Assembly (NCBI RefSeq): GCF_026409565.1
Contig: NZ_CP112881.1
Location: forward strand, 248,001-312,000
Source of the DNA: Sneathiella aquimaris
GTDB lineage: Bacteria; Pseudomonadota; Alphaproteobacteria; Sneathiellales; Sneathiellaceae
DNA: 64,000 bases
Reading direction: 5' to 3'
Positions 1 through 64,000 of this stretch are shown one piece after another (positions within the stretch are counted from its first letter, which is position 1; each line of letters starts with the position of its first letter). The position numbers and the translations under genes were made by a program. The notes under the pieces were generated by a model. The model was not told the origin of the DNA. It made no database searches and saw only the letters and a program-made list of their open reading frames with translations.

Positions 1-831
1 TGCGGCAACCCCGCCGGCAATGACAACATTCTGACAGTCCGGGTGATCGGATCGTACAATTTTAAGGGCTTGCCCTGTTCGGCTTAACAGAGATTCTATC
101 GCAGCCTTTTGAAAACTGGCCGCCAAATCACATTTATCTTGTTCCGTGACATCATTTCCCAGTGATTCGAGGCATTGTCGAACCGCTGTCTTCAAACCCG
201 AGAATGAAAAATCGCATCCGGGTTTACCCTTCATGGGGCGCGGCAGGGAAAATCGGTTTTCATCGCCTTTGGCGGCATATTTCTCGACAGCAGGACCGCC
301 CGGGAAACCCAGTCCCATCAGTTTCGCCGTTTTATCAAACGCTTCGCCAACCGCATCATCAATTGTTGTCCCCAGCCTTCTGAATTGACCAACGCCTTCA
401 ACAACCAGAATTTGAGAATGCCCGCCAGATACCAGCAGCAATACATAGGGGAAAGCGATTTTATCGGTCATACGGACGGTAAGGGCATGCCCTTCAAGGT
501 GATTAACCCCGATCAGCGGGGCACCTGTCACAGCGGAAATTGATTTTGCCGTCATCAAGCCCACTAAAACGCCGCCAATCAGACCAGGGCCTGCGGTGGC
601 CGCGACCCCATCCAGGTCCGAAAATTCAAGACCCGCCTGTTTCATGGCCTGCGCAACCAGGCGATCCATTTGAGTCACGTGTGCGCGGGCCGCAATTTCA
701 GGAACGACGCCGCCAAAAGGGGCATGTTCTTCTACCTGCGACAATACAACATTTGACAAAATCTCCCCTTCTGCCGTAACGACGGCAGCGGCAGTTTCAT
801 CGCAGCTACTTTCCAGACCGAGGACAATCAT
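1..831 (-). CDS. tsaD: tRNA N6-adenosine threonylcarbamoyltransferase TsaD, 3' end beyond window
   Basis: Read on the minus strand from ATG at 831 and open to the window edge, so about 277 residues are seen of a family usually 340-360 long. TsaD makes the last step of t6A37 formation in ANN-decoding tRNAs, transferring the threonylcarbamoyl group from TC-AMP with TsaB and TsaE. The start reads [18 protein letters not shown] (the ASKHA/Kae1 nucleotide-binding start). NHLEGHA supplies the two metal-binding histidines (about H111 and H115), and [10 protein letters not shown] and the FSGLK segment also match. It is divergent from hemC, a common alphaproteobacterial arrangement. Identification is firm; only the C-terminus is missing. 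Confidence 0.96.
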
Positions 832-897
832 TTGTTTTCTGTTCAAAAGCGGTGCAAATTGGGTAAGGCTGTATCATTGAATAGGTAATCTCGCAAT

Positions 898-1842
898 ATG
901 ACGACCCAGAAAAAGTACAAAATTGGCACACGGGGCAGTCCCCTCGCTCTCGCACAAGCCCATGAAACACGGGAAAGGTTACTGACCGCCCATCCGGATC
1001 TTCTAAGTGAAGATGATCTTCAGATTGTGGTTATCAAGACGACAGGCGATCAGATTCAGGACCGTGCCTTGAGTGAAGCCGGCGGAAAAGGGCTGTTTGT
1101 AAAGGAAATTGAAGAAGCACTGATCCGGGGCGATATTGATCTGGCTGTTCATTCTATGAAAGATATGGAGACCAGTTTACCCAATGGACTGGTCATTGAT
1201 TGTATTCTGCCACGAGAAGACCCGCGGGATGCTTTTATTTCAAAAGATGGTACCGCTCTTGCTGATATGCCCGCAGGTTCGGTGATCGGAACGTCTAGTT
1301 TACGAAGACAAGCGCAGATTCTTAATGTCCGGCCGGATTTAAAAGTCTGTCTTTTTCGTGGTAGTGTTGAAACAAGACTACGCAAACTGGAAGAGGGGCA
1401 GGCCGATGCAACCCTTTTGGCGTGCGCTGGCCTGAACCGGTTGGATAATGCACAAGTGATCACCCATCCACTGGAAAGTTCAGAGATGCTGCCGGCCGTT
1501 GCCCAAGGCGCGATCGGCATCGAACACCGCGCGGATGATGAAGAGATGGGACGGCTGCTTGCGGCGATTAATCATCCAGAAAGTTGTATTCGGGTTCAGT
1601 GTGAACGGGCTATGCTGGCCGAACTGGATGGTTCGTGCCGGACACCGATTGCGGGACACGCGGTTTTAAAAGAAAATCAGACGATCGAGTTGGAGGCGAC
1701 GTTGTTCAGCCCGGATGGGGTGCAGCGTTTTGATGCCCGGGGGGAAGCATCCCTTGAAGACGCGGTTGCTCTTGGAACCCGGTTGGGCCGTGAACTGCGC
1801 GAAAAAGCGGGAGATGATTTTCCCGCCTTTCAAATACCTTGA
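898..1842 (+). CDS. hemC: Porphobilinogen deaminase (hydroxymethylbilane synthase)
   Basis: This 314-residue cytosolic enzyme joins four porphobilinogens into hydroxymethylbilane, the linear tetrapyrrole precursor of haem and sirohaem. It is full length for the family (about 310). The sequence shows GTRGSPLALAQ near residue 10, VHSMKDM with the catalytic Asp near 89, the RGSVETRLRKL substrate-binding arginines and DGSCRTPI, whose Cys247 should hold the dipyrromethane cofactor. ATG at 898 is the only sensible start. The stop lies 16 bases before the start chosen for the next gene, so hemC, hemD and hemY are probably co-transcribed. Confidence 0.97.
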   Translation: MTTQKKYKIGTRGSPLALAQAHETRERLLTAHPDLLSEDDLQIVVIKTTGDQIQDRALSEAGGKGLFVKEIEEALIRGDIDLAVHSMKDMETSLPNGLVIDCILPREDPRDAFISKDGTALADMPAGSVIGTSSLRRQAQILNVRPDLKVCLFRGSVETRLRKLEEGQADATLLACAGLNRLDNAQVITHPLESSEMLPAVAQGAIGIEHRADDEEMGRLLAAINHPESCIRVQCERAMLAELDGSCRTPIAGHAVLKENQTIELEATLFSPDGVQRFDARGEASLEDAVALGTRLGRELREKAGDDFPAFQIP

Positions 1843-1858
1843 TACGGAATGGCGTGAT

Positions 1859-3958
1859 ATGAAACTGCTTATAACCCGGCCCAGAGAGGCGGGGGATCAA
1901 CTGGAAGAAAAACTTGAGGCCCTTGGGTTTGAGGCAGTTCGTTCACCCTTGCTTACCATCAATTTCCTGAAGCCCAGGAAATTGTCGCTGCACGGCGTTC
2001 AGGCGTTACTGGTGACAAGTATCAACGGTGTGAAAGGGTTTACTCTTTTTTCGAAAAATCGGGACCTGCCTGTTTATGCGGTGGGCGAGCGAACAGCGAC
2101 CGAAGCCAAAAAAGCAGGTTTCACACTTGTTTTTTCAGCTGATGGGGATGTCCACGGACTGGCGGCCTTGATCAAAAAGAAAGTGGATCCGGCCAAGGGA
2201 CCGTTATTGCATGTTGGCGGCGCGCGTCTGGCAGGCGATTTGAAGGGAACGCTGGAAGAGGCCGGTTTCCAGTACCGGCGGGAAATCTTATATCAGGCAG
2301 ACGAAATTCAGACTATTTCGCCTGAGGCTGTTTCCGCGCTGGAAGAAGGCAGCCTTGATGGTGTACTCTTATTTTCACCACAGACAGCAATTATATTTGC
2401 AAAAAATATTGAACAAGCGGGTTTGACAGCGCATCTAACAACTGTAACGGCGTGGTGTTTAAGTAAAAATGTAGCAGATCAATTATCCGTGTTACCGTTT
2501 AAGAATTGCCAGATTGCCGCACAACCCAGCGAAGCGGCGCTTATCGAGGCAATCGAGCGAGAAAAAAGAACGTCCTACAGGATGAGCGAGAGGGGCATAT
2601 CTGAAATGGCAGATAAACAGGATGAGGAAAAGAGCGGAATGGCATCAGAATCTGAACAGGTTGAAATCAATGCTGATGACACCGTGGACGATAGCGATCT
2701 AAAAAAACCGTTGCCCAATTCCCTGAAAACCCCTGGAGACATGCCCACCAAAGAAGTGAAAAAATCTTCATTGGGGAGGATCCTGCTGCTTATCCTGTTT
2801 GCCTTCTTACTAGGCGTAGCAGCTTGGCCCATCCTGTATCCGAAAGCGAAACCTTATCTGCCCCAGATGGCACAGGACTTCGTGACCGGGTATTTCGGTG
2901 AAAGTGCTGCAAATGAAGCCTTGCAGAACCGGTTATCAGCACTGGAGGAGCGCCTGAATAGTCAGCCGGATGCCTCTGCTCAGAGAGAAAGCGTTACGCC
3001 GGATGCCCTGAACGCCGTTAAGGCGGACATTGCCGACCTGTCTGCAAAAATTGGGGACGCTGGACAGACGGTATCGGCAGTTGATCCAGAAATTCTGACC
3101 CAGATCCAGGGGGCCAATACGCGCCTGACCGACGTTGAAACATCCATTGAGGCGATAAAAGAGCAGCTTCTTGCCATTGAAGGTAAAATCCTGGTAGCGG
3201 ATAAACAGCCATCGGCACCAGTCGACACAGTAATTGCACAGCCAGCACCAGAAATTCTTGCTGGAATGACGGTCTTGCAAAAGGCGGTTGACGATGTGAA
3301 ATCCAACCTTGCAGCGTTGGAGCGGGACGTGAAAAGCGCCGATGAAGAAACTGAAGCCTCCAAAGCCCAACTGGCGGCTCTTTCGGCCGCACTGCAGGCC
3401 CAGCTGGATGCACAGGCTGCGCAAAACGGTAATGCGGATGAAGCGCTGATGTTGCTGGGTTTAGGGCAGCTTCAAACACAAAGCCGGGGGGATGCACCAT
3501 TTGACGGGGCCGTCCGCCAGACCTTGAACGTTGCCCATGAAAGTATGCATGACGACTTGACGGCGCTGCTGCCTGTTGCGGCCAGAGGCGCAACGCCATT
3601 GCCTGTTTTAAAGGATGAGTTCAGGAAGTTGGCCAATGAAATTGTACAGGCAGAACGCTTGCCGGCCAGTGATACATGGTACGGAAAAACCCTTCATAAT
3701 CTTGCCACTCTGGTTAAGTTCCGGCGCGTGGATGATCTGGAAGGGGAAAGCGTCGATGCCATTGTTGCAAAAGCCGAGAACGCGTTGAACGACAATAATC
3801 TGGGTCAGGCGATCGATGTCTTGAACGAGTTGTCCGGTGCCCCATCAGACGTCGCCGCCGGATGGTTGAGCCGGGCGGAGGAAAGACATCTGGTGGATCG
3901 AACTGTTGATATGCTGCTGGGCAAAGTAACGGCGACAGTTGTCGAAACTAAAGGGTAA
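1859..3958 (+). CDS. hemD: Uroporphyrinogen-III synthase fused to a mitofilin/HemX-like membrane protein
   Basis: One uninterrupted 699-codon frame. Residues 1 to about 235 are a uroporphyrinogen-III synthase domain (MKLLITRPREAG start, LLFSPQTA and the HemD fold pattern), which closes hydroxymethylbilane with D-ring inversion. An acidic linker follows, then one membrane helix at about 306-325 (SLGRILLLILFAFLLG), a long coiled coil and a helical C-terminus with a ...QAIDVLNELSGAPSDVAAGW-type ending, as in COG4223/mitofilin-like proteins. In many alphaproteobacteria these are two adjacent genes, so the fusion is notable. ATG at 1859 gives the canonical HemD N-terminus; the frame is open further upstream, but that overlaps hemC. 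No stop or clear internal start separates the halves. Confidence 0.9.
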   Translation: MKLLITRPREAGDQLEEKLEALGFEAVRSPLLTINFLKPRKLSLHGVQALLVTSINGVKGFTLFSKNRDLPVYAVGERTATEAKKAGFTLVFSADGDVHGLAALIKKKVDPAKGPLLHVGGARLAGDLKGTLEEAGFQYRREILYQADEIQTISPEAVSALEEGSLDGVLLFSPQTAIIFAKNIEQAGLTAHLTTVTAWCLSKNVADQLSVLPFKNCQIAAQPSEAALIEAIEREKRTSYRMSERGISEMADKQDEEKSGMASESEQVEINADDTVDDSDLKKPLPNSLKTPGDMPTKEVKKSSLGRILLLILFAFLLGVAAWPILYPKAKPYLPQMAQDFVTGYFGESAANEALQNRLSALEERLNSQPDASAQRESVTPDALNAVKADIADLSAKIGDAGQTVSAVDPEILTQIQGANTRLTDVETSIEAIKEQLLAIEGKILVADKQPSAPVDTVIAQPAPEILAGMTVLQKAVDDVKSNLAALERDVKSADEETEASKAQLAALSAALQAQLDAQAAQNGNADEALMLLGLGQLQTQSRGDAPFDGAVRQTLNVAHESMHDDLTALLPVAARGATPLPVLKDEFRKLANEIVQAERLPASDTWYGKTLHNLATLVKFRRVDDLEGESVDAIVAKAENALNDNNLGQAIDVLNELSGAPSDVAAGWLSRAEERHLVDRTVDMLLGKVTATVVETKG

Positions 3959-3968
3959 GGGGATAAAA

Positions 3969-5318
3969 ATGATACGGTCTCTTTATCTCTTTATCCTGTT
4001 GTCTTTGCTGGCCCTTGCCGGGGTTTGGGTTGCGGATAATCCGGGACAGGTTGCGCTGCGTTGGGATAATTACGTTATCGAAACAAGTGTGGTGGTTCTG
4101 GTTATTGCGACCCTTATTGTCGCGCTTGTACTGATGGTTTTATATCAGTTGTTTTTCTGGTTGAAATCAGGTCCCGGTCGTTTGGGTGGGATCTTTTCTG
4201 CACGCCGGCGCAGCAAAGGAATGGACGCGCTCAGTCATGGTATGGTTGCGATTGCTGCGGGCGATTCTGATGGTGCCAGAAAAGCCGCTGTTGCTGCCGA
4301 AAAGCATTTGCAGGGAGAGCCGCTGACATTGTTGCTGGCGGCGCAGGCTGCAGAACTTAATCAGGATGATCGGGCGGCCCGGATTTATTACAGCAAAATG
4401 ACCGAAAATCCCGAAACCGAGTTTTTAGGATTACGGGGCCTCATTCAGCGGGCCAAGGCAGAAAATGATCTGGACCTTGCGCTTCTATATGTAGAAAAAG
4501 CGGATAAATTGAAGCCCGGAACAGAATGGGTTCTCAAAGACCTGCTGGGATTGTTTCTGAAATTGCATCGGTATGAAGATGCGGACAAAACCCTTACCCG
4601 TATGGCTCGGGGAAAAACCGCAAAAAGTGATCGGGTGAAACATATGCGCGCGGTCATTGCCTATCAGCGGGCCTTGCCGCTGGCTGAAAATGGGGAAAAA
4701 GAAAAAGCGCTGACACTGGCGCTTGATGCCCATGACCTTGACCCCGCTTTTGTCCCTGCGTCCGTAATGGCAATCAGCCTGTCTCAGCCCGGACGGAAAT
4801 TGGATAAACTGATCAACGATGCGTGGCGGCACGCGCCACATCCGGATATTGCCAAGGCGGTAAAAAACCTTATTCCGGTTGAAAGCCCGGCGGACTGGCT
4901 TTTGCGGGCCAAGCGGCTGATTGCGCCGTTAAAGCCGGAGCACCCTGAAACCATGATGGTTATGGCACGCGCAGCATTGGACGCTCAGGAATGGGGTCAG
5001 GCGCGGGGCTATCTGAACAAAACAGCCGATATTGATCCGCGTGGGTCCGTCTATCGCTTGATGGCGGAGCTGGAAGAGCGGGCAAATGCCGATGCCATTG
5101 CTGCGCGAAAATGGATCCTTGAGAGCGTTGAAGCACCGCAGGATCCTCTTTGGGTATGCGAAAGTTGTGGGCGGCAGGAAAAATCCTGGACGGCAGATTG
5201 CCCATCCTGTGGCACATTTGATAGTTTGATATGGCGCAAGCCCGACCAAGGTGTGACCTCCGGTGATTTGCTGGAAGCAGAAATTGTCCAGGAGATCGAA
5301 GCCCCGAAACCGACCTGA
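3969..5318 (+). CDS. hemY: HemY-family TPR membrane protein with C-terminal zinc ribbon
   Basis: This 449-residue protein has two N-terminal membrane helices (IRSLYLFILLSLLALAGV and VVVLVIATLIVALVLMVLY) followed by tetratricopeptide-type helices, the HemY-N/TPR layout. The C-terminus carries CESCG...CPSCGT (C397, C400, C411, C414), a rubredoxin-like metal-binding knuckle like that of LapB. Its exact role in haem synthesis is unsettled; in this context it probably organises the pathway at the inner membrane. ATG at 3969 is preceded by AAGGGTAAGGGG, a good ribosome site just after the hemD stop. This is the alphaproteobacterial HemY and not protoporphyrinogen oxidase. Confidence 0.88.
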   Translation: MIRSLYLFILLSLLALAGVWVADNPGQVALRWDNYVIETSVVVLVIATLIVALVLMVLYQLFFWLKSGPGRLGGIFSARRRSKGMDALSHGMVAIAAGDSDGARKAAVAAEKHLQGEPLTLLLAAQAAELNQDDRAARIYYSKMTENPETEFLGLRGLIQRAKAENDLDLALLYVEKADKLKPGTEWVLKDLLGLFLKLHRYEDADKTLTRMARGKTAKSDRVKHMRAVIAYQRALPLAENGEKEKALTLALDAHDLDPAFVPASVMAISLSQPGRKLDKLINDAWRHAPHPDIAKAVKNLIPVESPADWLLRAKRLIAPLKPEHPETMMVMARAALDAQEWGQARGYLNKTADIDPRGSVYRLMAELEERANADAIAARKWILESVEAPQDPLWVCESCGRQEKSWTADCPSCGTFDSLIWRKPDQGVTSGDLLEAEIVQEIEAPKPT

Positions 5319-5386
5319 TTGTCAGAAATCCGCGATGATTTTCTTGCCCTGAAAATGGCTTGGGATTATTGTGCAATTCTTCCAGT

Positions 5387-5462
5387 GCCGCTGTAGCTCA
5401 GTTGGTAGAGCACCGCATTCGTAATGCGTAGGTCGGAGGTTCGAGTCCTCTCAGCGGCACCA
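5387..5462 (+). tRNA. tRNA-Thr (anticodon CGT)
   Basis: The 76-nt cloverleaf includes an encoded CCA. The acceptor stem GCCGCTG pairs fully with CAGCGGC, the D arm is GCTC...GAGC, the T arm is GGAGG TTCGAGT CCTCT, and the anticodon loop TTCGTAA has CGT at 5420-5422. The outermost anticodon-stem pair is a mismatch. Its 3' part is the left attachment site of the island that follows, so the element restores an intact tRNA after integration. Confidence 0.95.
5416..5462 (+). repeat. attL, within the tRNA-Thr 3' end
   Basis: Bases 5416-5457 are identical to 53512-53553. After one C/T difference (5458 versus 53554) the ACCA end is again shared. The repeat runs from the anticodon stem and loop through the T arm to CCA, a typical crossover target of P4-type integrases. 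Confidence 0.93.
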
Positions 5463-5494
5463 TAAAATCAATGGCTTAGCCAATTCACGAAATT

Positions 5495-5531
5495 TTTTTA
5501 GACACTTTTCAAGAGCGTTTTAGACACTTTT
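5495..5531 (+). promoter_or_regulatory. Two candidate integrase arm-binding sites beside attL
   Basis: TTTTTAGACACTTTT at 5495-5509 and TTTTAGACACTTTT at 5518-5531 are near-perfect direct repeats 23 bases apart. The second overlaps the integrase stop codon. The same motif occurs twice inside attR (53419-53433 and 53469-53480). Paired motifs at both ends are what arm-type sites of a tyrosine integrase would look like; the binding role is inferred. Confidence 0.6.
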
Positions 5532-6557
5532 GTATTTGCTTTGTTCCAATTTTTGCATTGCTGTCTGAGCTTGACGCTTTTGATCAACAGTTCTGACATA
5601 CCTTTCAACGGAGTCATTTGTGGTATGACCTGTGACGGCTCTGATCTCGTTGATTGTGCATCCTGCTTCTGCCAATCTTGTAGCGACGGTGACACGAAGG
5701 CCGTGAATAGTAAGTCCCTTACCAATTTTTCCTTGATTAATTAGCGATCGTTTTAATTTCTGAAATTGAGTTTGAAAGCCACTAGACGTGTAGGGTTTGC
5801 CATGTGTGTTGAGAACAATAAAAGCTGGTCCTCTATCCATACTATCTAGTATTGCTCTGAGCTCGGTGATCACAGGGACCCAAACAAAGTCTCCTGTTTT
5901 GGATTGTTGGCATTGTATTAAGCCATTCTGGTAATCACTCCATTTAAGACTGAGCACATCTCCACTTCGCAGAGCTGTATATGCACTCAACCCAATGCCA
6001 GCGGCGATTTCGGCCGTTGGAGCGTTTTTAAGAACCACTGTAATTTCTTCATTGGTCCACGGCCTATTGGCAGGAGCCTTGCGCTTGTCCCTGGGAATTC
6101 TGCGAATTTTTTCTACTGGGTTTTGTTTGCAAAGACCGTTACGAATACCGAAATTAAATGTAAGCGATAGAACGCCGAGCATTTTGTTCGTAAAGTCTCT
6201 TTTTCTCTCTTTTAGCGTATGGTTTTTGAGCTCTTCCACAGAAACAGGAGTTATTCTGTCTAGTGGGGCGGCCCTCATATTGCTCAGATAACTGAATATG
6301 TTTTGGTAGTCTGATTTGGTTCTTGGTGCCAAGCGATGAAAATCTTCGCTGCTACGATATTTTTCGATTAGCGCTCCCCATGTTCCAGGTATGGAACCAA
6401 ATTTTTCTGGCTCACAGATGTGATTGAGTTCTTCTACTTTGAGCGCAAAGCGAAGAGTTCCGTATTTTTCTTTAATTCGAGTGCCAGATTTACGGTGGTA
6501 ATAATATTTTTTGCCATTTGAACGGTATGACTTTACGCCATGGATTTTGATGTCCAT
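5520..6557 (-). CDS. int: Tyrosine recombinase, island integrase (P4/phage type)
   Basis: This 345-residue protein has an N-terminal arm-binding region (KSYRSNGKKYYYHRKSGTR), a core-binding SAM-like domain and a C-terminal catalytic domain. All catalytic residues are visible: R197 (TALRSGD), K220 (QSKTG), H285 and R288 (HGLR), H311 (TGHTT) and the nucleophile Y320 (ERYV). It should cut and rejoin attP with the tRNA-Thr site. It reads towards attL, stops 58 bases from the tRNA, and is preceded two bases upstream by an AlpA-like gene, so the two are probably one transcript. It appears intact, so excision may still be possible. Confidence 0.95.
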   Translation of the reverse strand: MDIKIHGVKSYRSNGKKYYYHRKSGTRIKEKYGTLRFALKVEELNHICEPEKFGSIPGTWGALIEKYRSSEDFHRLAPRTKSDYQNIFSYLSNMRAAPLDRITPVSVEELKNHTLKERKRDFTNKMLGVLSLTFNFGIRNGLCKQNPVEKIRRIPRDKRKAPANRPWTNEEITVVLKNAPTAEIAAGIGLSAYTALRSGDVLSLKWSDYQNGLIQCQQSKTGDFVWVPVITELRAILDSMDRGPAFIVLNTHGKPYTSSGFQTQFQKLKRSLINQGKIGKGLTIHGLRVTVATRLAEAGCTINEIRAVTGHTTNDSVERYVRTVDQKRQAQTAMQKLEQSKYKSV

Positions 6558-6559
6558 GA

Positions 6560-6793
6560 TCAGTGCTCCATATAGCTGCCAACCAAATCAATGGGACCGC
6601 GATTAGTCAATCCGGAAACGAATTGATCTAGTTCTTCCCTGTCATATAGGGCGCGGGAGCCAAAAGGCAGGCTTTCAACCGGAACATATTTCTCAAAAGT
6701 TGCGATCGAAACATCGAGATAAGCAGCTGCGGTGGATTTACTCATCATGCGCGGCCAATCCGGATATTCAGAAAGTGAGAGTTTCCTAACCAT
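6560..6793 (-). CDS. AlpA/excisionase-like small DNA-binding protein
   Basis: This 77-residue protein is a winged helix-turn-helix of the AlpA/MerR-like excisionase type: MSKSTAAAYLDVSIATFEKY is the helix-turn-helix, and SRALYDREELDQFV is the usual wing-to-helix end of the family. Such proteins bend DNA for excision or activate the integrase. It abuts int, consistent with a directionality factor or transcriptional regulator. The start ATG at 6793 has a strong GGAGG site, which can be masked by a hairpin (see 6798-6824). Confidence 0.8.
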   Translation of the reverse strand: MVRKLSLSEYPDWPRMMSKSTAAAYLDVSIATFEKYVPVESLPFGSRALYDREELDQFVSGLTNRGPIDLVGSYMEH

Positions 6794-6797
6794 GGAA

Positions 6798-6824
6798 CCT
6801 CCAATCAGGTTTTCTGTTTGGAGG
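6798..6824 (-). promoter_or_regulatory. Hairpin that can hide the ribosome site of the excisionase-like gene
   Basis: In the minus-strand mRNA, CCTCCAA (6824-6818) can pair base for base with TTGGAGG (6804-6798), and the second arm contains the GGAGG used by the ATG at 6793. The loop is 13 nt. This would keep translation low unless the stem opens. The pairing is seen; the regulation is inferred. Confidence 0.45.
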
Positions 6825-7374
6825 GTTGGTTTTAAAAACTTTTAGTGCCGATCTGCACTTCAGAGGAGAAATGTGAAAAGTTGCTGACAAATTAGTATAC
6901 ATAAACAAACACGCAATAAATGGACTGATTACTTCCATATATGTAATTTGAAAAAAATTCCTCCTAGGTGATCGAATTTTCTACAATTAGTGAAAGCAAA
7001 AAAAAATCTCAAAAGCCTCAGCTGATCAAGTTGTTAAAGAGATCCAGTTTCACAGTTTCCAGAAATCTATGGGTGGCTGATGCTAGCCCAGTTTTTATTT
7101 CTAACATTTGTCGTGAATTTTTTATATTTGAGCTTTTTTAGAAACAAATCAGTTCAGCTGGCAAATTACGACGGGCAAGAAGTGGTTGTTAAGTGCATTG
7201 CAACAAAAGTCTGCAATGGGCGGAAAGCCGACGTTAGCGCATATGCGCAAAACTAAGCCACAGTCTCTGAAAGCGGGCATTCCCAGTGCTTTGTAAGCAT
7301 TCAGAGAGACCGATATTCGGCTGGCGCTTTGGGTGAATATGATCTCTCAAATCGCCCTTGACCAAAAACTCTTA
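6825..7374. other. Gene-free stretch between excisionase and CBASS
   Basis: AT-rich, with stop codons in all frames and no credible gene. Near 7271-7313 there is an imperfect inverted repeat (TCTCTGAAAGC / GCATTCAGAGAGA) just downstream of the patatin gene, which could end its minus-strand transcript, but it lacks a clear T run. Confidence 0.5.
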
Positions 7375-8415
7375 CTAGGCGCCATTACTGACACATGGCG
7401 CATATGGCAGCGCAGGCTCTAACAGAAATTTCTCAAAAACCTGCTGCCCGGACGCCTCTACCAGTGACCGGGCAGCATGCGGCAATTCATTCAATGAGCG
7501 CGCAACATCATCAAGAGCAATCGGAGTGTCTGTCTCCGGCACGTCAATGCGTATAACATTGTCTTTACCAGTCAGCAGGAAGGCTTGCCCGAGCGCGTTT
7601 TTCGACTGGGCGCGCGATGCTGCCAGAAACGGCAACAGGATCGCCCAGTCCTTTTTGCCGCCCTTCTGTGCTGTCTCACTCAGCGAAAACGTGGCCTCAC
7701 CAGTGCCAAGACTGAGGATGCGAATGTTCTCCCGTGGCACATCGTAACAGGCAAGTGCGTCAACAAGGGCATTCATGATTGGATTGTTGGCCCAAATACC
7801 GCCATCAATCATCACATATCCGCCGTCCTTCACAGCCGGAAAAATTGTCGGTGCCGCTGTCGTATGCAAGGCGATGTCGACCAACGTTTTGTGCTGGTCC
7901 AGTTTGTAGTCGGGATGATGCGGGGTCTTGTAGATCACTGGCTCGCCATAGAGCCCGTCGAAACTGGGTATCACGCAGCGATTACGGGCTTCGCCAAATA
8001 GAGTGGTGCCGAATTCTACCTTCAGTTCCTCTCTAAGTACTGCCTGATCATGTTTGGGTTTGAAGAACGAAGTAGCCCAGCGCAGCAATCTAGGAAGTCC
8101 CCGTTTTGAAGGGAAAATCTTCTCGCCACGCTTCGTATAGATCGACAGCGCCTGCTCTGCCGTCATGCCCTTCGCCAATGCCAGCGTGATGATGCCGCCG
8201 GTCGAAGTGCCTGCAATCATATCAAAATGATCACCGACCGATGCACCGCCCAAAAACCGTCTTTCCAATTCAGCCAGATAGGCCGCCGGAAACACGCCGC
8301 GAATGCCGCCGCCGTCGATGGATAGAATCCTAAATGGTTTTCCCGTCGGCCAGCTTTGCAAGACACGCCGCTGCTGGATTGTGCCATCCGATCTTCTTCT
8401 CACCATCTCATTCAT
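7375..8415 (-). CDS. capV: CapV-type patatin-like phospholipase, CBASS effector
   Basis: This 346-residue lipid hydrolase degrades the inner membrane when switched on by the cyclic oligonucleotide made by its partner CD-NTase, causing abortive infection. It shows the patatin oxyanion loop DGGGIRG (34-40), nucleophile S71 in GTSTGG and the catalytic D204 in MIDGGIWANNP, all intact. ATG at 8415 has GGAGGT nine bases upstream and starts next to the E2 stop at 8418; a longer frame to 8568 only overlaps the E2 gene. It is the last gene of the operon. CapV is one of the commonest CBASS effectors, often activated by cGAMP; the ligand here is not known. Confidence 0.92.
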   Translation of the reverse strand: MNEMVRRRSDGTIQQRRVLQSWPTGKPFRILSIDGGGIRGVFPAAYLAELERRFLGGASVGDHFDMIAGTSTGGIITLALAKGMTAEQALSIYTKRGEKIFPSKRGLPRLLRWATSFFKPKHDQAVLREELKVEFGTTLFGEARNRCVIPSFDGLYGEPVIYKTPHHPDYKLDQHKTLVDIALHTTAAPTIFPAVKDGGYVMIDGGIWANNPIMNALVDALACYDVPRENIRILSLGTGEATFSLSETAQKGGKKDWAILLPFLAASRAQSKNALGQAFLLTGKDNVIRIDVPETDTPIALDDVARSLNELPHAARSLVEASGQQVFEKFLLEPALPYAPCVSNGA

Positions 8416-8417
8416 AC

Positions 8418-8861
8418 CTATTCGACCTCCAATTCCTCGTTGTGCCCCACCTCCTGATGGCGGCCGCCACCGGTCCATCTGCCTGTCATCAGCCAGAGCT
8501 CGTAACAGGCTAGCCAATCGAGCGCCCAAGGCACAATTGTCTCGCTGATCAGCATTGAGTGATCCCACTCGTCATTTGCAGGGTCGTACAGACAAAGCGT
8601 CGGATCATCCGCTGGTGGGTAGACATGCGGAAGTTGACCTTCTTCGTTGTCCGGCAGTCTTGTCAGTTCGGGAGACAGGACCCGCACCTGAGGCGGTTTC
8701 GGGACCAAATGCGAGATCTCAATTCTATAGGTTTGAAACTGCGGCCGCACTGTGCCGACCCACTTGATCCTACCTCGCCGTTGTCCACGGCGTTTCAGTC
8801 CCGGCCACATACGCGTCATGGATGCAATCTGCGCATTGTTTGTCAGGATCGGTCCGCGCAT
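8418..8861 (-). CDS. E2-like conjugating protein of type II-short CBASS
   Basis: This 147-residue protein lies between the CD-NTase and the effector and overlaps the CD-NTase stop (TGATG). PTLCLYDP (Cys90), the WDHSMLISETIVPWALDWL segment and a closing LMTGRWTGGGRH match the prokaryotic E2-like proteins of CBASS operons that lack the E1-JAB partners. In a studied Serratia system, such an E2 links to the CD-NTase C-terminus and raises its activity. Cys90 is the likely catalytic residue. No Cap3/JAB peptidase gene is present, which fits the short subtype. The family assignment rests on this segment and the gene position. Confidence 0.8.
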   Translation of the reverse strand: MRGPILTNNAQIASMTRMWPGLKRRGQRRGRIKWVGTVRPQFQTYRIEISHLVPKPPQVRVLSPELTRLPDNEEGQLPHVYPPADDPTLCLYDPANDEWDHSMLISETIVPWALDWLACYELWLMTGRWTGGGRHQEVGHNEELEVE

Positions 8862-10117
8862 CAAATTTTCTTTCCAAAAAATGTGTGTGCGCGTCCTGAT
8901 GCCACAGCCCCGGTTGCAGCTGCAGTAGCAGGTGCGGCAACAATGGCGGGTGTTGGCACGATTAACTTGCCTCTCGGTGCATAGTGCTGGGTGCTATCCT
9001 TCACGGAACTGCCGACCTGGTCAGCCATTCTGTCCGCCGCTTTGGTGACGACGCGCTCACCAAATTGTTCACGCAGCCAGACCATCATGTCGGTTGGTGC
9101 GACCCGTCCGGCCTTTATATTTTCAAGGCCTTTGACTAGGTCTTCCAGCTGCCGGGCATAGATACTTTGCTGAACGACGGTTTCCGGCCAGCGATCCGTG
9201 AAAATGTCCTGATCATGGCACGGATTGCAGACATCGATGGTGCGATTATAGAGCGATGCAATCTCGATCTCTGAGATGATAAACTTGGCCATTCGTATGA
9301 CCATGTCGGACAGTGATGTGTTTGGCCGTGCCGTGGTGCCCGCATAGTAGGACAAAAGGACCGACGGTGGCATCCGTCCGTCGATGTCCGAGTATTTGAT
9401 GTTGCGATATCGTTTGTGAAGCTGAAGCGCCAATGTCGCGGTGTTCTTGACCACAAAGGAAATCGGCTCGGGGACATCGTCAACTTCGGCATCTGCGCGG
9501 ATCGACAATGGATCGTAGTCTTCCCAACGCTTGGCAAAACTGTCGACAACACGCTGTTCCAACGGTGTGCGTGCGCGATACCAAAGACCGAACGCCTTGG
9601 TATTCATCGGCACCATATGGTCCTTGGTCGATTCTGCCGGCCCCTTGGCGTGGCAGATGTGGCTCTGCCGGTCCGGAGTCAGCAATTCGCGGATCGACGG
9701 GGAGATATCCAGATGCATCCCGTCGCTGTAATAGAGCGTGACGCACCGACTCTGGCGTACGACTTTCAGCCCACGATAGCCCTTGAGGGCTGCTTCCAGT
9801 TCCTTGAGAATTTTGAGAGGCGACATGTGGCGGAAGCTGCCGCCAAGCTGCGCCACAATGTCGAGGTCGTACTCGTCATCGGTGCCTTTGGTCGATATCG
9901 TCGCGTCGATTGACATCGAGCCCTGAGGGTAGAAGTGCTCGACCTGATCCTTGAACAACTCGGATGTTTCTTCGAGATAATTACGGACAGCCTCATAGCG
10001 TTCCACGGCTTTCTGATATTGCGTCGGCGGCAGCTGCAGGCTGAATGCGATTTCAGCAAGAATCCGGTCTAGCGGATCGTCAAACGGGTCTATGCCCTGC
10101 GTATTTGAGATGTTCAT
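8861..10117 (-). CDS. CD-NTase, cyclic oligonucleotide synthase of CBASS
   Basis: This 418-residue cGAS/DncV-like nucleotidyltransferase senses phage infection and makes a cyclic di- or trinucleotide that activates CapV. It has the pol-beta signature GS (66-67, YPQGSMSI) followed by D84 and D86 in EYDLDIV, and a third acidic residue D137 in GMHLDISP. The C-terminal tail is Ala/Gly-rich and ends HTFFGKKI, a flexible tail suited to conjugation by the E2. ATG at 10117 has GGGAGG six bases upstream. It is first in the operon, under the divergent promoter at 10213-10282. The clade and product cannot be told from reading alone. Confidence 0.9.
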   Translation of the reverse strand: MNISNTQGIDPFDDPLDRILAEIAFSLQLPPTQYQKAVERYEAVRNYLEETSELFKDQVEHFYPQGSMSIDATISTKGTDDEYDLDIVAQLGGSFRHMSPLKILKELEAALKGYRGLKVVRQSRCVTLYYSDGMHLDISPSIRELLTPDRQSHICHAKGPAESTKDHMVPMNTKAFGLWYRARTPLEQRVVDSFAKRWEDYDPLSIRADAEVDDVPEPISFVVKNTATLALQLHKRYRNIKYSDIDGRMPPSVLLSYYAGTTARPNTSLSDMVIRMAKFIISEIEIASLYNRTIDVCNPCHDQDIFTDRWPETVVQQSIYARQLEDLVKGLENIKAGRVAPTDMMVWLREQFGERVVTKAADRMADQVGSSVKDSTQHYAPRGKLIVPTPAIVAAPATAAATGAVASGRAHTFFGKKI

Positions 10118-10166
10118 TATTTACCTCCCTTTCGAGATATCTTGTCTTGCTTGCGTTGCGTTGCAT
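10080..10166 (-). CDS. Possible 28-residue leader peptide overlapping the CD-NTase start
   Basis: GGGAGG eight bases before ATG at 10166 opens a 28-codon frame that runs through the CD-NTase ribosome site and ends at 10080, inside the CD-NTase gene in another frame. Its start is basic (MQRNASKTRY). Its ribosome site is as good as that of the CD-NTase itself, so it could couple or damp CD-NTase translation. There is no protein-level evidence and it may be chance. Confidence 0.3.
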   Translation of the reverse strand: MQRNASKTRYLEREVNNEHLKYAGHRPV

Positions 10167-10212
10167 GGTGGTCCTCCCTTCGTTTAATTCACGATGGTGA
10201 AAAAAAACACTC

Positions 10213-10282
10213 GCTACTCCGAACATCATATGAGAGCTTGAAAGCCAGAGTCAAGGGTGTTATTGTTTAGCTACTCCGAACA
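10213..10282. promoter_or_regulatory. Overlapping divergent promoters with two identical 13-bp operators
   Basis: Towards the CD-NTase (minus strand): TTGACT at 10254-10249, 18 bases, then TATGAT at 10230-10225. Towards the regulator (plus strand): TTGAAA at 10238-10243, 17 bases, then TATTGT at 10261-10266. GCTACTCCGAACA occurs at 10213-10225 and again at 10270-10282, each starting at or just past a -10 box, where a bound repressor would block both start sites. The motif and promoters are visible; binding by the Xre-family regulator is inferred. Confidence 0.75.
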
Positions 10283-10304
10283 ACAACAGATTTTGGAATT
10301 TCTA

Positions 10305-10640
10305 ATGCCCGCACAGCCCAAATTTGGTACAAGAATCAAGGAATTACGGACCGGGAAAAAAATGACCCTGGACCAATTGGCTGAAGCAACTAAGAGCTCC
10401 AAAAGCTACATTTGGGAGCTGGAAAATAAAAACCCACCACGCCCTTCAGCTGAAAAACTGTCTGCGATCGCAAGGGCTCTTGGTGTCACCGTCGACTACT
10501 TGCTTGGTACCGACGAGCAGACCAAGGCTGACGCAGAGGACATGGCTTTCTTTCGCGAATATTCCGATATGCCGGATGAAACACGCAGACAGCTCCGCGA
10601 CATGGCGAAGATCTTAAGCAACAAGACCGGGCTGAAATGA
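10305..10640 (+). CDS. capH: CapH-like Xre-family repressor of the CBASS operon
   Basis: This 111-residue protein has an N-terminal Cro/C1 helix-turn-helix (MTLDQLAEATKSSKSYIWEL) and a short C-terminal helix (ETRRQLRDMAKIL). It is divergent from the CBASS operon and directly followed by a COG2856 metallopeptidase. CapH/CapP pairs regulate CBASS in this way: CapH represses, and CapP cuts CapH when DNA damage exposes single-stranded DNA. ATG at 10305 is chosen over an upstream in-frame start at 10257 because the longer form would run through the promoter and operator. It probably also represses itself. Confidence 0.82.
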   Translation: MPAQPKFGTRIKELRTGKKMTLDQLAEATKSSKSYIWELENKNPPRPSAEKLSAIARALGVTVDYLLGTDEQTKADAEDMAFFREYSDMPDETRRQLRDMAKILSNKTGLK

Positions 10641-11543
10641 ATGGGTGCCATCTCGGCTTCACCAGCTCTTAAGGAGGCTTTCCGCATCACTAGGATGCTG
10701 GACACCGTGCTGGGTGAAGACCGTTTCGATAAATCTCCCATCCAGATTGAAGAACTCGCGCTGCAGTACTCTGCACAAACCGCACCCGAAACCCCCATCC
10801 ATGAAGTCACTGAGAAAAATATTCCAGGGTGCATGGGCGCATTGGTCTATGGCGACAACCGGCCGCGACAATGGGGTATCCTCTATCATCACGACCAGAC
10901 ACCAGGTCGACGAGCCTATACGATCGCACATGAATTTGGCCACTACATCCTGCATCGCGATCTCATTGATCGCGAAGAGAAGTATGGTGGCGGCGTTTAT
11001 TGCAACGAAGACAGCATTCTGCGCCGCAATGGCGCTGGTATCGAGCAGGAAGCTGACGAATTTGCCGCCAATCTACTCATGCCGCTCAATGATTTCAGAA
11101 AGCAGATCCCTGCCAAAGCTGTTCCGAATTTTGACGATCTCGGCAATATCGCCGAAAGGTATGGTGTGTCGCTGACAGCCGCGACTTTGCGATGGATTGA
11201 ATACACTGAAACACGAGCATTGCTGGTAATCAGCAATGAAGGCTTTGCCCATTGGGCGAAGACCAGCACACCGGCCCTAAAATCAGGACGCTTTATTCGC
11301 ACACGAAACACGATGTTTGAACTGCCAGCGGCCGCAACCGCTGTAACGCACAACTACTGCGACGAAACCGCAAACGGTATCCAACAACCAGCAGACGTCT
11401 GGTTTCCTGAGCCGGTGTTAGAAATGTGCATACGATCAGAACGCTATGATCAGGAAATGACTTTACTCCATCTGGAGCGATCAGCACCTGTTCACCAAGA
11501 AGAAGTCGAAGAAGATACGTTCGACCGATTCACGCGCGGATAG
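10641..11543 (+). CDS. capP: CapP-like COG2856 (ImmA/IrrE) zinc metallopeptidase
   Basis: This 300-residue protein carries the gluzincin motif HEFGH (H97-H101) and, about 36 residues on, EADEFAANLLMP, which supplies the third metal ligand typical of ImmA/IrrE proteins. A less conserved sensor domain follows to the C-terminus. It probably cleaves the Xre-type repressor encoded just upstream (stop and start are adjacent) and so turns on the CBASS genes under stress. A phage-type ImmA acting on a prophage repressor is the alternative, but the divergent CBASS operon favours CapP. Confidence 0.85.
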   Translation: MGAISASPALKEAFRITRMLDTVLGEDRFDKSPIQIEELALQYSAQTAPETPIHEVTEKNIPGCMGALVYGDNRPRQWGILYHHDQTPGRRAYTIAHEFGHYILHRDLIDREEKYGGGVYCNEDSILRRNGAGIEQEADEFAANLLMPLNDFRKQIPAKAVPNFDDLGNIAERYGVSLTAATLRWIEYTETRALLVISNEGFAHWAKTSTPALKSGRFIRTRNTMFELPAAATAVTHNYCDETANGIQQPADVWFPEPVLEMCIRSERYDQEMTLLHLERSAPVHQEEVEEDTFDRFTRG

Positions 11544-12014
11544 GTCCTATTGGGAAATAGATGTTTTGCTCATAAAGCGAACGGCGGGTTCGAATGGCCG
11601 CAGAGCAAAATTCAGATATCTTATTCAAGGTCGGCTTTGGGCCGAAAGTGCCGACAACCAAATGAATCAAAGTCTCCATTAATTATAGAGCGTCGTCTTT
11701 ATCAAAAGACTGATCGCATTATTGTAACTTCATTGGATAGCAACTTTTTTAGCAAACTGATCTCCTCTAAGGGTGTTTGATAAAAATTTTTCCTTAAACT
11801 CAAACTAGTATTCTTTTGCGTATAAAAATAATTAATTAAATCAATGGTTTATAAAAATTATTGCACGATTAATATTTTCATATTCTGCCTTCATACAAAT
11901 TATTTTTAAAATTTTTTTCGAATTTCAGGAGGATTTTTTTTCAATTTGCACAAATAAACTTACAGAAGGTTTTTCAATCGTGAAAAATCAAAACCTAAAG
12001 AAGCCTAAAATAGT
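11544..12014. other. AT-rich gene-free stretch before the ISL3 element
   Basis: There is no gene-like reading frame of convincing composition; a 76-codon frame at 11550 has no family features. It includes long A/T runs (11780-11960) and presumably holds the left end of the ISL3 element, whose terminal repeat I could not fix. Confidence 0.5.
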
Positions 12015-13527
12015 ATGAATTTTAATGTTATTGAAAACCAACACTCAATTTCTGGATTGAGATACGCGCCTGGTCGTGAGTTCGACCATTGCCGAAATGT
12101 TTGGATCCAAAGCGCTGAGACCACGCACCGGCCCGATTGTCCCAATTGTAAACGCCCTATGCAGACCCATCGGTCTCGCAAACGCATTATCAATGATATG
12201 CCTTTTGGAGCCTTTCCGTCTGAGCTTCATATTAAATGGCGCGAGTTTCGATGCAGATGCCAGCATGGAGGTACTCGCTATGTTCACTGAGTCTTCCTAT
12301 ACATATGCGAAAGCAAATGTTCCTGGGATTTCCAGCGAACTTGGTTGCACCAATACACTGGCTGAGTTTGTTGGTAAGTATCGAAATTTGTCTCGATTGT
12401 CTGTCATAGGTGAGATGACAGGTTTATCGGGGTACCGTTTAAAAACCATTGAGAAAGCTGTGAAAGTAAGACAGCCACCCGGGATCGTAAAGAAGTTAAA
12501 CCCAAGGATTATCCGGATCGATGATCTCTCTGTCACGCGAACCTATCAGGACGAAAAGGGACGAAAAACCCTAAAGGGGCATTTGGTATTGTCTGGGGCT
12601 GGGTTTACGGAAGCCGCATTTGAGCAAGGTATCCATGATACAGGGTTTTTGGCTATGGTGGCGGGGACAACACGGGCAGATGCTGTAAAGCTGTTCCGTC
12701 AGACTCTCAATTGTGATGCTGTACAATATGTTACGCTGGATTTATCGCAAACATTAATTAGCGCGGCCTATGAGGCGTGTCCCAATGCTATTGTGGTTGC
12801 CGACAAGTTTCATGTCCTTAAATTGGTGACAGCTGCTTTTGAAAAAGTTGCAATTGACCAACGTCTTAAACTTCGCAAAGAGCGGCAGAGTTTTCAAAGA
12901 GCCAGAAACTATATGAAGCGACCGCCTAAAAACCTTAGTGATGTAGAAAAACGGGTGATGGTGGAATGGCTTGTCAGGTTGCCAGAGCTGCATCAGGCCT
13001 ATGAGCTCAGACGGGTCTTTTTTGAGCTGTTTGAAATGGATATCTCACCGCAGGACGCGCGCCGGGCCTTGCTGCGGTGGTTGGATTTTCTGCCAGCAAA
13101 AGGACCGGTGGGGACCGCGTTTCGATCCGTTGGCCAGACTGTAAAAAAGTATCTCACTGAGATTTGTGCCTATTTTCACTGTAACCTGACCAATGCGCCC
13201 GCGGAAGCCTATAACCGACGGATCAAGGAAATTGTTGCTGTAGGCGGTGTCCGGACTTTGGAGGACTTGATCGAGCGGGTGAGAGCCGGGCATGGGTATG
13301 AGGCTCGACAGGCTCTTGACCGGATTTCCAGTCAACCTCCAAAGAAGCGGCAGCCGCTTTGGAACCATGTCCCTGCTCAGAATACAGCGATTTGGGTGCG
13401 CCCGGTAAAGGCCCGGGACGGCGAATTGCCTTTGGCACCCATCCGACCGATGGGACTCCTGGAAGCCGGCGATCGATTGAGGACCTTATCTATTGCAACT
13501 CTTTTGTGGCCAGAGAAATTCCACTAA
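12015..13527 (+). pseudogene. ISL3-family transposase, frameshifted
   Basis: Two frames together make one ISL3 transposase. Bases 12015-12290 give the N-terminal zinc ribbon (CPNCKRPM ... FRCRC). From about 12270 the next frame carries the catalytic part: RIDDLSVTR, the VADKFHVLKL segment and the closing acidic residue in NAPAEAYNRRIKEI. The shift near 12270-12300 has no obvious slippery heptamer, so this looks like a disabled copy and not programmed frameshifting. The downstream hairpin terminator at 13550 lies within or just after the element. Confidence 0.8.
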
Positions 13528-13549
13528 ACCTTTGGAAAACACCGAATAA

Positions 13550-13576
13550 CCCGCCCCGCTGGGGGCGGGTTTTTTA
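13550..13576 (+). terminator. Rho-independent terminator after the ISL3 transposase
   Basis: CCCGCCCC (13550-13557) pairs with GGGGCGGG (13562-13569) and is followed by TTTTTTTA. This is a strong GC stem with a T run, in plus orientation. Confidence 0.85.
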
Positions 13577-13632
13577 TGTGGAGATGAAAGGAATAGGGCC
13601 TCAATCCCGGGAGCCCCGCAGATGAAAAATCA

Positions 13633-13748
13633 GGTGGTTTTGCCCTCCCGAAGCGTAAAAACCGCATCTTCGGAAGGGGCTGGAAATCTGCCGGTTTTGG
13701 GGCCAAGAGTCCGATAAATAAAATTATCGGACTCTTGGCAAAACCACC
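13633..13748. repeat. Nested inverted-repeat element next to the second recombinase
   Basis: There are three stems. The outer one is GGTGGTTTTGCC (13633-13644) with GGCAAAACCACC (13737-13748), perfect over 12 bp. Hairpin 1 is CCCTCCCGAAG (13643-13653) with CTTCGGAAGGG (13668-13678), 10 of 11 paired. Hairpin 2 is a perfect 16-bp inverted repeat (13702-13717 with 13724-13739) around a six-base spacer ATAAAA. AAAACCG (13658-13664) and CGGTTTT (13692-13698) can also pair. No T run follows on either strand, so it is not a simple terminator. A 16-6-16 layout resembles a tyrosine-recombinase core site, and the whole resembles a folded single-strand recombination site or structured RNA. Confidence 0.7.
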
Positions 13749-13782
13749 ACATTTTAAACAGTGCCGGGACGGGGGCTTTCTT

Positions 13783-14793
13783 TTAGTCCGGAATTCGGAT
13801 GTAGCGGGACACTCCTTCCAATGTTTTATGGCCGGATCGAGCCCGGATCTGCCACAGGCTGTCGCCTTGCAGACCGGCCCGGGTGATATAGCCGCTGCGC
13901 AAACTATGGGCGCTTATGCCATGGCTTTTCGCTTGAACCTCCTTCTCGGATATGCCCTGGCGGGTGAGCAGCTGTTGATAACGTGATTTTGTGGCGCGGG
14001 AGATCGACCGCGGGGTGAGCGCCGTTGTTCCGATGCGCCCCAGTCGGTCAACGCCGCGAAACACCGGCCCCTCTTTGAGGCCCGCCGCCTTCAACCAACG
14101 CTCTAGGGCCGCGGCCGGGCAGAGCTGTGGATCGCGCTCGCGCGGAATGACTTTGCGTTGGCCCAGGCGCTTGGCATCATTTTTGGCGCGGCGGATCAGG
14201 ATTTTGAGGGCCTCTTCTGTCCAGACACAGTCCGCGCAGTGCAGCGCGCTTAATTCACTGCGCCGAAAAGCGCCAAAAAATCCAACCAGCAACAGCGCTG
14301 CATCGCGCAGGTCCCGCACCCCCACGCCCAATCCCTGAACGATTTCCTGTAGCTCCGCATAGGTCAGCGGGATTTTGGCATCAGCCGGACGTCCCTCAAT
14401 CCGGTAAATGCCCTCCATCACGTGACGCAGCAGGGGATGATGCGGATCGAACGCCAGATCCCGGGCGTAAAACCCATCGGCAATACCGAAGACTTTGCGG
14501 GTGAGGGAGGCCGGGGCCAAATTCATCGCCCGGTCGGCCAGATATAAGGCGACCAGCGGCTCTCCGGGTCCGTCGCCGCAGGGCGCCAGATGTTGCGCCG
14601 CGCACCACTGACAGTAGGCGGTCCAATCCTGATGGTAGGCCCGCTGGGTTGTCTCGGCATGGGCGGCTTGCAAATAACATCGGGCGCGGCTAAGAGCCGG
14701 TTGGAGGGAGGCAGGAAGGGCCGCAAGGGACAGGTCGCGCCGTTGGGTTTCAGGTGCGTTTGGCTCCCCCTTAATGATGCGGTGTTTGGGCAT
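13783..14793 (-). CDS. Second tyrosine recombinase, GC-rich
   Basis: This 336-residue site-specific recombinase has a core-binding domain with AETTQRAYHQDWTAYCQWC (about 46-64) and a catalytic domain with R177 (GAFRRSEL), H296 and R299 (HSLRSG), H322 (SGHKTL) and nucleophile Y331 (SRYIR), so it appears active. It ends a few residues after the Tyr. It lacks the extra integron-integrase segment as far as I can judge. Its coding sequence is much more GC-rich than neighbouring island DNA, so it came from a different source. It points towards the nested inverted repeats 35 bases past its stop, a plausible substrate. AAAGGAAG precedes ATG at 14793. Confidence 0.88.
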   Translation of the reverse strand: MPKHRIIKGEPNAPETQRRDLSLAALPASLQPALSRARCYLQAAHAETTQRAYHQDWTAYCQWCAAQHLAPCGDGPGEPLVALYLADRAMNLAPASLTRKVFGIADGFYARDLAFDPHHPLLRHVMEGIYRIEGRPADAKIPLTYAELQEIVQGLGVGVRDLRDAALLLVGFFGAFRRSELSALHCADCVWTEEALKILIRRAKNDAKRLGQRKVIPRERDPQLCPAAALERWLKAAGLKEGPVFRGVDRLGRIGTTALTPRSISRATKSRYQQLLTRQGISEKEVQAKSHGISAHSLRSGYITRAGLQGDSLWQIRARSGHKTLEGVSRYIRIPD

Positions 14794-14963
14794 CGCACTC
14801 TTCCTTTGAGCCTTGACCTAGTGCTGCGTCAAGAGAAGTCAAGGGGGAGAGATGCGGATCGCAGCTGTTTCAATTGGCTTGCAGGCTTGTTAATTTAGAT
14901 TTTGCCTGCTCTTTTGGGAGAAGTGCGCTATATGAGATTCCATATCTGACAGGATAGAATTAA

Positions 14964-15314
14964 ATGCAACTTGAAGATGTCACAGAGGGAGAGCTGGTCG
15001 TCCCCGGCAAACTGGCAAAACTCTTGCGGACCGACGCAAAAGAGATTGCCTGGACGATTGGGCTTGATGAGAGTGTATTGAAACGCCATTCCTCTCGTCA
15101 CACGCCAGATACCCAAAGACGCCTTCGCGAGCTTGTAGACGCACTTTTGATCCTGACGCCACGCTTTGGCTCGCCCCTCATGGCTTATGCCTGGTACCGG
15201 TCTGTACCCCGCGCTGGTTTTGCCGGCTGGACGGCCATGCAGCTGGCCCAGGCTGGAAAGGTTGAGGAACTCCATTTATATCTGGGGGCCGTTGATTCGG
15301 GCGTGTTTGCCTGA
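14964..15314 (+). CDS. Orphan Xre/MbcA/ParS-type antitoxin
   Basis: This 116-residue protein has an N-terminal DNA-binding-like helical part (GKLAKLLRTDAKEIAWTIGL) and a C-terminal toxin-binding domain (DUF2384 type) with SVPRAGFAGWTAMQLAQAG and the LYLGAVDSGVFA end. These antitoxins normally neutralise an adjacent RES toxin that destroys NAD+. No RES gene is adjacent here; the only one in the window (42915) has its own antitoxin. It may act as a stand-alone regulator, or its toxin may be lost. AGGA lies upstream of ATG at 14964. GC content matches the recombinase before it. Confidence 0.72.
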   Translation: MQLEDVTEGELVVPGKLAKLLRTDAKEIAWTIGLDESVLKRHSSRHTPDTQRRLRELVDALLILTPRFGSPLMAYAWYRSVPRAGFAGWTAMQLAQAGKVEELHLYLGAVDSGVFA

Positions 15315-16072
15315 CCCGGGTCTGTCGCGGTTCCTTGTCAAAAAGACTCAATTGGCGCCATTGATGGCGTGCTAGTGTTTAACTTTTCACTTGAGTGCCT
15401 AAGTCCAATTGAAAAGAGAGACCTTGCATGGTTTTTGATAAAACTAGTCAGTCCGTGGAATCTCAATGGTTCATCATATCACGCCAGCGCAAGACAATGG
15501 CCTCTGCCAAGAGATGATACCCAATTCTCTCGCGCCAACACAGTGAGAACAACTGGCAGCTAAGGAAGACAGGAACGCAACGTCCAGGCAGGATGACAAT
15601 CAGTGATGGCCTGATCCATGACAGGCAATTGATGCCGGTTTTTCTGAATTTAAATAACCCACTTTTGGGGACTGCAGATGACGGAGCACTCACTTTTATT
15701 CGCTCAAAACCAACCTACGGACGTCAATTCTTCACGCTTTAGACTTGCCAGCCAAAAAGATACTGTCCAATGTGTCTTTTTCAATATGAGAGACACGAGA
15801 AGGCTAGCGATGCAATTTGAAAAACCAGTTTAAAGCTTCTTTGGTTTCCTTCATCTGTTTGCTTCGAACGTATACAAGCCATTCTAAACTAATCAAAAAA
15901 GGTACAAACATAATGCACTCGAAAAGTGCCGTTTGCTTCACAAACAATGTGCCGCAAAATGCAGCTAATCAAATGAACCAATATCCCTCTTAGCTTGACG
16001 TGCCATCGCTTCCAAAAAACGGGATGAAGGACGTTTACAGGATGGCAACAATTCAAACGATACGCAAATCAT
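15315..16072. other. Intergenic stretch without a recognisable gene
   Basis: Only short frames are present. One at 15593-15742 (49 codons) starts with ATG close after AGGCAGG but matches no family I know. The segment probably contains decayed DNA at the edge of the GC-rich recombinase patch; composition turns AT-rich after about 15750. Confidence 0.4.
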
Positions 16073-17029
16073 TCATGATTCCGAATGCACAGAAATGGTT
16101 GATTTCTTGAATTCTCCCGGAGTCATACCTGTCTCCTTTTTGAAAACACGAGCAAACGCTGAATCGGATGCATAGCTAACGCTTTCAGCTACATCGGTTA
16201 GCGATTTATTTGGAACCAAAAGCAGCTTTTTAGCAATTTCGATGCGCCATGCAGTTACATAACCCATCGGAGTCATAGCCATTTTTTTTTGAAATAATAC
16301 AGCAAAACTGGTTCGCGACATGCCGGCCACTTTGGCCAAAGTTTCCACGGTCCAGTTCTGGTTGGGAGATTTGTGAAAGGCATTTAGCGCCCACGATAGA
16401 TTGTGGTCCGAGAATGCATCAAGCCCCCATTCTGATGCTTCATTACTTTCTAAAAAGCTTCGAATGGCCTGTGCGAAAATTGCTTCCGACATTTTCAACG
16501 CGATCAGATCACCACCCATTCGTTGTCCACCGGTTTCGTCACGGATAACACGAAAGGTTGCTTCCATCCATTTGCCGGCGGTTTCTCCATAATCCTTAAT
16601 ATGGATATAAGGAGGCAACCGCTCGATCAGGACATGCTTTGCGTGAGGCTCAAACGAAAAATGACCACAGATGAGTTGAGTGTCTCCGTCGTCTTCATCC
16701 CCTCCATAAACCAACACTCCTGTCCCTGTGTACCCAGATAGTTCGATTACGGTCTCAAGAGGCAGAACATTTTTCCTTGTTTCGGCACTGCAATAGAGTT
16801 TGTGTGCCACGCCATGCGGAATGATGAGCAGATCACCCAGCTCCAACTCTAGTATATTTTCACTACCGGCAACTTCGACGAGGCAATTCCCGCGGTGGAC
16901 AAAATGAAACCTTGCGACATTCTCGAATTGTGGCACTTCAATTCCCCAAGGAGAGGTCAGAGATGTACGGAAATAAAGCGTTCCACGCATAGAGAGGTTT
17001 GTGAGTATGTTACTGAGAAGATCAAGCAT
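16073..17029 (-). CDS. AraC-family regulator with cupin sensor domain
   Basis: This 318-residue protein has an N-terminal cupin-type domain (RFHFVHRGNCLVEV ... LGDLLIIPHGVAHKL, the AraC_binding_6 pattern) and a C-terminal double helix-turn-helix (WTVETLAKVAGMSRTSFAVL and the SLTDVAESVSYASDSAFARV segment) ending KKETGMTPGEFKK. It is a one-component transcription activator whose ligand is unknown. It is divergent from the DUF4142 and cupredoxin genes across 136 bp, so it is a fair candidate for their regulator. It shares its layout with the AraC protein at 34966. Confidence 0.85.
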   Translation of the reverse strand: MLDLLSNILTNLSMRGTLYFRTSLTSPWGIEVPQFENVARFHFVHRGNCLVEVAGSENILELELGDLLIIPHGVAHKLYCSAETRKNVLPLETVIELSGYTGTGVLVYGGDEDDGDTQLICGHFSFEPHAKHVLIERLPPYIHIKDYGETAGKWMEATFRVIRDETGGQRMGGDLIALKMSEAIFAQAIRSFLESNEASEWGLDAFSDHNLSWALNAFHKSPNQNWTVETLAKVAGMSRTSFAVLFQKKMAMTPMGYVTAWRIEIAKKLLLVPNKSLTDVAESVSYASDSAFARVFKKETGMTPGEFKKSTISVHSES

Positions 17030-17165
17030 TTATCCAGAATATGCCATTGTCGGCTTTTGTACAGAGTCTTGAACGATCTGCGCAATATTCCGAATGATCT
17101 GAGATGGTTGCCGGTTACAACAGGCAGTATCACAGGGTTGCAAAGATTAAAAACTGGAGAAAATA

Positions 17166-17690
17166 ATGAAAAAGCTACTCACTGCGCTAGTCGGTGTAAG
17201 TCTGTTTTTTGCAACACCAAGCAACGCCGATGAAGCCGCCAATTTGAGCGATGTAGAAATTGCCCATGTTGCTTATACAGCGGACAATCTAGATATTCGT
17301 TACGCTCATTTAGCGCTTGCAAAATCAATGAACCCGGAAGTGCATAAATTCGCAAAAACGATGATCCGTGATCATGAAGCAGTAAACAGGCAAGCTTTGG
17401 CTCTGTTGAATAAACTTGGTGCTCAAGCAAAAGACAATTTTCTGAGCCAAAAGCTAAATAAGGACGGTGAAGCTATTATAGCAAAATTCAGCTTACTCAA
17501 TGGTGTAGACTTTGACAAAGCCTATGCGGCAAATGAGCTCGCCTACCATAAGGCTGTAAACAGTCTCGTGGGTGAAGTGTTCATACCGAATATCGAAAAT
17601 GCCGAAGTGAAGGCGCTTTTCGAAGAAGGTCTGAAAATCTTCAAAGCACATGAAGGTCACGCCGAAATGATGGTAAAGACTCTTCAGTAA
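17166..17690 (+). CDS. DUF4142 secreted ferritin-like four-helix protein
   Basis: This 174-residue protein has a signal peptide (MKKLLTALVGVSLFFATPSNA, cleavage near residue 21) followed by an all-helical DUF4142 domain: the IAHVAYTADNLDIRYAHLAL segment, then VHKFAKTMIRDHEAVNRQAL with the conserved DH, and a closing HEGHAEMMVKTL. The family is predicted to have a ferritin-like fold in the periplasm; its role is unknown. GGAG precedes ATG at 17166. The next gene, a cupredoxin, starts within its stop codon (TAATG), so the two are translationally coupled and may work together in copper or redox stress. Confidence 0.8.
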   Translation: MKKLLTALVGVSLFFATPSNADEAANLSDVEIAHVAYTADNLDIRYAHLALAKSMNPEVHKFAKTMIRDHEAVNRQALALLNKLGAQAKDNFLSQKLNKDGEAIIAKFSLLNGVDFDKAYAANELAYHKAVNSLVGEVFIPNIENAEVKALFEEGLKIFKAHEGHAEMMVKTLQ

Positions 17691-18037
17691 TGGTATCGAA
17701 AATTATCCGGAGAGATGTTTTTGTCGGGGTGGCTGCGTCTGCAGCCGCCTTAACAGTTTTTACCACCCGTTGTGTTGCAGATGCATCAGAAGTACACAAC
17801 GTCATCATTAAGTCCTTAGTGTTCATGCCTGAGAGCATTTCCGTCAAGACCGGTGATACCATAAACTGGACCAATGAGGACATTGCCCCACATACTGCAA
17901 CCGCGGTGGAAGGGGGGTGGACCACTGGAGAAATCGCTATGGGAGAAACCAAATCTATTCTTGTCACCGAAGGAATGGAGACAAGTTACTACTGCGTTTT
18001 TCATCCTCATATGAATGGAACAATTAAACTTACCTAG
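17690..18037 (+). CDS. Cupredoxin (amicyanin/plastocyanin-like) with probable Tat signal
   Basis: This 115-residue blue-copper protein shows the type 1 copper ligands: a His in APHTAT, then Cys-His-Met in YYCVFHPHMNG near the C-terminus, with NWTNEDIAPHT as the usual first-ligand loop. The N-terminus has RRDVFVGVAASAAAL, a twin-arginine-like signal that suits a protein folded with a cofactor. It would carry electrons in the periplasm; its partner is unknown. It overlaps the DUF4142 stop by one base. Confidence 0.85.
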   Translation: MVSKIIRRDVFVGVAASAAALTVFTTRCVADASEVHNVIIKSLVFMPESISVKTGDTINWTNEDIAPHTATAVEGGWTTGEIAMGETKSILVTEGMETSYYCVFHPHMNGTIKLT

Positions 18038-18115
18038 TTCGGCAGCTATATAATTAACACTTGATAATGGTAAAATTTCGACAACACAGGCATTAATGTA
18101 TAATGCTTGCTATGG

Positions 18116-18854
18116 TGACCCTCTCCCCATAACTTGATTCAAATTGAAGTTAGTGTTCTTGTAAGAAACAACGGAGGCACTAATGAAACACAGATTTACA
18201 GACGAACAAATAATTGGGATTTTGAAGGAACGTGAGGCGGATTTGCGGTGAAAGAGCGTTGCCGCAAATACACTATGCTTGATCCCACCATCACGACCAA
18301 GGCAGATATGAAACCTGGATTTTATGCGCGATCAGTTTTCCTGGGGGCGGTGGATACAGCTGTTCAATGTGGCCGACAATTATACATGACAGTACCTTTC
18401 TATTATCGTTGATGTTTCCATCAATGGTTTGCGCGTTGCCAGCATACTGACGAGGCTTGCCGATCTACAGGGAGACCAGAGTTTATTGTTTAATGGTAAA
18501 GAAAACGCCTCGTTGGTAATGTTTGACAGAGCATAGCGCTGCGGTTGGATTAATATTCATGCATTCCGACAAGCCCAATCGGAATGACTTTTGTGACCCC
18601 TTTAATGGCCGGATGCGTGATGAGTGCTTGAAGGAGAGCCAGTTTTCGACCCGGGTTGAGGTGCAAATGATCACAGAAAATTGGAGACACATTTATGATT
18701 CTGAAAGAATGCATTCTATTTTTCACTGAGTGACACCAGATGAATTCGCGAAGTCCTGTTTTGGCTTAATCTAGAAAAAGGGGGACAAGGCCGCTTGCGC
18801 GGGTCAGGCATCATTTTCTAACTTCATAGTGGAGTATGCTTGGGGCGAGGGTCA
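18116..18854 (+). pseudogene. Decayed IS3-family element, same IS as the copy at 36739
   Basis: TGACCCTCTCCCC at 18116 and GGGGCGAGGGTCA ending at 18854 are the two ends in inverted orientation. The interior starts like orfA ([17 protein letters not shown]) and then degenerates. Fragments of orfB remain around the first catalytic Asp region and the KPNRNDFCDPFNGRMRDECL-like end, with deletions, stops and a length of 739 bp against 1217 bp in the intact copy. It is not functional. Confidence 0.85.
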
Positions 18855-18871
18855 CTAGGGCGATTGGGTGC

Positions 18872-21553
18872 TCAAACAGTATTGTCTAATGCATTTCTAA
18901 TGGCCACTGCTAATTCTGAATGATTGTAAGGCTTGTTTAAAATAGTGTTTGTCAATGCGGCTTGATACGTTTTCTGTGAATTTAGAAATTCTTCCTTCTT
19001 TTTTGAAAAACCACTTGTCAGCAATATTCTTGTTGTTGGGTTTATTTTATTAATAGTATTTGCTAATTGATACCCATCTTTATCTCCTGGCATAACAATA
19101 TCACTAAAAAGAAGATCGATACTTTTATTGTTCTTTATTATCTTTTCTGCTTCTGCACTATTCGTTGTTGAGATAGTTTTGTATCCAAGCATATTTAAAT
19201 ATTCGGTAGCAATTTCAACCAGGGCTTCTTCATCATCGACAATTAGGATTGTTTCACTTCCTCGCGGCAGATCTGTAGATGTATTTTTTTGTAAATCTCT
19301 TCTCTTTGCACCATTTTGTGATCGCGGCAAATAAATTTGGATCGTTGTCCCCTTGTTTACTTCTGAATAGACCTTTAGGTGACCATTAGATCTTTCAACA
19401 AATCCGTAAACCATGTTGAGACCAAGTCCTGTGCCTTCACCAAGGCCTTTTGTTGTGAAAAATGGATCAAACATTTTTTTCTTAACTTCTTCAGTCATAC
19501 CCTTTCCAGTATCACTAATGGAGCACATCACAAAATCACCAACATCGGCTTTTGGATTTAAGCGAAGGTTTTTTTCATCCAACACTTTATTCGTTGTTTC
19601 GATAAAGATGGACCCACTTCCTGACATTGCATCACGGGCATTAAGGGCAAGATTGAGAATGACATCTTCAAAATCGCCAGGATCTACATTAACCAACCAT
19701 AGGTCCTCGGCTAGGTCAGTTTCTAGGTTGATTGACACAGTTAATGATTTACAAATCAGTTCTTTTTGCGCTTCAATCATCTCATTCAGTAGTACAGATC
19801 CTTCATTTCTTTCACTTTTGCGGGAAAAATCAAGTAACTTCCTTGTAATGATTGCACCACGTTGCGTGCCATTGACCGCTTTTGAAATGCGGTTTTGGGC
19901 TGTTTCATTATCTGGAACCAGTTCTTTGAGAAGCTCCAGGTTACCCATGACTATCCCTAGTATATTGTTAAAATCATGAGCGATGCCTCCGGTCAATTGG
20001 CCGATTGCTTCCATTTTTTGAGAGCGATGAACTTGTTCTTCTAACTGACGGCGCTCAGTTATGTCATTTTTTATAACACGAAAATTGGCAATTGATCCAT
20101 CAATGGCCTTAATTCCTGAAACGAGTATAGCTTCAAAATAAGTGTCCCCATTTTTTTTAAAGTTGTCGAATTCACCTGTCCATTCATCACCTCTGACAAT
20201 TGTACGCCAGAGCTCACTATATTCATATGATGACAAATCTTTTGGTAATACCGTGCGTAAATTTTGACCTAGAACTTCCTTTTCAAGATATCCGGTTATC
20301 TCAGTAAATTTTCTATTTGTATATTCAATAGTGCCATCTATATCTGTCAAAATGACAGCTAAAGTACCTTGATCAACGGTTTGAGATAATTTAAAAAGTG
20401 ATTTTTTAATTTTTTTCTCTCTAATTATGCCTAATTGTAGAATAACTATAATTGAGATCAATCCAAGTAATATGGAGATGGTGGAAAATAAGACGATTTT
20501 ATACCTAGCATAGTAGGAAGGGGGTCGGTTTAAAATAACGCTGTCTTTGGGTAACTTTGATAAAGCAATATTAAAACGCTTCACTTGTAAATAGTCGAAA
20601 ATAAATTGCCCTTTGGGATTATTTATGGTCGCTATATTAGAAATGCTTTGACCCTTAAAATACCTCTGTGCAATATCCCCAATTTCCATCCCGTGATATA
20701 TTCCATCCAGTACTTTGCCGCCTACACTGCCGTATTCTATGTTGTGCCCGATAACCGTATAAACGGGGCGACTGCTTTTGGCGGCAATTCTACGAACCGA
20801 GTCTTTGTTGGATACAAATCCGTTTTTGTCTCTAAAAAAAGTATAAAATAAAATGGCATCAGATTTTGACAGATTACTAACGATGTTTTCAATTTCAGAT
20901 AATGTATACCGATCATCTACTCTTATAAATTGAATGGACGGATATCTCAAAGACAGTTTTTCAATCTGCTGCCACGATCCATTCCCGCTGACTGTAGTAT
21001 CTGCAACCACATGAATTGTTTTGGTCTGCGAATGGGTTTTGATTATAAAATCAACCATTGCTTTATCTTCTGTCAGTTCCAATATACCAGTAAAATATTC
21101 CTTATCGATAATATTAGGAATGTTAGTGTTGTTTACACCACCAAACACTACAGGTGTCGTTCCAAACAAACTTTCCCGATTGTCGATCAGAAAATTTAAT
21201 GCATTGTCATCAAGTGAAATAATTAGATCAAACTGAGTGGGCAAAAATTTGTGTTTGTACATGTTGTAAAGTAGGTTTTTGTAAGTGGCGTTATATTCGA
21301 CATTTTTGGTGTCCATATACTCCACATGCATTTTATAGTGAATATTCCATGCATCTAGCCTTGATTTAACACCGTCAATGTTTTTGACCACCCATGGTAT
21401 ATTTTCATTATAAGAAACTAAGAATAAAATATTCTGTTTGTGTTTTTCAGAAGCATTTCCAGTTGAGTAAAAGAAGAGACCCGAAAAGTAGACTGTACCT
21501 GCTATGAAGATCAGATTGTAGATGAAGAATTTTAAAGTCAGTATTTGCGTCAT
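18872..21553 (-). CDS. Hybrid sensor histidine kinase with ABC-type periplasmic sensor
   Basis: This 893-residue membrane kinase has, in order: an N-terminal membrane helix (about 10-30), a large periplasmic ABC_sub_bind-type sensor to about 340 (NILFLVSYNENIPWV start), a second helix (about 351-373, LFSTISILLGLISIIVILQL), a PAS domain (ILTDIDGTIEYTNRKFTEI), a HisKA segment with the phospho-His in GGIAHDFNN, a HATPase (NLALNARDAM, DTGKGMTEEV, GTGLGL) and a receiver with its Asp in LLFSDIVMPG. All key residues are present. No response regulator or transporter gene is adjacent, so its output and ligand are unknown. Confidence 0.92.
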   Translation of the reverse strand: MTQILTLKFFIYNLIFIAGTVYFSGLFFYSTGNASEKHKQNILFLVSYNENIPWVVKNIDGVKSRLDAWNIHYKMHVEYMDTKNVEYNATYKNLLYNMYKHKFLPTQFDLIISLDDNALNFLIDNRESLFGTTPVVFGGVNNTNIPNIIDKEYFTGILELTEDKAMVDFIIKTHSQTKTIHVVADTTVSGNGSWQQIEKLSLRYPSIQFIRVDDRYTLSEIENIVSNLSKSDAILFYTFFRDKNGFVSNKDSVRRIAAKSSRPVYTVIGHNIEYGSVGGKVLDGIYHGMEIGDIAQRYFKGQSISNIATINNPKGQFIFDYLQVKRFNIALSKLPKDSVILNRPPSYYARYKIVLFSTISILLGLISIIVILQLGIIREKKIKKSLFKLSQTVDQGTLAVILTDIDGTIEYTNRKFTEITGYLEKEVLGQNLRTVLPKDLSSYEYSELWRTIVRGDEWTGEFDNFKKNGDTYFEAILVSGIKAIDGSIANFRVIKNDITERRQLEEQVHRSQKMEAIGQLTGGIAHDFNNILGIVMGNLELLKELVPDNETAQNRISKAVNGTQRGAIITRKLLDFSRKSERNEGSVLLNEMIEAQKELICKSLTVSINLETDLAEDLWLVNVDPGDFEDVILNLALNARDAMSGSGSIFIETTNKVLDEKNLRLNPKADVGDFVMCSISDTGKGMTEEVKKKMFDPFFTTKGLGEGTGLGLNMVYGFVERSNGHLKVYSEVNKGTTIQIYLPRSQNGAKRRDLQKNTSTDLPRGSETILIVDDEEALVEIATEYLNMLGYKTISTTNSAEAEKIIKNNKSIDLLFSDIVMPGDKDGYQLANTINKINPTTRILLTSGFSKKKEEFLNSQKTYQAALTNTILNKPYNHSELAVAIRNALDNTV

Positions 21554-21896
21554 TTCCCAACTCCAATACCTGAGCAGCGTAAAAAAGGTAAATAAAAAGT
21601 ATGCTTGATTTCCTGAGATGCTCTTACATTTGTTGACAGCTATTCTCTCCTACCGTTTTTAAGGGTTTTCAAAAAAGCCTCTTTAATGACGTTCTTGATA
21701 AATGTACGTTTCCAAGAAACTGATTTTTTAGAACTTATTAAGGTATCTATTTTTCACAATGATAACCAATACCTGTCGGCTATATGTTTCATAACTATCA
21801 CAACGAAAAACCTCCTAGATATGGTTTAAGGAAGCGCAATATATTTTGCGAAACTACTAAAATAGTTCTTTGAATAGCCCCGTGTTTTCTAAACAG
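21554..21896. other. AT-rich gap upstream of the sensor kinase
   Basis: No gene was recognised. It would hold the kinase promoter and the right end of the IS3 remnant that follows. Confidence 0.45.
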
Positions 21897-22481
21897 CCTG
21901 CGGGTTCAGTTTTCGCTGTTTCTCGGAGTCTGCGGGTGACAGCATTCCATTTTTTGCGTGTTTACGTTTCGGATTTTAAAACATCTCGATGAAATCGAAC
22001 ACGTCTGATCTTGCTTGATCTTGTGTCTTGTATGTTTTCCTGCAGATGCGTTCACGTTTAAGTAGGCTGAAGAAGTTTTCGGCCACAGCATTGTCATGGT
22101 CGTTTCCACGTCGGCGCATAGAGTGCTCAAGGTTGTGCTGTTTGAGAAACGATGCCCAATCCATGTTGGTGAATTGTGAGCCTTGATCTGAAGGGACCAA
22201 GACTTTGTTTGCTGGTTTCCTTCGCCAAACAGCCATCAGCAATGCTTGCAGAACCAGATCCGTTGTCTGGCGATTTTGCATTGCCCAGCCGACGAAACGA
22301 CGAGAGAAAAGATCGATGACGACTGCCAGATAAGAAAACCCCTCATAGTTTTGATGTAAGTGATGTCTGTGACCCACGCTGTGTCTGGCGTAGCCACTTC
22401 AAACTGACGATCAAGTGTATTATTGATAACAATTGATGGAACGTCCGCCATACTTCCCAGTTCGACATTGTCCGTCATCAT
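21897..22481 (-). pseudogene. IS3-family (IS150-like) orfB remnant
   Basis: On the minus strand, TLDRQFEVATPDTAWVTDI begins the rve domain in one frame. Near 22355 the frame shifts to SYLAVVIDLFSRRFVGWAM, the second catalytic Asp lies in VPSDQGSQFT and the Glu in NAVAENFFSLLK. After FDFIEMF an in-frame TAA replaces the expected Tyr, and the remaining NPKRKHAKNGMLSPADSEKQ tail continues in the same frame. One frameshift plus one stop, with no orfA found, means it is dead. Confidence 0.85.
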
Positions 22482-22732
22482 ACCGCTTGTAATTTACTCC
22501 CCCTCTTGTCGTCACCCGCTTAAACTAAACCTACTAAAGCGTCGGTCGACGCACCTATACCCCGCGCTCAGTGCATCGGCCTTTCATGAAAATGATCTCT
22601 AGTGCCAAAGTACCGGCAATCGGCGTATCATAACTGTAGGCTATTGTAACAATTACAATTTGATATTGGCCTCGGCTCCCTTCATTTCCTACTCTCTGGC
22701 GCATTGTCTCTGAGCTAAAGGAAATATGGACG

Positions 22733-23122
22733 ATGAAGGTTGAAAACACTATTCCGGAAAATATTATGAAACCAATTGGACATTATAGCCATGTTTCCAA
22801 GGTCGGACCGTTTATCACCATTGGAGGTACTGCAGGGGTAAATCCGGAGACTGGTGAACTCGTCGGATTAGATGTGGGATCACAGACAAAACAAATTCTT
22901 GATGCATTTGAAATAATGTTATTGCAAGCAGAGTCCGGTTTTTCGCATGTTATGCACATCAATATTTTTCTCGCTGACATAAAAAGCTTTAAACAAATGG
23001 ATTTAGTGTATGGCGAGAGGTTGGGGATTTATCGTCCAGCCAGAACTACTATAGGTGGCGTAGACTTACCCAAATCAGATGCATTAATAACCATGAATTT
23101 GACAGCGATAACAAAATGTTGA
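22733..23122 (+). CDS. RidA (YjgF/YER057c/UK114) family protein
   Basis: This 129-residue trimeric-type protein has the family pattern: VGPFITIGGTAGVNPETG near the start, and GIYRPARTTIGG with Arg104, the residue that binds the carboxylate in imine-hydrolysing RidA proteins. RidA turns reactive enamine/imine intermediates from PLP or flavin enzymes into 2-oxo acids. Here it opens a run of catabolic genes (FMN enzyme, ThDP enzyme, aldehyde dehydrogenase), so a role in that pathway is likely. ATG at 22733 begins MKVENTIPENIMKP; no strong ribosome site is visible. Confidence 0.85.
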   Translation: MKVENTIPENIMKPIGHYSHVSKVGPFITIGGTAGVNPETGELVGLDVGSQTKQILDAFEIMLLQAESGFSHVMHINIFLADIKSFKQMDLVYGERLGIYRPARTTIGGVDLPKSDALITMNLTAITKC

Positions 23123-23428
23123 AGGTCTAAAAACAAACCTCTGACCTGTTGACCACTGAACATTAAATGCATTTAACGCATCGAAATTACACAAAATAGA
23201 GATTTCAACTCAAACGCTGTTTTCTAGATGACATTGGTATAGGTCGTAATAACTGTGATGAAATATGGAGAATAATGGAAATAATCGTAAAGCAGTGCGT
23301 GTATGAACAAATCCTGAGAATCTTCTTCTCATAATTCAAAATAATGAAAACTAAAAACCGTCAAAAGAACTTATGGGACAATGGAAATTTTACTTAATAG
23401 AATTTTCATGTAGACAGAAAGATTGACT
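23123..23428. other. Gap between RidA and the FMN enzyme gene
   Basis: 306 AT-rich bases without a gene. The 300-bp spacing leaves open whether ridA and the genes that follow share a transcript or use a second promoter. Confidence 0.4.
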
Positions 23429-24973
23429 ATGCCGTTACTCCAACTTGGCTTCATTGAATCCACTGTACAGATAGCATCAAATTTATTTATCGCCTTTATT
23501 GGGTTATTGGCTCTTGGAGTTGGTATTCTGTTCATCATCGACATATATCAAACGAAAGACGCTGTTCGGAAAAATTATCCAGTCTTGGGTCGATTTCGAT
23601 ACTTATTTTCAACTCTTGGCGAGTTCTTCAGACAGTATTTCTTTGCAATGGACCGCGAAGAATTGCCATTTAATCGAGCCGAACGTAATTGGGTTGAAAA
23701 AGCAACAAAGAATAAAGATAATACTGTAGCGTTTGGATCTACAAAAAATTTGATGCCTACAGGAACGGTTATCTTCGCCAATTGTGCCTTCCCGACATTA
23801 GATGAGGACGCAGTTGAAACAATGTCTGTTGAAATTGGCCCATTTTGTCGAAAACCTTATAATGCCCCCTCTTTTTTCAATATTTCTGGAATGAGTTACG
23901 GGGCGTTATCCGCTCCGGCTGTGACTGCACTTGCTAAAGGGGCAAAAATTGCAAATTGTTGGATGAACACAGGTGAAGGCGGACTTTCGCCCTATCATCT
24001 TGAAGGCGGATGCGATCTTGTTATTCAAATCGGCACCGCAAAATATGGGGTTCGTGACGTAGCGGGTAATCTTTGTGATCAAAGATTACGAGACGTTGCT
24101 TCTCATAGCCAAGTATGTATGTTCGAATTAAAAATGAGCCAAGGCGCAAAACCGGGCAAGGGTGGAATACTACCTGCGATTAAAGTTACGGAAGAGATCG
24201 CTAAAATTCGCGGAATTCCGAAAGGTCGATCATCGATCTCCCCAAACAGACATCCAGAAATCAATAATATCAGGGAGATGTTAGATTTAATCACCAGAGT
24301 TCGGGACATAACCGGCAAGCCGACAGGGTTTAAAGCTGTAATTGGCGCTTATGACTGGATAGAAGATTTATGTAAGGAAATTCATAAAAGAGGTATTGAA
24401 CATGCACCCGACTTCATAACACTTGATAGTGGTGATGGTGGCTCGGGAGCGGCTCCAATGCCTCTCATGGATAATGTTGGATTGGCAATCAAAGAGTCAC
24501 TTCCTTTAGTCTCTGATATTCTCTACAAACACGGATTAAAAAAACGGGTTAGAATAATTGCATCGGGCAAATTAATAACTCCGTCTGAAGTTGCTTGGGC
24601 GTTAGCAACAGGCGCTGACTTTGTAACGTCGGCGCGGGGCTTTATGTTCTCATTAGGGTGCATTCAAGCACTAAAGTGCAACAAAAATACCTGTCCCACT
24701 GGAATCACAACACATAATAAAAGACTGCAAAAGGGTCTAAATACTGAAGACAAAGCTGCAAGAGTGGCAAACTACTGCTTGAATATGGTTCATGAGGTGC
24801 AGACCATCTCGCATTCTTGTGGTGTTAGCAGAGCGCGAAAAATGAATAGGAAGCATGTTCGCATGGTCCAAAATGACGGGCGAACAATCTCTATCAATGA
24901 GCTTTATCCTCTCCCCGAGATCTTACCTGAGTACTTGGAGGTTTCTAAAATTTTGGAGACCAAAGTAGGCTAA
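23429..24973 (+). CDS. FMN-dependent glutamate synthase-like (GltB central domain) protein
   Basis: This 514-residue protein has one N-terminal membrane helix (ASNLFIAFIGLLALGVGILF) followed by a TIM-barrel FMN domain of the GltB/archaeal glutamate synthase type: FFNISGMSYGALSAPAV, WMNTGEGGLSPYH, TLDSGDGGSGAAP, then ALKCNKNTCPTGITTHN with the cysteines expected for the [3Fe-4S] cluster region. There is no glutaminase domain, so it is not a complete glutamate synthase. Membrane-attached stand-alone forms are widespread with unclear substrates; a flavin-dependent amine or amino-acid reaction is the likely class. ATG at 23429 is preferred to TTG at 23423. Confidence 0.85.
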   Translation: MPLLQLGFIESTVQIASNLFIAFIGLLALGVGILFIIDIYQTKDAVRKNYPVLGRFRYLFSTLGEFFRQYFFAMDREELPFNRAERNWVEKATKNKDNTVAFGSTKNLMPTGTVIFANCAFPTLDEDAVETMSVEIGPFCRKPYNAPSFFNISGMSYGALSAPAVTALAKGAKIANCWMNTGEGGLSPYHLEGGCDLVIQIGTAKYGVRDVAGNLCDQRLRDVASHSQVCMFELKMSQGAKPGKGGILPAIKVTEEIAKIRGIPKGRSSISPNRHPEINNIREMLDLITRVRDITGKPTGFKAVIGAYDWIEDLCKEIHKRGIEHAPDFITLDSGDGGSGAAPMPLMDNVGLAIKESLPLVSDILYKHGLKKRVRIIASGKLITPSEVAWALATGADFVTSARGFMFSLGCIQALKCNKNTCPTGITTHNKRLQKGLNTEDKAARVANYCLNMVHEVQTISHSCGVSRARKMNRKHVRMVQNDGRTISINELYPLPEILPEYLEVSKILETKVG

Positions 24974-25046
24974 AACACAATAGTTTAAGAGTGCTAAGGA
25001 AACATTATAATTTGTGGATGTAGCCGTATACAGAAAGAAATTTATT

Positions 25047-26729
25047 ATGACACACATACCGGCGAGTGACGAGGTTAATACAAACACATTAAAAGCATCA
25101 GATTTATTTGTACGGGCCTTGGAGGCAGAGGGTGTCGAATATATTTTTGCCGTCCCGGGTGAAGAAAATCTTGACATGGTTGAATCTTTGAGGACGTCAA
25201 AAATAAAACTTATCTTAAACCGCCATGAGCAGGGCGCTGGTTTCATGGCGGCAACATACGGTCGACTTACTGGAAAAGCCGGTGTGTGTATGGCTACTCT
25301 TGGTCCGGGTGCCACAAATTTTGCCACCCCGGCCGCATATGCACATTTAGGCGGAATGCCACTGATTATGATTACCGGCCAAAAGCCCATTAAAAAATCT
25401 AAACAAGGACAATTCCAAATTGTTGATATTGTGAACTTATTTGATCCGATATGCAAAATGTCAAAACAAATAGTTCATGGCAACACCATCCCATCTCTGG
25501 TCCGAGAAGCTTTTCGTTTAGCGGAAGAAGAACGCCCTGGCGCCGTGTTATTGGAGTTGCCAGAGGATATAGCGATGGAACAATGTGATGCTCAAATTAT
25601 AAAAAAAAATATCCGTCACTATGCAATTGCCGATAAATTTATACTCAACCAAGTGGCTAAAAAGATTTTGTCAGCGAGAATGCCCTTGGTACTTGTTGGG
25701 GCTGGAGGAAACCGGAAAGAGGTTCGACGTGCAATCAGTAATTTTGTTAACACTACGGGAATTCCATTCTTTAACACACAAATGGGGAAAGGAGTAGTCG
25801 ACGAAAGGTCAGATCTATTTTTGGGAACGGCGGCATTGTCTGATGGCGATTATTTACACTGCGCCATCGAACGATCCGACCTAATTATTAACATCGGACA
25901 CGATGTTGTCGAAAAGCCTCCCTTTTTCATGGAGAACGACGAGAAAGTAGTAATTCACATGAATTATAAGTCGGCCAAAATAGATGCAGTGTACTTCCCT
26001 CAAATGGAAGTAGTGGGTGATCTCGCGCGTTCACTGGAGCAACTCACAGAAATATTGGGCGGCAAAGTGCCTTTTGATAGATCATATTTTGAAAGAGTCC
26101 GCAATGAGGTTGAAAGCCACTTGGCTGAAGGTGCAACGGATCCAAGATTTCCTATTATTCCTCAGCGATTTGTAAGCGATACACGTAAGGTTATGAGGGA
26201 TCAAGACATTATCGCCTTAGATAATGGAATCTATAAAATATGGTATGCCAGAAATTATAGAGCTTATGAACCCAACACTGTTCTACTGGATAACGCACTT
26301 GCCACCATGGGGGCAGGGCTTCCTTCTGCCATGACAGCGGCGCTTCTCAACCCCGATTGCCGTGTTATGGCAATTTGTGGTGACGGTGGCTTTATGATGA
26401 ATAGTCAAGAATTGGAAACTGCTGTTCGCTTAAAACTGAATTTGGTTGTTACGGTACTAACCGATAATTCGTATGGCATGATCAGGTGGAAACAAGCGGA
26501 TGCAGGATTTGACGATTGGGGTTTGGAATTCAATAATCCTGACTTCGTTCAATATGCTAACAGCTACGGAGCCAACGGACATTGCGTCGTCTCCACTGAC
26601 AGTCTTGTCGAAACCTTTAATAATGCGTTTGACGCTGGAGGGGTTCATCTAGTGGAAGTTCCCGTAGACTATTCGGAGAACCAAAAGGTACTTATCGACG
26701 AGCTAGCGGCAAAAGCGTGTTTAATATGA
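25047..26729 (+). CDS. Thiamine diphosphate-dependent acetolactate synthase-like enzyme
   Basis: This 560-residue POX/AHAS-type protein has an N-terminal PYR domain with the catalytic Glu61 (NRHEQGAGF), a central nucleotide-binding-like domain, and a C-terminal ThDP domain with GDGGFMMNSQELETA ... DNSYGM, the GDG-N metal-diphosphate motif. It is probably a 2-oxo acid decarboxylase or carboligase. There is no small regulatory subunit gene, so it is unlikely to serve branched-chain amino-acid synthesis. The aldehyde dehydrogenase gene overlaps its stop (ATGA), which suggests that it makes an aldehyde. ATG at 25047 (MTHIPASD) follows AGAAAG; an upstream GTG at 25014 is less likely. Confidence 0.85.
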   Translation: MTHIPASDEVNTNTLKASDLFVRALEAEGVEYIFAVPGEENLDMVESLRTSKIKLILNRHEQGAGFMAATYGRLTGKAGVCMATLGPGATNFATPAAYAHLGGMPLIMITGQKPIKKSKQGQFQIVDIVNLFDPICKMSKQIVHGNTIPSLVREAFRLAEEERPGAVLLELPEDIAMEQCDAQIIKKNIRHYAIADKFILNQVAKKILSARMPLVLVGAGGNRKEVRRAISNFVNTTGIPFFNTQMGKGVVDERSDLFLGTAALSDGDYLHCAIERSDLIINIGHDVVEKPPFFMENDEKVVIHMNYKSAKIDAVYFPQMEVVGDLARSLEQLTEILGGKVPFDRSYFERVRNEVESHLAEGATDPRFPIIPQRFVSDTRKVMRDQDIIALDNGIYKIWYARNYRAYEPNTVLLDNALATMGAGLPSAMTAALLNPDCRVMAICGDGGFMMNSQELETAVRLKLNLVVTVLTDNSYGMIRWKQADAGFDDWGLEFNNPDFVQYANSYGANGHCVVSTDSLVETFNNAFDAGGVHLVEVPVDYSENQKVLIDELAAKACLI

Positions 26730-28120
26730 GTCCAACTCAAAAAATGCTTGAAGTCATTAATCCATTTGACCTGCAGTCAATCGATGCAGTTCCCCTTGTT
26801 AATTGGGAAACGATTGATAAGTGGCTGACCAGCGCCACAAACCTCCACAGTGATCGACGGAACAGGTTACCTTCTTATAAGCGTATTGAGATCCTTAAAA
26901 ATGCCGCTAACCTCATGACAGAGCAAACAGAATACCTTGCGCACCAAATAGCCGTTGAAGGCGGTAAACCAATAGTCGATGCACGAATTGAAGTCGCGCG
27001 GGCTATTGATGGTGTCGAACTTGGGATAACGGAGCTATCTCATTTAAAGGGCACAGAAATACCGATGGACTTAACAAAAGCAGGTTCAGGACGCATTGCA
27101 TTTACCATGCGTGAGCCGATAGGTCCTGTTGTGGCCGTATCTGCCTTTAACCACCCTCTCAACCTGATAGTCCATCAAGTTGTTCCCGCTGTCGCGGTGG
27201 GGTGCCCTGTATTGGTTAAGCCTGCAGACGATACGCCTCTTTCCTGTAGATCATTCGTAAAGATATTATATGAAGCCGGTTTGCCCGAAGAATGGTGCCG
27301 CTTTACTCCCTGTGATATTCCAACTGCTGAAAAAATGGTTACCGATAAACGTGTTGCCTTTTTCTCTTTTATCGGATCCGCAAATGTTGGATGGATGTTA
27401 CGCTCAAAGCTCGCCGCTGGAACTAGATGTGCTTTGGAACATGGCGGAGCAGCTCCAGTTATCCTAGATACAAATGCAGATCGCGAACCTATGATTTCCA
27501 GCATTCTAAAAGGAGGCTTTTACCATTCAGGTCAGGTTTGTGTTTCTACGCAAAGAATTTTCGCATCAAAATCCCAATCAATGGAGATTGCAGAAGAATT
27601 AGCGGCTGAAGCATCAAAGCTCATTGTTGGCGATGCGACCTTAACAGAGACGGATTGCGGTCCGCTAATTCGTACTCGTGAAGTAAGTCGTATCGCGGAC
27701 TGGGTTTGCGAAGCTAAAAAAAGCGGAGCGTCTGTACTTTGCGGCGGCGATAAACTAAGTGATACTATGTACGCGCCCACTGTTCTATTCAATCCACCTC
27801 ATGATATCAGGGTTTCAAACGCAGAAATCTTCGGCCCGATCATTTGTGTATACAGTTACGAGACTTTGACTGAGGCATTTGAGCAGGCAAATGCACATCC
27901 TTTTGCTTTTCAAAGTTCGGTTTTTACTGGAGACCTTGGAGTCGCAATGGACGCAATACAGCAACTTAATGCATCGGCAGTAATGGTCAATGATCACACT
28001 GCTTTTCGCGTTGATTGGATGCCTTTTTCTGGCCAACGACAATCCGGTTACAATACAGGTGGGATTGGGTACACAATGCATGACATGACCCAAGAGAAAA
28101 TGGCTGTCATCAAGCTCTAA
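26726..28120 (+). CDS. NAD(P)+-dependent aldehyde dehydrogenase
   Basis: This 464-residue ALDH-superfamily enzyme has Asn142 in AFNHPLNL, Lys165 in LVKPADDTPLS, the general base Glu238 in ALEHGGAAP and the nucleophile Cys272 in HSGQVCVSTQR. It oxidises an aldehyde to an acid. It overlaps the ThDP-enzyme gene by four bases, so the two are one translational unit and the aldehyde is probably the product of that enzyme. It is slightly shorter than usual (about 475-490). It converges with the LysR gene 22 bases further on. Confidence 0.9.
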   Translation: MSPTQKMLEVINPFDLQSIDAVPLVNWETIDKWLTSATNLHSDRRNRLPSYKRIEILKNAANLMTEQTEYLAHQIAVEGGKPIVDARIEVARAIDGVELGITELSHLKGTEIPMDLTKAGSGRIAFTMREPIGPVVAVSAFNHPLNLIVHQVVPAVAVGCPVLVKPADDTPLSCRSFVKILYEAGLPEEWCRFTPCDIPTAEKMVTDKRVAFFSFIGSANVGWMLRSKLAAGTRCALEHGGAAPVILDTNADREPMISSILKGGFYHSGQVCVSTQRIFASKSQSMEIAEELAAEASKLIVGDATLTETDCGPLIRTREVSRIADWVCEAKKSGASVLCGGDKLSDTMYAPTVLFNPPHDIRVSNAEIFGPIICVYSYETLTEAFEQANAHPFAFQSSVFTGDLGVAMDAIQQLNASAVMVNDHTAFRVDWMPFSGQRQSGYNTGGIGYTMHDMTQEKMAVIKL

Positions 28121-28142
28121 AACTTAGATTTCGCAAAAAGGA

Positions 28143-29021
28143 TTATAGAATCCAAGGATAAAGTTTTGCTTCCTTCACAAATGCCTGGACTGCAGGTGAT
28201 TGTCGATGACCTGCAACTGTGACCATTTCTACATTTCGGGTCAGTTTTGGTTTTGTAAGTGGTCTATACCGTAAAGCATCCACCGATATAGAAAACTCCG
28301 GCATCAGACAAATTCCCATACCATTCATTACCATATTCTGTATCCAGTCTTCTCGCTCACTTCTGTATGGCACCGAAACTTTTACACACATTTCTTCCAA
28401 TAACTTAAAAAATGAGTTCCTAAATTCGCAGTTAAGACGATCTAGATAGCGCTCGCCCGTAAGTTCGATAATAGGAACTTGTTTAAGAGTCCGAAATCGG
28501 TGATCCGTTGGAAATACTGCAACCATCCGCTCATCATAGAGCTTAATCGTATCAAATCGATCATGCAATTTCATGGGTAAACCAAGTAAGGCACATTCAA
28601 GGGTGCCAGAAAGTAAGGCATCTGTCATGTTGTGCGGTGTAATATCATAAATTGTTAAATCAATTCCAGGGTGCCGTAATTGAAATCTTGATAGAAACGG
28701 TACAACCCGCGTTGGTCCGATGGTGCACATTATTCCCACTTTCAGAGGTGCCTTTTCCAAATTTAGAAATTTTTTCGCGGCAATTAACGCGTTTTGGGTA
28801 GTACTATCAATCTCTTGCAAATGCTCTCTCACGATTTGCCCTAAATCCGTTAAATGTGTCCTATTTCTCTCTCGACGAAACAACGGTCCACCAAGCTCAT
28901 GTTCAAGTTTTTTTATCGCCCGCGTTAGAGCCGGCTGAGAAACATTGCATTGTGCTGCCGCATTCGTGAAATTTAATGTTTCAGCAGTTGCTAAGAAGTA
29001 TCGAATTTGATGAAACTCCAT
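28143..29021 (-). CDS. LysR-family transcriptional regulator (DRLxCEFR subgroup)
   Basis: This 292-residue regulator has an N-terminal winged helix (MEFHQIRYFLATAETLNFTN, then VSQPALTRAIKKLE) and a two-lobed effector domain. It carries YLDRLNCEFRNSF with Cys198 and SEREDWIQNMV, both shared with the LysR protein at 33258. It lies between the aldehyde dehydrogenase (convergent) and the cytochrome P460 gene (divergent), and probably controls one or both. The start at 29021 matches the family N-terminus; six further in-frame codons upstream are not needed. Confidence 0.9.
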   Translation of the reverse strand: MEFHQIRYFLATAETLNFTNAAAQCNVSQPALTRAIKKLEHELGGPLFRRERNRTHLTDLGQIVREHLQEIDSTTQNALIAAKKFLNLEKAPLKVGIMCTIGPTRVVPFLSRFQLRHPGIDLTIYDITPHNMTDALLSGTLECALLGLPMKLHDRFDTIKLYDERMVAVFPTDHRFRTLKQVPIIELTGERYLDRLNCEFRNSFFKLLEEMCVKVSVPYRSEREDWIQNMVMNGMGICLMPEFSISVDALRYRPLTKPKLTRNVEMVTVAGHRQSPAVQAFVKEAKLYPWIL

Positions 29022-29158
29022 AAATCCATCCTTTCCCATGCCTATTACACATTAAAACAATAGAAAACTGATATTTTTAATTATAGCACACTTCCGATAT
29101 CTTATTGTTGTTACATCTATCATAAATCTCTTATCCCCAGCAAAATATGGAGTAAGGT

Positions 29159-29755
29159 ATGAAGTTATCAGATCGGTCTTACATGCCGATAATAACATTA
29201 GTTTTTTTGCTATTGTTGTCAGTCGCATTGGCAGTATCTGCTCGTGCCGAAACAAAGGAAAGTCGTAAAAATTTTGATCTTGCCGTAGATGAAAAAGGTA
29301 AAATTCATTTACCCACTGTCAATTTCCAAAGAGACTGGACGGCTCTAGGAACTTGGGCGATTGCGGCCGAAGAAGGAACACAGGGTTCTGAGGGGTTTCA
29401 TATTGTGTATACTCAGCCAGGATCGGTGTCAGCATTCTTGAAAACAGGTACCTTTCCCGATGGTACAATTATTATCAAGGAACTCTATGAGGCAACATCC
29501 CAAGAAATGACTACAGGAACCGTAAGCCATGCAACGATAACAACCGGATGGTTTGTTATGATAAAAGATACAAAAAACCGGTATCCCCACAATACGTCTT
29601 GGGGCAATGGCTGGGGCTGGGCTCACTTCGATGTTGATGACAAAAAAAATTCAACTTCAGTTGATTATCGAGACGCCTGTTTGAGTTGTCATGAACCTGC
29701 AAAAAATACAGATTGGCTGTATTTACAGGGGTATCCAATTCTAACAAGAAAGTAA
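29159..29755 (+). CDS. Cytochrome P460-family c-type haem protein
   Basis: This 198-residue secreted protein has a signal helix ([20 protein letters not shown]) and, near the end, the haem c motif CLSCH (C174, C177, H178). FPDGTIIIKELY contains Lys107 at the place of the lysine that cross-links to the haem in cytochromes P460; those enzymes oxidise hydroxylamine, and relatives (cytochrome c'-beta) bind NO. It is divergent from the LysR gene over 137 bp. The fold assignment is good; the reaction is inferred from the family. Confidence 0.85.
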   Translation: MKLSDRSYMPIITLVFLLLLSVALAVSARAETKESRKNFDLAVDEKGKIHLPTVNFQRDWTALGTWAIAAEEGTQGSEGFHIVYTQPGSVSAFLKTGTFPDGTIIIKELYEATSQEMTTGTVSHATITTGWFVMIKDTKNRYPHNTSWGNGWGWAHFDVDDKKNSTSVDYRDACLSCHEPAKNTDWLYLQGYPILTRK

Positions 29756-29943
29756 TTGAATCATCCAGTAAACATGATACTCAACACTGGGTGTCGAAGA
29801 GTCTTAAACAACGCCCTCTTCCAGGCTGCGAACAAAAAGTGACGCAAAATAGACCGGCCTTTGTGATGGACGCTGAACCTTCCTTAATTACTCGAGAGCT
29901 AAATTAAATAGACGATGGTTAAAATTTCTTTTATTTTTACGTT

Positions 29944-30969
29944 ATGCTTTTACTTATTATTTCAATCTTACTCATAGTATTAATTGGGTTTTCAGCTCAC
30001 CGGGCAAGCTTGTGCTCTGTAAGCGCAGTAGAAGAAATAATAACGACGCGACACGCCTTCATGTTGCTTAGTTTTATCAAAGCGTCGGTCTGGATTCTCG
30101 GTATCACATTAATTCTAACTGAAGTATTTTCCCTGTACCCATTGCAGGCTTATGGCTGGCAAGCATCCGTGGGTACGATGATTGGAGGGTTAATATTTGG
30201 GACTGGCGCCGCGCTCAACGGCGGTTGTGCCGTTTCAACGTTAACCCGGCTCGGCAATGGTAACCTCGGTAAACTTTTGACACTCGCGGGTTTTTTTATA
30301 GGGGTTTTATGTTTTGATTTTTTGCAGGCAGAAAAGCTGGCTTCTGCACCTCTGCCAGCGCCCACCATATTCGAGATAACCAGCAATTGGAAAATATGGT
30401 TAGCGGGAAGTATTTCTCTATGGATGTGCTGGGAATTAGGTCGACTAATGCGGACGCATCTAAATCGTTCCTTTTTTAGGGATTTAATAGCGCCAAGATA
30501 CAAATTATCCAGTGCCGCCTTCATTATTGGAGCCAGTAATGGGTTCTTGTTTTTTCTCTATGGCATTTGGTTGCATACCCGGTTAATGGGAGAAATGGCA
30601 AGACATCTTGTTTTTGAAGCGCCCAGCCCCGATCCATTGTTAGGAATTTTATTCTTTGCACTCTTAACGGGGATTTCAATTTCCGCTCTTCACTCTCGAC
30701 GGTTTTATTTAGAATGGCAACCTAACGTTAAATGGCTTTTATATTTCACTGGTGGTATTTTTATGGGCATCGGCAGCGCTGTTATGCCAGGTGGAAATGA
30801 CGTAATTTGGCTAAGCGCATTGCCATCTTTGTCCCTACATGCTGTCCCAGCGATCTTTTCGATTTTAGTTGGGATTGCAGTCACATTATTTGCCCTTCGG
30901 TATGTTGGCCTAAATATTCAACATGTCGACTGTCGGGGGGATATGTGTAAGGTCGGGGACACCCCTTAA
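29944..30969 (+). CDS. YeeE/YedE (TsuA-like) sulfur-compound membrane transporter
   Basis: This 341-residue protein has about ten hydrophobic helices and the two family cysteine motifs: ASLCSVSAV (Cys24) and NGGCAVSTLTRLGNGN (Cys95). The cysteines pass thiosulfate or related sulfur anions in characterised members. An unusual hydrophilic tail HVDCRGDMCKVG adds a further Cys pair that may accept sulfur. It lies after cytochrome P460 and convergent with a flavin disulfide reductase, so a sulfur or thiol redox role is possible. ATG at 29944 begins directly with the first helix. Confidence 0.85.
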   Translation: MLLLIISILLIVLIGFSAHRASLCSVSAVEEIITTRHAFMLLSFIKASVWILGITLILTEVFSLYPLQAYGWQASVGTMIGGLIFGTGAALNGGCAVSTLTRLGNGNLGKLLTLAGFFIGVLCFDFLQAEKLASAPLPAPTIFEITSNWKIWLAGSISLWMCWELGRLMRTHLNRSFFRDLIAPRYKLSSAAFIIGASNGFLFFLYGIWLHTRLMGEMARHLVFEAPSPDPLLGILFFALLTGISISALHSRRFYLEWQPNVKWLLYFTGGIFMGIGSAVMPGGNDVIWLSALPSLSLHAVPAIFSILVGIAVTLFALRYVGLNIQHVDCRGDMCKVGDTP

Positions 30970-30985
30970 CCGCAGTCGACACGTT

Positions 30986-31010
30986 CCTTTTCTGATCATA
31001 AAAGGTTTTT
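30986..31010 (+). terminator. Possible terminator between convergent transporter and reductase genes
   Basis: CCTTTT (30986-30991) pairs with AAAAGG (31000-31005), followed by TTTTT. The stem is short and AT-rich, and overlaps the end of the opposing gene. Confidence 0.4.
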
Positions 31011-32342
31011 AATATCCGAAGAAAACGTCGGGTAAGCAAACATTTCCTCCTTCATTTGAGTGGCCGTAATCCCGTGACGTATCGCAAAGGAAAACAAATG
31101 AATAAGCTCCTCTCCTTTATGTCCAACTAAGTGAGCACCCAAAATTCTGTCAGACTTGGCTTCAACAATCACCTTTGCCCAAGCGACTGTTTCCGCATAA
31201 CTTTTACTTGAAAACCAATCAGTCATGTCATGAGTATTGATTTTCACATCCAAACCATCCTCTACCGCATCTTTTTCGGTTAAACCAACACTACTAACGG
31301 CTGGGATGGTGTAGACAGATGTAGGGATGATTTCATAGTCAGGTGTTTGCGTTGGGCCGTAGACAATATTGTTTCCAACTACCTTTCCTTCATAGGTGGC
31401 AATTGGCGAAAGTTGCGGAGAAGTTACAAGGCAGTCCCCACATACCCAAATTGAAGGGTTGGTTGTTGACCGCAAAAAGCTGTCGGTTTTTATTGCAATC
31501 TGATCATGTGCAATATTTGCCGCCTCCAAATCAAGTGTGTCAACATTAGCTATGCGTCCCGCGCCGTTAACTACCTGGTTTGCACTTAACGTTAATTTCT
31601 CCCCTTCATGTTTGTAAACAACGCTTAATTTATCCTCATTTTTCTTTATTTCTGTTACAGATACTCCAGTTTTTATTGTTATGCCGATGCGTTCGCTCTC
31701 CTGTAGAATTGCTGCAACGGCACCGTGGTCTATCCGCGGTAAAAGTTGTGGCATTGCTTCTAAGATAGTTACTTTAGTTCCCGCCCGGGCATAAATATGC
31801 CCAAATTCCATGGCAATTACACCACCACCAATAAAAATGACTTCTTCCGGTTGATATTCTTGCGAGAGAACGTCGTCCGATGTAATTGTTAATTCTGAGC
31901 CAGGTATTGACAGAGGGCGTGTTTTGGACCCTGTTGCAATTACTATGTCATCCGCAAAAAGTATCTCGCCATCGACTTCTACTGAATTGGGCCCGACAAA
32001 TTTAGCGGAGCCAAAATAAACGTCTCCGCGCCTTTTTGCAACGCCCTCCATTGCATTCGGTATGAAACCAATCATATTTTTTTCCCGCTGAATCAGTTTG
32101 GCCCAGTTGAGTTTTACGTTTCCGACTTCAATTTCGTGAACTCTGGCCATTTCTATCTCGTGGAGAGAGTTGGCAGCCGCAACCAATACCTTTTTGGGAG
32201 TACAGCCTCTATTCGGGCAGGTCCCGCCAAAGTCCCGCTCTTCAATGAACGCTATTTTTTTGTTAGCGTCATGTGCAACAGTGGAAACACCGAAACCTGC
32301 ATTGCCGCCACCGATAATAATTATATCATACTTTTTCATCAT
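30996..32342 (-). CDS. Flavin disulfide reductase (glutathione/dihydrolipoamide reductase-like)
   Basis: This 448-residue two-dinucleotide-binding flavoprotein has FAD-binding IIIIGGGNAGFG, the redox-active pair in GGTCPNRGCTPKK (C42, C47), NAD(P)-binding VIFIGGGVIAMEFG and IWVCGDCLVTSPQLSPIA. The usual C-terminal HPTxSE catalytic His is replaced: the end reads FAYPTFSSDIKN, so it is not a standard glutathione reductase or lipoamide dehydrogenase. The substrate is unknown; the neighbouring sulfur transporter suggests a sulfur or thiol compound. Two adjacent ATG codons (32342, 32339) could start it. Confidence 0.85.
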   Translation of the reverse strand: MMKKYDIIIIGGGNAGFGVSTVAHDANKKIAFIEERDFGGTCPNRGCTPKKVLVAAANSLHEIEMARVHEIEVGNVKLNWAKLIQREKNMIGFIPNAMEGVAKRRGDVYFGSAKFVGPNSVEVDGEILFADDIVIATGSKTRPLSIPGSELTITSDDVLSQEYQPEEVIFIGGGVIAMEFGHIYARAGTKVTILEAMPQLLPRIDHGAVAAILQESERIGITIKTGVSVTEIKKNEDKLSVVYKHEGEKLTLSANQVVNGAGRIANVDTLDLEAANIAHDQIAIKTDSFLRSTTNPSIWVCGDCLVTSPQLSPIATYEGKVVGNNIVYGPTQTPDYEIIPTSVYTIPAVSSVGLTEKDAVEDGLDVKINTHDMTDWFSSKSYAETVAWAKVIVEAKSDRILGAHLVGHKGEELIHLFSFAIRHGITATQMKEEMFAYPTFSSDIKNLL

Positions 32343-33257
32343 TGATTTGAACTCACTTTAGAATTTGTACCCGAAAGAAAACACCCCGCGGCCCATTCAA
32401 TTGTGGCCAAAGCGTTCATAACCTTGGCACAAAAATGCGGGCCCTTTAGCAGAGTGATACAGAATATGTGCAACCTAACGCGTTTAAGCACGTCTTTCTC
32501 TGCAGCGCATTTATGCCGAAGAAACGAGATTGTTTCCAATAGCGTTTAGGCATTATTTCCATGCCTATTACGTGGCTCAAAAAAGAAGTGATCATCAATG
32601 CGTTTTCAAATTGTTGTTAGATCAATTGTTTTAACTGATTGAACAACAGCAAGATCATTGACCCTTCCTGCCGGAACAAAAAGGTGAAGGACGACCATTT
32701 GACATGTTAGTTTTTAACCGTCGAATAATTCCTAAAATGATGGCAAGAATGTTTGTGAAACTCTTCAGAATGCACTGCGACCAAACCAAGATGTCATGGT
32801 TTGTCCCAATACTGGTAGGTTTTGGCCTATTCAACAGTATTCGAAACTTGCATTGAAACTGAAGAAATTCCAATCGCTTAATGTAGGATCGCATAGGAAA
32901 AAACGAGGCCAACCAATAATTCGTTCCAAGAAAACACCGAAATAGTCAGTGAAAAATGGACATCAGGTCGCCAAATAAAAGATCAAGATCAATTCGTGGA
33001 ATTAATCCTAAGACGTCATCATAATCTCGCCTCAGGAAACACCTTAGTAGTTTCAAATGAAAATCGTGGATCGGACATTCAGTCAATCGTGGGGCACTTG
33101 AAAAATACCAAGTTTGTCCATCTTTACAAATTATATACCCGTCCGACAGGATGCCCCCTTCTCCCAAGTCGGTATCTTGCATAGATAAACCATCGGCGGC
33201 ACAAGAAATTTCTAAAATGTTCATCAATCAGATGAATCATTTGAGCTTCACCTTCAC
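32343..33257. other. Intergenic region downstream of the second LysR gene
   Basis: No supported gene over 900 bases. A minus-strand 93-codon frame (32946-33227) follows the LysR stop closely but has no ribosome site and matches nothing I recognise. Composition suggests decayed island DNA. Confidence 0.4.
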
Positions 33258-34136
33258 CTAAATATCCCAGCAAAATTGGCCAACCAAGGCACGGAACTTT
33301 TGCAAAGCAAGAGAGTTCCCAGATCCTGAAACTGACGCAAAAACTACGCTTCTTGTCAAATCCAACCCATTTACCGGACGTGTAAGAATGCCCTCTGCGG
33401 TAACCGAATGTTTCGGCAGAATACAAACTCCGTCGCCACTAGCGACAATTTTCTGCACCCAGTCTTCGCGCTCAGAAGCGAATCTCGGTTCCATTAAAAT
33501 GTCCTGCTTCATGAAGTATTCAAGAATTCTTGATCTGAACTCACAGTGTAAACGATCTACATATGTCTCTCCCCTTAGCTCGGATAATGGTACATCTTCA
33601 TAGGCTGAAAATTTATGACACCGGGAACTGGCCACATGAAAAACTTCTTCGAAAAGATGGATTACAGAAATCTTTCTATTTTCCATGGGCACGTCACCAA
33701 TAAAGCAGCCATCCAGACTACCTGATAGCAATGCATCAATGGCTTCAAGTCGTTGAATTGGATGCAGGCTGATCTCAAGTGATGGTATATTTCTGAGGGC
33801 AAAATTTATAAACTGCGCGATGGTCCGGGAAGAAACTGTTGTGGAGACACCCAAATTTAATATCAACCTGTTTCCCGATGTATGGTCACCAGCGAGTTCC
33901 AAAATACTTTCTTCAATTTGCGCAATTTTCGTAAATTCGACGAGAACTTCACGACCTAAAGCGGTTAGACGAGTATTCTTACCATCTCGAAAAACCAAGC
34001 GGCCCCCAAGTCTTTCCTCTAATTTAATGATGGACTTGGTAAGACTTGGCTGCGCAATATTACTCAACTTAGCCGCCTCAGTAAAATTTAACGTGTCCGC
34101 CAAATTCAGAAAATATTTGATCTGAGATAGTTCCAT
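33258..34136 (-). CDS. LysR-family transcriptional regulator (DRLxCEFR subgroup, second copy)
   Basis: This 292-residue regulator has the same architecture and signatures as the LysR protein at 28143: MELSQIKYFLNLADTLNFTE and IAQPSLTKSIIKLE for the helix-turn-helix, then YVDRLHCEFRSRI with Cys198 and SEREDWVQKIV in the effector lobe. It has no divergent gene within 700 bp, so its target is not obvious. The pseudogene at 39941 is a closer paralogue. Start at 34136 by family length; ten more in-frame codons exist upstream. Confidence 0.9.
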   Translation of the reverse strand: MELSQIKYFLNLADTLNFTEAAKLSNIAQPSLTKSIIKLEERLGGRLVFRDGKNTRLTALGREVLVEFTKIAQIEESILELAGDHTSGNRLILNLGVSTTVSSRTIAQFINFALRNIPSLEISLHPIQRLEAIDALLSGSLDGCFIGDVPMENRKISVIHLFEEVFHVASSRCHKFSAYEDVPLSELRGETYVDRLHCEFRSRILEYFMKQDILMEPRFASEREDWVQKIVASGDGVCILPKHSVTAEGILTRPVNGLDLTRSVVFASVSGSGNSLALQKFRALVGQFCWDI

Positions 34137-34965
34137 CTCTATCACCCCCACTTCAGTACTAAACAATCAATACTAATAATCGGACTTTAATTACTCAAAG
34201 ACGTTAAGCTCTCGCTTAACCAACCAACCCTTAATCATTAAAAAAATATATGAATAATGGTCGATCTTTGGTCCAATACAGAGAGGAATAAATTTATTCG
34301 TGGCATAATACCAATACCTAAAAGCTATTTATTTTATGCCTTTTAACTAACGCTCCTTATTTTTTGGAATATCAGCAATCATTAGTATCTGTAACACAAT
34401 AAAAGCTAAAAAAACGCAGATGTTTTTGTTAAGCATCTCAATTTTACTCACCATACAGAGTAATGAGACGTTCACTGTCAAACAACAACTTATCTTATGT
34501 AAGGTGGAAAAATGCAGCTGCTCACTCCATTGGGAGGCGGAGTTGAAGCAGCTGCCTTCTCCTCCAGTGGGGGCGTAGAGGAGGAAAACTTAAAGCTTCA
34601 AAAGTATTGGTTTCTTGAGTTTATTTGATTAGGGAGTTCAGTTTCTAAAGTCACAACACTCGGAATTGGAAACATCCTTTATACTTTCAAAACGGTTCAT
34701 TTTTTCACCCCTAAATCAGTGTATGATCAAACAAGTTTATTCATTATTGCCAAATCTGTTTTTAGTGTTAGTTGATCAAAAAAAACTCACTAAAACATAT
34801 TCTTAAGTCAAAAAAGTCATCTGTCTAAAGCCAGTTTTTCAATCTGTCGCATATTCTACTTCCGTTCTTTATGTGTTGTAGAGATTCCTGTATCCAAAGA
34901 TGAAATGCAACACACGAATGCTTATCACAGACAACTTGCAAACTAATTGAGACGGTCAGCAAATA
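34137..34965. other. Intergenic region between LysR and AraC genes
   Basis: 829 mostly AT-rich bases. The only striking item is a short, locally GC-rich open frame at 34512-34628 (listed separately). A promoter for LysR would lie near 34140-34250. Confidence 0.4.
34512..34628 (+). CDS. Possible 38-residue small protein
   Basis: ATG at 34512 follows AAGGTGG by five bases. The frame starts MQLLTPLGGGVEAAAFSSSG, contains an acidic stretch and ends with an aromatic tail KYWFLEFI. The first two thirds are clearly more GC-rich than the surrounding DNA, and the Gly-Gly and Ser-rich centre recalls small precursor peptides. No family was recognised and no modification or export gene is adjacent, so it may be chance. 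Confidence 0.3.
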   Translation: MQLLTPLGGGVEAAAFSSSGGVEEENLKLQKYWFLEFI

Positions 34966-35889
34966 TTAGATTTTTAATCTGAACGTTTTTGGTGAGGCAC
35001 CATATTTTTCAGAGAATGCGCGCGTAAAGGCAGCAGAGGATTGGTAACCAGACAGAATTGCAATTTGTTGTATAGAAACATCATTCTGCCTCAGCAAGGT
35101 AACGGCTTTTTGTAATCTCCAATCAGTCAAATACGATATAGGTCCTTGACCAATTAGAGCTCCAAATCGCTCGGCAAACCGGCTTCTGGACATTCCTACC
35201 TCTTCTGCCAAGCGTTTTACAGACCAGGAGATTGATGGATCGTTATGTATCAACTTTAAAGCTTTATTAATATGCGGATCCTGCATGCCACGAAGAATAC
35301 TCTTCGCCTCAGTAATGTCGCTGAGACAACTCCTTAGTATTTCAATAAACAGAATTTCGTAAAGACGCCTAAGCGAACCTTGCGTTCCTCCATTCAGATC
35401 AAAGTTATGTTTGCTGATAATCTTCAAAAATTCACCAAGCCACAAATTCTGGTTTCGCATGGGAACAGTTACCAGAAATTCGTCTGGGAAGAAGCTGAGT
35501 ATTGGAAAATTTGCTTCATTTCTAAACCCAAAATAGCCGTATAGTATTTCGGTCCTGTTCTCCAAATCCATCTCACTTGAGACACGCTCTGTATTGCCAG
35601 AAAAAGGGGAAAGGCTGATGTCGCGCTCTTCGGAGGTGCCGTCAATACTGGGTATACTAGACACATTATGGGACTTACCATCAGCAATGAGAAGCAGTTC
35701 ACCTGGTTGAAGGGTGATTGTTTGTTTATTCGATAAGGTAACATTGCAGTGGCCTTTCAGCACCAAATGAAAACGAACCAGATGGCGGTGTTTTGGTAAG
35801 GTTACAGACCATTGTCCGTTATGAACCTTTTTACAATAGCCCGTTTTCTCCAACTGCACTGTGTCAAAAATATCAGTCAATATATCCAT
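34966..35889 (-). CDS. AraC-family regulator with cupin sensor domain
   Basis: This 307-residue protein has an N-terminal cupin half (LVRFHLVLKGHCNVTL and LQPGELLLIADGKSH) and a C-terminal AraC pair of helix-turn-helices (WSVKRLAEEVGMSRSRFAERF and VSIQQIAILSGYQSSAAFTRAF) ending EKYGASPKTFR. It has the same layout as the AraC protein at 16073. It stands alone between two long gaps, so the regulated genes are unknown. Confidence 0.87.
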   Translation of the reverse strand: MDILTDIFDTVQLEKTGYCKKVHNGQWSVTLPKHRHLVRFHLVLKGHCNVTLSNKQTITLQPGELLLIADGKSHNVSSIPSIDGTSEERDISLSPFSGNTERVSSEMDLENRTEILYGYFGFRNEANFPILSFFPDEFLVTVPMRNQNLWLGEFLKIISKHNFDLNGGTQGSLRRLYEILFIEILRSCLSDITEAKSILRGMQDPHINKALKLIHNDPSISWSVKRLAEEVGMSRSRFAERFGALIGQGPISYLTDWRLQKAVTLLRQNDVSIQQIAILSGYQSSAAFTRAFSEKYGASPKTFRLKI

Positions 35890-36738
35890 CGTATAAAGGC
35901 TATAATTTTAACAAGATGCTCTCAAATAATTTATTTTTCCTAAACCGAAGTAGAATGAAAGGTTCTTATAAAAAATAGAAATCGTGAACTCAGGTCGCAG
36001 GGACTGACTCAAAATGTTTAAGGAGTGCACTTCCCCAACTTATTGAAAAAAAAGACTAAATTTTAATCCAGTTGGTAGAGAATCAGTATCATCAAAAGGA
36101 GATCGCGTCGCATAGTATATCTTTAAGCTATGGAATAAATTTCCTAAAGCGATGGTATTGCAGAAACAAAAAAGTTTAGAAGTTTGGTGGTGCAAGATCT
36201 GGTGCTAGATTAGATAACAGCATTAAAATCTTGGAAACAGCACCTCGCTCAACAATTTTTAAAATAGAGGTCAGGAAAATCAACAAATGTCGGTAGCACA
36301 ATCCTCAGCAATGAATTTAAAGGATTGTTTTACATAAATCTTTCAAAAATTTGTAGAACTCGAAGATTAAAAAATGGTGCCAGTCCGCGGGAAAGAATTT
36401 AACTAACTAGTATTCATTTAACTATTAACAGGTTGTTTTATAATATTTATTTCTTCTTCATCTGCAAATACTACTACCCACGCCAAGTGGAATATTTTGT
36501 TTCTAACCTGTTATAGCAGCGAGATGACATGGATATCCCAAAATGTTGTAGGTTTCAAAGTAAAGCTAGACGCGTTAGGTATTTACTGCGAAATAAATAT
36601 TGAGCATGTGGACACTAAAACAACCGGATACGACTCTGCCGTCTAAAACCTGCTGCTCAACAGGTACACGCACAAATTCTTCAATAACCAGTTTGATTTA
36701 ATTGTATAGCTGAATGACAATGCTTTGCATTTCCGCAT
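35890..36738. other. AT-rich gene-free stretch before the IS3 element
   Basis: 849 bases with stops in every frame and no recognisable gene or RNA. It would contain the AraC gene promoter. Confidence 0.45.
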
Positions 36739-36805
36739 TGACCCTCTCCCCATAACTTGGTCCATTTTGCAGTTAGTGTTTTTGTTATAAGCAACGGAGG
36801 CGCTT

Positions 36806-37066
36806 ATGAAACGCAGATTTACAGACGAACAGATTATCGGGGTTTTGAAGGAGAATGAGGCTGGCATTACGGTAAAAGAACTTTGCCGTAAACACGGGAT
36901 GTCGGACGCAACTTATTACAAGTGGAAAGCTAAGTTTTCAGGGATGGAGGTAAACGAGGCACGGCGATTACGTGATCTTGAAGATGAGAACCGTCGGCTG
37001 AAGAAACTGGTTGCCGATCTGTCATTGGACAAGATGGCCTTACAGCAAGTGCTAAAAAAGATCTGA
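36806..37066 (+). CDS. IS3-family transposase OrfA
   Basis: This 86-residue helix-turn-helix protein starts [20 protein letters not shown], has the [20 protein letters not shown] recognition segment and ends in a leucine-zipper-like coil ([20 protein letters not shown]). Alone it normally acts as a regulator; by frameshift it gives the DNA-binding half of OrfAB. A GGAGG site precedes the ATG. Confidence 0.92.
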
Positions 37067-37899
37067 GCCCTGAAGATCAACGCCGGGCGGTGACAATCTG
37101 CAAAGATTTGGGGTTAAGTGAGCGGCATTCTTGCAAACTGGTGAGAATGCCGTGCTCAACAATTCGCGACAAGTCTATAAGATCACTTGAAACGGCTCTG
37201 CGAAAGCGATTGCATGAACTATTGGACCGGTATCGCCGTTTTGGCCATCCGTGTTTGCATGTGTTGCTACGGCGAGAGGGCTTCAGGGGCAATCACAAAA
37301 AGACCCACCGTATTTATGTGGAGGAGGGTCTTCAGGTGCGCAAGCGTGGCTCTGCCATCGCGCGTCACCCTCTGGTCTTGCCCTCACGGCCGGGACAGAT
37401 ATGGAGCATGGACTTTATGAGCGATCAGCTTTCCAATGGACGGCGCATTCGGTTGTTCAATGTGATTGATAACTTTACCCGCCAATGCCTTACCATGGTC
37501 GTTGAAGTTTCGACCACTGGTCAGCGTGTTGCCAGAGAACTGACGCGGCTTATTGATCTGCATGACAGATCGGAGTTTATTGCTTGTGACAATGGGACCG
37601 AATACACCTCATTGTTGATGTTCGACTGGGCACAGCGGTGCGAAGTTAGTCTGCAATTCATTCAGCTTGGTAAACCTAGTCGGAATGGTTTTTGTGAATC
37701 GTTCAATGGTCGGGTGCGCGATGAATGTCTGAATGAAGGCCTATTCTCGAACTTGGCTGAGGCGCGGATGATCACTGCTGAATGGAGAAACGCTTATAAT
37801 TCGGAAAGACCACATTCCGCTCTTAACTGGGCGACACCAAATGAATTCGCGAAATCCTGTTCTGGATTAATCCAGAACAGGATGGACAAGGTCGCATGA
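37054..37899 (+). CDS. IS3-family transposase OrfB, made as an OrfAB frameshift product
   Basis: The heptamer AAAAAAG at 37054-37060 lies in the orfA frame as A AAA AAG. Slipping back one base continues as [20 protein letters not shown] into the orfB frame, which runs to 37899. The rve/DDE integrase core is complete: Asp in [10 protein letters not shown], Asp in [11 protein letters not shown] and Glu in [16 protein letters not shown]. An independent start at 37090 is less likely than fusion. The copy appears able to transpose. Confidence 0.88.
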
Positions 37900-38062
37900 G
37901 CCTGTCATGCATAATTTACTAACTTCTCTCTGGCGTAGTGTTGGGGAGAGGGTTAGGCCCACTGAATCAAGAACAATCTCTCACAAAATTCCGCTATTTG
38001 GACCCGCTGACATTGTTGTGAGACAATTTTTAGTATAAAAACTATTCATCAAACATTTTATC

Positions 38063-39748
38063 TCACCTTATGCGAGATAGAAACTTTTCAACTTCGGTTT
38101 TTAATTCTTCAGCTTGGTTTGTTAGTTCGTTTGCTTCATGTTTAATATTAGCGGCGGCTTCGCCTGTTTCTCCAATTGCCTGAGTCACATCTGATATATT
38201 TGCAGAAACTTCAGAAGTTCCATAGGCCGCCTGTTCTGCACTCCTAGAGATTTCAAGGGTGGCTGCTGATTGCTCTTCTACAGCTCCCGCAATACCTGTC
38301 GCAATTGAATCAACTTTTCCTATAATAGTACTTACTTCATTGATAGCACTAGCAGCGGTTGCTGTTGAAGACTGAACCTCTGTAATTTGGCTACTAATTT
38401 GTTCCGTTGCTCGCGCAGTTTGGTTGGCCAGGTTTTTTACCTCAGCTGCCACAACTGCAAATCCCTTACCATTATCACCAGCACGGGCAGCTTCAATGGT
38501 TGCATTGAGAGCCAACAAGTTCGTTTGATCAGCAATGTCTGCTATTAGTTCAATAACCTCACCAATACGTTTTGCGGATGTGACCAGCACCTGAATGGAA
38601 TCATGGCTTGTTTTTGCTTCTTTGACAGCAGCAGCAGAAATACTAGAGCACTCAGAAACCTGACGGCTGATTTCAGTAATTGAGTTGCTAAGTTCAGCTG
38701 AAGCAGTAGCCACTGTTTGTACATTCGTAGAAGCTTCATCAGAAGCTGAAGCGACAATGAGAGATTGCTTGTTAGCACCGTCAGCGGTTGACGCCATTGT
38801 TTGGGTGGACGAAAGCAATTGAACAGCTGAATTGGTAACATAACCAACAATTTTGCCAACATTTTCTTCAAATTCATTTGCGAGCCGCATTGTGAAATTC
38901 TTCCGTTCTTGCTCACTTTTTTCGCGTTGGGCGTTTTCAAAATTTGCTTTTTGTTTTCTATTGTTTTCCTCTTCTAGCAGCTTGCGGGCTTTGTCCTTTT
39001 GTTTTTGTTTTTCTTCTTCTGCGAGTCTATTTGCTTCCTCTTTAGCACGTTCCTGCCGTCTTTCCTCCGCTTTCTCTCGCTCCAAGGAAGCTGCAGCTAA
39101 ACCTGTCTGCCAAGTCTTCAATTTCTTGAAGAGTAAAAGCCAAGAGAGAACAATGATCCCGACACCAGTCAATGATGCCCACTGATTAACTGTTTCTTGG
39201 TCTTCTAATTGACTCCGTTGAGTGTCAATAAATCTTAGAAAGTTTTTTCTAAAGTTTGCAGTACCCGAAGAAAGGGAAATTTTAAGATTGTCATACTCGG
39301 AACTATTTAGAATATTTAACGCTTCTTTCTGGTTGCGTTTTTCTGCAAGAGTTAGGACACTATTTTCTAAAGAAACTAACCTATCATTAGAAGAACCAGT
39401 TTGTTCATTGAATTTCTCCATTAGATTTATTGGCGCGACTTTAGCAATCCTATCTATCGCTTTTTCCATTAGAGGCACAGTTTGGATATACCTGTCTATC
39501 CATACCTGGTCACCTGTAGTTGCGGCCATTTTAGTCGACATCGTCAAGATCTCGTCTTGTAAGGCTATTTGACCGAGTGCCGATTGGGCTTCTGAAACAA
39601 GAGTCGTTAAGTTTTTCTGTTCTTTATTGGTCTCAACCTGTCTCAACATCAACCCTGACGGAACAAATAAACTAATAATTAACATAGTAAACAAAGTATA
39701 ATAGGGAAACTTCATGCTATTTTCTTGCAATCTTTCACTTGTTAACAT
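38063..39748 (-). CDS. Methyl-accepting chemotaxis protein with a coiled-coil insert
   Basis: This 561-residue chemoreceptor has a first membrane helix (about 17-32), a periplasmic helical sensor (about 33-190), a second helix (about 191-207), a very charged segment of roughly 85 residues rich in E, K, R and Q at the place where HAMP normally lies, then the methyl-accepting cytoplasmic domain with the hairpin tip [18 protein letters not shown] and the usual [19 protein letters not shown] lies before ATG at 39748. No che genes are adjacent, so it would feed the host's own chemotaxis system. Confidence 0.9.
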
Positions 39749-39940
39749 ACTTTACTCCCCTATTTTATAAACAATATACTATCAACCATTTATTTTAATT
39801 AACTATTTACGTTATCAATGAAACATTTATTTTTATGTACTATAATAAATGTTTATATTTACTTTTATATTCTTTGGCCATGTTGTAAAAACTCTGTAAT
39901 ACGATTGCACTCTCGGTCCCTGAGACAGAAGTAAAAACAA

Positions 39941-40729
39941 CTAATCTTTCAGTTCCAAACTATTTACAGGACCAGGAATAAGATCCTCAGATACCCCTGA
40001 GTGTTTTTACAACATAGAAATACCATCAAATCGAGCACCAATTTGCTGCATCCAACCTTCTTTTATCAATGCAAATCTTGGAAACATTTAGATGTCCTAC
40101 CTCATGAAATACTCGGATTATTCTGGACCTAAACCCACACTGTAATCTGTCCACATAGATCTCAGCCCTTAACTCTGATGCAGGTACAGTTTCATATGCT
40201 GTAAACTTGCGGTTCTTGAAATAAGCAATGTAGAACTCTTCCTCAAACAGATTTATTATTGATAATTTTCTGTTTTCCATCGGAACATCTCAAATAAAGC
40301 AACCGTCAAAGTCACATGACAACAAAGATTTAATAGATTTAAGTCGCTGAATTGGGCGCAGATTGAACTCCAGCTCAGGAATGCTTGATAAAATTAAATT
40401 AATAAACTCTGATATTATTTGAGAGAAAAATGCTGTAGAAACACCAAAATTCAGCTTTTGTTTATTTCCGAAAACGGTTTCTTCAGCTAACGTCCCAATT
40501 ACTTCCTCTACCTGTGATATCTTTGTAAATTCAATCAGCACTTCACGATCGAAGGCCGTCAACCGAGTATTCTTCCCATGTCGAAACACTGACTGTCCAC
40601 CTAACTTTTCTTCTAGTTTTACAATGGATTTGGTAAAACTTGACTGCGCCACATCGTTCAATTTCGCCGCCCCAGTAAATCTAAATGTATCCACAAAATT
40701 AAAAAAAATTTTATCTGAGATAGTTTCAT
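39941..40729 (-). pseudogene. LysR pseudogene, paralogue of the regulator at 33258
   Basis: The reading begins MKLSQIKFF at 40729, shifts frame in a run of T before FRFTGAAKLN, meets a TGA (near 40287) in the segment matching FIGDVPMENRK, continues with VDRLQCGFRSRI, and shifts again near 40060 before VNSLELKD. At least three lesions are visible. The match to the intact LysR protein is good along its length (for example NTRLTAF, RPIQRL, FEEEFYIA), so it is a recent duplicate that has died. Confidence 0.85.
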
Positions 40730-41002
40730 TTCACTAATCTCCACTTCCGCACTAAACAACTACTTAAACCAATAAAAAGATCTATCCACCTAAATTGCCC
40801 GGGTTAATCTCGAAAATGACAATAAAATTGTTGTGTCGAAAAGGAGAGTAAAGAGATTTCAATTTTTATACCAATAGCTAAAAGCTATTTTTGTTATGTG
40901 TATTGATTGTTAGCTCTCATGTTGAAAAATAACGAACTGGATTTTTGGTGCAGACTTAAAAACGTAACAGAGATTGTTATTACAGGATTTGAATAGTATC
41001 CG

Positions 41003-41180
41003 TCTTAATCAAGTTCTTTTTGGTGTCCATTCTCGGTTCTGTTTTACAAGCGTGTTTGCAAGTAAGATCAGCTTCCTCATGATTGCTGTAAATGTAAGTT
41101 TCTGTGGCTTACCGGCTTTTATGAGTCGCTCATAGAATTGTTTCATGTCTGGGTTATGCCTTGCTGCAACAACTGCCGGC
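41003..41180 (-). pseudogene. IS110-family transposase C-terminal fragment
   Basis: The minus-strand translation AARHNPDMKQFYERLIKAGK followed by FTAIMRKLILLANTLVKQN is the conserved C-terminal end of IS110/IS1111-type (DEDD) transposases. Only about 58 residues survive. Confidence 0.75.
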
Positions 41181-41231
41181 ACGTAAAGTGGACTTGTCCC
41201 GTTTTAGTTCCGTGTCCCTATCTCGTTTAAG

Positions 41232-41530
41232 CTACTTTTTGATCAAATTCGATTAGGCTTTTTCCTCCTAATGTTGAATGTCGTCTGCGGGGATTATAGA
41301 AGCCGTCGATGTAGTGAACGAGTGCTGATTTAAGCTGCTGCATTATCATAACAATTTCCCTTTCCACTCATTGATGGCCTTATATTGTGTTGATGCAAAC
41401 GCTTTTGATAATCGTGAGAACAGTATTGGCTTCCACCTGAAGGCGGCGCTCTGAGGGCAATGACATTGTCCAGCGCACGCATGGTAAGATCAAGCTTGAG
41501 ACGGTCACTGGTAGCCCAACCAATAACACA
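41232..41530 (-). pseudogene. IS3-family orfB C-terminal fragment
   Basis: The minus strand reads VIGWATSDRLKLDL, then HDYQKRLHQHNIRPSMSGKG and, after an internal deletion, LVHYIDGFYNPRRRHSTLGG ending SLIEFDQKVA. It differs from the other IS3 copies here, so a second IS3-type element once sat at this place. Confidence 0.75.
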
Positions 41531-41537
41531 GCGAGAA

Positions 41538-42487
41538 TTCTAAATTAAAGAAGCTTCTAGCGGAGCAGATGATGGATGTTTCGACATTGCGCGAGATGCT
41601 CGGAAAAAACTTCTAAAGCCCAGTGCGAGGAGAAATGCCGTGGACTGGGCTATCAAAGAAAAAGAGTATTCTCAACGTCGTGCGTGTCACATTGTGGGGA
41701 TAGATCCTCGTGTTTATCGCTATAAATCCAAGCGTAGCGATGATGAGGATCTGCGCTTGCGATTGCGCGAACTGGCATCGATACGGCGCCGATTTGGCTA
41801 CCGTCGTTTGCATATCCTGCTGCAACGGGAGGGTGTTCATGTAAATTGGAAGAAGCTCTATCGGATTTACAAGGAAGAACGCCTTACTGTGCCTAAACGC
41901 GGCGGTAGTAAACGTGCTTTGGGGACGAGAGCCCCCATGGCGATCCCGCAAGGGAGAAACCAGCGTTGGAGCCTGGACTTTATCTCTGACAGCCTGATCG
42001 ATGGTCGGCGCTTCCGTATTCTGTGCGTGATTGATGATTTTGGCCGGGAATGCCTGGCGGCTATTGTCGATAACTCTCTGTCGGGTATTCGAGTTGCCCG
42101 GGAATTGGACAAGATTGCTGAAGTCCGGAAACATCCCTGCATGATTGTCTCGGACAATGGCACGTAGTTCACATCAAACGCTATGCTGAAATGGCAAGAA
42201 GAGACCCAAGTTGAATGGCATTATATCGCTCCGGGAAAACCAATGCAAAACGGGTTTGTTGAAAGCTTCAATGGACGGCTGCGAGACGGATGCCTGAACG
42301 AGCATCTCTTCACCAGTTATCATCATGCCCGCAATATCATCGAAGAATGGAGATCCGACTATAACCAGAACCGACCACATTCGAGCCTGAATTGGCTCAC
42401 GCCACTAGAATTTGTAAATCGATCCACTATGGATCATAACAGGAACATAACTAACTTATGAATGAGGATAAGTTGGGGAGCACGTCA
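41538..42487 (+). pseudogene. IS3-family element remnant with stop in orfB
   Basis: Bases from 41538 give the last residues of orfA (KKLLAEQMMDVSTLREMLGK). An AAAAAAC slip site then leads into orfB (AIKEKEYSQRRACHIVGIDP). TAG at 42165-42167 interrupts SDNGT/FTSNAML, where Glu is expected. The catalytic Glu region [18 protein letters not shown] follows, ending near 42461, and the right end GTTGGGGAGCACGTCA lies near 42487. The left half of orfA is missing. Confidence 0.82.
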
Positions 42488-42914
42488 TATCCAATGTCGT
42501 ACTCAAGGCCTCAGGAAACCCCGCCGCAATATTTGTTGTAGGCCTTCCTTTTTATCAATTTTAGATTGTAAAACACTATTGTTCGAAACAATACTTTCTT
42601 CAACAGGTTTTTTAGCGTAATTCGTGAATCAATTTGGGGTGTATAACCACTAATAGTTGGTCAAAATTACTCGAAGACCATGTAAAGTATAAGTTTTAGA
42701 CATTACGCATACTGTTTTCCGGGGGAATAAAAGGTGGATTATGAAACAGGTTGGACATAAATTCCTCCGTTCCTAGGCTCTCAAAGATATAGTTGAGGGC
42801 GACCGTGATCAATGAAGCCCTGAGATGGGGCCCTGCAAGTGGGGTCTCAAAAATCGTTGAGGAATTAGTAGTCGATTAGCCAGATTACAAGACTAGCTTG
42901 TTGACAGCAACAGC
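42488..42914. other. Gap between the IS graveyard and the toxin-antitoxin pair
   Basis: 427 bases with no gene recognised. Confidence 0.4.
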
Positions 42915-43664
42915 TTAGGCCGGTTCTGGAAGGTTTCCATCGATCACAAACAGATCCCTTGGAAATTCCACGAATTGGGTTCGGTCAAGTTTGAGGACCA
43001 CCCGGCTTCGCGTGGCTTCACAATAGCATTTTAGCATTTGAACAGGCTTCTTTGAGATTATCCCTGCGGGCTCAAAAATGGCGATATTTAAGCCTGCCTT
43101 GGGGCAGCGCGCTGACTGATAGGTAATCCCCTGGATCTCGGCTGCTCTTAGCTCACTGCCGAGCGCCTGGGTTGGCTGATAGTTGGTTTTGTGCTGTAGG
43201 GTGTCTGTGGAGGCTGTAAAGGGCGCTTTAGTCAGATCGAGACCATGCTCACATTTGAACCTGACTGAAAAAAGATCATAGCTTGCCCGGATCATTGGAT
43301 TGGGGAACTCCTCCTCAACACCTTCCAAAAATACGAACCGGTAATAGGTCAGTTCTGCTGCCGCTGTTTCCTTTAGGAGGGATCCATAGAAGATGGACAT
43401 CTCATGTTGGGCCCCAAAACGCGATCCCCATTTTAAGGGAGGATATCTGAATGGGGTGGCAAGTAAGTAGTCATCTGGCGCCGTTTTTGGACAGGAGGGC
43501 TTGGTCGCATCCAGTAACTCTTCAAGCCGCATTTGTTCATCAAGGGTTTCAACCAGCTCCATGGTGGCGATTTCTGACTGGCCCTCAACAACTCGCCAAA
43601 GGAGACCCTTGAGGGTCTCGGGTTGAGCCTGGCTTAGAACCTCTTTCCACTCAGATCTTTCCAC
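42915..43664 (-). CDS. RES-domain toxin
   Basis: This 249-residue protein is a RES toxin, which breaks down NAD+ (by phosphorolysis or hydrolysis) when freed from its antitoxin. The Arg-Glu-Ser trio of the family is visible: Arg24 in LLWRVVEG, Glu in KETAAAELTYYR and Ser in ITYQSARCP, with the supporting FRYPPLKWGSRFG motif. GTG at 43664 overlaps the end of the antitoxin gene by 14 bases, giving the usual antitoxin-then-toxin order. The open frame is intact. Confidence 0.88.
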   Translation of the reverse strand: MERSEWKEVLSQAQPETLKGLLWRVVEGQSEIATMELVETLDEQMRLEELLDATKPSCPKTAPDDYLLATPFRYPPLKWGSRFGAQHEMSIFYGSLLKETAAAELTYYRFVFLEGVEEEFPNPMIRASYDLFSVRFKCEHGLDLTKAPFTASTDTLQHKTNYQPTQALGSELRAAEIQGITYQSARCPKAGLNIAIFEPAGIISKKPVQMLKCYCEATRSRVVLKLDRTQFVEFPRDLFVIDGNLPEPA

Positions 43665-44010
43665 GCATGCCGTCCAGGTAAATGAGGACGCTATTCAGTC
43701 CCTGTACCGACTTAATAAGCTCCCTTGGAATACCGTTCAGATGTTTATTGCGTGTTCCAAACCAGTGCTTCATGTTTTTCGGATCCCCGCCGACCAGCGT
43801 GTGCAGAGCGCGATAGCAGCGAACAAAGAGAAGAGCTAGCTCCCCAGTCTTTGTTGTAGGGTCAATACCGCGATTGATGGCTGTCCGATCCCGTCCAATT
43901 ATCTTGGCCAGTTCCTCAAGCGGGATCCCAAGATTAGAGGCGGCATTCTTGGCGGCTTTGGCCAGGATGGCTTTATCATCTACTTCAATTGCTTGTTGCT
44001 GTAGTGCCAT
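43651..44010 (-). CDS. Xre/MbcA/ParS-family antitoxin of the RES toxin
   Basis: This 119-residue protein has an N-terminal helix-turn-helix (NLGIPLEELAKIIGRDRTAI) and a C-terminal toxin-binding region (WFGTRNKHLNGIPRELIKSV ... VLIYLDGMRGKI). It neutralises the RES protein and represses its own operon in characterised pairs. It is first in the two-gene operon. Upstream (44030-44100) lies its likely promoter. Confidence 0.85.
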   Translation of the reverse strand: MALQQQAIEVDDKAILAKAAKNAASNLGIPLEELAKIIGRDRTAINRGIDPTTKTGELALLFVRCYRALHTLVGGDPKNMKHWFGTRNKHLNGIPRELIKSVQGLNSVLIYLDGMRGKI

Positions 44011-44191
44011 AACGCTGCCCTTATAAATAAAGATGCTTCAGCTACATTCTAATCAACATTGATGTAATTGCATCATAAGATTTAGTGTGTGTAAGCTTTG
44101 TGGTCAAGGAATTGTTATTTTGGGATACGCTGAGTAGACAGGCGGTTTTTAAAAATTATCTATTTTGATTATTTGATTTTGATCTAATCTA

Positions 44192-44237
44192 GCTCATAAA
44201 CTAAAGTTCGCAGGTTCAAATCCTGCCCCCGCAACCA
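44192..44237 (+). repeat. Remnant of an initiator tRNA-fMet 3' half
   Basis: CTCATAA at 44193-44199 is the anticodon loop with CAT, followed by a damaged stem and then an intact T arm (GCAGG TTCAAAT CCTGC), CCCCGCA and ACCA. The A in CCCCGCA marks the C1-A72 mismatch type found only in initiator tRNAs. There is no 5' half. It looks like an attachment-site scar left by integration at a tRNA-fMet gene, and its last 14 bases begin repeat R1. Confidence 0.75.
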
Positions 44238-44489
44238 TACTTTCAAAAAATATACAAATGATAGCAGTGTCTTAGGCCGTAGGTTCAAAGCGGGCTACGA
44301 CCAAACTATCAACCAAATCCGAAGACAGTATCCTTCAGTGTTAAAAGCAGGCATCGTTACTTTTATTGTCAAAAGACAGAATGTGATCCAAAGCGATCCT
44401 GACCGTTCACATAGCTGAACGACAACTATGCGGATTAAGGTGACCAAACTCAAATATCGGCCAACTGCTGAACTGGGCGGGAAGCGGAC
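44224..44489 (+). repeat. Repeat R1, left border of the mercury cassette
   Basis: 266 bases aligned without gaps to 48028-48293, with roughly ten mismatches seen. It begins with the tRNA-fMet end TGCCCCCGCAACCA and ends at GAAGCGGAC. It contains GGTTCAAA-type T-loop-like bases and the conserved phrase ACGACAACTATGCGGATTAA. No coding role is evident. Confidence 0.88.
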
Positions 44490-44883
44490 GTTGACGCCTT
44501 CAAGCTAAGCATTGTCAAAGCAAGCCAAAGCAGAAATAACATCGGCAATATTAAAGGAACTCAAACTTACCGTTGTGTGCCAAAATCGGACATTTGAATA
44601 ACATCCAGTTTTATGCAACACCTACTATTCATTTTTTTGATATCTTTCGATAACTAGGAATATACCGCCAACACTTGGTGATCTAAATTGATGGGCTTGA
44701 AAATATTCACACCTACTTCGCTCAAAGCGCACCAGCAAGAGTGGAAAACTTTGCAGATGATCATCCAGTGAAATATAACTTTTTTTGAAGCATCACCTTC
44801 ACTAGTAAATAGGCCGCCATTTCTAAAATAAGGAGCGAGGGTTTCATAATTTTTGTGATCCTGTAACACCATAAATTCAACCG
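44490..44883. other. Gap between repeat R1 and merA
   Basis: 394 bases downstream of merA with no convincing gene. A 72-codon minus-strand frame (44654-44872) lacks a ribosome site and family features. Confidence 0.4.
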
Positions 44884-46314
44884 TTATCCCGCACAGCAGG
44901 AAAGTTTAGAAACCTCCATATCAAATGTCTGGGCCGCTAATTTCAGCCCCTCTACCGTTGTAAGGTAGGGAAATATCATGTTTCCAAGTTCGGTATATGT
45001 CATGCCCTGTTTGATTGCGAGGGCTGCTGTCTGAATACTATCTGCGCCTTCAGGTGCAATAATGTGGGCGCCTAGTAATTTTCCATCTGAGCGATCCGCA
45101 ACGAGCTTAATTAGCCCCTTTATGTCACGAGCAGCAAGGGCCCGTGGAACATTGTCCAGAGACAGAACAGAAACCTTAGTATCCACTCCACGAGAGCGGG
45201 CGGCGGCCTCTGTAAGTCCAACACTAGCAACCTGTGGATCAGTGAACACGACAGAAGGCATTGCACTGTTATCGTAACTACGACCACTGTCGCCCATGGC
45301 ATTGTGAGACGCTATTTTTGCGCCATAAGCAGCCATATAAACAAACTGATCTACTCCTGTCACATCACCAGCAGCATAAACACCTTCTTTGGTGGTTCTC
45401 ATTTGTTCATCAATATGAATGGCTCCACTAGCTGTACAAGCTATTCCTTCTTCTTCCAGTCCCAAACCATCAATGTTTGCCTTGCGGCCTGCTGAGAACA
45501 ATATTTTTTCCGCATTTATGGCCTGTGTTTTTCCGTTTATAGACACTGACAATGAAACCTCACCGCTTAGTGAAGAAACGCTATCATATGAATTAACTTG
45601 CAGAACTGTGATGCCTTCTGCTTCAAAATACTCAGCAATCGCTTGGCTAATTTCAGGTTCCGCTTCAGGTAATAGGCTGCTTCGAAATAGCAAAGTGATT
45701 TTCACCCCAAGTCTTGAAAACATTTGGGCAATCTCACAGCCAATATATCCTCCGCCAATGACCATCATTGATTCAGGTAAAGCTTCAAGCTCAAAAGCGG
45801 TTGTGCTCGTTAAATATGGTGTATCTTGCACGCCTGGAATAGGCGGGATAAACTCATGTGATCCAGTCGCAATTATGATTTTTTTTGCTTTAATATGTCT
45901 GTTTCCGACTGTTACGCCATCATCAACAATACGCGCTGCTCCTTCGATATAGGAAACGCCACTATAATTTGCCAAGACATCAATATACTTTGCCTCTCGC
46001 AGTGAAGAGACCAATTCATCTTTCTGATCTCTTAACAATTTCCAGTTTTGAAGCTGCCCTGAAGCCTGCACACCTCCAAATCGATTTGCACTATTTGCCT
46101 GATGAATTGACTCAGCAGCTCTGATCAAGGCTTTAGAAGGGACACAACCAACATTCACACAGGTGCCGCCAATTGTACCATTGCCAATCAGAGCAACAGT
46201 CGCACCTTGATCAGCCGCCGTAATGGCTGCTGAAAAACCCGCAGACCCCGCCCCAATAACAGCAAGATCATACTTGCCATTGGCTTTTTTTACTTCGCAA
46301 CAACTATCACTCAT
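44884..46314 (-). CDS. merA: Mercuric reductase MerA (short form)
   Basis: This 476-residue cytosolic FAD enzyme reduces Hg(II) to volatile Hg(0) with NADPH. It has FAD-binding VIGAGSAGFSAA, the active-site pair GGTCVNVGCVPSK (C52, C57) and the defining C-terminal vicinal pair CC just before the end (C473, C474). There is no N-terminal metal-binding NmerA domain, only a short Cys-rich start (SCCEVKK). It is the last gene of merTPFA and overlaps merF by four bases. Confidence 0.95.
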   Translation of the reverse strand: MSDSCCEVKKANGKYDLAVIGAGSAGFSAAITAADQGATVALIGNGTIGGTCVNVGCVPSKALIRAAESIHQANSANRFGGVQASGQLQNWKLLRDQKDELVSSLREAKYIDVLANYSGVSYIEGAARIVDDGVTVGNRHIKAKKIIIATGSHEFIPPIPGVQDTPYLTSTTAFELEALPESMMVIGGGYIGCEIAQMFSRLGVKITLLFRSSLLPEAEPEISQAIAEYFEAEGITVLQVNSYDSVSSLSGEVSLSVSINGKTQAINAEKILFSAGRKANIDGLGLEEEGIACTASGAIHIDEQMRTTKEGVYAAGDVTGVDQFVYMAAYGAKIASHNAMGDSGRSYDNSAMPSVVFTDPQVASVGLTEAAARSRGVDTKVSVLSLDNVPRALAARDIKGLIKLVADRSDGKLLGAHIIAPEGADSIQTAALAIKQGMTYTELGNMIFPYLTTVEGLKLAAQTFDMEVSKLSCCAG

Positions 46315-46541
46315 AAACTCGTCCCCGAGGTTTTTTCACTATTTTTTTGACGGCGATAAACAGCATAAAAAGTCAGTCCAATAAAAAATAAGAGAGCAGG
46401 CATCAGGACATAGTCCACCCAGCCGAGAACCGCAGATAAGCCGACGGCTCCAAATAAAATGACAAGAACAGGGGTAAAGCAGCAAAGAGCGGCAATAACA
46501 GAGCCAACAATACCAAATTTGAAAAGATTTTTATCTCTCAT
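46311..46541 (-). CDS. merF: Mercury transporter MerF
   Basis: This 76-residue inner-membrane protein has two helices. The vicinal Cys pair ALCCFTPVLVILFGAVGLS (C20, C21) in the first helix takes up Hg(II). Its stop overlaps the merA start, so Hg(II) import and reduction are co-expressed. Size and motif fit MerF and not MerT or MerC. Confidence 0.92.
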   Translation of the reverse strand: MRDKNLFKFGIVGSVIAALCCFTPVLVILFGAVGLSAVLGWVDYVLMPALLFFIGLTFYAVYRRQKNSEKTSGTSL

Positions 46542-46546
46542 GATAT

Positions 46547-46831
46547 TTACTCCATCACTTTTGAAGGAAATCCTGCTGATGCAGTCGCCTTTGTTAATGT
46601 CGTTGTTTGAGTTTCTTGATCATCAAACGTAACAACGGCTTGTTTCTTTTTAAAAGAAACATTCACATTTTTTACACCATCTACTGATGCTAAAGTGTTT
46701 TTAACGATGTACGGACACGACGCACATGTCATGCCACTTACCTCTAACGTAACTTTCTGTTCCGCAGCAAAGCTCATATTGAAAGGCAGTAGGCTTAAAA
46801 CAGCCACGCCCACAACTATTACAGTTTTCAT
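46547..46831 (-). CDS. merP: Periplasmic mercury-binding protein MerP
   Basis: This 94-residue protein has a signal peptide (MKTVIVVGVAVLSLLPFNMSFAA) and one HMA domain with GMTCASC (C36, C39), which scavenges Hg(II) and hands it to the membrane transporters. ATG at 46831 follows AGGAAATTAAC and gives the signal peptide directly; a longer in-frame form would hide it and overlap merT. Confidence 0.94.
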   Translation of the reverse strand: MKTVIVVGVAVLSLLPFNMSFAAEQKVTLEVSGMTCASCPYIVKNTLASVDGVKNVNVSFKKKQAVVTFDDQETQTTTLTKATASAGFPSKVME

Positions 46832-46844
46832 GTTAATTTCCTTT

Positions 46845-47243
46845 CTAAACATCAAGTAAAACAGGGGCGAGGTAAGGAAATGCAAGCGCCCCCGCGACAA
46901 GGATTGTTGCGGCCCAAAGAAAGAATTTTACTATTCGATTTGGGAGCGGTCGCGCACAAGCGGTTCCATCCTCACAAGCTTTCTTAGGCTTTCGGTATAC
47001 GAGCCAATAGCCATATCCCAAAAATCCCAATGTGATCGTTGCAAATAATGGTTGATATGGAGAAAGCGCCGTCAGATTTCCAATCCAAGCACCACCGATC
47101 CCCAAACTGAATAAAACGAGCGGTAAGATACAGCATGATGAGGCGGCAATAGCTCCAAGAACGCCTCCTAGTGCAACCCACCCTTTACGCTTGTCTTCAT
47201 TTTTCTCATCGTTGAGATTTTCAAATTTGCTGACTTGAACCAC
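46845..47243 (-). CDS. merT: Mercury transporter MerT
   Basis: This 132-residue membrane protein has three predicted helices. A vicinal Cys pair ASSCCILPLVL (C37, C38) lies in the first helix, and C90 and C96 (KKACEDGTACAR) in the loop that passes Hg(II) inwards. It has a longer hydrophilic N-terminus than classical MerT. It is first in the operon, directly behind the MerR-controlled promoter. Confidence 0.93.
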   Translation of the reverse strand: MVQVSKFENLNDEKNEDKRKGWVALGGVLGAIAASSCCILPLVLFSLGIGGAWIGNLTALSPYQPLFATITLGFLGYGYWLVYRKPKKACEDGTACARPLPNRIVKFFLWAATILVAGALAFPYLAPVLLDV

Positions 47244-47286
47244 TAAAATATCTCCAATACATCATTTACAGCCTTGTTCTAATATG

Positions 47287-47317
47287 AGTATAGTGTCTGT
47301 AGTTACTACAGGTTCAA
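47287..47317 (-). promoter_or_regulatory. MerR-controlled mer promoter
   Basis: On the minus strand, TTGAAC (47317-47312) and TATACT (47292-47287) are 19 bases apart, the over-long spacer typical of MerR promoters. The spacer holds the dyad CTGTAGTAACTACAG (47311-47297). Bound MerR untwists this DNA when Hg(II) is present. Confidence 0.88.
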
Positions 47318-47330
47318 GGATTAAATTTTA

Positions 47331-47747
47331 ATGGCATTTGAAATCACAGATGCACCGATCACGAGAGGTGTTCTTGCCAAGAAGGCTAACTGCCATATCG
47401 AGACTGTGCGCTACTATGAAAATATAGGGCTTTTATTGCCGCCAAGTCGCACAGAAGGGGGACATAGGCTTTACAAAATTGATGATCAACGGCGTTTACG
47501 GTTTATTTTACGCTGTAGAGAGCTTGGATTTAACATCGACGAACTACGCAGTTTGTTCTCTATCGTTGATACAAACACTTACACCTGTGGAGAAATTAAA
47601 AGTTTATCAACGGATCACTTAAAAAGCGTGCGAGACAAGATTAAAGACCTGAAACGTCTGGAAAAAACACTATCTGGTATTTTAAAAAATTGTACCGGAG
47701 GCGAAATTCCCGAATGCCCGATTATAGACTCTTTGTGGGCTGACTAA
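47331..47747 (+). CDS. merR: Mercury-responsive regulator MerR
   Basis: This 138-residue protein has an N-terminal MerR helix-turn-helix (VLAKKANCHIETVRYYENIG), a dimer coil and the three Hg-binding cysteines C86 (YTCGEI), C121 and C129 (NCTGGEIPECP). The C86-C121 distance equals the classical 82-117 spacing, but the C121-C129 loop is one residue shorter than in Tn501/Tn21 MerR. It is divergent from merTPFA and autoregulated through the shared operator. Confidence 0.94.
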   Translation: MAFEITDAPITRGVLAKKANCHIETVRYYENIGLLLPPSRTEGGHRLYKIDDQRRLRFILRCRELGFNIDELRSLFSIVDTNTYTCGEIKSLSTDHLKSVRDKIKDLKRLEKTLSGILKNCTGGEIPECPIIDSLWAD

Positions 47748-47907
47748 ACGAAACGATATTTAATTAAATGCGAGAATATTTGCCGGGATGTAAACGTCGA
47801 CTTTATTTCATTTTCTATCATTAAGAGTATTTAATCAAACCTGTTCCTGAAAGTCAGCTTTGGAGAAACTCAAAGTACAAAACAAATAGGGTTCTAAGGT
47901 CGGCTAA

Positions 47908-48293
47908 GGGCCGTTTGTGACCAATGATGCATCAAGAACATTTCGACATTAAGGGCACAGAGCAGACGTGAATGGCAGTTTATCTCACTATTTTGACCGA
48001 TATTTTGATAGATTGTCGTTGCTTGCGTGCCCCCGCAACCAAACTTTCAAAAAATATACAAATGATAACAGTATCTTAGGCCGTAGGTTCAAATCGGGCT
48101 ACGACCAAACTATCAACCAAATCCGAAGACAGTATCCTTCAGTGTTAAAAGCAGACATCGTTACTTTTATTGTCAAAAGACAGATTGTGATCCACAGCGA
48201 TCCTGACCGTTCACATAGCTGAACGACAACTATGCGGATTAAGGTGACCAAACTCAAATATCGGCCAACTGCTGAACTGGGCGAGAAGCGGAC
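47908..48293 (+). repeat. Repeat R2, between the mercury and TIR-HNH cassettes
   Basis: This is the longest copy. Its first 120 bases match R3 (52155-52274) without gaps. Its last 266 (48028-48293), starting TGCCCCCGCAACCA, match R1. It therefore joins both neighbours and marks a cassette boundary. An 84-codon frame inside it looks fortuitous. The stretch from 48294 to 48539 shows no gene. Confidence 0.88.
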
Positions 48294-48539
48294 TTTCGCT
48301 GCGACAGCAAAGATGTCGGCCTGATCATGATAAGCTGACCTAAACTATGGGCTCAAAATCTACGACTTTACACGCGTTCAGTAGGGGGTCTCAGCAGCTT
48401 CTAACTAATTCTAATGACCGCTGGTTTGAATGTTCTTGAGTTGATTGATTTGGCTTTGATGCTAAACGCTGATAGACTGTTATGGGGCTATTCACTTCAT
48501 CTTAAGTGGGTGAAATCGAAAAATTTCAAGAGGACTAAA

Positions 48540-48896
48540 ATGGACAAAGCCACAATCGAAAAGTTAGCCCAAGCACCCATCGAGTTTGTTGGGCGAATCG
48601 CGGCTCCTGGTGGTGTGACGACTATTTTTCTGAAAGCCGAAGAGCCGGAAAACTTCTGCAAAGACCCAGAAGGATACTTCGCGCTTCAGAATGGTGCCAC
48701 CAAAGAAGAATACTTGCAGTGGGTTGAGATAGATGGTGAGCCACGATGTGGGGCGACTACTTTGAAGGGGACCCGCTGTGCCAATATGGTGAGCGGCGGT
48801 ATCCAATTGAACTTAGACCGCTGGCTGCAAGAGGAAGGTGGATTTTGCCAAGTTCATGGTGGCGTTACCAGCGAAGAGGCACGACCCAAGCGCTGA
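48540..48896 (+). CDS. Small protein with a C-x9-C...CxxH zinc-knuckle motif
   Basis: This 118-residue soluble protein ends with RCGATTLKGTRCANMVSG and GFCQVHGG: Cys70, Cys80, Cys103 and His106 form a probable zinc site of the kind seen in small phage and defence-associated proteins of the DUF5763 type. The first 60 residues match nothing I know. It lies 102 bp before the TIR gene, same strand, inside the R2-R3 cassette, so it may belong to that system. ATG at 48540 follows AAGAGGAC; an upstream in-frame ATG at 48414 has no such site. Confidence 0.55.
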   Translation: MDKATIEKLAQAPIEFVGRIAAPGGVTTIFLKAEEPENFCKDPEGYFALQNGATKEEYLQWVEIDGEPRCGATTLKGTRCANMVSGGIQLNLDRWLQEEGGFCQVHGGVTSEEARPKR

Positions 48897-48998
48897 TGAA
48901 GATGCACTAGCCGGAAAATCAATATCCAACCTTAAAAAGCTAATCCAATGAATTTAAAACAGTTTTCTTAATGCGACTGATTACAGGAAGAGATAAAT

Positions 48999-50357
48999 TT
49001 GTTATTTGACGTATTCATATGTCATGCCAGTGAAGACAAAGAGGATCTTGTTAGACCGCTGGTAAACTATCTGAGCGAACAAAACCTAGCTGTCTGGTAT
49101 GATGAATTTTCGATGTCAGTTGGCGATAGCCTGCGCAGATCGATTGATAAAGGTTTGTCGAAATCCCGGTTCGGAATTGTTGTGCTCAGCCCGGATTTTT
49201 TAAAGAAAGGTTGGGCACAACGGGAACTTGATGGCCTTGTCGCCAGACAAGTCTCCGGCAATCATCAGATTATTCTTCCTGTCTGGCACAACATATCAGT
49301 TGAGGAGATCATGGAATACTCGCCTCCTTTGGCGGACACTTTGGCCACCAATAGTTCCAACGGAATCGAACAAGTTTGCAAAGACCTGCTAAAGGCAATC
49401 AAGCCAGAACAAAGCCCACTCATCATAGCGCGAGATATCCTAATCAAACATGGAGTCCAACCTCCTCTGATTTCTGACGAGTGGTGGCTAGATTTAGCAC
49501 AGATGGCTGAGAGCTATAGCATTGGCATGCACAATTACTCTTGGACATTCCCGTTGCCGGGGGAGTTTGAACGTGGCGAAAAGCGTGCCGAAAATCTTGC
49601 ATGGGCTGCAATGCAATGGGATTGGTCTTCCTTTGCTGAAAGCGAAAAGATTAACCACACTACCCATCCCGAATTGGTCTTGGAATTCATCCAAGATTTT
49701 CCAGGACTTGGGGGCATTTGCGTTCAAAACCCAGAATACCTAGCGTGTTATGCCCCGCAACTTACCATTCCAGGATTGGGCGGAGATTTTGAGGCGGTTT
49801 TTGAAGAGAAGCTTGGGGCACTGATATCCGATGAAAAAACCAAAAGTATGAAGACAATCGACCGGAAGCCGCCTTTGTGCGTGAAAGAATACGCACTTAG
49901 ACATCCGACTTTCGGAAACTTTCACCCCTGGGAAATAGCTGACTTTGTTGTGAGTGGCAGAATGGGACGACATAACCCACAGTCTTTGGGTGACTTCGAA
50001 TACCTGATCTGGCTATTGGCTGATGACAGTTCTTGGATGCCAGAAAGGGTGAAGCATTTTATAGCTGAAGGAGTGGCACAGCGGGGTCTTATTAACATGT
50101 CTCGCGGATCACGTCTTCATTTGGATGGCCCATTCATTGAGGAGTTGTACAGAGTAAGTGCTAGCAATAAAGGGCGCGATTTCAAGTTTAGTAAGAAAGT
50201 TGTGCAAGACCTAAAACAAATCGTTGAATGGACTCTCGTCGATCTAGAGAGTTCTACGCCGACAGAAATCGTTTATGAACGAATGATGGAATGGGGTGTT
50301 GTGGAGGCGTACACTCGGCACCAGCGTTGGATAAGGGATAGACGCCGTGGCTTGTAA
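48999..50357 (+). CDS. TIR-domain protein with unknown C-terminal domain
   Basis: This 452-residue protein has a TIR domain at 1-135: FDVFICHASEDKED, AVWYDEFSMSVGDSLRRSID and KKGWAQRELDGL with Glu76, the residue used for NAD+ cleavage in active bacterial TIR domains. Residues from about 140 to the end are a mixed, Trp-rich region (EWWLDLAQMAES, WAAMQWDWSSF, FEYLIWLLADD) I cannot assign; it is the likely sensor or binding part. TTG at 48999 is the probable start, seven bases after AGGAAG, because it gives the family's first strand directly. The next gene overlaps it by 11 bases. Confidence 0.85.
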   Translation: MLFDVFICHASEDKEDLVRPLVNYLSEQNLAVWYDEFSMSVGDSLRRSIDKGLSKSRFGIVVLSPDFLKKGWAQRELDGLVARQVSGNHQIILPVWHNISVEEIMEYSPPLADTLATNSSNGIEQVCKDLLKAIKPEQSPLIIARDILIKHGVQPPLISDEWWLDLAQMAESYSIGMHNYSWTFPLPGEFERGEKRAENLAWAAMQWDWSSFAESEKINHTTHPELVLEFIQDFPGLGGICVQNPEYLACYAPQLTIPGLGGDFEAVFEEKLGALISDEKTKSMKTIDRKPPLCVKEYALRHPTFGNFHPWEIADFVVSGRMGRHNPQSLGDFEYLIWLLADDSSWMPERVKHFIAEGVAQRGLINMSRGSRLHLDGPFIEELYRVSASNKGRDFKFSKKVVQDLKQIVEWTLVDLESSTPTEIVYERMMEWGVVEAYTRHQRWIRDRRRGL

Positions 50358-51039
50358 CCGAGGTAAAGCTACACCGAATTCCGCTACCAAACTAAAGCTG
50401 TTCACTGACTCCGCCGGGTTTTGTCAGAATCCGGAATGCAACCTAGCTCTATTCCCTGACGGTTTTGACGGTTACCCACATATGGCTGAGATGGCGCACA
50501 TATTCGCTGCAACAGATGGCGGACCAAGAACTGATGAGAAACTTAGTAAGGAAAAACGTGGGAGCTATGAAAACATCATACTGCTGTGCGCCAACTGCCA
50601 TACTCTTGCCGATAAAACCCCTGAGCATCACACTACTGAGCTGATGATTGCTTGGAAAGCGGAACATAATTCGAAGCGTGAAAGGGCATTTGGTATTCAA
50701 ACACTTACTTCCCGATCTGAGCTGCGGACAGCATTGACTTCGTTGCTAACGGAAAACGCCACTGTCCATAAAGAAGTTGGACCTGACAACGATTACCGCT
50801 TTAACCCAGAAGCGCATGAGGCCGTGGCTTGGAAAAAGCGCGTCAAATCAACAATAATACCCAACAGCCTTAAGATCCTGGCATGGTTGGATGCAAACCA
50901 CTCTTTGTTGGAGGCCGATGAATTGGAAACAGGTGAGAAATTCCGATTTCATGTTCAGGGTTTGATGATGAAACATTTGGAAGGAGAAAATTTGCCGAAC
51001 TCTCGTTTTCCAAATGAAATGAATGACATAGGAAATTGA
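50347..51039 (+). CDS. HNH endonuclease-like protein
   Basis: This 230-residue protein has a zinc-braced HNH nuclease domain at about 20-95: FCQNPEC (C26, C31), MAHIFAA (His51) and YENIILLCANCHTLADK (Asn76, C81, C84, His85). All metal and catalytic positions are present, so DNA cleavage is likely. The C-terminal 130 residues are helical and unassigned. GTG at 50347 overlaps the TIR stop by 11 bases, so translation is coupled. An HNH and a TIR effector in one operon is unusual, since each can act alone as a suicide effector. Confidence 0.82.
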   Translation: MACNRGKATPNSATKLKLFTDSAGFCQNPECNLALFPDGFDGYPHMAEMAHIFAATDGGPRTDEKLSKEKRGSYENIILLCANCHTLADKTPEHHTTELMIAWKAEHNSKRERAFGIQTLTSRSELRTALTSLLTENATVHKEVGPDNDYRFNPEAHEAVAWKKRVKSTIIPNSLKILAWLDANHSLLEADELETGEKFRFHVQGLMMKHLEGENLPNSRFPNEMNDIGN

Positions 51040-51041
51040 TA

Positions 51042-51677
51042 ATGCCAGATAACTTCATCCAAAATCTACTGCTAAAACATGATGAGGTCACATGTATAGT
51101 CTGGCAATCCGACAATTTGGTTGAAATCTTTAGAAAGAATTATCCACCATTTCAGGCCGCTATTTTGAAACAAAAAATAGTGACCCCTGAACATGTCCAA
51201 CCTTTTTTGGATACTCCCGTCTCAGTAGTCGTAAATTTTCCAAAAGTTGGTAAGTGGACCGGAGGTGCGATTGAGCTCTGCGAAGCCTCCTGGCAGGCAT
51301 GGGGGCAATGGGGTGTCCTTTTACGTGCTATCAACAATGAGACCCCACAATCTACAGAAAATCCCGAGATTGCTTTTAGTAGAAAAGCACTGGGACAACA
51401 CAGTAGAGTTAAAAACATTAGCTTCGAGTTCGATCACCTACTTTTGATTGAGCACGACCTCGGCAACACTCTGAAAGTTGCCTTGCTGTATGAATATGAC
51501 CTGACCGGAAATGATATTCGCAATACTTGGGAAGAATTTGGAGCATTTGACATTCTGCTAAAAACAAATCCGAACGGCTCAATCCTTGAAGATGCTTATG
51601 ATGTTGCTGAGACGTTGGGCACAAAGGTATTTGGAATAAGGGACATACTTTCCTATCTTGCTAAGGGCAATTTTTGA
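51042..51677 (+). CDS. Unknown protein of the TIR-HNH operon
   Basis: This 211-residue soluble protein has no membrane segment and no motif I recognise. Features seen are VTCIVWQSDNLVEIFRKNYP at the start, a central GKWTGGAIELCEASWQAWGQ and an acidic C-terminal half. ATG at 51042 is three bases past the HNH stop, with AGGAAA upstream, and the next gene starts three bases after its stop, so it is tightly part of the operon. It may be a sensor, an inhibitor of an effector or a partner of the nucleotidyltransferase; the sequence does not decide. Confidence 0.7.
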   Translation: MPDNFIQNLLLKHDEVTCIVWQSDNLVEIFRKNYPPFQAAILKQKIVTPEHVQPFLDTPVSVVVNFPKVGKWTGGAIELCEASWQAWGQWGVLLRAINNETPQSTENPEIAFSRKALGQHSRVKNISFEFDHLLLIEHDLGNTLKVALLYEYDLTGNDIRNTWEEFGAFDILLKTNPNGSILEDAYDVAETLGTKVFGIRDILSYLAKGNF

Positions 51678-51679
51678 CA

Positions 51680-51967
51680 ATGAATGCGATTTTGCGGGAC
51701 GCTGGGGTTGTCATGATGATCGACGATTGTCAGAGTCTAAGGCAGAATTTGAACTGGTACGTATTTGGATCGGTAATAAGAAACATAGAATCACCTTCGG
51801 ACATTGATATCTTGTGCGTAGTTAAAGACCAAAAAACCATGCGATTGGTCAAAGAACGATGTGAAAAGCATCTTCTTTGCGCACCAATCCACCTAAGGCT
51901 GTTAACAGAGAAAGATGAAGAAGCCCTGCATTTTTTGGAAAAGACGCCGGTGCAGCGCATTCTATAA
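51680..51967 (+). CDS. Small pol-beta-type nucleotidyltransferase (MNT-like)
   Basis: This 95-residue minimal nucleotidyltransferase domain has WYVFGSVIRNIESPSDIDIL, giving GS at 30-31 and the metal-binding Asp41 and Asp43 (DxD). Such single-domain MNT proteins transfer AMP or other nucleotides to a partner protein (as in HEPN-MNT antitoxins) or serve as toxins. It is far smaller than a CD-NTase, so cyclic nucleotide synthesis is unlikely. ATG at 51680 starts three bases after the preceding stop. It is last in the operon, where a modifier that keeps the effectors silent would fit. Confidence 0.75.
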   Translation: MNAILRDAGVVMMIDDCQSLRQNLNWYVFGSVIRNIESPSDIDILCVVKDQKTMRLVKERCEKHLLCAPIHLRLLTEKDEEALHFLEKTPVQRIL

Positions 51968-52154
51968 GTTACGATAACTCGTTACTAAGTTTGACCGAAC
52001 AGGCAAGTTCGAAAAGTTGATTTTGAAGCTTAACGATTAGCGCAAATCCACGTAATTTTGCCATAGTGGGTCAGCTAACTTCCGAGCCAGTGATGGAGGT
52101 CAGCTATGGGGAAAACACGTGGCAGCGTCAGACAAGCAGACCAACGTCCGCTCA
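51968..52154. other. Gap between the nucleotidyltransferase gene and repeat R3
   Basis: Short tract without a gene; its composition resembles the island's other non-coding spacers. Confidence 0.35.
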
Positions 52155-52549
52155 GGGCCGTTTGTGACCAATGATGCATCAAGCACATTTCGACATTAAG
52201 GGCGCAGAGCAGACGTGAATGGCAGTTCATCTCACTATTTTGACCGATATTTTTATAGATTCTCGTTGGTTGCGTGCCCCCGCAATAATTTTTTAAAAAA
52301 GTTCAAATGATTATAATGTCACGGTTTGTGGGTTCAAATCGGGCTATGATTAAACTCTCATCAATTTTGAAGACGGAATTCTTGATAACGTATACTTCAG
52401 CGTTAAAAGTAGACATCGTAACTTTCACCTGTCAAAAAACAGATTGAGACTCTAAGAAGACCTCGTTGTTTACGTTGATGGACGACAACTATGCGGATTA
52501 AAGTGACCAAGTTCAAATGTCAGCGAACGGCTGACTTGATTGAAAGCGG
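52155..52549 (+). repeat. Repeat R3, right border of the TIR-HNH cassette
   Basis: Bases 52155-52274 match the first 120 of R2 without gaps. From TGCCCCCGCAA at 52275 the match becomes looser, with small insertions, but GGTTCAAATCGGGCTA and ACGACAACTATGCGGATTAA are kept. It is the most diverged and so probably oldest of the three copies. The 160 bases after it hold no gene beyond the promoter region of the glutathione transferase gene. Confidence 0.82.
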
Positions 52550-52712
52550 CCCTTCTTTCCAATATGCTATGCACTATCAAAATAACCGAAAGTAGCCATA
52601 TATCGTGACGGGACTAGAAATGTTGTGAATTCCGCTTCGCGCTAATTGTGTCTGTGATAGCACCACGCTAACGTGAGTTATTCGGACTTCAACTGAAGGA
52701 GCATAGGGAATA

Positions 52713-53357
52713 GTGTCTGTAATACTGTATGGATATCGTTTCAGCGTTTATAATCGAATTGTGCGACTGGTCCTCCATGAAAAGGAGGTTGGCTACTCAA
52801 TGAACGAGGTAAATCCGTTTACTGAGCTTGATGCTTCTTACCTGAAATTACATCCTTTTGGCCGTGTGCCAGTACTTTCGCATAACGGGTTTGATATATT
52901 TGAAACCTCAGCGATATCTCGCTATATCGACAGTGCATTTGATGGTGCACCCTTACGGCCCGCCAATCCACAGGCGGCGGCACGTGTGGACCAGGTAATT
53001 TCGATCATTGATAATTATGGATACTGGCCAATGGTGCGTCAGGTATTCTCTCAACGTGTCGTTCGTAAAATCATGGGTGAGCCAACCGATGAAAATGAAG
53101 TCTGCGTGGGCATTGAAGCATCACGAAAAGTGCTTTCTGCCCTAAACAACATTTCGGATGAAGGATATATTCTGGATGGTTCGGCAATCACGCTTGCAGA
53201 GTGTCATCTAGTGCCAATGATGGACTATTTTACCCGTGCGCCGGAGGGACTTGACGAGTTGAGTTTGCACCCGGCATTACAGCTATGGTGGGATCAGATT
53301 TCAAGACGGGACTCCGTTAAATTGACCGATCCAGACATCTCCAAGTTCGCTTCATAG
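52713..53357 (+). CDS. Glutathione S-transferase family protein
   Basis: This 214-residue protein has an N-terminal thioredoxin-like half (VILYGYRFSVYNRIVRLVL, FGRVPVLSHNG with the cis-Pro, and FETSAISRYID with the glutathione-binding Glu-Thr/Ser pair) and a C-terminal helical half with EGYILDGSAITLAECHLVPM. Its substrate is unknown. It is the last gene of the island before attR. GTG at 52713 begins MSVILYG, the right N-terminus for the fold, with AGGGAAT in front. Confidence 0.88.
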   Translation: MSVILYGYRFSVYNRIVRLVLHEKEVGYSMNEVNPFTELDASYLKLHPFGRVPVLSHNGFDIFETSAISRYIDSAFDGAPLRPANPQAAARVDQVISIIDNYGYWPMVRQVFSQRVVRKIMGEPTDENEVCVGIEASRKVLSALNNISDEGYILDGSAITLAECHLVPMMDYFTRAPEGLDELSLHPALQLWWDQISRRDSVKLTDPDISKFAS

Positions 53358-53418
53358 TCGAGGTCGCTTTTTCTGCAAGCCATTACTCTGGATCTGGACG
53401 ATGGAGCTCTCCAAACTA

Positions 53419-53480
53419 TTTTTAGACAATTTTCCTCTCTAAATTGGTAAAATTGGGCTATTTTCCCGTTTTTAGACACT
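53419..53480 (+). promoter_or_regulatory. Candidate integrase arm-binding sites beside attR
   Basis: TTTTTAGACAATTTT (53419-53433) and TTTTTAGACACT (53469-53480) repeat the motif found twice beside attL, in the same orientation on the plus strand. A weaker GTTTAGACAAATTT at 53615-53628 lies outside the island and may be chance. Confidence 0.58.
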
Positions 53481-53511
53481 CTAAGCTATTGAATTCATTG
53501 ATATCCATGTT

Positions 53512-53558
53512 CATTCGTAATGCGTAGGTCGGAGGTTCGAGTCCTCTCAGCGGTACCA
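53512..53558 (+). repeat. attR, copy of the tRNA-Thr 3' end
   Basis: 46 of 47 bases equal attL. It starts at CATTCGTAAT and ends ACCA; there is no 5' tRNA half, so it is not a second tRNA gene. It marks the right end of the island. Confidence 0.92.
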
Positions 53559-53789
53559 ATTCTTTCATATATATCAATGTATTACGTGATTTTATGAAGA
53601 AGCACCAAATAACCGTTTAGACAAATTTCAATGTATTGTGGCGAATAAGTTGTCTACATATTTCGGTAAGCATTTGAATTACTGGGCGTTTTGATCGCGG
53701 CATATCGCATAATTGATGCGTTGCTCGTTGAGGGGTGAATATTTTATAATTCTAATATTATTAAGTTTAATTCCTGCTCCAGCAACCGG

Positions 53790-54541
53790 TTGATCAGCGC
53801 TGCCAGTGTTGTGATGATTGACGTCAGTGCGGGCAATCACAGCTACTTCCATCAGGATGGTTTGGCCTCTGTTGCCGCCTTGCCGGATGACAGCGGCACG
53901 ATGACCGACACATATACTTATGGCCCTTATCGGTTCACCGGTCGTCGCCTCGATTCAGAAACCGGCCTCTATTACTATCGGGCGCCGTATTACAGTCCCG
54001 CCCAAGGACGCTTTCTTTGCCCGACCCCATCGGTTATGGCGATGGAATAAACCTACATGCCTATGTGGGCAATGATCCGATCAACTTTGTCGATCCAAGT
54101 GGGTTAGCTAAGGAGGGCGTCCAAAATTTGGCGAGTAATAATTATAGTCTTTTAAATTCAAGTTCTTCAAGAGCGTCAGATCAAAATGGGGTAGTGCAGG
54201 CTAACGCTGGTTATTTAATCCCTTTGGCTATTGGTACTGCAAAAATTAGTGCTAAATACGTCGCTCGTGGCTTGAAGTATTTGTTCGGTAAAGGTAAGGC
54301 TGGGAGAAAGCAAACGACCCTCGATGAGTTGTCGAAACAGCAACAAAAGAGTATACGATCGGATGAAAAACGAATTTCTGAACATCAAAGAAAACTACAA
54401 GAATTTAAGAACAATCCTTCCGTTCGGCCTGGAATGGAAAAATTGGAGATGGATGTAGTAATAGGTCTTCTATTTTTTACCTCGTTGTTTTTAGGGCGGT
54501 GCTTTCTCGGGCCTGTAGTTCGTACCCTACGTCGATATTGA
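53790..54541 (+). pseudogene. RHS-repeat protein C-terminal fragment, frameshifted
   Basis: The first frame gives FTGRRLDSETGLYYYRAPYY and SPAQGRFLCP, the RHS core. At about 54020 a one-base shift moves to DPIGYGDGINLHAYVGNDPI and NFVDPSGL, where the core ends, followed by a polymorphic C-terminal tip (54105-54541) with a short hydrophobic end. The 5' repeats are missing and YTYGPY/RFTGR shows a small deletion. It is therefore a remnant of a contact-dependent toxin or displaced tip. Its last 65 bases overlap the opposing LacI gene. Confidence 0.8.
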
Positions 54542-55508
54542 GGCTATTCGGTTTTTCACCATTGAGCCGTTTGAGGATGAGGTCGACGGCTTGATAGCCG
54601 ATTTCATATCGATGCGTCAGAACGCTCGTGAGCGGGGGGACTGCGGCGGACATAAATTCAAGATCGTTAAAGCCAGCGATGCCCATTTCAGTTGGTATTT
54701 GAATGTTTTGTGCGAGGCATTCAAACAACACCCCAAGAGCCATATCGTCATTACCACAAAAGACGGCATCCATTTTTGGGTCGCGTTTTTGCAAGTCTTT
54801 AAAAAAATCCCGGCCCAAATTAACAGAAGAAGCGGCTGTTGAAACTGCGATGCGGGCCTCATCAAACAAATCCAGCTCAGTAAGCCGTTGTTTGTAGCCG
54901 GATAGTCGCCGCGCTAATCGAGGGTCTAGGCGCGCGCCAATGAAACCGATCCGTCGGTATCCTTGTTCGACCAGATGATCAATAACCGTCATGGCCGCTT
55001 TGGAGTGAGAGAAGCCAATGACCATGTCGATAGGGTTATCATCAGTTTCAATGATTTGTACGATGGGTATCTTGGACTCGCTCAATAGATTGCGGGTTTT
55101 TTCGGATTGATCGCGGCCGGTAACAATAAGGGCTGCAGGGCGCTGCCCTACAAAAAGGGAAATGAGGTGATCTTCTTCGGCAACGCTGTAATGGGTGTTG
55201 GCGATCTGAATTTGAAAAGGCGTATCCCGTGCGGCATCATGGATCCCGCGCAAAGTGTCGGAAAAGACATTGTTCGTTAAGGAAGGGACCAAAACGCCGA
55301 TAACATCATTTCGGCCCGAAGCTAGGGCGCGGGCTTTTTGATCTGGGATATATTTAAGGACCCGTATTGATTCTTCGATGCGGGTGCGAAGTTTCTCAGA
55401 AACTTTGGAGGGATCTCTGAGCATTCGGGAGACTGTAATAGCGCCCACCTTTGCATGTTGCGCAACGTCATTAATGGTTGCCCGACCGGAGCCCTTTCTT
55501 TTCGCCAA
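54477..55508 (-). CDS. LacI/GntR-family repressor of the sugar-acid operon
   Basis: This 343-residue repressor has an N-terminal LacI helix-turn-helix (ATINDVAQHAKVGAITVSRM) and hinge, then a periplasmic-binding-protein-like sensor (DVIGVLVPSLTNNVFSDTL, FIGARLDPRLARRLSGY, AVFCGNDDMALGVL). Start: TTG at 55508 has AAAGGGG seven bases upstream and gives a normal N-terminus; the frame runs further up without such a site. It is divergent from the dehydratase-TRAP operon, and two perfect LacI-type palindromes lie between them. The inducer is probably a sugar acid or 2-keto-3-deoxy derivative. Confidence 0.9.
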   Translation of the reverse strand: MAKRKGSGRATINDVAQHAKVGAITVSRMLRDPSKVSEKLRTRIEESIRVLKYIPDQKARALASGRNDVIGVLVPSLTNNVFSDTLRGIHDAARDTPFQIQIANTHYSVAEEDHLISLFVGQRPAALIVTGRDQSEKTRNLLSESKIPIVQIIETDDNPIDMVIGFSHSKAAMTVIDHLVEQGYRRIGFIGARLDPRLARRLSGYKQRLTELDLFDEARIAVSTAASSVNLGRDFFKDLQKRDPKMDAVFCGNDDMALGVLFECLAQNIQIPTEMGIAGFNDLEFMSAAVPPLTSVLTHRYEIGYQAVDLILKRLNGEKPNSLNIDVGYELQARESTALKTTR

Positions 55509-55599
55509 TTTTTTGCCCCTTTCAGATCGTTGCTTTGCACAACAGGTTGTATACCGAAGTAAATGATTGAGATGAAACTGTCGATCCAAGATTTCTAAC

Positions 55600-55654
55600 T
55601 TGACATTACGGTAGCGCTACCAATAAAGTCAAACGAAACTGTGGTAGCGCTACC
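55600..55654 (+). promoter_or_regulatory. Promoter with two LacI-type operators
   Basis: GGTAGCGCTACC, a perfect 12-bp palindrome with the central CG of LacI/GntR operators, occurs at 55610-55621 and 55643-55654, 33 bp apart (about three helical turns). TTGACA at 55600-55605 with TAAAGT at 55624-55629 gives a plus-strand promoter with the first operator in its spacer, so binding would block RNA polymerase. Confidence 0.85.
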
Positions 55655-55710
55655 ATATAGCCAGATTAATAAGGCAAAATTCCAAATTAAAGATGGTGCA
55701 GGGCTGGGAA

Positions 55711-56916
55711 ATGAAGATCGTTCGCTTGGAGACTGTGCGTATAAAAGAACGCCCAAACCTTTTATGGGTGCTCGTGCATACGGACGAAGGAATTACGGGT
55801 CTTGGCGAGACGTTTTTTGGCGCGGCAACGGTCGAATCTTATATTCATGAATACGTAGCTCCGCGGGTTATTGGGCGGGATCCCCTTGAGATTGATCTGC
55901 TCGCATCTGATTTGCGTGGTTACGTGGGGTTTAGGTCTTCGGGCGCAGAAATGCGGGGGAATTCTGCTTTTGATATTGCGCTTTGGGATATTTTTGGCAA
56001 AGCAACAAACCTGCCAATTGCCCAATTGCTGGGCGGATTTAGCCGCCGGGAAATTAGAACCTACAATACATGTGCAGGTACGGAATATATCAAGAAAGCA
56101 ACCGGTCAGGCGACCGCTAATTATGGCCTTCAAAATGGCAAGGGTGATTACGACGATCTGAACGGGTTTTTACATAACGCTGATGAGTTGGCGTTGTCTC
56201 TGCTCGATGAGGGAATAACAGCGCTTAAAATCTGGCCCTTTGATCAAGCCGCAGAGAAGAGCCGCGGGCAATATATCTCCCTGCCGGATTTGAAAGAAGC
56301 GCTGATACCGTTCGAGAAAATTCGCAAAGCCGTTGGCGATAAAATGGACATCATGGTGGAGTTTCACTCTATGTGGGAGCTGTTACCTGCCATCCAGATC
56401 GCCAAAGCGCTCGCGCCGTATCAAACCTTTTGGCATGAAGATCCAATCAACATGGACAGCTTGTCCAGCCTGACACGATACGCACAAGCCTCCCCGGCGC
56501 CAATTTCCGCATCAGAGAGTTTGTCGACCCGCTGGGGATTTCGCGATTTGCTGGAAACCAACGCGGCAGGGGTTGTGATGCTCGATATTAGTTGGTGCGG
56601 CGGACTTTCTGAAGCGCGTAAAATTGCATCGATGGCAGAGGCATGGCATTTGCCGGTGGCGCCCCATGATTGTACCGGGCCGGTCGTTCTTTGTGCGTCA
56701 ACTCATTTGTCTTTGAATGCTCCAAATGCCTTAGTTCAAGAGAGCGTTCGGGCTTTTTACAAAACTTGGTATCGGGATCTAGTGACGGCCTTGCCAGAAG
56801 TTAAAAATGGAATGATCACCGTGCCCGAAGGCGCCGGGCTTGGTATGGAATTAAACCCTGATCTTGATCAGGTGTTTAGCGCAATGCGAAAGGTGTCGGA
56901 AGTGACAAGTGTTTAA
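55711..56916 (+). CDS. Mandelate racemase/muconate lactonizing (enolase) superfamily sugar-acid dehydratase
   Basis: This 401-residue protein has an N-terminal capping domain and an enolase-type barrel: Lys173 (ALKIWPF), metal ligands Glu217 (MVEFHS), Glu243 (HEDP) and Glu269 (SASESL), plus His219, Asp292 and the catalytic His319 (APHDCTGP). This pattern fits aldonate dehydratases (galactonate, gluconate or mannonate type), which give 2-keto-3-deoxy sugar acids. It is first gene of the operon, feeding the KDG kinase further down. ATG at 55711 gives the family start MKIVRLE. The exact substrate cannot be read off. Confidence 0.85.
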   Translation: MKIVRLETVRIKERPNLLWVLVHTDEGITGLGETFFGAATVESYIHEYVAPRVIGRDPLEIDLLASDLRGYVGFRSSGAEMRGNSAFDIALWDIFGKATNLPIAQLLGGFSRREIRTYNTCAGTEYIKKATGQATANYGLQNGKGDYDDLNGFLHNADELALSLLDEGITALKIWPFDQAAEKSRGQYISLPDLKEALIPFEKIRKAVGDKMDIMVEFHSMWELLPAIQIAKALAPYQTFWHEDPINMDSLSSLTRYAQASPAPISASESLSTRWGFRDLLETNAAGVVMLDISWCGGLSEARKIASMAEAWHLPVAPHDCTGPVVLCASTHLSLNAPNALVQESVRAFYKTWYRDLVTALPEVKNGMITVPEGAGLGMELNPDLDQVFSAMRKVSEVTSV

Positions 56917-56975
56917 GTTTTCGCATGTTTTTAAAAAAGGTCCTACAAATTCAGGGCACTAACAGGAGGAAGAAA

Positions 56976-57995
56976 ATGTTTAATTTTGTAAAGCAAGGAC
57001 TTGTTGCGGGCGTTGCCGCACTGGTTATGTCAAGTACAGCGTTTGCTGCTGATTTCGATATGAAATTTCAGTCTAGTGATCCGGCCGGTAATCCCAATTT
57101 TATGCTAAAGCAAGAATGGGCAAAGCGCGTTGAAATTATGACAGGTGGGCGTCTTAAAATTGAGATGATGCCCGTCAATTCAGTTGTGCAACATTCTGAA
57201 ACTCAAGATGCGGTTGCCGCCGACATTTTGGATGGACACATCACAGACACAAGTTATTTTGCCGGTAAAGATCCAGCATTTGGTCTGATTGCTAATCCCG
57301 TTGGTGCATGGTCATCCCCCTCAGAAATGCTCCGCTTTATTAATTATGGCGGCGGTAAAGAATTGATGAACGACATTCTTGAGCCTTATGGTCTTCACTT
57401 CATCGGGGCAACGACACCGGGACTTGAAGCGTTTATTTCGGCACGGCCCCTAGATGGTGTTGCTGATCTAAAAGGCCTCAAAATGCGGGCACCAGAGGGT
57501 ATGGTGCAGGAAGTATTTGCAGCTGCAGGCGCGTCACCTGTAAATTTACCGGGTTCAGAAGTTTTTACATCACTTGATAAAAAAGTCATTGAAGCGGCGG
57601 ATTATACGGTATTTTCAACAAACCAAGCTCAGGGTATGCATGACGTTGCGAAACACCCTGTGTATCCTGGTTTCCATTCAATGCCGCTTGTCGAAGTATC
57701 AATGAACCAGAAAAAATGGGATTCATTGCCCGCTGATATTCAAGAAATTTTGAATATTTCAGTTCGTGATTTTGCCATTGATATGACATCTAAATTGGCG
57801 ATGAAAGATCTGGAAGCTGTAGCCGCCGCGCGTAAAGATCCATCCATCACTATTCATAACTGGTCCGCAGAAGAGCGCGCTAAATTCCGTGCGATTGCCA
57901 TGAAGCAGTGGGAAAAAGTCGCTAAGCGGTCTGAAAATGCTCAAAAAGTATATGATACGCTGACTAAATACTTAGTGAGCCAAGGTCTTATCTAA
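56976..57995 (+). CDS. dctP: TRAP transporter solute-binding protein DctP
   Basis: This 339-residue periplasmic protein has a signal peptide (FVKQGLVAGVAALVMSSTAFA) and a DctP fold with LKGLKMRAPEGMVQEVFAA, which contains the Arg that binds the ligand carboxylate. It delivers a sugar acid to the DctQM permease. GGAGGAAGAAA precedes ATG at 56976; the in-frame extension upstream has no signal peptide logic. Confidence 0.92.
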   Translation: MFNFVKQGLVAGVAALVMSSTAFAADFDMKFQSSDPAGNPNFMLKQEWAKRVEIMTGGRLKIEMMPVNSVVQHSETQDAVAADILDGHITDTSYFAGKDPAFGLIANPVGAWSSPSEMLRFINYGGGKELMNDILEPYGLHFIGATTPGLEAFISARPLDGVADLKGLKMRAPEGMVQEVFAAAGASPVNLPGSEVFTSLDKKVIEAADYTVFSTNQAQGMHDVAKHPVYPGFHSMPLVEVSMNQKKWDSLPADIQEILNISVRDFAIDMTSKLAMKDLEAVAAARKDPSITIHNWSAEERAKFRAIAMKQWEKVAKRSENAQKVYDTLTKYLVSQGLI

Positions 57996-58005
57996 TTGGC
58001 CTGCT

Positions 58006-58034
58006 TCTGTGATGGAGGGTCCCTCCATCGCAGA
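58006..58034 (+). promoter_or_regulatory. mRNA hairpin between dctP and dctQ
   Basis: TCTGTGATGGAGGG (58006-58019) faces CCCTCCATCGCAGA (58021-58034): 14 positions with one G-U pair. There is no T run, so it is not a classic terminator. A stem at this place usually protects the dctP end of the mRNA and gives more binding protein than permease. Confidence 0.7.
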
Positions 58035-58072
58035 ACTTTATTACGTGACGCGTTTCATACAAAGGTGCGGAT

Positions 58073-58648
58073 ATGGCTGGAGTGACAGAAGATCCAGAGG
58101 TTATTGTCCATAGAGAACATACGAGTGCGGCTGCCGAAGAGGCAGGTGTTTTTGGTCGGATTATTGATCGGATAGGCATTGTTTTTGCGCTTGGTTTCCT
58201 GCTGAGTATGGCCGTCTTGATTTATGAAATCTTTATGCGCCATTTGCTTAATGAGCCAACGCTTTGGGCCCATGAAACAACAACATTCTTATGTGCCAGT
58301 GGATTTGTTTTTGGTGGACTTTATTGTGCCGTTCACAACAAGCATATCCGGGTAGTGCCCATTTACGATGCGGTTAGCCCCGAAGTGCGGCGTTGGCTAG
58401 ATGTTGTGATTTACGTCATCTGCGCCATTTCTACGGGCTTTTTCTCTGCCGCCGCTTGGAAAGGCGTGGAGCGCAGTATATTTGCGCCGGACGGGCGATT
58501 TCGTATGGAAACCAGTGGCAGTGCATGGAACCCACCTGTTCCGGCTTTATTGAAATTATTCTTATTCACCGTTCTGGTCTGCTTAACGATCCAGTTCATC
58601 ATTTTTGCGATCGCACATTTGCGAAAAAAACCGCTCAATAGAAATTAG
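58073..58648 (+). CDS. dctQ: TRAP transporter small permease DctQ
   Basis: This 191-residue protein has four predicted membrane helices (GIVFALGFLLSMAVLIYEIF, FLCASGFVFGGLYCAV, VIYVICAISTGFFSAAAW, LFLFTVLVCLTIQFIIFAI). It has the DctQ pattern LWAHETTTFLCASGFVFGG. It forms the membrane unit with DctM, driven by the sodium or proton gradient. The N-terminal 25 residues are hydrophilic and somewhat long. Confidence 0.9.
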   Translation: MAGVTEDPEVIVHREHTSAAAEEAGVFGRIIDRIGIVFALGFLLSMAVLIYEIFMRHLLNEPTLWAHETTTFLCASGFVFGGLYCAVHNKHIRVVPIYDAVSPEVRRWLDVVIYVICAISTGFFSAAAWKGVERSIFAPDGRFRMETSGSAWNPPVPALLKLFLFTVLVCLTIQFIIFAIAHLRKKPLNRN

Positions 58649-58659
58649 GAAGTTTATCG

Positions 58660-59967
58660 ATGTTTGAACTTTCACAGCTCGGAATTGAGTATGGAACCCT
58701 CGCGATCTTCGTGATGCTGATCGGTCTACTCCTCACGGGAATGCCGCTTGCCTTTGTTACTTTGCTTGTTGCGCTTATTTTTGCGCTGGGCTGGTTTGGG
58801 CCGATGGCCGTGCCGCTCATTACAAGCCGGGTATACTCGTTTGTCTCTTCGTTTGTTTTTGTCTCGGTGCCCATGTTTGTCATGATGGCAGCCCTGTTGG
58901 ATAGATCTGGTATTGCCAAAGATCTATTTGATGCCATGAGATTGGTTGGTGGGCGCTTGCGAGGGGCAGTTGCTATTCAAACGGTTTTTGTCGCTGTTGT
59001 CCTGGCCGCTATGAGCGGTATTATTGGCGGTGAGATCATCCTTCTGGGGTTGCTTGCGCTGCCCCAAATGTTGCGTCTTGGTTATGATCGCAATTTGGCA
59101 ATTGGGGTTGTTTGTGCTGGTGGATCCTTAGGAACAATGGTTCCGCCCTCTATTGTATTGATTGTCTATGGATTAACCGCAAATGTCTCGATCGGGGATC
59201 TATTTACATCGGCGTTCATCCCCGGGTTAATGCTGGCGAGTTTTTATGTCGCCTACATTTTAATCCGCGTATATCTCAATCCCTCAATGGCTCCAATCGT
59301 CGAGAAAGACGATACACCGGTAAGAGAAAAGCTTGTATTGCTCAAAGGATTGGTTTTACCTTTGATGGTCGTGGCCTTTGTGCTGGGATCTATTTATGGT
59401 GGGATTGCATCTGTAACTGAAGCCTCAGCCGTTGGTGTGGCGGGTGTTTTATTGTCGATCGTTCTCCGCCGAGAGTTTTCCTTTGAATTATTAAAAGGCG
59501 CTGCGCTTCAGACTCTGTCCACATGTGGTATGATCGTTTGGATTGGCATTGGGGCATCTGCGCTGGTTGGTGTATTCAATTTGATGGGCGGTATTAATTT
59601 TGTCTCCTCCCTCATCACAGGCATTTCTGATCATGGGATTGTGATTATCCTGTTTATGATGTTGATCCTGTTTGTCTTGGGGATGTTCTTGGACTGGGTT
59701 GGTATTGCGTTGTTGACCATGCCAATTTTTGTGCCAATCGTGATTTCACTAGGCTATGATCCCGTATGGTTCGGTGTTTTATTTGCGATGAACATGCAGG
59801 TGAGTTTTCTATCTCCGCCCTTTGGACCGGCTGCTTTTTATCTTAAAAGCGTTGCGCCGCCCGACATCTCGCTTGGTATTATTTTTCGATCTCTCGCACC
59901 CTTTATCTGTATTCAGATTTTCGCGGTCGCGCTTCTTATTATTTTCCCCGGTATCACCGGTCGCTAA
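58660..59967 (+). CDS. dctM: TRAP transporter large permease DctM
   Basis: This 435-residue protein has about 12 hydrophobic helices with the DctM signatures GMPLAFVTLLVALIFALGW, SGIIGGEIILLGLLALPQ, GGSLGTMVPPSIVLIVYG and SFLSPPFGPAAFYLKS. It carries the solute with DctQ. It starts 11 bases after dctQ. Confidence 0.93.
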   Translation: MFELSQLGIEYGTLAIFVMLIGLLLTGMPLAFVTLLVALIFALGWFGPMAVPLITSRVYSFVSSFVFVSVPMFVMMAALLDRSGIAKDLFDAMRLVGGRLRGAVAIQTVFVAVVLAAMSGIIGGEIILLGLLALPQMLRLGYDRNLAIGVVCAGGSLGTMVPPSIVLIVYGLTANVSIGDLFTSAFIPGLMLASFYVAYILIRVYLNPSMAPIVEKDDTPVREKLVLLKGLVLPLMVVAFVLGSIYGGIASVTEASAVGVAGVLLSIVLRREFSFELLKGAALQTLSTCGMIVWIGIGASALVGVFNLMGGINFVSSLITGISDHGIVIILFMMLILFVLGMFLDWVGIALLTMPIFVPIVISLGYDPVWFGVLFAMNMQVSFLSPPFGPAAFYLKSVAPPDISLGIIFRSLAPFICIQIFAVALLIIFPGITGR

Positions 59968-59977
59968 GGGTAGATAA

Positions 59978-61774
59978 ATGTCAGATACTAAAAAGGCACT
60001 TCTTCGTTCGCAGTCTTGGTTCGCCAATCCCGACAATCCGGATATGACGGCGCTCTATCTGGAGCGGTATCTTAATTACGGGCTTACCCGAAAAGAGCTT
60101 CAGTCAGGCAAGCCGATCATCGGTATTGCCCAAACGGGATCGGATTTGTCGCCGTGTAATCGGCCACATATCGAGCTTGCTAATCGGATCCGAGAGGGTA
60201 TTCGTTCTAACGGCGGTATTGCATTTGAATTTCCGGTGCACCCTATCCAAGAAACTGGGAAGCGCCCCACAGCGTCACTGGATCGAAATTTAGCGTATCT
60301 GGGCCTTGTTGAAATTTTGTATGGCTACCCGCTGGATGGTGTGGTGCTGACGGTGGGCTGCGATAAAACAACGCCGGCCTGTTTGATGGCGGCGGCTACG
60401 GTTGATATTCCAGCCATTGTCCTAAGCGGCGGGCCGATGTTGAACGGTTATGCCAACGGAAAACGTTCGGGTTCAGGGACGATAATTTGGGAATCTCGGG
60501 AACGATTGGCCGCAGGTGAAATCGATTATAAAGAGTTTATCGAACTCGCGGCCTCGTCAGCCCCTTCGCCGGGCTATTGCAACACCATGGGGACAGCGTC
60601 GACAATGAACTCTTTGTCGGAGGCGTTGGGGATGCAATTACCAACAGGCGGTACCATTCCAGCTCCGTATCGCGAACGGGCGCAACTTGCCTATGAGACG
60701 GGGGAGCGGATTGTGGATCTCGTCAAAGAAGACGTGACGCCGTCCAAAATTATGACGAGAGAAGCCTTTGAAAATGCGATTGTTGTAAATTCTGCCCTTG
60801 GTGGATCTACAAATGCGCCGATCCATTTAAATGCCATTGCCAGTCATATGGGCGTCGAGCTGAAACTGGATGACTGGGAAAAACATGGGTTGGATATTCC
60901 ACTGCTTGTTAATTTACAACCTGCCGGCAAATATCTGGCAGAAGATTTTCACCGTGCCGGTGGGGTTGGCGCCGTTGTTCATGAGTTGATTAAGCACGGA
61001 CTTATTCATAAAGGTTGCCTGACGGTAGCTGGTACCTCCATTGGCGAAAATTATGCAAACACACCGGGCACAAATCCGGATGTTATTAAGGTGTTTGAGA
61101 CGGCTCTTACGGGCAACGCTGGATTTAAAGTTATGCGCGGTAATCTGTTCGATGCGGCGATTATGAAGCTGAGCGTTATTTCAGAAGATTTCAGAAATCG
61201 CTTTTTGTCCGACCCAGATCATCCAAACGTTCTGGAGGGTCGGGCCATCGTTTTTGACGGGCCCGAAGATTACCACGCCCACATCGACGATCCGGCACTT
61301 AATATTGATAAAGACTGCATTTTGTTTATGCGCGGAACAGGCCCCATTGGATATCCGGGGGCGGCCGAAGTCGTGAATATGCGGGCACCCACGCATTTGA
61401 TTGAGAAGGGTATTAGGGCACTTCCTTGTGTTGGCGATGGCCGTCAATCAGGAACTTCCGGATCTCCGTCAATTTTGAACGCATCTCCAGAAGCGGCGGC
61501 TGGGGGTGGGCTGGCGTTGGTGCAAAATGGTGATAGGATCGTGATTGATCTGAATACAGGTCATGCCAACATGGTGATCTCTGATGCGGAACTTGCTGCG
61601 CGGCGCAAAATGCTGGACGCAAATGGTGGGTACGCCTACCCAGACTCGCAGACCCCATGGCAAGAAATGCAGCGAAAAGATGTGGACCAGCTTGATAAAG
61701 GAATGGTGCTTAAATCTGCAGTGAAATATCAACAAATCTCTCGCAGCAAAGGTCTGCCTCGGGATAATCACTAA
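59978..61774 (+). CDS. IlvD/Edd-family [2Fe-2S] sugar-acid dehydratase
   Basis: This 598-residue protein has three cluster cysteines: Cys60 (LSPCNRPH), Cys128 ([12 protein letters not shown]) and Cys201 (SPGYCNTMG). The length and CDKTTPA-type pattern place it with pentonate/hexonate dehydratases (arabonate, xylonate, gluconate) more than with the branched-chain enzyme. It makes a 2-keto-3-deoxy acid. With the enolase-type dehydratase upstream, the operon has two different dehydratases, perhaps for two epimers. It starts 10 bases after dctM. Confidence 0.88.
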
Positions 61775-61786
61775 CGGTGAGCCAAG

Positions 61787-62686
61787 ATGTATAAAGTACT
61801 ATCGTTCGGCGAAATCATGCTGGAAATGTCAGATGTGGGAAATGGGCTTTATCGTCGGAGTTTTGCAGGTGATACGTTTAATATGGCCTATTACTTGAAG
61901 ACTGTTGCGGGAAGCGCTGTGCAGGCATCGTACATGACGGCTCTTGGTAACGATAAGGACAGTAATGATTGTATTGCGTTTATTAACAAATACGGCGTTA
62001 GCTCAACGGCTTGCTTCCGTGATCCAGACCGAACGATCGGATTGTTTTTATTGTCGAATGATGAAATAGGCGAAAAGCAATATGGCTATTGGCGCGGGCA
62101 ATCAGCAGCCCGCCATTTATTTGATACGCCCCGTGATTTAACGGGATATGATATTGTTTACTTTTCCGGAATTTCGGCAGCGATCACGCATCAGAAAGAC
62201 AATCTTATCCAGTCGGTCGTCTCCGCGAAAAAAACGGGGGTCAAAATCGCGTATGATTTTAATTACCGATCCAAACTATGGTCAACAGATGAAGCCTGTC
62301 GGTTTAATGAAGAGATTTTTGCGGTTGCCGAGCTTGTCAAAATTTCCGACGAAGAGTTAGAACTTCTATATCCCGGTAGTGATATCGTTCAATTGTCAAA
62401 GAAAGCCCCTGAAGCTGAATGGGTCTTAACCTGTAGCGGTGGATGCGTTGAGATTTGGCAGAACGGACGGCGGACTGAATTGGAAGTGTTTCAGCCGATA
62501 GGTGCAGTGGTTGACAGCTCGGCTGCAGGGGATGCGTTTATTGCAACTTTTATTGCATCTCAGCTTCTTGGGAAGAATAAAAAAACGGCCCTGCAATATG
62601 CCCACCAAATTGCCTCACAAGTGGTTTGCTTTAAAGGCTCGATTGGCGAAATAGATATTACCAACTTGGAGAAAACCATTGCTTGA
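61787..62686 (+). CDS. kdgK: 2-keto-3-deoxygluconate kinase (PfkB family)
   Basis: This 299-residue ribokinase-type enzyme has FGEIMLEMS at the start, the VYFSGISAA lid/substrate region, and DSSAAGDAFIATF with the catalytic base Asp249 and the anion hole. It phosphorylates 2-keto-3-deoxygluconate at C6 to KDPG, the substrate of the next enzyme, whose gene overlaps it by eight bases. Confidence 0.9.
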   Translation: MYKVLSFGEIMLEMSDVGNGLYRRSFAGDTFNMAYYLKTVAGSAVQASYMTALGNDKDSNDCIAFINKYGVSSTACFRDPDRTIGLFLLSNDEIGEKQYGYWRGQSAARHLFDTPRDLTGYDIVYFSGISAAITHQKDNLIQSVVSAKKTGVKIAYDFNYRSKLWSTDEACRFNEEIFAVAELVKISDEELELLYPGSDIVQLSKKAPEAEWVLTCSGGCVEIWQNGRRTELEVFQPIGAVVDSSAAGDAFIATFIASQLLGKNKKTALQYAHQIASQVVCFKGSIGEIDITNLEKTIA

Positions 62687-63329
62687 TTATGCAACCGCCA
62701 CCATTAAAGACATGCCGCTCATTGCGATTTTACGGGGCATTACCCCGACAGAAGCGGGGCCAGTATCAGATGAACTGGTGCAATCTGGAATACGACTGAT
62801 TGAGGTGACACTTAATAGCCCCGACTGGTCGAAAAGTTTGGAGATTATAAATTCTCGCCATGGCGACGACATTATTTTAGGTGCGGGGACGGTATTGTCC
62901 CCAGACGATGTGGATCGGGTTCAAGCATTGGGCGGGCAGATTATTATTTCTCCAAATATGAACGTTGAAGTTATCAAGCGTACGAAAGAATTGGGCATGT
63001 TATCTGCGCCGGGTTGTTACACGCCGTCGGAATGTTTTACGGCCCTTGAAGCAGGTGCGGATATTTTGAAAATTTTCCCTGCAGATACATTGGGCCCTGC
63101 GTTTATTAAAGCGATTGCGGCAGTATTGCCCAAAGGAACACCTATTTGCCCTACCGGCGGTGTGTCTGTCGATACGATGCAATCATTTTTGGATGCTGGC
63201 GTTTATGCCATGGGGGTCGGGTCGGCACTTTATAAGCCGGGTAAAACAGTTGCTGAAATCGCAGCGTCTGCAGCGGTATTTTGTGACAAATATCGGACCT
63301 TAATGTCGCGTTTTAATCAATCGGCATGA
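62679..63329 (+). CDS. eda: KDPG aldolase
   Basis: This 216-residue class I aldolase splits 2-keto-3-deoxy-6-phosphogluconate to pyruvate and glyceraldehyde 3-phosphate. It has Arg19 (AILRGI), Glu42 (IEVTLNS), GAGTVLSP and the Schiff-base Lys131 (ILKIFPADTLGP). TTG at 62679 lies seven bases after GGAG inside kdgK and is the likely start. It completes the Entner-Doudoroff branch of the operon. Confidence 0.93.
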   Translation: MLDYATATIKDMPLIAILRGITPTEAGPVSDELVQSGIRLIEVTLNSPDWSKSLEIINSRHGDDIILGAGTVLSPDDVDRVQALGGQIIISPNMNVEVIKRTKELGMLSAPGCYTPSECFTALEAGADILKIFPADTLGPAFIKAIAAVLPKGTPICPTGGVSVDTMQSFLDAGVYAMGVGSALYKPGKTVAEIAASAAVFCDKYRTLMSRFNQSA

Positions 63330-63568
63330 GCGATACCTCCACTTGGAGATACTATCAGAAGAAAACAACTTGAAACTCATTTGCTCGTCGATAACGAGGG
63401 CAAAGTGTTGGAGGCATAGAGTAGAATCTGGATGGGCATAATCAAATTGGGCCATTATTTATTCTCTCACGACAATGCCTAGACTTGTGCTTCAGCCAGC
63501 ACTTTGTTGGCCAAGACATTATTTGAACAGTAAGATCCCCAAAAAATACAAATAATAGGAACAATTTA

Positions 63569-64000
63569 ATGTCCAACCTCACGGCCATCCGGCCTGTCTT
63601 GCCGATCCTCATTGCGGCTTCTGTTATACTGACAATTAGTTTTGGTCTGCGTCAAAGTCTCGGCCTGTTCATGCCTGCCATTACGCAGGATATTGCCGTC
63701 ACAATCATCGACTTTGCGGCGGCAATTGCACTGCAAAACCTTGTCTGGGGGTTTTGCCAGCCGGTTGCTGGAATAGCTGCCGACAAATGGGGATTTCGTG
63801 CAGTTATGGTGTTTGGTGTGCTCTCTTATGTTGCCGGAATGATCAGTCTTGCGACAGCAGATGGCGTGGTTGCCGTTGTGCTGGGCGCGGGTATTTGTGT
63901 CGGGGTTGGAATGGCATGCGCATCCTTTGCCATGACACTCTCTGTCATGTCGCGCTTGGTGCCCGTGTCCATTCGAAGCATGGCGTTAGGGGTTGTCTCA
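63569..64000 (+). CDS. MFS transporter, N-terminal part (runs off the window)
   Basis: 144 residues are visible, with four or five hydrophobic helices: ILIAASVILTISFGLRQSLG, then the MFS loop motif AGIAADKWGFRAVM and a glycine-rich helix GAGICVGVGMACASFAMTL. This layout suits monocarboxylate or organic-acid carriers of the major facilitator superfamily. AGGA lies upstream of ATG at 63569. It is 240 bp past the aldolase gene, so it may have its own promoter. Confidence 0.85.
   Translation, partial: MSNLTAIRPVLPILIAASVILTISFGLRQSLGLFMPAITQDIAVTIIDFAAAIALQNLVWGFCQPVAGIAADKWGFRAVMVFGVLSYVAGMISLATADGVVAVVLGAGICVGVGMACASFAMTLSVMSRLVPVSIRSMALGVVS

Follow-up and report, generated by a model that had tools for sequence, protein, structure and literature searches.

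In TnpI-IRS of the Tn3-family transposons Tn4430 and Tn5401, an inverted-repeat core (IR1-IR2) adjoins the recombinase gene and further subsites lie beside it (PMC7157771). The single-recombinase Xer systems XerS-difSL and XerH-difH each combine one recombinase with a palindromic site that is linked to it genetically (PMC2731167). The sites cer and psi consist of a core of about 30 bp with accessory DNA and are served by the host proteins XerC/XerD with ArgR, ArcA or PepA (PMC5357621). Resolution sites, cer and IRS among them, usually have accessory DNA next to the core (PMC7157771, PMC5357621), and large plasmids commonly carry their own recombinase adjoining its site (PMC5357621). Integrons, too, pair a tyrosine recombinase, IntI, with a foldable site, attC.

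Here we analyze a conserved folded element and the tyrosine recombinase gene next to it in the marine bacterium Sneathiella aquimaris, within a window (the whole stretch analyzed) of 64,000 nucleotides, positions 248001-312000 of a single-contig genome of 3.94 Mb. A literature search found no description of this recombinase family or of its site. As in TnpI-IRS, one tyrosine recombinase is encoded beside an inverted-repeat core; unlike that system, the Sneathiella locus has no Tn3-family transposase (its neighbour is of ISL3 type, and is absent in one of the related genomes), has no accessory direct-repeat half-sites such as DR1 and DR2 of Tn4430, and in the Sneathiella clade has its site downstream of the gene. 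The linkage of a single recombinase to a palindromic site is shared with XerS-difSL and XerH-difH, but those belong to the chromosome terminus, whereas the Sneathiella family is found in plasmid and island contexts. Furthermore, the half-site, TTATCGGAC, differs from that of dif, and Xer profiles score far under their cut-offs, the XerC/XerD family models giving 16-27 bits against cut-offs above 329. A core of about 30 bp with accessory DNA is also the arrangement of cer and psi, but in Sneathiella the recombinase is encoded beside the site. Likewise, the locus has in common with attC/IntI a tyrosine recombinase and a foldable site, but it lacks R-boxes, its palindrome is perfect and not bulged, and the recombinase does not match the IntI model. 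The pair would most probably act in the manner of TnpI-IRS or XerS-difSL, but it belongs to neither: it has no Tn3 transposase and no accessory direct repeats, and its Xer scores are low.

The recombinase gene and the folded element

The recombinase gene (13783-14793, reverse strand) is complete, is oriented toward the folded element and encodes 336 aa, by length a short two-domain type. All the catalytic residues recognized in an earlier reading of the sequence alone are in place (R177, K204, H296, R299, H322 and Y331, for the superfamily pattern R-K-H-R-H/W-Y), and dN/dS values of 0.16-0.19 against two orthologs indicate purifying selection on the gene. The Phage_integrase profile matched the protein with an E value of 9.8e-5, under the curated cut-off, and a PHROG integrase match had an E value of 1e-12. 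The same Phage_integrase profile also matches the integrase (5520-6557) that, with the tRNA-Thr gene at 5387-5462, forms part of a tRNA-Thr island. The two proteins are distant members of one superfamily, and to call them unrelated, as the sequence-only reading did, was too strong. An AlphaFold model of the recombinase built from two sequences had a mean pLDDT of 39.

The folded element occupies positions 13625-13755, an interval that folds with z scores of -7.4 as RNA, -6.7 as the top DNA strand and -8.6 as the bottom DNA strand, the two strands having been folded as that reading proposed; none of 200 shuffles folded as well. Its center is a perfect 16-nt inverted repeat, with arms GCCAAGAGTCCGATAA (13702-13717) and TTATCGGACTCTTGGC (13724-13739) on the forward strand, separated by the 6-nt spacer ATAAAA (13718-13723), the presumed crossover region; the core reads AGTCCGATAA-ATAAAA-TTATCGGACT. 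Around it lie outer arms of 19 nt with 89% complementarity (13626-13644 and 13737-13755), in which the left arm GGTGGTTTTGCC (13633-13644, forward strand) pairs with 13737-13748, and an inner stem CCCTCCCGAAGCG...CGCATCTTCGGAAGGG (13643-13678, forward strand), whose sequence is conserved. The repeat and its six-base spacer are thus exactly as first read, and so, nearly, is the distance of some 35 bp from the recombinase stop, which is 34 bp to the outer arm (13748) and 43 bp from the end of the coding sequence to the core. Three strong stems had been proposed; the third inner stem (~13680-13700) is weak, and RNA and DNA folds disagree on it. The element contains no T run and no terminator, in agreement with the same reading; the nearest one, a clear terminator at 13548-13571, belongs to the ISL3-type transposase.

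This transposase (12015-13527, forward strand) is split across two overlapping frames, 12015-12290 with a weak Zn-ribbon match and 12076-13527 with a DDE domain, possibly joined by frameshifting, and no terminal repeats were found for it. We designate the window's own genome G000 and two other Sneathiella genomes G005 and G009; of the three, only G009 does not have the transposase next to the element. Next to the recombinase gene is a small ORF (14964-15314, forward strand), antitoxin-like by eye only and with no Pfam match, which is conserved at this place in G005 and, beyond an insertion, in G009. The tRNA-Thr island also carries a CBASS-type defence operon at 7375-11543, with a phospholipase effector, an E2-like protein and a CD-NTase cyclase, in a region that also holds a divergent CapH/CapP-type regulator and protease. 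A RES-domain toxin with an Xre/MbcA/ParS antitoxin is located at 42915-44010, and homologous DNA is present in the tRNA-Thr islands of G005 and G009.

Copies of the element in Sneathiella

We compared 95 related genomes, with a Sneathiella subset of 24. Close orthologs of the recombinase (68% identity) were found only in G005 and G009 among the 95, and the element lies about 20-40 bp 3' of the stop codon at all three gene-linked loci (G000, G005 and G009), so that homologous genes do carry it. Single-protein scans of genome contigs and viral contigs gave no match to the recombinase, an alignment-based scan found only Sneathiella glossodoripedis among the genome contigs and nothing among the viral contigs, and phage records yielded remote matches only. 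Identity to G005 and G009 is 87% and 81% for the element, and 67% and 66% for the DNA of the recombinase gene, with a gene dS of at least 1.5.

Searching the 24 Sneathiella genomes with a covariance model made from four copies recovered five elements, and nothing else that was convincing: three adjoin the three recombinase genes, one is a solo copy in G000 and one a decayed copy in G005. The solo copy (C1:314299-314431) lies in direct orientation 52.7 kb from the element of the window; its left half-site is AATCCGCTCA and its spacer is ATAGGA, as in the other core-bearing copies outside the window, against ATAAAA in the window, and this decayed copy looks like a relic. The second G005 copy, also direct, is 29 kb away and has lost its core by deletion; behind it come remnants of the recombinase, of the small neighbouring ORF and of the tRNA-Thr integrase. 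Each of the two extra copies directly follows a repeated tRNA-Thr 3' end, a repeat that marks an attachment site of the tRNA-Thr island. Three further copies of this 3' end (53512-53558 in the window, L022:2235-2293 and C1:328636-328691) were observed downstream of the tRNA-Thr gene, as if several islands had accreted there in tandem. Matches in G023 (30 bp) and in G043 and G082 (short) are probably due to chance, and no core-like site above background, and no chromosomal target site, was found elsewhere in the 24 genomes. A search of the window's own genome with an E. coli-like dif pattern, from which alphaproteobacterial dif may differ, gave no match.

The left edge of homology is identical in three contexts, namely the terminator of the ISL3-type transposase, a shortened G009 gene (the Sinorhizobium homolog has 305 aa) and the tRNA-Thr 3' end, which suggests that a module probably ends at the left margin of the element. 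This shared edge sits 77 bp from the core. There is no homology edge on the right, where homology runs on into the recombinase in all gene-linked copies.

Sites beside distant recombinases

Many distant homologs of the recombinase (25-38% identity) are carried by plasmids of Alphaproteobacteria, with genes for ScpA/ScpB, RepA, ParA or toxin-antitoxin systems as neighbours; the best plasmid matches (34-37% identity) come from Roseomonas, Methylobacterium, Acetobacter, Gluconobacter, Alicyclobacillus and Salinibacter. Using a palindrome-only scan, in which any palindrome with a 5-9 bp spacer was accepted and no motif was preset, we observed strong sites shortly upstream of several plasmid-borne relatives, such as CTAGGAGCGATAA-ACGCCT-TTCTCGCTCCTAG. 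Sites of chromosomal relatives, two of which belong to other Sneathiella species, include TCCGATAA-CCTCCAC-TTATCGGA and CCTACGATAA-TGCTCA-TTATCGTAGG. The common inner motif, near the gene start of the distant homologs, is cGATAA-N6/7-TTATCg; it is shared by both arms of the window core, the left one containing TCCGATAA as its inner part. The site lies upstream of the gene in nearly all relatives and downstream in the Sneathiella ortholog clade.

In a directed test, GATAA-N6/7-TTATC with at most 2 mismatches and an arm symmetry of at least 9/12 was sought in the 360-bp region at the gene start of 38 homologs, the three Sneathiella orthologs being left out. A site was present in 20 of these loci, some of which are close kin (four Gluconobacter, several Roseomonas), against a shuffle mean of 0.22 and a maximum of 2; the count is partly self-defined, since GATAA/TTATC was taken from the first matches, a circularity of which the palindrome-only scans are free. 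Outside the gene starts, these loci span another 107 kb, in which 13 sites were found, and about half of the homologs have no site under these criteria. Half-site positions 1-5 form part of the search criterion, so that their conservation is not independent evidence. Distances between recombinases correlated with distances between sites after removal of near-identical proteins (Mantel r 0.42, reached by 0 of 5000 permutations) and also when Sneathiella was excluded (r 0.36, 5 of 5000), a correlation that could come from linked inheritance alone. Furthermore, plasmid NZ_CP043044 of Gluconobacter thailandicus shares with a G. albidus plasmid ScpB, the left arm and the spacer, and the two diverge inside the right half-site; the recombinase gene is absent from NZ_CP043044, which is a single natural case of a breakpoint within a homologous site.

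Because of the palindrome-only scans, the directed counts, the distance correlation and the Gluconobacter breakpoint, we consider it about 90% probable that positions 13702-13739 are the core (crossover) site of the adjacent recombinase. The core-site geometry that had been recognized at the outset thus reappears, with the same inner motif and spacers of 6 or 7 bp, in the palindromes beside the genes of distant homologs.

Two other arrangements were observed among these loci. On the G. thailandicus plasmid a second, different palindrome (L133:2980-3014, CCTATGTCCGTTAA-TTTCTA-TTATCGGACATAGG) lies about 170 bp from the broken site, and its half-site is nearly identical to that of Sneathiella. 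In L098 a family-type site is present on each side of a relative's gene, 139 bp before and 195 bp after the aligned part, and the spacers of the two sites differ.

A candidate resolution module and its alternatives

The core site and its recombinase probably form a resolution module for multimers or cointegrates. This role appears the most likely one because the recombinase is short (336 aa), its relatives lie in plasmid-maintenance neighbourhoods, large plasmids provide a precedent, and no chromosomal target was found. We infer that two recombinase monomers would bind the two half-sites (TTATCGGAC read outward on each side), and that strands would be cut and exchanged with those of another copy of the site across the 6-bp spacer. 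DNA joined as direct repeats, whether a multimer of the excised island or of an ancestral plasmid, or a transposition cointegrate, would be split by such site-by-site recombination. The element of the window is chromosomal and not on a plasmid; the pair now found in a chromosomal island could have been required by the circular form of the excised island or by an ancestral plasmid.

The ~75 bp that precede the core on its left, together with the outer stems, may act as accessory sequence that sets the timing or topology of site pairing, an accessory role being the natural guess for these stems. Their sequence is conserved, but as stems they are weaker in G009 and in G000's second copy; the fold of the element is strong in all three gene-linked copies and weak in that second copy. 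The best match to an extra half-site in the accessory part was no better than in shuffles for all four copies. Downstream of distant homologs no fold was as strong as those of the orthologs, two moderate z scores (-3.2 and -3.6) being found, and the homologous sites of distant relatives have no nested outer stems. It is conceivable, if rather unlikely, that in one clade the core site came to lie 3' of the gene and acquired a nested palindromic accessory region of about 75 bp around it, with recombination controlled by cruciform extrusion or by an island- or host-encoded factor; an integrated chromosomal island would then regulate its own multimer resolution.

A different proposal, in which an integrative element carrying this recombinase uses the folded element as its attachment site, so that core-by-core recombination inserts or excises cargo, seems improbable to us. 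It would account for the second direct copies, at distances of 52.7 kb (G000) and 29 kb (G005), and for a left edge that is the same in all copies though the DNA leftward differs; but that edge is 77 bp off the core and not at it, no core-like site rises above background elsewhere in the 24 genomes, and both second copies are decayed. Since the G000 copy is damaged (AATCCGCTCA) and has a different spacer (ATAGGA), and the G005 copy is coreless, present integration or excision of cargo is unlikely. A second copy, which the sequence-only reading had suggested looking for as a boundary of cargo, does exist, but its decay and its different spacer make such a function improbable today.

If the fold itself were what matters, the element would be a folded single-strand substrate or a structured RNA (attC-like, or a 3' UTR RNA), as the very stable nested fold on both strands and in the three gene-linked copies might suggest. 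Such a role is very unlikely: double-sided changes numbered 2 against 1.0 in shuffles, with 124 of 500 shuffles of the four sequences reaching that value, so that the covariation looked for in the stems is no better than chance; Rfam returned only the tRNA and nothing in the element; and the second G000 copy folds weakly, while homologous sites do without nested stems. Identity with attC in particular is rejected, the R-box (GTTRRRY / RYYYAAC) being absent on both strands, as the first reading had itself observed of the classic end motifs, and the recombinase having no match to the integron-integrase model (integrase_gron). There is hardly any likelihood that the element is an IS end, a MITE or a transcription terminator. 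Its terminal inverted arms of 19 nt and its length of 131 bp are MITE-like, and the ISL3-type transposase is directly to its left, but in G009 the element occurs with no ISL3-type gene beside it, no matching inverted end is found across the transposase, the only boundary is the left one, with none at 13755, and the 24 genomes hold no solo copies with target-site duplications. A terminator is rejected in turn, as the element has no T run and the one nearby is that of the transposase.

Short tyrosine recombinases of plasmids and islands are usually annotated simply as 'site-specific integrase', without a target. The shared palindromic core cGATAA-N6/7-TTATCg beside many members of this family gives each of these a testable candidate crossover site, and suggests that they resolve multimers rather than integrate. 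The family may yield new small recombinase-site pairs, and the conserved extra stems of Sneathiella pose a concrete question on how such sites are regulated.
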